Origin: a virus
Direction: 5' to 3' (one strand)
Length of the DNA: 26,506 nt
IMG/VR virus record: IMGVR_UViG_3300020430_000080
Span: 1 to 26,506 of that record
The notes below the pieces were generated by a model, which had not been told where the DNA came from, made no database searches, and worked only from the letters and a program-made list of their open reading frames with translations. A program made the position numbers and the translations under genes. Positions within the stretch are counted from its first letter, which is position 1; the number at the start of each line of letters is the position of its first letter. Shown here piece after piece: positions 1-26,506 of the stretch.

Positions 1-2
1 AC

Positions 3-674
3 GGGTTATTATTTCCTCAAAGATTATCAAAAGACACGTTAAACAGCTTTAAATTAGGTTTAGGTAGTTATGGATATAGTGGCCAATATTCACAAATACC
101 ATCACCAGACGAAGGAGGTATATTTAAAGGTGATTGGTTTAATATTATCAAGCGATTACCTGAGAATATAAATAGTGATAGTTTAAAATGGGATTTCTAT
201 TTAGATACAGCCTATACTAATAAACAGGAGAATGATGCTACTGCTATGATGTGCGCAGCCTTTCATAATAACGAATTGTATATAAGAGAAGTTAAGGCGG
301 TTAGATTAGAGTTTCCTGAACTTATAAAAGAGATACAACAATTCACTGCTGTTAATGGATATACTAACCGTAGTAGAATATATGTAGAGCCTAAAGCAAG
401 TGGTAAGAGTATTGTTCAGATGCTTAAGAGATCAACTGGTTTAAACATAATGGAAGATAAGCCACCAACACAAGATAAAATAAGTCGAGCTTCTTCCGTA
501 TCTGCTTTTATCGAATCGGGTAGAGTTAACCTTTTAGATGGTCGTTATATCGATGCTTTCTTAAATGAGCTTAAAAGCTTCCCAAATGGAGCACATGATG
601 ATAGAGTTGATTGCTTAGTTATGGCTATTGATAGAAATACTAACAGAAGAAAGAAAGTAAGAGCAATAGCTTAA
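3..674 (+). CDS. terL: Phage terminase large subunit, C-terminal part (5' truncated)
   Basis: This is the C-terminal 223 residues of a large terminase, the motor that cuts and packages concatemeric phage DNA into the prohead. The frame is open to the window edge, so the ATPase half lies outside. The visible part begins with the linker typical of TerL (GQYSQIPSPDEGG at about residues 27-39 of the visible part) and continues as the RNase H-like nuclease domain. Candidate metal-binding acidic residues are D68 in YLDTAYT, D78 in ENDATA, and D199, D200 and D203 in the closing HDDRVDCL motif. The internal ATG at 246 is not the real start, because the nuclease domain begins well before it. No terminator was recognised after the gene; a repeat-rich gap follows. 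Confidence 0.92.
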   Translation, partial: GLLFPQRLSKDTLNSFKLGLGSYGYSGQYSQIPSPDEGGIFKGDWFNIIKRLPENINSDSLKWDFYLDTAYTNKQENDATAMMCAAFHNNELYIREVKAVRLEFPELIKEIQQFTAVNGYTNRSRIYVEPKASGKSIVQMLKRSTGLNIMEDKPPTQDKISRASSVSAFIESGRVNLLDGRYIDAFLNELKSFPNGAHDDRVDCLVMAIDRNTNRRKKVRAIA

Positions 675-676
675 AT

Positions 677-709
677 AAAACTAAGCGCATTACATGAAAA
701 CTAAGCGCA
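677..709. repeat. 13-bp direct repeat pair
   Basis: AAAACTAAGCGCA occurs at 677-689 and again at 697-709, 20 bp apart start to start, directly after the terminase stop codon. The function is unknown; it could be a protein-binding pair or the remains of a recombination event. Confidence 0.6.
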
Positions 710-817
710 AATTAAACTATTCTTTACAAAACAGGCGCTTTATGTAAAAGATGTTTACTGCTATCATATTAGCAATAAATAACAATAAACGTAGCAGAAA
801 GTTAAAATATTAGATAT

Positions 818-876
818 TATTCGTAACAAAAAATGTAATGAATAAACTACTATTCATAACAAAAAATGTTCATTAC
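818..876. repeat. Imperfect 19-bp direct repeats with an embedded inverted repeat
   Basis: TATTCGTAACAAAAAATGT (818-836) and TATTCATAACAAAAAATGT (851-869) differ at one base and start 33 bp apart. The end of the first copy (GTAATGAA, 835-842) is the reverse complement of the end of the second (TTCATTAC, 869-876). The core also resembles the TATTCGTATAACATG junction of the 40-bp repeats downstream, so these may be older members of the same repeat family. Confidence 0.6.
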
Positions 877-927
877 CATGAAAATCTAAATACTGTTTTT
901 AATATATCCGTATTATATCCAAAAAGA

Positions 928-1016
928 TATAACATGTTAAAAAAAATGCTTTTTATATGCATATTCGTATAACATGTTAAAAAAAATGCTTTTTATATGC
1001 ATATTCGTATAACATG
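928..1016. repeat. Two perfect 40-bp tandem repeats plus a partial third
   Basis: Units at 928-967 and 968-1007 are identical; a third copy starts at 1008 but matches only for 9 bp (to 1016). Each unit holds two perfect 10-bp palindromes, TAACATGTTA (930-939 and 970-979) and ATATGCATAT (955-964 and 995-1004), separated by an A-tract and a T-tract. Centre-to-centre spacing alternates 25, 15 and 25 bp. The array ends about 20 bp upstream of the -33 element of the promoter at 1036, which fits an operator array. Confidence 0.85.
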
Positions 1017-1035
1017 AAAAAAAAATAAAAAAAAG

Positions 1036-1066
1036 TTTGTATTGTATTAAAAAGTTATTATATTTG
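1036..1066 (+). promoter_or_regulatory. Bacteroidota-type promoter for the secreted-protein gene
   Basis: TTTG at 1036-1039 and TATATTTG at 1059-1066, separated by 19 bases, match the Bacteroidota -33/-7 consensus (TTTG / TAnnTTTG). The ATG of the next gene is 30 bases beyond the -7 box, across an A/C-rich leader containing AAACAAACAA. Confidence 0.75.
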
Positions 1067-1096
1067 ATATATCAATAACAACAAAAACAAACAATT

Positions 1097-1510
1097 ATGA
1101 AAACTAGAAATTTTATTGCAGTATTAGTATTAATGTTGGGAGCGTTCTCAATGGTGATTGGACAGAAAACTTATTACAAAGTTGACGGGGTTGAATTTTA
1201 TATATTGGATAACGTAACAAAGAAACCTAATTTAACAAAAGTGTTTAACTGTACAGGTGTTATTAGCTTAGATACTGAAAATAGAAATATCGATGTATTT
1301 TTTCCGTCTGATACTGATCAAAGGTTAACTATTTACTTAGGTAAGTCAGAATTAAAGCAAAAGGATGACGGCACACAGTACGTTTCTATTAACGGCTATG
1401 ATATAGATAATTCTTATGTCAAAGTGTTTTATGCTGAAGATTCAATTACATTAGCTTATAATGTTGGTTCAGATATGAAAATGATGGTGTATTATATAAC
1501 AAAGATTTAA
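1097..1510 (+). CDS. Secreted hypothetical protein with Sec signal peptide
   Basis: A 137-residue protein of unknown function. Residues 1-22 form a clear signal peptide: basic MKTR, a hydrophobic core, and a likely cleavage before Q23 (VIG|QKTYY), the pattern common in Bacteroidota exported proteins. The mature part of about 115 residues is rich in alternating polar and hydrophobic residues and looks beta-stranded, with one cysteine and no membrane segment. It is not a virion-module gene: it has its own promoter and sits between terminase and fibre genes, which fits a lysogenic-conversion or host-modification ('moron') protein. The first 24 bases after the ATG region nearly match those of the secreted gene at 24360. 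Host periplasm or surface is the expected location. No family was recognised. Confidence 0.75.
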   Translation: MKTRNFIAVLVLMLGAFSMVIGQKTYYKVDGVEFYILDNVTKKPNLTKVFNCTGVISLDTENRNIDVFFPSDTDQRLTIYLGKSELKQKDDGTQYVSINGYDIDNSYVKVFYAEDSITLAYNVGSDMKMMVYYITKI

Positions 1511-1513
1511 ACA

Positions 1514-1597
1514 ATGAAAGAATTAATCAACATTTTATTAATTACTCTACTAGCCTATTTAGTAGTATTAATATTTAACATTATCTTTGTACTATGA
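1514..1597 (+). CDS. 27-residue single-pass membrane peptide
   Basis: A short frame, MKELINILL followed by an almost uninterrupted hydrophobic stretch to the end (residues 5-27), so essentially one transmembrane helix. It starts three bases after the stop of the secreted protein and its stop overlaps the glycosyltransferase start (ATGA at 1594-1597), an arrangement typical of translational coupling. That placement and the all-hydrophobic composition argue for a real microprotein, although 27 codons are too few to exclude chance. A role anchoring or regulating one of its two neighbours is an inference. Confidence 0.5.
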   Translation: MKELINILLITLLAYLVVLIFNIIFVL

Positions 1598-2310
1598 AAG
1601 AATACATTCCTAAAATACTGGTGGCCTTTCCTACGTCTGACAAAAAAGATTACTGTGCTGAAAGGTTTATAGACCAAATTAAAAACTTCACTTACCCCTT
1701 ATACGACATCTTTGTAGTAGATAACTCTAAAGACCCTAAACACGTTAGAAAGTTCTGGAAAGAAGGTATAAAAGCTATCCACGAGCCTTTAAACGGTGAT
1801 TTCAGAGAAGAACTAGCACGACATCAAAACATCATAAAAGATTACTTCTTAGCGGGTGATTATGATTACCTAATGATGATTGAGAGCGATGTATTTACTG
1901 GTGAGTGCATACTTGAAAAGCTTGTAAGTTATGCTGAAGTTTACAATGCGGGTGCTGTTACTGCTACCTATGAGATAATGAGAGATGAACCTACGCTATG
2001 TCTAACTGCTACCGTTGACAGTAGATTTGTTAGAAGTGAGAAACTGTTAAACCGTTCTCATGGTTATGAAATAATGGGACAAGGTTGTGTAGAGTTAAAA
2101 AAGCTTTTAAATGACCCTGACGCTAAGTTAACTGCTACAGGTATAGGATGTACCCTTTTTTCTAGAGAGGCTTTAGAATGCGTTAATTTTAGGGTTGATT
2201 TAGATTTAAATAAGAGAGCCTTCTCAGATACTTTTATCTTTACTGATATTGAAAGAAAAGGTTTTAGAGTGTTGATAGATAGTAACATTATTTGTGAACA
2301 TGTTAAATAA
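1594..2310 (+). CDS. Putative GT-A fold glycosyltransferase
   Basis: A 238-residue protein with the layout of a GT-A glycosyltransferase: an N-terminal Rossmann-like strand (KILVAFPTSDK, residues 7-17), a second strand with acidic residue D43 (DIFVVDNSKD), and a DxD-like metal/nucleotide-sugar motif at residues 97-99 (MMIESDVF). The C-terminal half contains the GxGCTLFSREAL segment expected around the acceptor site. No membrane segment is visible, so it is likely cytosolic. The ATG overlaps the stop of the preceding membrane peptide by four bases. Phage glycosyltransferases modify phage DNA bases, virion proteins or host surface glycans; the neighbouring fibre genes and secreted protein make the last two more likely, but the substrate cannot be told from sequence. 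The fold is fairly sure; the exact family is not. Confidence 0.75.
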   Translation: MKEYIPKILVAFPTSDKKDYCAERFIDQIKNFTYPLYDIFVVDNSKDPKHVRKFWKEGIKAIHEPLNGDFREELARHQNIIKDYFLAGDYDYLMMIESDVFTGECILEKLVSYAEVYNAGAVTATYEIMRDEPTLCLTATVDSRFVRSEKLLNRSHGYEIMGQGCVELKKLLNDPDAKLTATGIGCTLFSREALECVNFRVDLDLNKRAFSDTFIFTDIERKGFRVLIDSNIICEHVK

Positions 2311-2386
2311 TGTTGATAAACCTAATGATTTACAGATTTACATTAACCTTAATATTTATTATTTTAGTAATAAAAATACTACTAAC

Positions 2387-2560
2387 ATGAACAACGAAGA
2401 AAAAGACGAACACGAAGAAATAGAATACTTCACACTAGTTGAGAAAAAGGCTAACAGTGATGAAGAAGAAATGGACTTACATTATGAGATGCTAAGCTAT
2501 CAAATGGCTATAGCTCATATTCCAGAAAGTTATAAATACAAAATGATTAAAGATAATTAA
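2387..2560 (+). CDS. Small acidic hypothetical protein
   Basis: A 57-residue protein starting MNNEEKDEHEE, very acidic in its first 30 residues and without membrane segments or recognised motifs. An in-frame ATG at 2294 would add 31 Asn/Tyr/Ile-rich residues and overlap the glycosyltransferase gene; I prefer 2387 because the composition changes abruptly there and the upstream DNA looks like AT-rich spacer. The stop is followed one base later by the next ATG, so the two genes are probably one transcript. Function unknown. Confidence 0.6.
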   Translation: MNNEEKDEHEEIEYFTLVEKKANSDEEEMDLHYEMLSYQMAIAHIPESYKYKMIKDN

Positions 2561-2561
2561 T

Positions 2562-3065
2562 ATGAACGCTACATTGAAAGTATTAGAAGAAGAGTTAGAA
2601 AACTATAAAGTAAGAGTTAACTTTTTAAAGCAGTACATTGACCATTTAACACAGTACACTACTAACGCGAACGGTGATAGAGTTTACGAGAGTTTAGAGG
2701 GTGTCGACAAAGCTTATAGACTAGAAAATGAACTAGGATTCAAAAAGGCTCTAATTAAGCAAAGAGAAGAGCAGATACAGCAGATTAAAGAGCAGGAAGA
2801 ACTAAAGCTAAAAGCTATTGAAGAAATGCCTGAATTAATCGAAAAGTCTAAAGAGGTTTATGACGCTATGTTAGATGACTTAGACAAGCTTAAAACAGCT
2901 AAGAAGACCAAAGAGATTAAAGAGGCTATAAAGATGGTTGAAATGCAGGTATACGAGGTGAGTGATATTATAGATGGAATAGAAGAAAGGTTTAACAGTG
3001 AAGACCATAAAGCTATTCTAAATGACTTCAGACAAATCCATAATATCTTAAAACTTAAAGATTGA
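2562..3065 (+). CDS. Coiled-coil hypothetical protein
   Basis: A 167-residue charged protein with long heptad-like helical segments (about residues 1-35, 50-125 and 128-165), rich in Glu, Lys and Leu, and with no signal peptide or membrane span. It begins one base after the stop of the acidic protein. The sequence fits an elongated coiled coil, but I recognise no family. Its stop codon overlaps a possible TTG-started membrane peptide. Function unknown; a structural or assembly role would be a guess. Confidence 0.7.
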   Translation: MNATLKVLEEELENYKVRVNFLKQYIDHLTQYTTNANGDRVYESLEGVDKAYRLENELGFKKALIKQREEQIQQIKEQEELKLKAIEEMPELIEKSKEVYDAMLDDLDKLKTAKKTKEIKEAIKMVEMQVYEVSDIIDGIEERFNSEDHKAILNDFRQIHNILKLKD

Positions 3066-3130
3066 GTTTATTTGGTTTTTTAATATCGGTATTATTAGTA
3101 TTGGCTCTTTCTGAGTTAATAAACAATTAG
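3062..3130 (+). CDS. Possible 22-residue membrane peptide (TTG start)
   Basis: A short frame beginning with TTG that overlaps the preceding stop codon (TTGA, 3062-3065) encodes SLFGFLISVLLVLALSELI and two more residues, nearly all hydrophobic. It resembles the 27-residue membrane peptide at 1514 in size, composition and overlapping position. The non-ATG start and tiny length make it tentative; AT-rich intergenic DNA can produce hydrophobic frames by chance. Confidence 0.3.
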   Translation: MSLFGFLISVLLVLALSELINN

Positions 3131-3156
3131 TAATATATTTTAGGAGTATTTTTTTT

Positions 3157-3185
3157 AAGGGGGCTTTATAGTTCCCTTTTTTTTT
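3157..3185 (+). terminator. Rho-independent terminator after the accessory cassette
   Basis: AAGGGGGCT / loop TTAT / AGTTCCCTT forms a nine-pair RNA hairpin (two G-U pairs) at 3157-3178, followed by a run of nine T. It closes the 1097-3130 cassette ahead of the fibre genes. Confidence 0.8.
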
Positions 3186-3186
3186 A

Positions 3187-3194
3187 TATATTTA
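3187..3194 (+). promoter_or_regulatory. Candidate -7 promoter box for the fibre genes
   Basis: TATATTTA directly follows the terminator T-run and lies 35 bases before the ATG at 3230. It is the same variant -7 box seen at 24329 and 25196. No TTTG is visible at the expected -33 distance, so support is limited. Confidence 0.4.
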
Positions 3195-3229
3195 TACAAT
3201 CTCTCGGTTAAAGGCTGTATTTCTAAGAT

Positions 3230-3469
3230 ATGGCTACAATAATAAACAACACAGACGGGTTAGAGATAACCGACAATGGCGGTAGCGTTTACTTTATCAA
3301 GTACGCTAACTGCAAACTAATCAAATCAAGTACAGCTTTAAGCATTTACGACAATTCAGAAAACAGAAGAGGTGCGGACGCATTGCGTTTTTCTCCTTCA
3401 GAAATTACTAACCCCGTTGTTAGTGATATAGACGAGCTTTACACAACTATTAGAAACTTTATAGATTAA
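3230..3469 (+). CDS. Small virion-type protein, single copy of a duplicated ~80-residue domain
   Basis: A 79-residue protein consisting only of a domain that recurs as the N-terminus of the next gene. Shared features are the start MATI-N, GGSV-Y-IK in the first quarter, the LK-IYD core, and the closing pattern S-E-T-PV--DIDELY-T---F-D. The predicted fold is a small beta-rich domain with a C-terminal helix. The gene lies four bases upstream of its larger paralogue, so tandem duplication followed by loss or gain of the C-terminal part is likely. A virion role (fibre base or decoration) is inferred from its neighbours; no family is known to me with certainty. Confidence 0.7.
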   Translation: MATIINNTDGLEITDNGGSVYFIKYANCKLIKSSTALSIYDNSENRRGADALRFSPSEITNPVVSDIDELYTTIRNFID

Positions 3470-3473
3470 TTTT

Positions 3474-4388
3474 ATGGCTACAATTACAAACTTAAACACT
3501 GGAATTGAGATAGATTTTGGTGGCTCTGTTACCTATATTAAACATGGTAACGTAAAACTCTTGAAAAGGGGTAATAATATTAACATTTACGATGACTCTG
3601 ACGATGACGGAGGTCAAAAAGGACAAGTTTACATGACAATAAGTCATAGTGAGGTAACTAGTCCTGTTACTGCTGACATAGATGAACTTTTTAACACTGT
3701 TAAGGGGTTTGTTGACGTTGCTAGTGGTAACATTCCTTTTGATAATTCAGATGTACAGGAAGGTGATGCTTTAGTGGCTAACGCTTCAGGTATCTTTGAG
3801 CCTAAACCATTGAACGAAATTATTAGTGACGCTACGCTATTAACACAAGGTTATTACGGTTTATTGTCTGATTTTTATTTCGGTGGTTCTGCTACTGAAA
3901 CTAATATTACAATAACAGACGTTAACACATGGGTGGATGTTGAATTAAGCGTAAACGCTTCGGGGTTATTTGATAACAGACCTTTAGCAATGAAAACAGC
4001 ACAACCCGTAGGCCATGAAGGTGACGGTAGTAATGGAAGTCCAATAGTTTTTAAACTTGAAGGGTTAGATACTAGAGGTTTTGCTAACTTTAGAGCATCT
4101 ATGGCTTTTGAGCCTGAAGAAGATGAAGGACAGTTAGAATCGAGATTACTTTTTAACAGACATAGCGGGACTAACCCAAGTAATGACTTTCCTATTGAAG
4201 AGGTATCTTTATCTATGCAGCAGGGCGCTGATATTGACTATGTATCCGAGCCTATGCTATCTTTCTTCGTGGGTGACACTATCGACACTAACGCAGCAGG
4301 TGACGCAGGGAAGTGTAGATTCCAAATAAAATCTAACGTTGCAGGAGTATTAAAATTAAGGGCTTTAACTTGGTATATTAACAAATAA
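3474..4388 (+). CDS. Putative virion protein: duplicated N-terminal domain plus beta-rich C-terminal region
   Basis: A 304-residue protein. Residues 1-82 match the preceding 79-residue protein. A Gly/Asn/Asp linker follows (about 83-110, including VQEGDALVANASG), a phrase style common in phage fibre and baseplate-spike proteins. The remaining region of about 190 residues is beta-rich, with many Thr, Asn and Gly and no cysteine cluster. There is no signal peptide. The order of small paralogue, this gene and the giant adhesin-like gene suggests components of a host-binding tail apparatus. A head or tail decoration protein is the main alternative. Confidence 0.65.
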   Translation: MATITNLNTGIEIDFGGSVTYIKHGNVKLLKRGNNINIYDDSDDDGGQKGQVYMTISHSEVTSPVTADIDELFNTVKGFVDVASGNIPFDNSDVQEGDALVANASGIFEPKPLNEIISDATLLTQGYYGLLSDFYFGGSATETNITITDVNTWVDVELSVNASGLFDNRPLAMKTAQPVGHEGDGSNGSPIVFKLEGLDTRGFANFRASMAFEPEEDEGQLESRLLFNRHSGTNPSNDFPIEEVSLSMQQGADIDYVSEPMLSFFVGDTIDTNAAGDAGKCRFQIKSNVAGVLKLRALTWYINK

Positions 4389-4402
4389 ATTAAATTTATA
4401 AA

Positions 4403-7400
4403 ATGGCAAAAATTAAAATTTACGGAGATATTGACAGCGCGTCTATCTTCTTTCTTAATTCTACAGTCGACCCTAAACCAATGGGTACTATTATCGCTTC
4501 TTTAAAGAGCGATGAAGACAGAATAGTTATTCAGAGGACTGATAGATTTGAAGAAGATGGTGTTACATTTAGAACTATCTTCAAAAGAATGAACCCTTCT
4601 CGTATATGTAATAAGCAGGGTGAAGAGTTAGTTGACCAATTAGGTTATACAACTCAACAAGTAATAGACTATATTAATGAGCAGTCTAATCTATCACCTA
4701 ATACTTCAGGGGGTGACGGTTCAGGTACTGACTTAATAGGTCAGTCTGTTTGTTTTTCTTTAGATGCTACAAGCACATCTATTTTATTAGACAATGGCCA
4801 GCACTTCGGAGTAAACACTATCAAAGCTGTTGAGAATGGCGGAAATATTGACATAGTGTCTATTGACTCAAATGAAACTATTACACACTTTACTAATTTA
4901 GAAGTTGGTAACGCTTGTGTTAATGGTGCTGTTGTTAACGGTGGTTTAAACGATGTTATAAATACGTTAAACGAATTATTCACGGTTGGTGCTTTTACTT
5001 CTGTTGTAATAACTGACCCTGACGCTACTACAATAGCAGACGTCAACGGTGAAACTGATTTAGGTACTGCTGAAGGTAATAACGCTATTGACCCTCTTGG
5101 AGATGATATATTAGGAACAACAGCGACACACAACAACGCGGCAGGTTACTTGTCTGATAACGTTATAGACCAAGCGGGAGAATACTTTACTTTTGATATA
5201 GCAGGGAAAGCTACTTACGGATTTGGGTTAGTACATACTCAGGAATCTTACGATGCGGGTTACTACTCAGGTAATGCTACTTATGCAGACCCTTCTAATT
5301 TTTGTGTGGGTGCTAATAGTTCTCACTTAGGTTATCAGTTCTCACACCATTTCCATATTGGTAATGCTCACGCTTCATGGACTAACTACGGGGCTAACAC
5401 AGCTTACAACATGGGTGAGGCATGGTATGACCATAATAATAGATTTGACTTGAAGGAAGAGTGGAACAATGGAGACCCTGTGAAAGTTCAAGTAGGTATT
5501 AATACACTAGGTTTTATTACTATTTCTACTTTAGCAGATGACGGAGTTAATTGGAGGTTACATGCTAGAAGTTCTTACCCAGTGCCACAAGGTTCTTCTT
5601 TTAGATTAGGTATTAAATTACAAACAACAGGAGCAAGATTAAGAACACAACCAAAAGTTCACTTGCTAGAGCCTGCTGCACCTACAATGTATTTTAGATA
5701 TATTGAAAGCCCTGACGGTAATTTTCAGTATCCTTTATTCGCTACTGAGGAAGAAGCTAATTACTATGATACTATTGAGGGCGGTAGTGGCACTTCTCAT
5801 ACTCATGTTTATGTAGATGACCCTACTAATACAACTTGGTACATGCCAGACACTAATAGTACAATGACGGCTACGGTAATGCCTACTAACGCTCAAACTT
5901 TTGAAGGTAACGCGATTAATTGGACTGAGATTACATCATTAACTAACTCAGACTTAATACCTGCTGCTTTTACTGATACTACTATAACAGTAGACGAATT
6001 AAGTACAGTTAATTATCAGTTAAGCCCTGTAGATGTAGGCTATACTACTAGTATTGGAGGTATTCCCGCATGGAGCTTGATTAATGGTACTACTTTGTTT
6101 GGTACAGCACCAGAAGTAACAGGCGACAACGTAGCTAACCCTAGTGATACTACTACTGTAACAGTTTACAGAACTAACTCATACGGAACTAGCCAAGGTA
6201 CTTTAACTATTAATATTACTAACCTAACAGCTCCCGCTGTAACACCTATTAACGGTGTGACTCACGAAGGAGGTACTACATTAATTGACTCAGATACCAT
6301 GGCTGACGGTTCTGTTATATCTATTGACAATGTTGTTAATAATGGTAACAGATTTGTAATAGATAAAGAGTGGCTAGATAACTATGTACTACCTAAAATC
6401 ACAAGTGGTTCAGGTACTAAGTCTGTTTGGATAGGTTTTGAGACACAAGGTGTAACGGCTGACTATACAGCTATTACTAACGCAGATTTTAAAGTAGCAT
6501 ATCAATTCTACTGTGATGATAGCTCGAGAGCTAATAACAATTGGAGATTAAAAACTCATATTCAAGGTAGTTCTTTTGCTAATGTAGGTATAGGAGGGTT
6601 AACAAGTGGACTTTATGACTACGTATTTATTAATGAAGGTTCTACGTTAAGAGCAGGTGCATTAGTAGCTTCTCAGGGGCATAACGCTTCTACTAAGGTA
6701 TTTGACGCTAATAGTAGCGATTGGAACTGGACTCTATACGATTCTTCTTCTGTTGGTAGTCAGAAAATAATAATTGCTACAGATGGAACTGATTTAGATT
6801 TAGACTTACAGTATTTTAACGAATACACAGAGCCTACAGCTCCATCTATATTAACTAACTGGAATAAAGCATTAGACTTCTCAGGAAGTTCAGAAAGAGC
6901 ACAACAAGTGGTTAATGATTTCTACAGAGTACCTATGAAAATGGGTAATAGCAGTTCAACAGTTTCAGCCCCAACAGCAGGACAGACTGTAAGTAGTGGT
7001 CATCCATGGGCTACCGTGGTAGTTTTTAAAGCTGATACTACTAATAGTAACCAACATATTTGGAATTTAGGTGAAGGTTCTGGAAGTACAGATGATAACA
7101 TCTACCTACGAAGAGACGCTAACCGTAACATTTGGTTTGGTTGGGGTCGCTCTGGTGAAATTAATGAGTGTTACCTTACAAGCATCAGTAACGCCATGAG
7201 TAGTTGGCACGGTATATACATTGGGTTCAACGGTACTCGTTTAGGTAGCGGACACTCTGCTGCTGATATTGCGGCCTGCTTTGACATCCGTTACACTAAC
7301 AGCAGTTCTAGCTGGGCTGCACCTGTCAACATCTCGAATGAAACTAATTGGACTACTGGTGGTTTCGGTGGACGCATGAATCGTCAATTCACAGGATATA

Positions 7401-7792
7401 TGACTATAGGTGGTAGAGGCGCTAACCGTAGTTTTCACGGTAAAATAGCTTCTTTTGTATCAACCACTCTTCGTGTTGGTGTAGCTATGCCTACTACTAC
7501 TGAAATAGAAATGATGATTACTGACCCAGTTAAGTGGTTGAATGACTACAAAGTAGGTGTTGAATTGCGCTTACCTTGGCATAATGTCAACTCAGGGTTC
7601 AATTTCTCATTGAATGACGGTTCTTCTGCTTATACTGCTCAAGTATGGTTAATGGGTGACGGTACTAATGATTCCTATTCAAACATGATAAGAAACCAAG
7701 TACAGCCTAATGACCAAAACTACACAAAACTTAACTTGATAAGCATGGTGAGTAATGATATTCAAAATGTTAATATTTCTGGTTTATCTTAG
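4403..7792 (+). CDS. Large tail fibre / receptor-binding adhesin
   Basis: A 1129-residue, Asn/Thr/Gly/Ser-rich, nearly Cys-free multidomain protein. The N-terminal ~100 residues are distinct (MAKIKIYGDID) and probably the virion-attachment part; a Gly-rich linker (PNTSGGDGSGTD) follows. The middle is beta-rich and includes an Ig-like/cadherin-like module (roughly residues 530-615) with the signature GGIPAWSLINGTTLFGTAPE. The C-terminal ~330 residues resemble a concanavalin A/LamG-like sandwich (HPWATVVVFKAD, then GRMNRQFTGYMTIGGRG), a common carbohydrate-binding fold in phage tips. It is followed at once by a terminator. Arg codon use changes abruptly in the last 230 codons (AGA to CGT/CGC), a sign of recombination in the presumed receptor-binding end. 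The role as adhesin is a strong inference from size, composition and domains. Confidence 0.75.
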   Translation: MAKIKIYGDIDSASIFFLNSTVDPKPMGTIIASLKSDEDRIVIQRTDRFEEDGVTFRTIFKRMNPSRICNKQGEELVDQLGYTTQQVIDYINEQSNLSPNTSGGDGSGTDLIGQSVCFSLDATSTSILLDNGQHFGVNTIKAVENGGNIDIVSIDSNETITHFTNLEVGNACVNGAVVNGGLNDVINTLNELFTVGAFTSVVITDPDATTIADVNGETDLGTAEGNNAIDPLGDDILGTTATHNNAAGYLSDNVIDQAGEYFTFDIAGKATYGFGLVHTQESYDAGYYSGNATYADPSNFCVGANSSHLGYQFSHHFHIGNAHASWTNYGANTAYNMGEAWYDHNNRFDLKEEWNNGDPVKVQVGINTLGFITISTLADDGVNWRLHARSSYPVPQGSSFRLGIKLQTTGARLRTQPKVHLLEPAAPTMYFRYIESPDGNFQYPLFATEEEANYYDTIEGGSGTSHTHVYVDDPTNTTWYMPDTNSTMTATVMPTNAQTFEGNAINWTEITSLTNSDLIPAAFTDTTITVDELSTVNYQLSPVDVGYTTSIGGIPAWSLINGTTLFGTAPEVTGDNVANPSDTTTVTVYRTNSYGTSQGTLTINITNLTAPAVTPINGVTHEGGTTLIDSDTMADGSVISIDNVVNNGNRFVIDKEWLDNYVLPKITSGSGTKSVWIGFETQGVTADYTAITNADFKVAYQFYCDDSSRANNNWRLKTHIQGSSFANVGIGGLTSGLYDYVFINEGSTLRAGALVASQGHNASTKVFDANSSDWNWTLYDSSSVGSQKIIIATDGTDLDLDLQYFNEYTEPTAPSILTNWNKALDFSGSSERAQQVVNDFYRVPMKMGNSSSTVSAPTAGQTVSSGHPWATVVVFKADTTNSNQHIWNLGEGSGSTDDNIYLRRDANRNIWFGWGRSGEINECYLTSISNAMSSWHGIYIGFNGTRLGSGHSAADIAACFDIRYTNSSSSWAAPVNISNETNWTTGGFGGRMNRQFTGYMTIGGRGANRSFHGKIASFVSTTLRVGVAMPTTTEIEMMITDPVKWLNDYKVGVELRLPWHNVNSGFNFSLNDGSSAYTAQVWLMGDGTNDSYSNMIRNQVQPNDQNYTKLNLISMVSNDIQNVNISGLS

Positions 7793-7798
7793 TGAAAT

Positions 7799-7831
7799 AA
7801 GGGGGAGGGTGTAAAAGCCCTTCCTTTTTTT
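7799..7831 (+). terminator. Rho-independent terminator after the large fibre gene
   Basis: AAGGGGGAGGG / loop TGTAAAAG / CCCTTCCTTT pairs over ten to eleven positions with G-U pairs, ending in seven T (7825-7831). It begins six bases after the fibre stop codon. Confidence 0.8.
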
Positions 7832-7844
7832 AAAAAGGGAAAAA

Positions 7845-8522
7845 ATGGAGAATATATTAAAAGTTTTAGCGGATAGCGTTGAAAATGAGTATTTATTAGT
7901 TATAGGCAGTGTTCTAATAACGTTTATCTTAAGTTTTAAAAAGAGTATACCAATTTGGGTAGAAAGGCTAACAAACATTAAAAACAGGCTAAACAGGTCT
8001 GCATTATTAAGTCATGACTTATTTAACACCTGTACTAGAGTTAAAAAAGAGGTTTCTTTAATGAAATTTTACACACATGGAATTTATGATGTTACAAAGT
8101 CAAAAATGTGTAGAGATTTTACTAATTACAAAGTAGATGTATGTGTAGAAGGGTTTAAGGAGGTTTTAAAGCTAAAGATTGAAAAAATGACACCTGACGC
8201 GTTTAAAAAACATATATTCGATTTACAGATAGATTTACATAATACCTACATAGATAAAATTAAAATAGACTGGATAAAAAAAGGTATTAAAGAGGACGAT
8301 GTTAACCACGTAATAAATTTATTTGAGGACTTTAGGTACGATGTTATTCAAGCATTTGAACATAGGATAAATTCAATCTTTGGAAGTACTACACATGAAA
8401 ACAATAACAGAAGGCTTTTAGCTATCTTTGAAATGTGGGCTTTTGGGATTGATATGTTACCTCGCGACATGCAGACTACTTTCGAAACTTTGAACGGTAG
8501 ATTCAAGGAAATTAAATATTAA
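7845..8522 (+). CDS. Membrane-anchored hypothetical protein
   Basis: A 225-residue protein with one hydrophobic helix at residues 16-31 (YLLVIGSVLITFILSF) preceded by a short acidic N-terminus and followed by positive charges, then a roughly 190-residue helical, charged soluble domain. The topology suggests an inner-membrane anchor with the bulk in the cytoplasm (positive-inside rule). It sits alone between the fibre terminator and the tail-completion genes. It is not an obvious holin, which would be smaller, nor a virion protein. Function unknown; candidates include a tail-assembly helper or a superinfection factor, both guesses. Confidence 0.65.
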   Translation: MENILKVLADSVENEYLLVIGSVLITFILSFKKSIPIWVERLTNIKNRLNRSALLSHDLFNTCTRVKKEVSLMKFYTHGIYDVTKSKMCRDFTNYKVDVCVEGFKEVLKLKIEKMTPDAFKKHIFDLQIDLHNTYIDKIKIDWIKKGIKEDDVNHVINLFEDFRYDVIQAFEHRINSIFGSTTHENNNRRLLAIFEMWAFGIDMLPRDMQTTFETLNGRFKEIKY

Positions 8523-8526
8523 TTTG

Positions 8527-8534
8527 TATATTTA
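8527..8534 (+). promoter_or_regulatory. -7-like box immediately before the start codon
   Basis: TATATTTA lies four bases before the ATG at 8539. If it is used as a promoter, transcription would begin at or next to the start codon, giving a leaderless message. The same placement recurs at 16134 and 23421. It may only be AT-rich spacer. Confidence 0.3.
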
Positions 8535-8538
8535 AAAC

Positions 8539-9021
8539 ATGGCTAAATATAATGATATTATAGATGAATTTAAGACGGTTGCAGACGCTTTTGACGCTGT
8601 AAACTATTTTGTATATGATAGGGTTAGCAGGGTTAATGGGAACTTACAGAATAAAGCCTATCCAATGATCTTAGTAAACTCAACTCCTAACCATGAAAGA
8701 GGCAGTAATAACAATAGTTTTTTACCTCGTAATAAACAATTTACATTTAATATCTTCTGTTATGGTGATTATAACACAGCAGAAAGAAAAATTAAAAACT
8801 TACAAGAAAAGCAAGGGGAAATAGACAACATACTTGACCAATACATAGCAGAATTAATTAAAAGAAACATAGACGGTTCTAATGGTTTTGACATTGTAAA
8901 TAATACTGCTTTGAGTGGTTTTTTAGCCCATGACGTACATAACGATAAGTTAGTACAGTCAACATACACTATAACTGTTAAGTTAGACTCAGACTGTGAA
9001 ACTGGTAACTTTACTTATTAA
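8539..9021 (+). CDS. Putative tail terminator / minor tail protein
   Basis: A 160-residue soluble alpha/beta protein. The pattern of an N-terminal helix (DIIDEFKTVADAFDAV), a strand with PMILVNSTPNHERG, a strand (FTFNIFCYGDY), a helix around QEKQGEIDNILDQYI, and a final TYTITVKLD strand resembles the small tail-terminator fold that caps the tail tube. It overlaps the next start by one base (TAATG at 9021) and is followed by an HK97 gp10-like protein, the usual partner in the head-tail completion block. The assignment is based on layout and size; direct similarity is not provable here. Confidence 0.55.
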   Translation: MAKYNDIIDEFKTVADAFDAVNYFVYDRVSRVNGNLQNKAYPMILVNSTPNHERGSNNNSFLPRNKQFTFNIFCYGDYNTAERKIKNLQEKQGEIDNILDQYIAELIKRNIDGSNGFDIVNNTALSGFLAHDVHNDKLVQSTYTITVKLDSDCETGNFTY

Positions 9022-9509
9022 TGGTAGATTTTCAAAAAGTAGGTAACTTTATAATAAAGGCTCTACAGATGGAGTTAATTGAGCAAGGCCATAAGGCTAC
9101 GGGTAACCTAGTTAATAGCTTTGAGCAAAGAGCTTTGTCCTTACCTAATTCCTTAGTGTTAGAAATACTAATGGATGACTACGGTACATATGTTAACAAC
9201 GGTAGACAAAAGGGAGGTAAGAAAGTACCTATTGATGTTTTAGTAGCATGGATAGAGCGCAAGGCTATTGTAAGTGGAGATAAAAAGGTTAAGAGTTTAG
9301 CTTTTGCTATTCAGCAGACTATACACAAAGAAGGTAGCCCTACTAAAGGGAGTTTTAGATTTAGTAATAACGGTAGAAGAAAGGGCTTCATTGACTTTGT
9401 TATAAGTGAAGAGTTAAACGATATTTACAACGAATTAGAAGAGCAAGTATTTAAAGGCTATGACGCTGCAATAGCTACAATAGTAAACGATTTTAACAGT
9501 AAAGCATAA
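9021..9509 (+). CDS. HK97 gp10-like tail completion / neck protein
   Basis: A 162-residue protein with features of the HK97 gp10/tail-completion family: an N-terminal helix followed by ATGNLVNSFE, the segment DYGTYVNNGRQKGGKKVP in which a conserved Tyr/Trp-Val and Gly-Arg lie before a Pro-rich turn, then a helix with LVAWIERK, and the later LAFAIQQTIHKEGSPTKGSF motif. Members of this family help to join tail tube and head. The start overlaps the previous stop (TAATG) and its own stop overlaps the next ATG the same way at 9507-9511, so the genes are co-translated. Confidence 0.7.
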   Translation: MVDFQKVGNFIIKALQMELIEQGHKATGNLVNSFEQRALSLPNSLVLEILMDDYGTYVNNGRQKGGKKVPIDVLVAWIERKAIVSGDKKVKSLAFAIQQTIHKEGSPTKGSFRFSNNGRRKGFIDFVISEELNDIYNELEEQVFKGYDAAIATIVNDFNSKA

Positions 9510-10732
9510 TGGCAATAACATTAATTAGTTCACCAACATTAGGAGTAGCTCAATCAGCTAACGGTGAAAAAGATAAAATGATTTTTAAATTTAGTAGTGA
9601 TGATGCTAATATAAAGTCATGCATTGTAGAAGTGTTGATAGACGGTGTTAGGGTTTCTGCTTTAAACGTTCAACCAGATTTAGGAACTACTGACGAATTT
9701 ACTGTAGTATTAAATGAGATAGTTAAAAACAATTTAGACTTTAAATTATATACAAGTGTTTTAAGTAATTACGACACTAACGACACAGGGCAAAAAGACT
9801 ATAATATAAAAGTATATGAGGTGGTTGATAACTCAGGATTATTAGAAACCAATTACGACCCTGACGATGCCAATAACAGCAATTACGACTATACAAGAAC
9901 AACAGACGCAATAGCTTTTAACGCTACTTTTAACGCTATACAGCAGAATAATTTTACTGTTTATGACTATCAGTTAGATGCTAATGATAAAAAGTTCTTA
10001 AATGACACGCCTAGTGTTAAAAATATAGAACTAGGACAGAGCGAGTACTTAGGTGTTTTATGGTATGATGGTACAGCTTCACAAAATTTTAAAGTAGAAA
10101 TATTAACATACAACTCTTCAGACGCTTTATTAAATACAGATTATATTAATATTACTGACTGGAACACTGGTTATACTGGTTTAAATTTTGACTTTTATTA
10201 CATAACTATACCCGTAGGCACTTCTAACCTAATAGCTGCTAGCGTTAGCCTTACTAACGTTGCTTATTATACTATAAGAATAGTTAATGATGGTGGTGAT
10301 GTTAGCGAGTTAAAAAGGTTTAATATAGTTGACTCATGCGAACAAGACGTACGTATACATTGGCAAAATAAATACGGAAAAAGAGATAGTTATACTTTCA
10401 AGGGTAACAAAAAAGAAAGTTTAAAACATAGTTCTTCTACATTTACAAAAGCGAAGAATGAAACTTACTCAGTAGATGACAGAGGTGTTAGCGTTATACA
10501 AAATATATCTAACTCTAATTTTACCGCGTACAGTAAAACAATAGGGCGTGAAGAGTACCATTGGTTAAGCGATATGCTTATAAATAAAAGAGCATGGGTA
10601 GAAATAGACGGCAATTATTTACCTATAATCATAGAAGACGGTACTTTCTTTAAGACTGATGAAAGGAATATGCCTATACAATTTGTTTTAGAGTATAGCT
10701 TTGCTAACGCTACAAAAGGACTAAAAGGATGA
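9509..10732 (+). CDS. Putative distal tail / baseplate protein
   Basis: A 407-residue beta-rich protein. The N-terminal ~130 residues look like a strand-rich tube-like domain, the middle contains a fibronectin/jelly-roll-like run of strands (about 165-265), and the C-terminal ~135 residues begin with CEQDVRIHWQNKYGKRDSYT, a motif that precedes the final domain. It lies between tail completion and the tail-tip gene and overlaps the latter by four bases (ATGA at 10729-10732). Position and length fit a Dit-like hub component of a siphovirus tail tip. I could not identify a specific family, so the name is inferred from context. Confidence 0.55.
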   Translation: MAITLISSPTLGVAQSANGEKDKMIFKFSSDDANIKSCIVEVLIDGVRVSALNVQPDLGTTDEFTVVLNEIVKNNLDFKLYTSVLSNYDTNDTGQKDYNIKVYEVVDNSGLLETNYDPDDANNSNYDYTRTTDAIAFNATFNAIQQNNFTVYDYQLDANDKKFLNDTPSVKNIELGQSEYLGVLWYDGTASQNFKVEILTYNSSDALLNTDYINITDWNTGYTGLNFDFYYITIPVGTSNLIAASVSLTNVAYYTIRIVNDGGDVSELKRFNIVDSCEQDVRIHWQNKYGKRDSYTFKGNKKESLKHSSSTFTKAKNETYSVDDRGVSVIQNISNSNFTAYSKTIGREEYHWLSDMLINKRAWVEIDGNYLPIIIEDGTFFKTDERNMPIQFVLEYSFANATKGLKG

Positions 10733-12990
10733 ATGAAGTAATTATAAGAATACTAGATAGCTCTAATAACGTTTTAGGTGATTTAGATTTAAAAGACTTT
10801 AACGACTTCCCTTTAGTTATTACTAAGGGTATTGTAAATCTTGATAATTTAAAAACTAGAACGGGTACTTATACTAAAACATTTAAAGTACCTAACACTA
10901 AAAACAATTCCACTTTACTTTCTAACGTAGATAATATAAACACTAGAAAAGATATTAATAACTCTTTAGACCGTAAACCATGCGCGATTATTGTTAATGG
11001 TAATGAGATTGAGAAAGGTTTTGTTCAGGTATCAAAAAGTTATAACGGTTTTGAAGTTGAAAACTTTGAGTTGGTTTTTTTTGGTAACAATATTGACTGG
11101 GTTAAACAAGCAGCAGAAAAAAAGCTTAATTCTTTAACTTTTGCAAATAATGCGCAAGTGTATAACCTAACAAGTATACAAGCTGCAAACTCAGCTACTC
11201 CATCTACATACGACCACTGTTATCCTTATATTTCAAGGGGTGGTACTGAGGGTATTAACACTTCTAAAGTAGAGGACTACTTCCCATGTTTTTATTTATC
11301 TAATACACTTAAAAGAGGTTTAAACGAGTTAGGGTGGAACGTTAATAGTAACTTTTTAAATGATGCTGATATTAACAAGTTAGCGTGTGATTTAAATGGA
11401 GATATGCGAGTATCTCAAAGCGTAGTAGATGATTCAAAGAGTAGATATTCAAGAACTTCCAATCTTGAGTTTTACGGTTCAAATGGGCCAACATTAGTTA
11501 AATTTCAAGACGATTCAACTTTTCCAAATGAAGACATTAAAAACAACTACAACCCTTCAACAGGTGAATACACTGTGCCTTCAACGGGTAGATATAACTT
11601 TTCATTATCATTAACTACTGGTGATTTTGCAGAACAATTTGGTTTAAAAAATGTTGATTTCAGGGTTATTTTAGCCTCTGGTACAGGTAATAATTATCAA
11701 GTTAACACGTTTTTAAAAACAGATAAAACGGTAGAGTTAAAAATAAGAAACGATGATTTAACTCAAGCTGATGATGAAACAAATGACATTGAATTATCAG
11801 CTATACTACAAAAGGGAGAAAAAGCCTGTATATTTATAACTTATCAACCGTTTATAGCTTCGGGTAGAGGCTATTTAAAGTCTAACTCAAGTTGTGAAGT
11901 TCAAAGAAGTTACGAATTAAAAGATGGTGATGATTTTAACCTAAATGAAGTCATACCAGATGATATTAAGTTAATAGATGTTATTAATGACTTTACTAGG
12001 ATGTTTAATATCTACTATTGGACTGATATAAAAACTAAAACTATCTACTTAGAGCCTCGAAACACCTTTTTTAAAGACACTATAGAAGCTTTAGATTGGT
12101 CTGATAAGTTAGCCCTTAATAAATCTTATGAAATTGATTACGTAAGTTCTTATAAGCGCAATATTAAGTTTTCTTACAAAGATTTAGATAGTGACGAATG
12201 GTTGAAGGGGTGGCAAAAGACTTACAAAAGAAAATATGGGGAATATACACACGAATTACCTAATAGATTTGGAGAAGGTACAACAGAAATAAAACTAGAT
12301 TTATTTAGTGCTAGTTATCAACATACAGCCGAAGAGGTAACACCTTCGGACGAAAGGCCATATACTACATTAAAGTATTGGAATGAATACAAAAAAGAGT
12401 ATCCAGACACCAGAATAAACGGCTATAATTCTAGAATATTTTTCTTTCAGTACGGGCAACAACAGGAATTAAATGGAGATTTAAGAACTTATTCTATTGA
12501 AGGTAATGAATCGAACGATATACCTTATGCTTCATTCGAAGAGTATAACAATACTACACCGCCTCAAAACCTAAGTTTTACAGGTGATGACGGGTTATTT
12601 AATACATACTACTCTAAAATGATGAAAAACATCGAAGAGGGTGGTAGATTAGTAGGTTATTTTAATTTAACGAGTGTAGACATAGATAATCTTGATTTCA
12701 GAAAATTAGTTTATATTAATGCACCTGCGCAAGCTAGAGGGTATTATTTAGTTGAAAGTGTAGAAGACTATAACCCTATAAAGAACGGGTTAACTAAAGT
12801 TAGTTTGTTTAAATTTGAAGATTTAGGTAGTGTAGACATAGACGATTCACAGCAAGGTAATAATAATAGTAGTGATGATAACGCCTCAGAAGAAACGTTA
12901 GACCCTATTTTCATAGAAAGAGATGGTTTATTAGTTGAGGTGTGGCACGAGTTATCAGACGGTACAGGATATAGACAAGTATTTAAATAA
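10729..12990 (+). CDS. Putative tail-tip / baseplate hub protein (Tal-like)
   Basis: A 753-residue protein. The N-terminal region (FPLVITKGIVNLDNLKTRTG, then TKTFKVPNTKNN) forms a beta-rich collar domain. About residues 405-450 read DDIKLIDVINDFTRMFNIYY followed by a strand ending LEPR, the signature order seen in baseplate hub proteins where a helix packs against a strand ending in an EPR/EPD turn. A jelly-roll-like stretch around 270-370 precedes it. The C-terminal ~50 residues contain a Ser/Asn/Asp-rich linker (DDSQQGNNNSSDDNASEE) and a short tail domain. It starts within the previous gene (ATGA overlap) and ends five bases before the tape measure gene. Host-cell puncture or a tail-lysin role is possible but no catalytic motif is visible. 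Confidence 0.6.
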   Translation: MNEVIIRILDSSNNVLGDLDLKDFNDFPLVITKGIVNLDNLKTRTGTYTKTFKVPNTKNNSTLLSNVDNINTRKDINNSLDRKPCAIIVNGNEIEKGFVQVSKSYNGFEVENFELVFFGNNIDWVKQAAEKKLNSLTFANNAQVYNLTSIQAANSATPSTYDHCYPYISRGGTEGINTSKVEDYFPCFYLSNTLKRGLNELGWNVNSNFLNDADINKLACDLNGDMRVSQSVVDDSKSRYSRTSNLEFYGSNGPTLVKFQDDSTFPNEDIKNNYNPSTGEYTVPSTGRYNFSLSLTTGDFAEQFGLKNVDFRVILASGTGNNYQVNTFLKTDKTVELKIRNDDLTQADDETNDIELSAILQKGEKACIFITYQPFIASGRGYLKSNSSCEVQRSYELKDGDDFNLNEVIPDDIKLIDVINDFTRMFNIYYWTDIKTKTIYLEPRNTFFKDTIEALDWSDKLALNKSYEIDYVSSYKRNIKFSYKDLDSDEWLKGWQKTYKRKYGEYTHELPNRFGEGTTEIKLDLFSASYQHTAEEVTPSDERPYTTLKYWNEYKKEYPDTRINGYNSRIFFFQYGQQQELNGDLRTYSIEGNESNDIPYASFEEYNNTTPPQNLSFTGDDGLFNTYYSKMMKNIEEGGRLVGYFNLTSVDIDNLDFRKLVYINAPAQARGYYLVESVEDYNPIKNGLTKVSLFKFEDLGSVDIDDSQQGNNNSSDDNASEETLDPIFIERDGLLVEVWHELSDGTGYRQVFK

Positions 12991-12995
12991 TAATT

Positions 12996-15896
12996 ATGGC
13001 AAAGACAATAGCAATAAAAGTAGATTTACAAGGAACTGAAGCACAGAAAAAGAAACTTGCTAAGTTAGAAGCAGAAGTTAAAAGTTTAACTCAAAGAAGA
13101 AATGAACTTAATAAATCATTAAAAAAAGGTACTATATCTTTAACTGATTACGGTAAAGAAATAGCAAAGATTAACACTAAGTTAAAAGCTAACAGACGCG
13201 AAATGTTAGTAGCTAGGGAAAACATCTTAGGATTAGACAGTTTTACTAAAAAACTAGGTAAAAGCTTTTCTAAATTAGGTACTTCTATTGCGGGTGCTTT
13301 TATTGGTATGTTTGCTGTCCAAAAGTTTTTTCAAGTAATAAGTGATGGGGTAAAAACTGTAGCGGAATTTGAACAACAAATGGCCAATGTAAAAGCTATC
13401 ACTGGCGCTACTGCTGAGGAATTTGCTAAACTAGAAAAGTCTGCTAAAGAGTTGGGTGCCTCTACACAATTTACAGCGTCAGAAGTTGGAAAACTACAAG
13501 AGGAATACGCTAAACTAGGTTTTAGTACTCAACAAATATTAGACGCTTCAGAGGCTACTTTAGAACTTGCTACGGCTACAGGTTCAGACCTTGCACAGTC
13601 TGCAAAAGTTGCAGCCGCTACTATTAACGGTTTTAGACTAGAGGCTAAAGATACACAGAGAATAGTGGACGTTATGGCTAAGTCATTTACATCTAGTGCT
13701 TTAGATTTAAGTAAGTTTGAAGTAGCTATGAGCGCTGTTGCTCCCGTTGCTGCTACTGTTGGAATGACATTAGAAGAAACTACAGCAAGTTTAGGTGTTT
13801 TAGTTGACGCTGGTTTTGACGCCTCTACTGCTGGTACTGCTTTGCGTAATATTTTATTAGATACCCAAAAGGCTGGTATTAGTGTTAGTGAGGCGTTTAA
13901 TCAAATTAAAGCGAGTGCAGACCCATCTAGCGCGGCTCTTGATTTATTTGGTAAGAGAGGTGCCGCTGTAGCTATAACTTTAGCCAATAGCACTGATAAA
14001 ACAGCAAACTTTACTAGAGAGCTTAAAAATGCTCAAGGTGCTGCTGAGGCTATGGCTAGAATAGTAGGAGACACTTTAGAAGGTGATGTTAAAAGATTAA
14101 ATTCAGCATGGGAAGGATTAATATTAAATCTAGGTGAAAACGGAGAAGATTTATTTAGAGATATAGTACAGGGCGCCACTGATTTAATAAGTACACTAGG
14201 CGACTTAACTAAAAACATACATGCTGAATCAGACGCCATGCAAGAACAAGGTGTTAAAGTAAATGCTTTAGCTAGTAGAATAGTAAAACTAAAAGAAGGT
14301 GATGAAGAAAGATTAAAACTTTTAAACGAGTTAAATATATTAAACCCTGAGTTGTTAAAAGGTCAAGACTTACAGAAAGTTAGTAATGACCAATTAACGC
14401 TAAGTTTAAAAAAGAGTAATCAAGAATTAATTAAAAATATCATCTTAAAAAGAGAGCAAGAAGAGTTAGCTGAACAAGCTGCTGAAGTTGCTGAAATTGA
14501 AAGAAATAAATTAAAAGATGAAATTAAGGCTCAAGAGTTATTAGGTCAGATAAGACTAAAAGCATTAACTAGTATCGAGCTTGCTAACCAAAGAGGTAAA
14601 GATACAGAAGTAACTAAAACTAGAAGAGCGCAATTAGCTATACTTCAACAAACTAATTTAACATGGCAAGAACAAGCACAACTATTAGCAGACGTTAACC
14701 AAGCTAGTTTTAGAAGTGAAGAGGTGGCTGAATTGTTTGCTCTTAGAAGAAGCACTAGAAGACTTAACGAAGACTTAAAAGAAGAGGGTGATATTCTAGC
14801 TGAAATTGAAAAAAGGGCAGAAGCTTTAGAAAAGAGATTTGGCACTAACACTAAAGAGACTGAGGAGAACACAGAAGAGGTTAAGAAAAACAATGTGGCT
14901 AATACTAAACGTGTTGAAATATTAGAAGATATTAACCAAGAGTTAGAAGAGGTTGAAGACCCTTTAGATAGTCCTGAGTTTAATGAGGATGACTACAAGA
15001 AAGCCTCTAAAGATAGATTTGATTTTCTACTAAAGGATAGTGAAAAACTAGGTGAGTTAAGAGATAAAGAGCAAGAAAAAGAAGTATCTCAATTCGCTGA
15101 AACTGCTAATAAAAAATTACAGTTAGAGGTTGAGTTTGAAAAACAGTTAAGAAACGAAAAAATAGCACTAGCAGAACAAACGGCTAACGCTTTAATAAGT
15201 GTTAGTAATAGACGTGTAGAACGTCAAAAAACACTTGAGTTAGCTGCTTTAGATGCTCAGTTAGAACAAGGTTTAATATCTCAAGACGAATTTGAAAAGA
15301 AAAGAGAAGAGATAGAACGTAAGGCGTTTAATAAGCAAAAGAAACTAGAAATAGCACAGATAGCTATTAGTTTAGCTAGAGAAATAGCCTCGATTAATGC
15401 TAACGCTGCTGCTAACCCTGCTAACGCTGTTACTTTTGGTGCCGCTGGTGTTTCTCAGGCGTCTGTATTAACTGGATTAGCCGTTGCTAGGTCTGCCGTA
15501 CAAGCTGGTATTGTAGCCTCTCAGAGATTTGCGGAAGGTGGATATACTGGTGATGGTTTCGGTAGCCCAGATAGTACAGGATTTAAACAAGCGGGTGTAG
15601 TTCATGAAGGTGAATACGTAGTCCCTAAACACGTATTAGAGTCTCAGAGAGGAGGTCAATTAGTTAGTGCTTTAGAGTCTATGAGAATGAATAAGCCAGT
15701 ATCTTTCCCTAATGTTGGATTTGCTAACGGTGGTTTTACTAGTGGTTCAAATATGGACTTAACAGATATGGAAAACAGGATTTCTAAAGCTGTTATAAGT
15801 TCGATAGGTGCAATTCAAGTTCAAAACGTTGCCACTGACACAACTACTGAAGCGATAAAGATTAGCAATATTCAGAGTGAGGCTTCTTTTGGGTAA
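12996..15896 (+). CDS. Tail tape measure protein (TP901 type)
   Basis: A 966-residue protein that sets tail length and is ejected with the DNA. The N-terminal 80 residues are a coiled coil; a hydrophobic segment sits at about 94-115 (LGTSIAGAFIGMFAVQKFF). Residues ~120-375 form the TP901 core, with EFEQQMANVKAITGATAEEF, LGASTQFTASEVG and LGVLVDAGFDASTAGTALRN all in family-typical order. A long charged coiled coil (about 410-790) follows, then a small Ala-rich hydrophobic region (~800-845) and the characteristic GGYTGDGFG and AGVVHEGEYVVPKHVL motif near residues 850-885. At roughly 1.5 angstrom per residue the tail would be near 145 nm. It ends the tail operon and is followed by a terminator. 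Confidence 0.92.
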   Translation: MAKTIAIKVDLQGTEAQKKKLAKLEAEVKSLTQRRNELNKSLKKGTISLTDYGKEIAKINTKLKANRREMLVARENILGLDSFTKKLGKSFSKLGTSIAGAFIGMFAVQKFFQVISDGVKTVAEFEQQMANVKAITGATAEEFAKLEKSAKELGASTQFTASEVGKLQEEYAKLGFSTQQILDASEATLELATATGSDLAQSAKVAAATINGFRLEAKDTQRIVDVMAKSFTSSALDLSKFEVAMSAVAPVAATVGMTLEETTASLGVLVDAGFDASTAGTALRNILLDTQKAGISVSEAFNQIKASADPSSAALDLFGKRGAAVAITLANSTDKTANFTRELKNAQGAAEAMARIVGDTLEGDVKRLNSAWEGLILNLGENGEDLFRDIVQGATDLISTLGDLTKNIHAESDAMQEQGVKVNALASRIVKLKEGDEERLKLLNELNILNPELLKGQDLQKVSNDQLTLSLKKSNQELIKNIILKREQEELAEQAAEVAEIERNKLKDEIKAQELLGQIRLKALTSIELANQRGKDTEVTKTRRAQLAILQQTNLTWQEQAQLLADVNQASFRSEEVAELFALRRSTRRLNEDLKEEGDILAEIEKRAEALEKRFGTNTKETEENTEEVKKNNVANTKRVEILEDINQELEEVEDPLDSPEFNEDDYKKASKDRFDFLLKDSEKLGELRDKEQEKEVSQFAETANKKLQLEVEFEKQLRNEKIALAEQTANALISVSNRRVERQKTLELAALDAQLEQGLISQDEFEKKREEIERKAFNKQKKLEIAQIAISLAREIASINANAAANPANAVTFGAAGVSQASVLTGLAVARSAVQAGIVASQRFAEGGYTGDGFGSPDSTGFKQAGVVHEGEYVVPKHVLESQRGGQLVSALESMRMNKPVSFPNVGFANGGFTSGSNMDLTDMENRISKAVISSIGAIQVQNVATDTTTEAIKISNIQSEASFG

Positions 15897-15919
15897 AACG
15901 TTATTTTATCACGTAATAC

Positions 15920-15953
15920 AAAGGGTAGAGTTTTTAACACTCTCCCTTTTTTT
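15920..15953 (+). terminator. Rho-independent terminator after the tape measure gene
   Basis: AAAGGG-T-AGAGT / loop TTTTAAC / ACTCT-CCCTTT forms an eleven-pair stem with a single bulged T, followed by a seven-T run (15947-15953). It separates the tail module from the control island and the capsid module. Confidence 0.8.
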
Positions 15954-15994
15954 ATGAAAAAACCAACACGCAAAACAACAAACAAATAACAAAG

Positions 15995-16010
15995 GTAATT
16001 ATCTAATTAC
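15995..16010. promoter_or_regulatory. 16-bp perfect dyad, candidate operator
   Basis: GTAATTA and TAATTAC are perfect inverted copies separated by TC. The size and spacing fit a dimeric repressor or activator binding site. The HTH-like gene at 16542 would be the nearest candidate partner; this link is speculative. Confidence 0.55.
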
Positions 16011-16016
16011 TAATAA

Positions 16017-16045
16017 GTTATAAGGTTTTTAAAAACGTAGATAAC
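16017..16045. promoter_or_regulatory. Nested dyad around a 12-bp palindrome
   Basis: GTTTTTAAAAAC at 16025-16036 is a perfect 12-bp palindrome; it is flanked by GTTAT (16017-16021) and its reverse complement ATAAC (16041-16045). There is no T-run suitable for termination, so an operator is more likely than a terminator. Confidence 0.55.
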
Positions 16046-16056
16046 AAACTAACTAA

Positions 16057-16100
16057 CAATCAAATAACAATCAAATAACAAACGAATAACAACAACTAAT
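16057..16100. repeat. 11-bp direct repeats (iteron-like)
   Basis: Four consecutive 11-bp units: CAATCAAATAA (16057-16067), CAATCAAATAA (16068-16078), CAAACGAATAA (16079-16089) and CAACAACTAAT (16090-16100). The first two are identical, the third has two changes, and the fourth is degenerate. The period is about one helical turn, so a protein would bind all copies on the same face of the DNA. Confidence 0.65.
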
Positions 16101-16133
16101 AATGATAATAATAATAACAATGAAAATAATTAT

Positions 16134-16141
16134 TATATTTG
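16134..16141 (+). promoter_or_regulatory. -7 promoter box for the small-gene operon
   Basis: TATATTTG matches TAnnTTTG exactly and ends three bases before the ATG at 16145. There is no TTTG at -33, which would fit an activator-dependent promoter using the repeats just upstream. Transcription would start at or next to the start codon. Confidence 0.5.
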
Positions 16142-16144
16142 GGT

Positions 16145-16357
16145 ATGATTAAAATTTTATCATTGGTTTACGGTTGGTTAAAAAACTTAACTTCAAAAGG
16201 GGTTGAGGTAGTTGGAAAAGAACAAAAAGAAGAAAGACTTTTATTTTGTAATTCGTGTATTCATAAAAAAAATGACACGTGTAATTTATGCGGTTGCATT
16301 GTTACAAGTAAAGTTATTTTTAAGAACGAGAAATGTCCAGATAAAAGATGGAGCTAA
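16145..16357 (+). CDS. Small Cys-rich protein, zinc-ribbon-like
   Basis: A 70-residue protein with six cysteines in the order C35-x2-C38, C46-x2-C49-G-C51 and C64-P, ending in KRW. The pattern CNSC..CNLCGC...CP is that of a small zinc-ribbon-like family found next to phage structural genes; the Cys pairs probably bind a metal ion. The N-terminal ~25 residues form an amphipathic helix (MIKILSLVYGWLKNL). I chose the ATG at 16145 over an in-frame TTG six bases upstream that lies in the promoter box. The last ten bases overlap the next gene. A role in host takeover or virion assembly is not known. Confidence 0.7.
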   Translation: MIKILSLVYGWLKNLTSKGVEVVGKEQKEERLLFCNSCIHKKNDTCNLCGCIVTSKVIFKNEKCPDKRWS

Positions 16358-16551
16358 CAAACGAAGAAAAGCAAAAAGTTATCGAATATTTACCATTGGT
16401 TAAAAACAGAATTAACCCAGATACTTTAGCGTTAAATTACTTAAGCGATTTATTTATTCAACACGTAGATAAAAACTTTAAATTATCTTGTGGGCGCTGT
16501 AAAAGAAACCTTTGCTCGTTTTGGGCTTCACAGATAACAACTTGGAAGTAA
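16348..16551 (+). CDS. Small hypothetical protein with C-terminal Cys cluster
   Basis: A 67-residue protein starting MELTNEEKQKVIEYLPLVKN, mostly helical, with a C-terminal cluster CGRCKRNLC followed by a short aromatic tail. Three cysteines plus a nearby His (IQHVDKN) could bind a metal ion. It starts inside the preceding Cys-rich gene (10-base overlap), so the two are very likely made together. Function unknown; adjacent zinc-binding-type proteins suggest a small nucleic-acid or protein-interaction factor. Confidence 0.65.
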   Translation: MELTNEEKQKVIEYLPLVKNRINPDTLALNYLSDLFIQHVDKNFKLSCGRCKRNLCSFWASQITTWK

Positions 16552-16787
16552 ATAAAACATATCTAAATAAACTACTAACACTTACAGGTAGTGAGGATGT
16601 TATTAACACTCTGTTAAATAATAAATTAATTAATTTAAAGGCGGTTAGAAATCTTTGTATTTTAGATGATTTTATTATACTAAAAAAGAACCCATTGCAC
16701 TCAATGTCAGACGTTTACACTATTTTATCTTTTAAATATGAGGTGTCAACGGATTTAATAATTAAGGTTGTTTTGAATAAAAAGTGA
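16542..16787 (+). CDS. Small hypothetical protein with HTH-like C-terminus
   Basis: An 81-residue frame starting at a TTG (16542) that overlaps the previous stop region by ten bases, repeating the overlap of the preceding pair; an upstream TTG at 16512 is an alternative that would give 91 residues. No in-frame ATG exists before residue 55. Residues 54-79 (SMSDVYTILSFKYEVSTDLI and on) have the layout of a helix-turn-helix: a helix, a turn at YEVS, then a recognition-type helix. If real, it is a candidate regulator for the operator-like sites 400 bases upstream. The assignment is tentative. Confidence 0.5.
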   Translation: MEVNKTYLNKLLTLTGSEDVINTLLNNKLINLKAVRNLCILDDFIILKKNPLHSMSDVYTILSFKYEVSTDLIIKVVLNKK

Positions 16788-16818
16788 TTTTCTGTAACTT
16801 TTTTATATATTACTTAAA

Positions 16819-16826
16819 TAAATTTG
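16819..16826 (+). promoter_or_regulatory. -7 promoter box for the protease-capsid genes
   Basis: TAAATTTG matches TAnnTTTG and lies 18 bases before the ATG at 16844, in the 56-bp gap after the HTH-like gene. No clear -33 TTTG is present at 19-21 bases upstream. Confidence 0.5.
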
Positions 16827-16843
16827 TTTTATATTAGCTTTTA

Positions 16844-17881
16844 ATGGGTATTTTATCACTACGTTTAGAAGGGGAAGTAGGTTCTGAGATAAGCTTAGAA
16901 TCAATCATAAGAGAAGTTAGCGCGTCTAGTGCTAGCGAAATAGAATTAGTAATTAACTCAGGTGGTGGAAGTGTTTTCGCTGGGTTTGCTATCTACGATT
17001 ATTTCAAGAATTTAGATAAAAAGGTATCTGTAAGGATTGAAGGTATGGCCGCTAGTGCTGCTAGTGTTATCGCTTTAGCGGGGGATGAATTACCAACAAT
17101 GTCAGAGAATAGCGTAATTATGGTGCATAACGCTTGGACTCCTGTTGTATCTAGTAAGGGTATGAACAGCGAAGAGATTGAAGCGTACACTGAAGAGCTT
17201 AAAAAACAAGCTGAATTAATGGACAAGATTAACCTTAAAATTGCTAAGGTTTACGCTAACGCTACAGGATTAGAGTTGTCTAAGATTCAAGACATGATGG
17301 CGGCTGAAACTTGGATATTCGCAGAAGAGGCAAAAGAGTTAGGTTTCATTAATTCTGTTTACGAAGATGAAGAGGTATACGCTAGTGCTTTTAAAGCTGA
17401 GGCTGATAAGTACGGTTATAAGAATTTTAATTTTAAATCTATAAATATGTCTGAAAACAAAGAAGGTCTATTAGACCAGTTGAAGGCTTACGTTGCTGAC
17501 TTACTAGCTCCTAAAGCTGAAGCAGTAGAAGAATCAGTAGAAGAAACTGTTGGGGAAACTCAAGAGGTTGAAGCTGTTGAGGAAACTATTGAAGAAGTTG
17601 AAGAAGCAGTAGAAGAAGCAGTAGAAGAGCCTAAGGATTCAGTTGATGTTGAAGCTATTAAATCTGAATTGATGGCTGAGATTAAAGCTGAGGTAATTGC
17701 TAAAGAAGAGGCTCACGCTTCAGAGTTAGCAGAATTAAAAAAGGAATTGGATAAAGCTAAAGCGTCAAGAAAGCCACTAGAGGCTAAAGAAGACGTATCT
17801 AACCCAGAGGCTAAAATTGAAGAGGCTGACGAATTAGGTGCTGCTATCCTTAACATTTTAAAATCTTCATTCAAAGCTTAA
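16844..17881 (+). CDS. Prohead protease (ClpP type) fused to a scaffold domain
   Basis: A 345-residue capsid-maturation protein. Residues 1-175 are a ClpP-fold serine protease: INSGGGSVFAGFAIYD (37-52), GMAASAASV with likely nucleophile S71, MVHNAW with likely catalytic H95, and AAETWIFAEEAKELGF (153-168), the usual closing motif; the third catalytic residue is probably D150 or an acidic residue nearby. Residues ~205-320 are very acidic and helical, with Val-Glu-Glu repeats and then a Lys/Glu coiled coil, the profile of a scaffolding protein, and the C-terminus ends in a short hydrophobic helix. Protease and scaffold in one chain ahead of the capsid gene is a known phage arrangement. An in-frame ATG (17447, Met202) could give a free 144-residue scaffold. 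Confidence 0.85.
   Translation: MGILSLRLEGEVGSEISLESIIREVSASSASEIELVINSGGGSVFAGFAIYDYFKNLDKKVSVRIEGMAASAASVIALAGDELPTMSENSVIMVHNAWTPVVSSKGMNSEEIEAYTEELKKQAELMDKINLKIAKVYANATGLELSKIQDMMAAETWIFAEEAKELGFINSVYEDEEVYASAFKAEADKYGYKNFNFKSINMSENKEGLLDQLKAYVADLLAPKAEAVEESVEETVGETQEVEAVEETIEEVEEAVEEAVEEPKDSVDVEAIKSELMAEIKAEVIAKEEAHASELAELKKELDKAKASRKPLEAKEDVSNPEAKIEEADELGAAILNILKSSFKA
17600..17623. repeat. 12-bp perfect tandem repeat in the scaffold region
   Basis: GAAGAAGCAGTA occurs twice in tandem (17600-17611 and 17612-17623) within the acidic, Val-Glu-Glu-rich part of the protease-scaffold gene; adjacent sequence (GAAGTTGAA, GCAGTAGAAGAA near 17521) shows older copies. The linker probably grew by slippage in-frame. 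Confidence 0.6.
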
Positions 17882-17901
17882 TAATTAATTTTTTTTAAAA
17901 A

Positions 17902-18930
17902 ATGGCAAATTTTATTACACAATCTATTTCCTCTACTTATGCAGGAAAAGAATTTACAGAAATCTTATTCGCTCCACAAGAAGGAAGCGATGATTTAGCA
18001 GGAATCAGAGTTATTCCTAACATCAAAGTTAAGGCAAACATGTATCTTAACTCAACTCTTACAAAAATTGTAAGAAAGTATTCTACTTGTGGTTTTTCTG
18101 CTACTGGTGGTGTTACTAACGTTTCTGACAGAACTTTAGAAGTTGCAAAGCTTAAAGTAAACTTAGAAGAGTGTGGTGATGCTTTTTACGGTACTATCTT
18201 CGAAGAGTTTTACGGTTCAGGTACTTCTATTGATGATTTAACTTCTACTGTTGTTGGTGAGGTTGCAAGAAAAAGAGTTGCTGAGGCTATCGCTGACGAC
18301 AATGGTCGTATGGCTTGGTTCGCTGCTTCTACTGCTGCTGACGCTGATTATGCACAGTTTGACGGTTTAATTCAACATTTTGTAGCTGATAACTCAGAGT
18401 TAGGACAGTATGTTGAAATGAGTACTATAGCTAACGTTGAAGATACTGACGGTAACTTAGTAGCTGACGGAGCTTACGAGCTTATGAAGTCTGCTTACGA
18501 AAACCAAACTAAAGTATTAAGACAGATGCCAAATAGCGCGAAGTCTTTCAGAGTTACTGCTACTATCGTAGATAACTTAATGACTACTTACGAGCAGTTA
18601 GGAACTGGTAACGCTTTAGGTCTTCAGTTGCTTAAAGACGGTCAGTCTTTATCTTTTAGAGGTATTCCAGTTGTTGAAATCGCAGGATGGGACACTCAAT
18701 TAGCTGACGCTGCTAACCCTAACTCACAAGGTAACGGTATTGACATAGGAAAGAACATGATGGTTTACACGGTAAATGATAACCTAGTTATTGGTACTGA
18801 TGTTGCTGACGCTGGTTCTCAATTGAAGTTTAGAAGTAATGATGATGACGATGAGTTATTGAAAATTATTGCTAAATACAAAATGGGTGCTCAGTTTGTA
18901 TTCGGGGAATTAATTTCTTTCTACTACTAA
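17902..18930 (+). CDS. Major capsid protein
   Basis: A 342-residue protein, assigned as major capsid from its position directly after the protease-scaffold gene, its size, and its style: no signal peptide, a basic and polar N-terminal arm (MANFITQSISSTYAGKEFTE), then mixed alpha/beta segments. SFRVTATIVDNLMTTYEQLG followed by LQLLKDGQSLSFRGIPVVEI around residues 213-255 resembles the A-domain stretch of HK97-fold capsids in which a strand, helix and loop precede the 'G-PV' strand. No long N-terminal delta domain is present, consistent with scaffold being supplied by the preceding gene. It is followed by a strong terminator, which fits high-level expression. Confidence 0.8.
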   Translation: MANFITQSISSTYAGKEFTEILFAPQEGSDDLAGIRVIPNIKVKANMYLNSTLTKIVRKYSTCGFSATGGVTNVSDRTLEVAKLKVNLEECGDAFYGTIFEEFYGSGTSIDDLTSTVVGEVARKRVAEAIADDNGRMAWFAASTAADADYAQFDGLIQHFVADNSELGQYVEMSTIANVEDTDGNLVADGAYELMKSAYENQTKVLRQMPNSAKSFRVTATIVDNLMTTYEQLGTGNALGLQLLKDGQSLSFRGIPVVEIAGWDTQLADAANPNSQGNGIDIGKNMMVYTVNDNLVIGTDVADAGSQLKFRSNDDDDELLKIIAKYKMGAQFVFGELISFYY

Positions 18931-18937
18931 AACACAA

Positions 18938-18963
18938 GCCCTCTTTCGGGAGGGCATTTTTTT
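18938..18963 (+). terminator. Strong UUCG-loop terminator after the capsid gene
   Basis: GCCCTCT / TTCG / GGAGGGC forms a seven-pair hairpin (one G-U) closed by a stable UUCG tetraloop, then A and seven T. It lies 8 bases past the capsid stop. Partial read-through would reduce expression of the downstream tail-tube and portal genes relative to capsid. Confidence 0.9.
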
Positions 18964-18983
18964 AATTAATAAAATTTTTTAAA

Positions 18984-19553
18984 ATGGCAGAAATTTCAAC
19001 AGATATTTTGTTAGCTTGTAACGATGAAAACAGACGCGGTGGAATCAAGCGTGTATTCGTTATAAACAAAGACGACATTTCTAGTTTTACTGCTTCAGGT
19101 TCAGACCATTCTTACACTGCTGTTACTTTAAGTACTACAGATGATAAGTTTTACGAAATTGAAGGAGAACTAGAAACTAAATTATACTCTTCTGAGGGGT
19201 CAAGAGAGAATGGGAGTATTTCTTACGAAACTTCTTTAGAGGTATTCGCTCCAAAAATGGAGAAGACTAAAGCAGCAGGAATTAACTCTTACGTAGAGTC
19301 TTGTGGACTTGTAGTTATTTTTGAAACTTACAACAAAGAAACTTCAGAAAATAAAGCATTCGTTTTAGGATGGGATGAAATCATGGAGAAAGACGCAGCG
19401 GTTGACGCTATGGCTTCAGAAGTTTTAGAGGCTGAATTACAAGGTCAGAACGGTTACACTGTAACTTTCGCAGGTAAGCAGGCTCAACTTCTTAGAGAGT
19501 TTGTAGGTTCAATCGATACTAACTCTAGCGGTACAGTTTCTTTTGGTTCTTAA
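18984..19553 (+). CDS. Major tail tube protein
   Basis: A 189-residue, beta-rich soluble protein. The start MAEISTDILLACNDENRRGG followed by IKRVFVINKDDI is the kind of N-terminal strand-loop-strand seen in tail tube proteins of Bacteroidota siphoviruses, with FYEIEGELETKLYSSEGSRE in the middle and a Ser/Gly-rich C-terminus. It sits between capsid and portal and has its own terminator directly downstream, as expected of an abundant structural subunit. It could also be a decoration protein, but the beta-content and size favour the tube. Confidence 0.7.
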   Translation: MAEISTDILLACNDENRRGGIKRVFVINKDDISSFTASGSDHSYTAVTLSTTDDKFYEIEGELETKLYSSEGSRENGSISYETSLEVFAPKMEKTKAAGINSYVESCGLVVIFETYNKETSENKAFVLGWDEIMEKDAAVDAMASEVLEAELQGQNGYTVTFAGKQAQLLREFVGSIDTNSSGTVSFGS

Positions 19554-19589
19554 ATAGTTTTTAACTAAGCTTTTAACCGAGCGATAATT

Positions 19590-19619
19590 AGAGGGGGTAA
19601 ATTTTTACCCTCTTTTTTT
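19590..19619 (+). terminator. Rho-independent terminator after the tail tube gene
   Basis: AGAGGG-GG-TAAA / TT / TTTA-CCCTCT forms a ten-pair stem with a two-base bulge, then seven T. It ends before the start of the next small gene. Confidence 0.8.
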
Positions 19620-19656
19620 GTTTATATGTAAAAAATATTTAGTATTTTTATTTGAT

Positions 19657-19833
19657 ATGAAAAAGTATTTTATTATAGAGCCTGAATTTATAGGTAAAAA
19701 AATAACTGGTAAGGTGGGTGTTATTTGCCTTACTGAGAAAACAAGCCAGAAGGATTTAAGAAAATTACATTCAGCAGGGTTTACTAATGTTGTAAAAATT
19801 GAAGAGGTTAAAGATGAGCCAAAAGAAGATTAA
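19657..19833 (+). CDS. Small hypothetical protein upstream of portal
   Basis: A 58-residue soluble protein (MKKYFIIEPEFIGKKITG...), alpha/beta, with an acidic C-terminus. An in-frame TTG at 19618 is rejected because it lies in the terminator T-run. The last 20 bases overlap the portal start. Small proteins with an N-terminal strand-turn-strand are commonly found beside portals; this could be a head-decoration or head-fibre accessory, but no motif supports this. Function unknown. Confidence 0.6.
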   Translation: MKKYFIIEPEFIGKKITGKVGVICLTEKTSQKDLRKLHSAGFTNVVKIEEVKDEPKED

Positions 19834-21454
19834 TAATATCAAGGCTAGTTCGGTTAAATCAGACCCTATTAGTACACCTATAGTAAGAAAAGAAAAAGAG
19901 CCTAACCAAAACATAGAGCAGAAGTGGGTTCCTTTTTTTAATGATAGTGATAATGTTTATGTTAATGACTTAGCTAAAAGAGCTAGAAGGTCTTCAACTC
20001 ATTCAAGTATCATAAATCAAAAAATTACGTTTATTAAGGGTAAAGAGTTTACTTTTATAGTAGACGGTGAGCCTGTTAATTATAATAATTTACCAGATGA
20101 TTTTAAAGAGTGGTGTAAAGAAGTCAACCCTGAAGGTCAGTCTCTATATGATGTTTTTTGTGAGTGGATACAGTCTTTTGTTATTACTGGTAATTACTAC
20201 CCTCATGTTAAGAAAAGTGGTGATTACACTGCTTTATATTCAGAGGACGCTACGACGGTAAGAAAATCAAAAGACACTAAAACAGCTTACTTATCTAACT
20301 TTTGGAGAGATATTAGATTGAATACTACACCTACGCATGAATACCCCGTTCATGAAATACCTTTTTACGGTGGTAGAGTTAGAAATGAATATTTAATTCA
20401 TGGTATGCGTAAATACCCTGAGTTTAACTATTACGGTTTACCTGACTATATCGGTGCTTTAGATTGGATTGACATCGAATATAGAATGTCAAAGTATAAC
20501 ATTGATAAGTTTGATAACGGGTTTTTTCCTAGTGTATTAATCCAAATGTTTGGTGAAGTACCTGACGGTATGAATGCGCAGACTTATGTTGATAAGATTA
20601 AAGAAAAGTTTACAGGTGAATCTAACAATGATAAGTTTTTAGTAGAGCTTTTAGATAGCCCAGAACAGGCCGCAAGTGTTAAAGAGTTTGACAGAGAAAG
20701 AGACGGAGAGTTTTTAGAATTATCTCAGTTAGCGGTTAAATCTATTATTACAGCACATAGAATAACAGCTAGTTTAGCAGGTTTAGAAACTGCTGGTAAA
20801 TTAGGAAGTAACCAACAAATAAAAGACGAATACGACAAGTTTATGAATAGTGTTGTTATTCCTGACTTTCAAGAGCCTTTATTAAATATGCTTAATAAAA
20901 TATTGGCTAGAGAAACTAAATGGAATAATATTGAAGTTGGTATTCTAAATGTAGCTCCAGTAGGTAACTCAGAAAGAGTAGATATTAATGGTGTTGTTAC
21001 TATTAATGAGGCTCGTAAGATGTTAGGTATGGCTGAGCTAGATGATGAAAGAGGTAACTTATTTGTTAATCAAAACGCTGTAAATAATATAGATTCTAAC
21101 GAAGAAAAAGAAGAAGAAGTTTACAACTCATACGAAGATAACTATCAAGCTAAAACTTACGCAGACTATCCAGAAGCAGCGGTAAACAATGCTAAAAGAG
21201 GTATTAAGTTAAATAAAGAGGCTAATAATAAATGTGCTACTGACGTAGGTAAGCAAAGAGCGCAAGACATAGCAAATAAAAGAGGTCTTTCTTTTAGCAC
21301 TATAAAAAGAACGTTTAGCTATTTATCAAGAGCAGAAGAATACTACGACCCTAGCGATACTAAAGCATGCGGAACTATATCTTATTTGTTATGGGGTGGT
21401 AAGTCTATGAAAAGTTGGTGTGAAAGTAAAATAAGACAAATAGAAAAAGGATAA
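19814..21454 (+). CDS. Portal protein with C-terminal extra domain
   Basis: A 546-residue portal, the dodecameric ring through which DNA enters the head. The core of about residues 40-400 has portal features: SSIINQKITFIKGKEF near 65-80, GNYYPHVKKS around 125, IDIEYRMSKYNIDKFDNGFF in the long helix, and the AHRITASLAGLETAGKLGSN segment, which is the conserved Ala/Gly-rich wing of the family. After an acidic linker (EEKEEEV) the last ~98 residues (449-546) form a separate basic domain: YPEAAVNNAKRGI, CATDVGKQRAQDIANKRGLS, then TFSYLSRAEE and CGTISYLLWGG. That domain pattern is widespread in phage structural-region proteins and is not a normal portal part. I chose the ATG at 19814 over the TTG at 19799. 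Confidence 0.85.
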   Translation: MSQKKINNIKASSVKSDPISTPIVRKEKEPNQNIEQKWVPFFNDSDNVYVNDLAKRARRSSTHSSIINQKITFIKGKEFTFIVDGEPVNYNNLPDDFKEWCKEVNPEGQSLYDVFCEWIQSFVITGNYYPHVKKSGDYTALYSEDATTVRKSKDTKTAYLSNFWRDIRLNTTPTHEYPVHEIPFYGGRVRNEYLIHGMRKYPEFNYYGLPDYIGALDWIDIEYRMSKYNIDKFDNGFFPSVLIQMFGEVPDGMNAQTYVDKIKEKFTGESNNDKFLVELLDSPEQAASVKEFDRERDGEFLELSQLAVKSIITAHRITASLAGLETAGKLGSNQQIKDEYDKFMNSVVIPDFQEPLLNMLNKILARETKWNNIEVGILNVAPVGNSERVDINGVVTINEARKMLGMAELDDERGNLFVNQNAVNNIDSNEEKEEEVYNSYEDNYQAKTYADYPEAAVNNAKRGIKLNKEANNKCATDVGKQRAQDIANKRGLSFSTIKRTFSYLSRAEEYYDPSDTKACGTISYLLWGGKSMKSWCESKIRQIEKG

Positions 21455-21456
21455 CA

Positions 21457-21960
21457 ATGGCTTATAACACAGAAATAATGACCTCAAGCGAGGTAAGCAC
21501 TGAGGCAATAAATGACAATTATTTTGATACTGCGTATTTTGATAATTACATTTTAACAAGTCAGAGAAAATATGTTAAACCTGTTTTAGGTGTTGAGTTC
21601 TATAATGAGATTCTAACACAAATAGAAGGAGCGTCTTTAACGGCTGATAATACTATTATAGTAAACGACTTCATTAAACCTATGTTAGCTCATTACATCG
21701 TATATGAGGTGTATTCTAAGATACATACGCAGTTAACTAATCAGGGTGCTATGGAGAACGACACAGAGTTATCTAATCAGGCTAGAAGCTTTGAATATTC
21801 ACAGTCTAGAGATTTTTATATAAATAAGGCTGACTTTTGGAAAAAAGACATGATAGAATATATCAAAGAGGCTAAGGATGATGATGCTACTAAGTTTCCA
21901 TTGTTTGATGACTGCGATAACCCGCCACAAGTAAATAAAAAAGGAATTATATTTTATTGA
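21457..21960 (+). CDS. Head-tail connector / adaptor protein
   Basis: A 167-residue helical soluble protein immediately after the portal (two bases between). The N-terminal EVSTEAINDNYFDTAYFDNY, then ILTSQRKYVKPVLGVEFYNE, DFIKPMLAHYIVYEVYSKI in the middle helices, and the C-terminal SRDFYINKADFWKKDMIEYI fit the adaptor fold (HK97 gp6-like, four to five helices) that sits under the portal. This identification follows from position and helical layout. Confidence 0.7.
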   Translation: MAYNTEIMTSSEVSTEAINDNYFDTAYFDNYILTSQRKYVKPVLGVEFYNEILTQIEGASLTADNTIIVNDFIKPMLAHYIVYEVYSKIHTQLTNQGAMENDTELSNQARSFEYSQSRDFYINKADFWKKDMIEYIKEAKDDDATKFPLFDDCDNPPQVNKKGIIFY

Positions 21961-21961
21961 T

Positions 21962-23047
21962 ATGCCAATTTTACACAAAAATATAACTGCTTCAGCAGAC
22001 ATACATAATCCTAAATGGTTTAGTGACGCTAATAATGGTGACTACGCTTGGAGAAATGAACAAGGTAATTTAGAAACTATTGATGAATTGCTTTTACCCG
22101 CTGCATTAAATTTTGTAGACGCTAGTGTAGCTCCACCAACCTCTAACGCTAATGATATTTATGTTTTATCTAGTGGCGGTAGTGTTCATGTTGATTGGGG
22201 TAGTGTTTCTGTTAATGACTGGGTAAGATATGACGGTGCTGCATGGAATAGCATAACACCACAAAAAAGTAGTTTATGTTATGACGAAAACTCAGACACT
22301 CTACTTTCTTTTGACGGTACTGCGTGGGTTGGTATAGGTGGAGACTCTATTTATACAGCTAGCGGAACGGCTTTTTTAAATGCAGAAATAACAATAGATA
22401 ACACCTTAACTTTTAAAGGTGGTGATTTTAGAATACAGGGCTTAGGTACTTCTAATGGAACTACTTTGGGTTTATATGATAATGATACTGTACCAAATTT
22501 ACTTTGGGAGTGGTTGGATAGTGGAGACTTAAACATTAATCAAGCTACAGAGGTAGACTTATTTCAGCGTAATATTAGATTTAAAAACGTTAGACATTTT
22601 GAAATAGTAGGATTGAATAATAACCCTGCTTTAAAAGTGTTAGACCATGACGGAGTTACAGAGTTTTTTAAAGTCCACAGTGGTTCTCCTAATTATGTAG
22701 AAAATAGAGGGACTAGCATACTAGGTGTTAGGAATAGTGCAAATAGAATAGAGGCTAGTAAAAATAATTTTAGCATGTTTAATACTTCCTCTGTTTTAGA
22801 GCATTTTATAAATATCAGTAATAGTGGTACTACGGGTCAATATCTAACATTTTTTAGGAATGGCTTTACTTTAACAAAAAAGAAATTTATTGTAGGTGCT
22901 TCTACTTTAATAGGTACAGAGCAAATATCGCTACAGGGTACTGTTTTAATGAATGACAATGTTAATATGGCTAATCTACCTACTTCTTCTGCTGGTTTAT
23001 CTAGTGGTGATATTTGGAATGATAGCGGGACTTTAAAAATAGTATAA
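21962..23047 (+). CDS. Short tail or head fibre protein with DUF2793-like domain
   Basis: A 361-residue protein. Residues ~45-125 (VAPPTSNANDIYVLSSGG, DWVRYDGAAWNSITPQ, LLSFDGTAWVGIG) follow the DUF2793-type layout found in tail fibre and head fibre proteins: an 'NDIYVL' strand, 'Y-G-AWN-ITP' and 'FDGTAW' turns. The middle is beta-rich and repetitive. The extreme C-terminus, LPTSSAGLSSGDIWNDSGTL, is a phrase frequently ending phage fibre proteins, a likely trimerisation or tip tag. Placement after portal and connector, far from the main fibre genes, raises the possibility of a head fibre. No enzymatic motif is seen. Confidence 0.65.
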   Translation: MPILHKNITASADIHNPKWFSDANNGDYAWRNEQGNLETIDELLLPAALNFVDASVAPPTSNANDIYVLSSGGSVHVDWGSVSVNDWVRYDGAAWNSITPQKSSLCYDENSDTLLSFDGTAWVGIGGDSIYTASGTAFLNAEITIDNTLTFKGGDFRIQGLGTSNGTTLGLYDNDTVPNLLWEWLDSGDLNINQATEVDLFQRNIRFKNVRHFEIVGLNNNPALKVLDHDGVTEFFKVHSGSPNYVENRGTSILGVRNSANRIEASKNNFSMFNTSSVLEHFINISNSGTTGQYLTFFRNGFTLTKKKFIVGASTLIGTEQISLQGTVLMNDNVNMANLPTSSAGLSSGDIWNDSGTLKIV

Positions 23048-23064
23048 TAATAAAATTAATAAAG

Positions 23065-23409
23065 ATGATTAAAAACGATATACACTATCAAATAACAGGA
23101 GATATTAACGCTGATTTTGGAAGTGTTGTAACTAATCCAATAATTAAAATAGCTGTTAGCGATAAGGGTGTTATTAACGATGGTTTATTGAAATGTGAAT
23201 ATAATATATACCTTTCACAGTCTGACTACAACAATGGTAAATACTTTTTTAAGGCTGAGTTAAACGGTGAGAGAGCTAAAAACTTTACTTATCCAATAGC
23301 TAATGTATTAACATGGTCAATAGGTACTTATAAAGAAGACCAACGCACTATTATAGCTGATACTTTTGGACTAGATATCAACAATGTTGTATTAGTCGAA
23401 GAGGTTTAA
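23065..23409 (+). CDS. Hypothetical protein, late structural operon
   Basis: A 114-residue, soluble, beta-rich protein (MIKNDIHYQITGDINADFGS, then CEYNIYLSQSDYNNGKYFFK). It lies 17 bases after the fibre gene with the same orientation, and there is no terminator between, so it probably belongs to the same operon. No signal peptide, membrane segment or recognised family. A small virion or fibre-assembly protein is a reasonable guess only. Confidence 0.6.
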   Translation: MIKNDIHYQITGDINADFGSVVTNPIIKIAVSDKGVINDGLLKCEYNIYLSQSDYNNGKYFFKAELNGERAKNFTYPIANVLTWSIGTYKEDQRTIIADTFGLDINNVVLVEEV

Positions 23410-23420
23410 AATTGTTTTTT

Positions 23421-23428
23421 TATATTTG
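23421..23428 (+). promoter_or_regulatory. -7 promoter box before the lysis cassette
   Basis: TATATTTG, a perfect TAnnTTTG, ends four bases before the ATG at 23433. A clear -33 TTTG is absent. It would produce a nearly leaderless transcript beginning with the 49-residue gene. Confidence 0.45.
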
Positions 23429-23432
23429 TTAA

Positions 23433-23582
23433 ATGAGTAAAGAACAAGCGTTAGAATTATTAGTGAGTTTAGCTTATTCAGCAGAATTACCAAAAGGTTT
23501 AACAGGTGTAGAGGCTTCTAAGTATCTAAATGGTATTGCTGAAGCGGAAAAGGTTTTAAAATCTATTATTAAAAAGGATTAA
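23433..23582 (+). CDS. 49-residue protein at the head of the lysis cassette
   Basis: A short frame, MSKEQALELLVSLAYSAELP..., encoding a mostly helical soluble protein of 49 residues. It starts four bases after a perfect -7 box and its stop overlaps the next start by one base (TAATG), so translation is probably coupled to the DUF5675-type gene. Composition matches neighbouring genes. Function unknown. Confidence 0.6.
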   Translation: MSKEQALELLVSLAYSAELPKGLTGVEASKYLNGIAEAEKVLKSIIKKD

Positions 23583-24019
23583 TGGAACTTCTAATCATAA
23601 GAGATACTTACACAAGTAAAAGCACTATAGGTCGGCTTTTTATTGATGGTGTTGAGTTCTGCTATACATTAGAAGATATTGTAAGGCCTAAAGGAATAAA
23701 AGTATATGGTGAGACTGCTATACCACATGGTGAATACAGCGTCACTATGAGCTATTCTAATAGGTTTAAAGAGTTAATGCCGTTGGTGTATAATAAACCA
23801 GATTTAACCGTAAGAGATAGTAAAGGTGTCTCTTTCAGTGGTATTAGAATACATTCAGGGAATACAGCAGAACACACACATGGTTGTATTTTGTTGGGAA
23901 GTAGTAAGAGCAAAGATTTTGTAGGTAGTAGTAAGAATACTTACAAAAAGTTTTTAAAGTTGTTGGGATACTTTGATATTATAAAATTAAAAATAGTTAA
24001 CGCAAATCAAAAAGCATGA
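23582..24019 (+). CDS. DUF5675-family protein, candidate lysis factor
   Basis: A 145-residue soluble protein of the DUF5675 type: N-terminal MELLIIRDTYTSKSTIGRLF, EFCYTLED near residue 25-32, the IPHGEYSV turn near 47-54, and the signature IRIHSGNTAEHTHGCILLG (88-106). H91, H98, H100 and C102 make a His/Cys cluster that could be catalytic or metal-binding, reminiscent of the HxxGC motif of L,D-transpeptidase-fold enzymes. No enzyme activity has been assigned by me to the family. It overlaps a holin-like gene by four bases (ATGA), so a cell-wall role in lysis is the best inference. Confidence 0.7.
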   Translation: MELLIIRDTYTSKSTIGRLFIDGVEFCYTLEDIVRPKGIKVYGETAIPHGEYSVTMSYSNRFKELMPLVYNKPDLTVRDSKGVSFSGIRIHSGNTAEHTHGCILLGSSKSKDFVGSSKNTYKKFLKLLGYFDIIKLKIVNANQKA

Positions 24020-24219
24020 AAAAAGTATTAAGTAAAGTAGGGAAGTGGTTCTTAGAGTCTAATAGTGAGACGGTTATCAAGGGTATTGATACTGTTGGTA
24101 AAAACAGGTTAAATAAGAAGAAGGTTGCTTTAGTAGTTACAGCTATTTTGGCTATATTGCTTTTATGCGGTGTAATTAGTGAGGAAACTTTCATTAAATT
24201 ATTCAGCGAGATTAATTAA
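24016..24219 (+). CDS. Putative holin / small membrane protein
   Basis: A 67-residue protein with a basic N-terminal half (MKKVLSKVGKW, then GKNRLNKKKV) and one transmembrane helix at residues 36-54 (KVALVVTAILAILLLCGVI), ending in a short amphipathic segment. Size, single span and position overlapping the DUF5675-type gene (ATGA at 24016-24019) fit a holin or holin-like pore protein that releases the cell-wall enzyme. A second group of candidates is spanin-like or antiholin proteins; none is ruled out. Confidence 0.65.
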   Translation: MKKVLSKVGKWFLESNSETVIKGIDTVGKNRLNKKKVALVVTAILAILLLCGVISEETFIKLFSEIN

Positions 24220-24228
24220 GTATTTTTC

Positions 24229-24245
24229 TAGCTCGTTCTGAGCTA
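24229..24245 (+). terminator. Small hairpin after the lysis cassette
   Basis: TAGCTC / loop GTTCT / GAGCTA is a perfect six-pair hairpin followed by a T-rich stretch without a clean run. It may act as a weak terminator or transcript end stabiliser before the stronger terminator 20 bases downstream. Confidence 0.45.
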
Positions 24246-24266
24246 ATCTTTCATTTTGTTTGTTTG

Positions 24267-24296
24267 CCCTCGCTTTAGTTAGCGGGGGTTTTTTTA
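24267..24296 (+). terminator. Rho-independent terminator closing the late region
   Basis: CCCTCGCT / loop TTAGTT / AGCGGGGG forms an eight-pair stem (one G-U) followed by seven T. It separates the lysis cassette from the accessory genes with their own promoters. Confidence 0.85.
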
Positions 24297-24303
24297 AAAT
24301 TTA

Positions 24304-24336
24304 TTTGCATGTATTAAAAAAATAATATTATATTTA
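24304..24336 (+). promoter_or_regulatory. Promoter for the type IX-like secreted protein
   Basis: TTTG at 24304-24307 and TATATTTA at 24329-24336, 21 bases apart, match the Bacteroidota layout with an A in place of the last G. The leader that follows is A/C-rich (AAACAAACAA) and the ATG lies 23 bases after the box. Confidence 0.65.
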
Positions 24337-24352
24337 CAGAAACAAACAAAAA
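24305..24352. repeat. 48-bp promoter/leader repeat, copy 1
   Basis: This stretch matches 25172-25219 at 45 of 48 positions (differences at 24310, 24338 and 24339). It covers the -33 and -7 elements and the start of the leader, so the expression unit itself is duplicated. Confidence 0.9.
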
Positions 24353-24359
24353 AATAGTT

Positions 24360-25166
24360 ATGAGAAATTTTATTACAGTATTATTAATTAGTGTTAAAAT
24401 AGGTTTAATTGCTCAGTGTAGTGAAGGTGATTATGTTAACCCTAGTCCTTTTCCACCTTCATTAGTTTTATTTAGTGGTGACACATTATCTTTAAGTGTA
24501 GATACTTATTTAGAGAATGTATCTATAACCGTTATGGATGGAGGTGTTATAAATATTTGTAACGGTGTTTTGTTTGATGTTAAAGGGTCTTTGTCTGTTA
24601 TGGGTGGAGGTTCTATTAATGTTTACGACTGCGGTACCAGAATAAACGTTGAAGGGTCTTATTTTGATGCTCCTTACTCTAAGGAAATAAATTGGTATTG
24701 TGGTGACTGTGGTATAGTTGAAATTTTAAGTGTTACAGGTTCTAAGTCAGGCGGTGAAGTTCAATGTTTTTCACCTCTACCAGTTGAGTTATCTTATTAC
24801 TCGTGTAATGGTAATTCTGTTGACTGGGTTACTTTATCAGAAATTAACTCAAGCCACTTCGTTTTAATGGGCTCTAATGACGCTGATTCTTGGAATGAAC
24901 TAACTACTATTGAGGCTCAAGGCGATTACGTAGGAGAAACTAAATACACCTATAAAGGAGAGTTAACTAAATACGTTAAGCTTGTTCAATATGATTATGA
25001 TGGAACCAATCAAACTTTTGATGTTAAGATGTGTGAGAACGTAAACAACAAAGGTGTAGAGATTCTTTATTATGTTAATGCTATTGGTCAAATTGTTAAC
25101 GAGAACTTTAACGGTGTTAGGTTTGCTGTTTACAGTAATGGAGAGGTAAAGAAAACTTTTAATTAA
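24360..25166 (+). CDS. Secreted protein with type IX secretion-like C-terminus
   Basis: A 268-residue exported protein. Residues 1-19 are a signal peptide (MRNFITVLLISVKIGLIAQ). Residues ~40-110 are a repetitive beta-helix-like stretch (GGVINICNGVLFDVKGSLSV). From 140 on comes LPVELSYYSCNG, then W156-T-S-E-I-N...F, the 'LPVEL-S-W-T-SE-N--F' phrase that in Bacteroidota typically precedes the sorting domain of type IX secretion (T9SS) cargo. The last ~36 residues, GVEILYYVNAIGQIVNENFN then GVRFAVYSNGEVKK, mirror the T9SS type A sorting domain (N-x-x-G-Q-x-V, then G-x-x-x-x-x-x-x-N-G-x-x-x-K). The protein is therefore expected at or outside the host surface. It has its own promoter. The function of the mature part is unknown. 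Confidence 0.75.
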   Translation: MRNFITVLLISVKIGLIAQCSEGDYVNPSPFPPSLVLFSGDTLSLSVDTYLENVSITVMDGGVINICNGVLFDVKGSLSVMGGGSINVYDCGTRINVEGSYFDAPYSKEINWYCGDCGIVEILSVTGSKSGGEVQCFSPLPVELSYYSCNGNSVDWVTLSEINSSHFVLMGSNDADSWNELTTIEAQGDYVGETKYTYKGELTKYVKLVQYDYDGTNQTFDVKMCENVNNKGVEILYYVNAIGQIVNENFNGVRFAVYSNGEVKKTFN

Positions 25167-25171
25167 AATAC

Positions 25172-25219
25172 TTGCACGTATTAAAAAAATAATATTATAT
25201 TTACGTAAACAAACAAAAA
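25172..25219 (+). promoter_or_regulatory. Duplicated promoter/leader, copy 2
   Basis: CTTG at 25171-25174 and TATATTTA at 25196-25203, followed by AAACAAACAA, copy the promoter at 24304 with 45 of 48 identical bases. It drives the 59-residue gene at 25228, whose ATG is 24 bases beyond the -7 box. The TTTG element is reduced to TTG. Confidence 0.7.
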
Positions 25220-25227
25220 CAAATAAA

Positions 25228-25407
25228 ATGAAAACAAAAGAAGAGTTACTAAATGAGTTAATTAGACAGGATGTTGAGAACTATAAGAACATTCAATTCT
25301 TTAAGACTGGGAGAAGAGAACTCCCCGCGGGTTACAGAAAAGAACTGTTAGAGATTTACGGACAGTTAAATACTCAAGGATTAAAAGAACTGCTAAAAAT
25401 AAAATAA
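25228..25407 (+). CDS. 59-residue hypothetical protein
   Basis: A short frame, MKTKEELLNELIRQDVENYK..., charged and largely helical, with a single turn around GRRELPAGYRKEL. No signal peptide or membrane segment; unlike the preceding gene it is cytosolic. It begins 24 bases after the -7 box of the duplicated promoter and ends 46 bases before the next gene. The composition (many Lys/Glu/Leu) and clean start support a real gene. Function unknown; size and charge allow a small regulator or inhibitor. Confidence 0.65.
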   Translation: MKTKEELLNELIRQDVENYKNIQFFKTGRRELPAGYRKELLEIYGQLNTQGLKELLKIK

Positions 25408-25422
25408 TAAACAAATAATCAT

Positions 25423-25430
25423 TATATTTA
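25423..25430 (+). promoter_or_regulatory. Candidate -7 box before the metallophosphoesterase gene
   Basis: TATATTTA lies 23 bases before the ATG at 25454, the same distance as at 24360. No -33 TTTG is visible, so it may be weak or read-through from 25172 may serve the gene. Confidence 0.35.
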
Positions 25431-25453
25431 ATAATTAGAAACGAACAGTAAAA

Positions 25454-26506
25454 ATGGGTAGAAAAAGCAAATTAGAGCCTTTTAAGGCTGAAATTTTAGA
25501 GTTAAGAAAAAAGGGTATGACTTACCCTCAAATTTCAAAACACTTAAAGAAAGAGCATGGCTTAGATATTAGTAGGCGTGGTGTTTGTGACTTTGTTATA
25601 GGTAATAATGAAGGTGACGCATTCGAAACTGAGTTGAGTGATAATAAGTTTAGTCTTCCTGACAATTGGTCGCATGGATGGCTAAAAGGTAAACACGCGT
25701 CTATCTTTATTAAAAACACGAAAGGTTTAATTACATTCGATGAAATGCGAGCGAAGTTTGTGGCTGAGATGAAACAATACTCACCTAGTTATAGAACTAT
25801 TAAAAGAAAACAAATTAAAGATAAACACTTACTAGTGTTAGACATTGCTGATTTGCATATGGGTAAGTATGCAAGTGAGTCAGAAACTGGTGACGCTTAC
25901 GACTCAGACAAGGCAATAGAAAGAGCTTTGGAAGGTGTTGAGGGTATTTTAAACAAAGCGAAAGGTTTTCCAATAGATAAAATAATGTTTATTATTGGTA
26001 ATGATGTTTTACATATTGACAACCCTAGAAATACTACAACTTCTGGGACTGGTCAAGATGTTAGTGGTATGTGGCACGAAAACTACGTAAGGGCTAGAGA
26101 TTTGTATGTTAAGATTATTGAAAGGCTAATGACTATTGCAGACGTTCATATAGTTCATAACCCTTCTAACCATGACTATATTAGTGGTTTTATGTTAGCT
26201 GATTCAATTTTCTGTTGGTTTAGAAAGTCTAAAAATATTACTTTTGATATTAGTAACAACCATAGAAAGTATTTTACTTATGGCGTTAATTTAATTGGTA
26301 GTTCACATGGTGACGGTGCTAAAATGGCTGACATGCCTTTGTTAATGGCTAATGAAGCACCTCTTTTATGGGCTGAAACTAAATACCGTTATATTTACTT
26401 ACACCATATCCACCACAAACAACAAACTAAGTTCATGAGTGGTAAAGACTATCAAGGTGTTACTGTTGAATATTTACGTTCTCCTAGTGGCCCTGACGCA
26501 TGGCAT
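25454..26506 (+). CDS. HTH plus calcineurin-like metallophosphoesterase (3' truncated)
   Basis: The frame is open to the window end; 351 residues are visible. Residues 1-48 form a helix-turn-helix-like domain (MGRKSKLEPFKAEILELRKK, then GMTYPQISKHLKKEHGLDIS). After a linker, the calcineurin-like metallophosphoesterase signature begins at ~127: D133-L-H135 (LDIADLHMG), GND at 182-184, N239-H240-D241 (NPSNHD), H285 in SSHGDG, and H318-I-H320. These cover all five metal-binding motifs of the family (D-H, GD, GNHD, H, GHxH), so the protein is probably an active nuclease or phosphatase. The combination of DNA-binding-type HTH and this enzyme suggests work on nucleic acid. Its neighbours are accessory genes with their own promoters, and the gene may open the early or replication region beyond the window. 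Confidence 0.75.
   Translation, partial: MGRKSKLEPFKAEILELRKKGMTYPQISKHLKKEHGLDISRRGVCDFVIGNNEGDAFETELSDNKFSLPDNWSHGWLKGKHASIFIKNTKGLITFDEMRAKFVAEMKQYSPSYRTIKRKQIKDKHLLVLDIADLHMGKYASESETGDAYDSDKAIERALEGVEGILNKAKGFPIDKIMFIIGNDVLHIDNPRNTTTSGTGQDVSGMWHENYVRARDLYVKIIERLMTIADVHIVHNPSNHDYISGFMLADSIFCWFRKSKNITFDISNNHRKYFTYGVNLIGSSHGDGAKMADMPLLMANEAPLLWAETKYRYIYLHHIHHKQQTKFMSGKDYQGVTVEYLRSPSGPDAWH

Follow-up and report, generated by a model that had tools for sequence, protein, structure and literature searches.

A phage gene encoding a predicted exported protein with a compact C-terminal block, a candidate sorting signal for the type IX secretion system of Bacteroidota

It is already known, from reports published in 2019 and 2020, that phages may encode cargo proteins of the type IX secretion system (T9SS) of their hosts. 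Cryophage carries three genes for type A cargo (Nat Commun 2020, PMC7468147), whose products have canonical type A sorting domains, located in two cases on enzymes (an endoglucanase and a GH39 protein) and in the third on a protein with PA14, while ORFs encoding BACON or T9SS sorting-domain proteins have been described in crAss-like phages (Viruses 2019, PMC6949934). In the C-terminal domains (CTDs) of type A cargo a lysine close to the terminus is functionally important, and cryo-EM has shown a large folded CTD in the bound state (PMC10994853). For HBP35, the final 22 residues of the CTD are enough to export GFP (PMC10202324). Another minority T9SS signal, unlike types A and B, is the type C CTD (ChiA, NF033708).

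Here we describe a gene of a phage, presumably one of Bacteroidota, whose product shares several properties with such cargo. Like the Cryophage proteins, for which hijacking of the host T9SS was proposed, it is the product of a variable accessory gene and bears a candidate signal for this system, but it has a block of about 38 aa in place of the canonical domain and contains no recognisable enzyme. It also resembles the crAss-like phage proteins, which are encoded near structural genes and in one case are fused to binding domains; those, however, were found by standard sorting-domain annotation and carry a different passenger. No description of the compact tail was found in the literature searched, outside which most subscription journals fell, and it is this tail, rather than the existence of phage-encoded T9SS cargo, that appears to be new.

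The analysed stretch of DNA (the window) is a virus record of 26,506 bases. Terminase, tape measure, portal and exonuclease-like genes were recognised within these 26.5 kb, which supports the view that the gene under study, as proposed in an earlier sequence-only reading, belongs to a phage. The relatives of the portal protein are distant and come mostly from Streptomyces and Vibrio phages, and a capsid similarity search performed for host assignment gave no match. The gene (24360-25166, + strand) extends from ATG to TAA and encodes 268 aa; an identical protein is present in BFVD as entry A0A516KXX7. Both the ORF and all the features listed in the sequence-only reading (a signal peptide, a beta-rich body, LPVEL, W-T-SE-N...F, NAIGQIV and NGEVKK) are real. 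Used alone as a query, the protein sequence had no meaningful match in Pfam, NCBIfam, PHROGs or the sequences of the PDB.

The encoded protein consists, in order, of a signal peptide, a beta-rich body, a domain similar to fibronectin type III (FN3) and a short C-terminal block. A simple home-made rule, used for all calls of this kind, classes the N-terminus (MRNFITVLLISVKIGLIAQ|C) as signal-peptide-like, and the signal peptide comprises residues 1-18 (24360-24413, +), with the probable cut, judged by eye, at A18|Q19. In the AlphaFold2 model (mean pLDDT 84, alignment of 52 rows) the signal-peptide region has low confidence and the strands begin at residue 34. The N-terminal body, delimited by the model and the alignment (residues 34-130; 24459-24749, +), is probably solenoid-like. 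It is followed by the FN3-like beta-sandwich (residues 138-231; 24771-25052, +), which carries the motifs LPVEL (residues 140-144), W-T-SE-N...F (WVTLSEINSSHF, residues 156-167) and YDYDG, and by the compact block (residues 232-268; 25053-25163, +), the candidate T9SS sorting signal; NGEVKK ends three residues short of the stop.

Upstream of the gene lies an intrinsic terminator (24266-24289, +; a 9-bp stem with 6 GC pairs, followed by a T run), and directly before the start codon the first copy of a 51-nt direct repeat (24302-24352, +; TTG...TATATTTAC), which is promoter-like. Terminator and repeat together suggest that this is an accessory gene with transcription of its own. The second copy, 92% identical, is found directly downstream of the gene (25169-25219, +) and precedes a 59-aa ORF (25228-25407), so that each copy is placed just 5' of a start codon; the 25-nt core of the repeat has no further occurrence within the window. 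This repeat could represent a duplicated promoter or the scar of a gene insertion.

Several neighbouring genes deserve mention. Upstream, the gene adjoins a pair (23582-24219, +) encoding a DUF5675 protein with a weak resemblance to YkuD and a 67-aa protein with one hydrophobic stretch, possibly a lysis or wall-modifying pair. A second signal-peptide-like ORF (1097-1510, +; 137 aa, MKTRNFIAVLVLMLGAFSMVIGQ...), located beside a terminase fragment, matches no family strongly, and the phage may therefore export at least two proteins. A 238-aa product (1594-2310, +) has, by eye, the look of a glycosyltransferase.

Residues ~135-268 of the protein align to proteins of three huge uncultured phages (E values of 8e-7 to 9e-8), and when 50,697 phage records were searched by tblastn, matches came from only four such phages (LR756504, LR756502, LR745206 and LR756500; 462-642 kb). 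These four encode FN3-type exported proteins, two with short tails, and LR756500 with a long tail of the YPNP type. A scan of viral contigs with the single protein revealed no relatives, and an alignment profile was needed, with which 241 stretches encoding relatives were identified in IMG/VR. Full-length viral relatives have E values of 1e-33 to 5e-31; these values, together with those for the huge phages, indicate that the features of the protein are not due to chance. The three closest full-length relatives show 33-35% identity and have four cysteines in common with it; in the alignment cysteines 91, 114, 117 and 136 are kept in four full-length relatives. Given the 241 stretches and the reports cited above, the view that such a gene is uncommon in a phage cannot be upheld.

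The relatives encoded by the 80 stretches that were fetched have a variable N-terminal body, then the FN3 unit and then the C-terminal block. A terminase gene, for which a match to PF03237 or a long one to phrog_2 was counted, was present in 18 of the 37 viral records tested, many of the records being fragments. Passengers recognised in the viral proteins include CUB, MAM, G8, GEVED, fn3, Ig_7, GBD_T9SS_assoc and galactose-binding-type domains; no enzyme was recognised among the passengers of the 20 viral members scanned. The relatives reside in otherwise unrelated phages with hardly any common neighbours: across 83 loci, one other ORF of the window had a match.

These observations bear on the origin of the gene. 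It might have been acquired recently from a host and play no role in the phage, since the nearest architecture is bacterial (FN3 followed by a short tail exists in proteins of Flavobacteriales) and the 51-nt repeat on either side may be the trace of an insertion. We regard this as the least probable of the explanations considered: the GC content of the gene (33.3%) and its GC3 (0.228) equal those of the phage genes (33.8% and 0.21-0.28), the closest full-length relatives are viral, and the upkeep of such genes in many unrelated phages, mostly in the short-tailed form, points to selection.

The data also argue against a virion protein, i.e. a decoration of the tail or head. Ig- and FN3-like domains are common on phage particles, the gene is placed a few kb past structural and fibre-like genes, and the structural matches of a cellular relative include FN3 domains from tail-tip and baseplate proteins of phages. 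However, 79 of 84 distinct viral members passed the signal-peptide rule, as against 44 of 651 other ORFs from the same contigs, which provided the background rate. A cleavable-type signal peptide would take the protein away from the cytoplasm, the site of virion assembly, and both the terminator and promoter-like repeat before the gene and the distribution of relatives among unrelated phages with almost no common neighbours are at odds with a structural role, which we therefore consider improbable.

The sequence-only reading had taken LPVEL together with W-T-SE-N as a mark of T9SS export. Structural alignment assigns these motifs to a domain of another kind: residues 138-231 match FN3 domains with Z values of 8-9, among them the FN3 domain of Ihog (2ic2; VIA Z 8.7, 87 residues, 3.0 A), and the match lists of the structure searches are filled by FN3 domains. 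A cellular relative, modelled separately (pLDDT 94), again consists of FN3 and a short block, and its FN3 domain reaches Z values of 10-12 (maximum 11.9) with FN3 domains and FN3-containing enzymes. LPVEL...W-T-SE-N...YDYDG is thus, as modelled, part of a fibronectin-III-type domain and not a sorting signal. In Bacteroidota this domain usually occurs just N-terminal of the T9SS type A sorting domain: TIGR04183 matches directly follow it, and hhalign compares it with the domain preceding canonical type A CTDs at a probability of 100%.

The conserved C-terminal unit is not the block of approximately 70 residues that had been expected, but a separate small block of about 38 residues with the pattern KKIVKxxNxxGQEVxxxxxGxxIxxYxDGxxxK, located at or near the stop. 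Its model contains three strands (residues 232-268, pLDDT mostly 85-97), and the models of the phage protein and the cellular relative agree in showing, beyond the FN3 domain, a stretch of ~35 residues with 3 strands; in neither is this a seven-strand Ig-like sandwich of ~70-100 residues. The C-terminal residues matched neither TIGR04183 nor PF18962, and among 58 relatives scanned for the type A model only one matched at all (E 0.087), whereas in the same scan TIGR04183 scored 30-46 bits on canonical CTDs following the same FN3 domain. For types B (TIGR04131) and C (NF033708), NCBIfam yielded nothing at E values up to 10, and both were absent from the families matched by the 58 relatives. A YPNP-type motif is lacking from the protein and its short-tailed viral relatives.

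Compared with type A CTDs (TIGR04183, PF18962), the block thus occupies the same C-terminal place behind the same FN3-type domain, in a protein with a Sec signal peptide, and has a lysine near its end (K264/K265, with K or R in this column in most relatives), but it has half the length, three strands instead of seven, and neither a model match nor YPNP. Profile-profile comparison of the short block with canonical CTDs was not significant (probability 3.7% and 6.8%), so that common descent with the type A CTD is not established. The sequence-only reading had named the lack of both a model match and a sandwich as evidence against T9SS cargo and, taken literally, this is what we found. Of the cargo interpretation, Sec export and the Bacteroidota T9SS-cargo architecture stand, while the support expected from sorting-domain models does not.

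Tail length was compared in a viral sample obtained without regard to the tail. Since CTD-only alignments are too weakly conserved for scans of genome contigs, FN3 plus CTD was used there instead, and for the viral contigs the queries were cellular FN3 domains of the kind usually followed by a canonical CTD, taken on their own with no CTD. The 80 viral loci comprised 56 short tails by HMM, 13 divergent tails of the same length and 11 long ones; after clustering, 48 of 59 distinct sequences were short (34-49 aa) and 11 long (69-95 aa). A group of loci (L202-L208 and similar) ends in a divergent version of the short tail (YRIYDVFGRETSLDHEGVIIIVDERGKAQKILIKK), to which the tail HMM gives hardly any score, and the counts therefore probably underestimate the short-tail class. 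Among cellular proteins the long form predominates over the short one, a contrast with the viral sample that is not clean statistics, as the sequences are related and the phage hosts were not identified. Among the matches listed, from which the cellular counts are lower bounds, there were at least 6 full-length short forms in 149 genomes of the sampled class (1,202 FN3 matches) and at least 45 in 40 genomes of the Brumimicrobium family (376 FN3 matches). The short tail alone was detected in 9 of the 149 genomes of the class and in 115 of 199 genomes of the order Flavobacteriales.

Cellular copies of the block provide the best evidence that it is a T9SS sorting signal. Five proteins with an endonuclease I body (PF04231) carry the short block, and close homologues end in a canonical YPNP-type CTD instead (L277, 61% identity; L278, 57%; and more distant ones), so that the same body, in homologues at 54-61% identity, bears either tail. 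This apparent swap, read from sequences of genes other than the phage gene, suggests that the block can replace a canonical CTD, and T9SS export therefore remains the best reading, albeit reached by another route than originally proposed. In four of the endonuclease I proteins (L267, L269, L270 and L272) the block forms a sub-type, GREVxxKxNTLLIYIYSDGSREK. Short-tailed proteins of Flavobacteriales (endonuclease I, GH16 and beta-lactamase-family proteins) have the same block in the same place as the phage protein; their passengers include enzymes, whereas those of the viral members examined are binding-type domains. When FN3-linked short tails from cells were scanned, none of the T9SS models in NCBIfam gave a match.

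According to a further explanation, which we consider unlikely, the protein is only exported to or anchored in the periplasm, e.g. as a superinfection-exclusion protein, and the block serves the FN3 domain as a folding cap. The absence of a match to any sorting model and the position of the block next to FN3 in most viral members fit this. In cells, however, the block also occurs at the C-terminus of proteins without FN3 (endonuclease I, GH16, beta-lactamase-family, LamG and LRR proteins), and hence does not act as an FN3 cap; in the endonuclease I proteins it stands where a canonical CTD would. We also considered, and rejected, the possibility that the cellular short tails derive from prophages, as the neighbours of four such loci (L088, L091, L098 and L103) are, by eye, ordinary chromosomal genes. 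One short-tail gene adjoins, by eye, a gene with a canonical-looking CTD at its end. SprA was found in 143 of 149 genomes of the class and 196 of 199 of the order; it is nearly universal, and its co-occurrence with the block is therefore uninformative. Two genomes of the sampled order (G264 and G307) have a short-tail match and no SprA match, and are either incomplete or a real exception.

Taking these results together, we consider it likely that the gene encodes an accessory protein which passes through Sec and then the host T9SS by means of the compact block and acts as a binding or coating protein. The gene would be expressed from its own promoter during infection and the protein exported by Sec via its signal peptide; the T9SS would then carry it over the outer membrane, recognising the ~38-residue block and not a type A CTD of 70-100 residues. 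Taking into account the export of GFP by 22 residues of HBP35, a tail of this size is plausible as a signal. Outside the cell or on its surface, the product may perform this role with an FN3 stalk that carries a small beta-rich body. T9SS transport, surface location and time of expression are thus all presumed, and as to purpose we can only guess: the most likely use would be to alter the surface of the infected cell, be it by adhesion, by masking receptors or by excluding competitors, a view favoured solely by the binding-type passengers.

More tentatively, the ~38-residue block could represent a compact T9SS sorting signal of a fourth class, outside types A, B and C, widespread in Flavobacteriales and dominant, perhaps owing to its shortness, on the phage cargo of this family; many Bacteroidota phages might thus export surface-binding proteins that go unannotated. 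If this is true, there is a class of exported proteins that annotation pipelines overlook, both in phages and in about every second Flavobacteriales genome sampled. A natural signal of ~38 residues would, moreover, reveal the minimum need of the translocon, on which the 22 residues of HBP35 and the large folded CTD bound in cryo-EM point in different directions. It would also mean that phages commonly remodel the surface of the infected cell via the T9SS.
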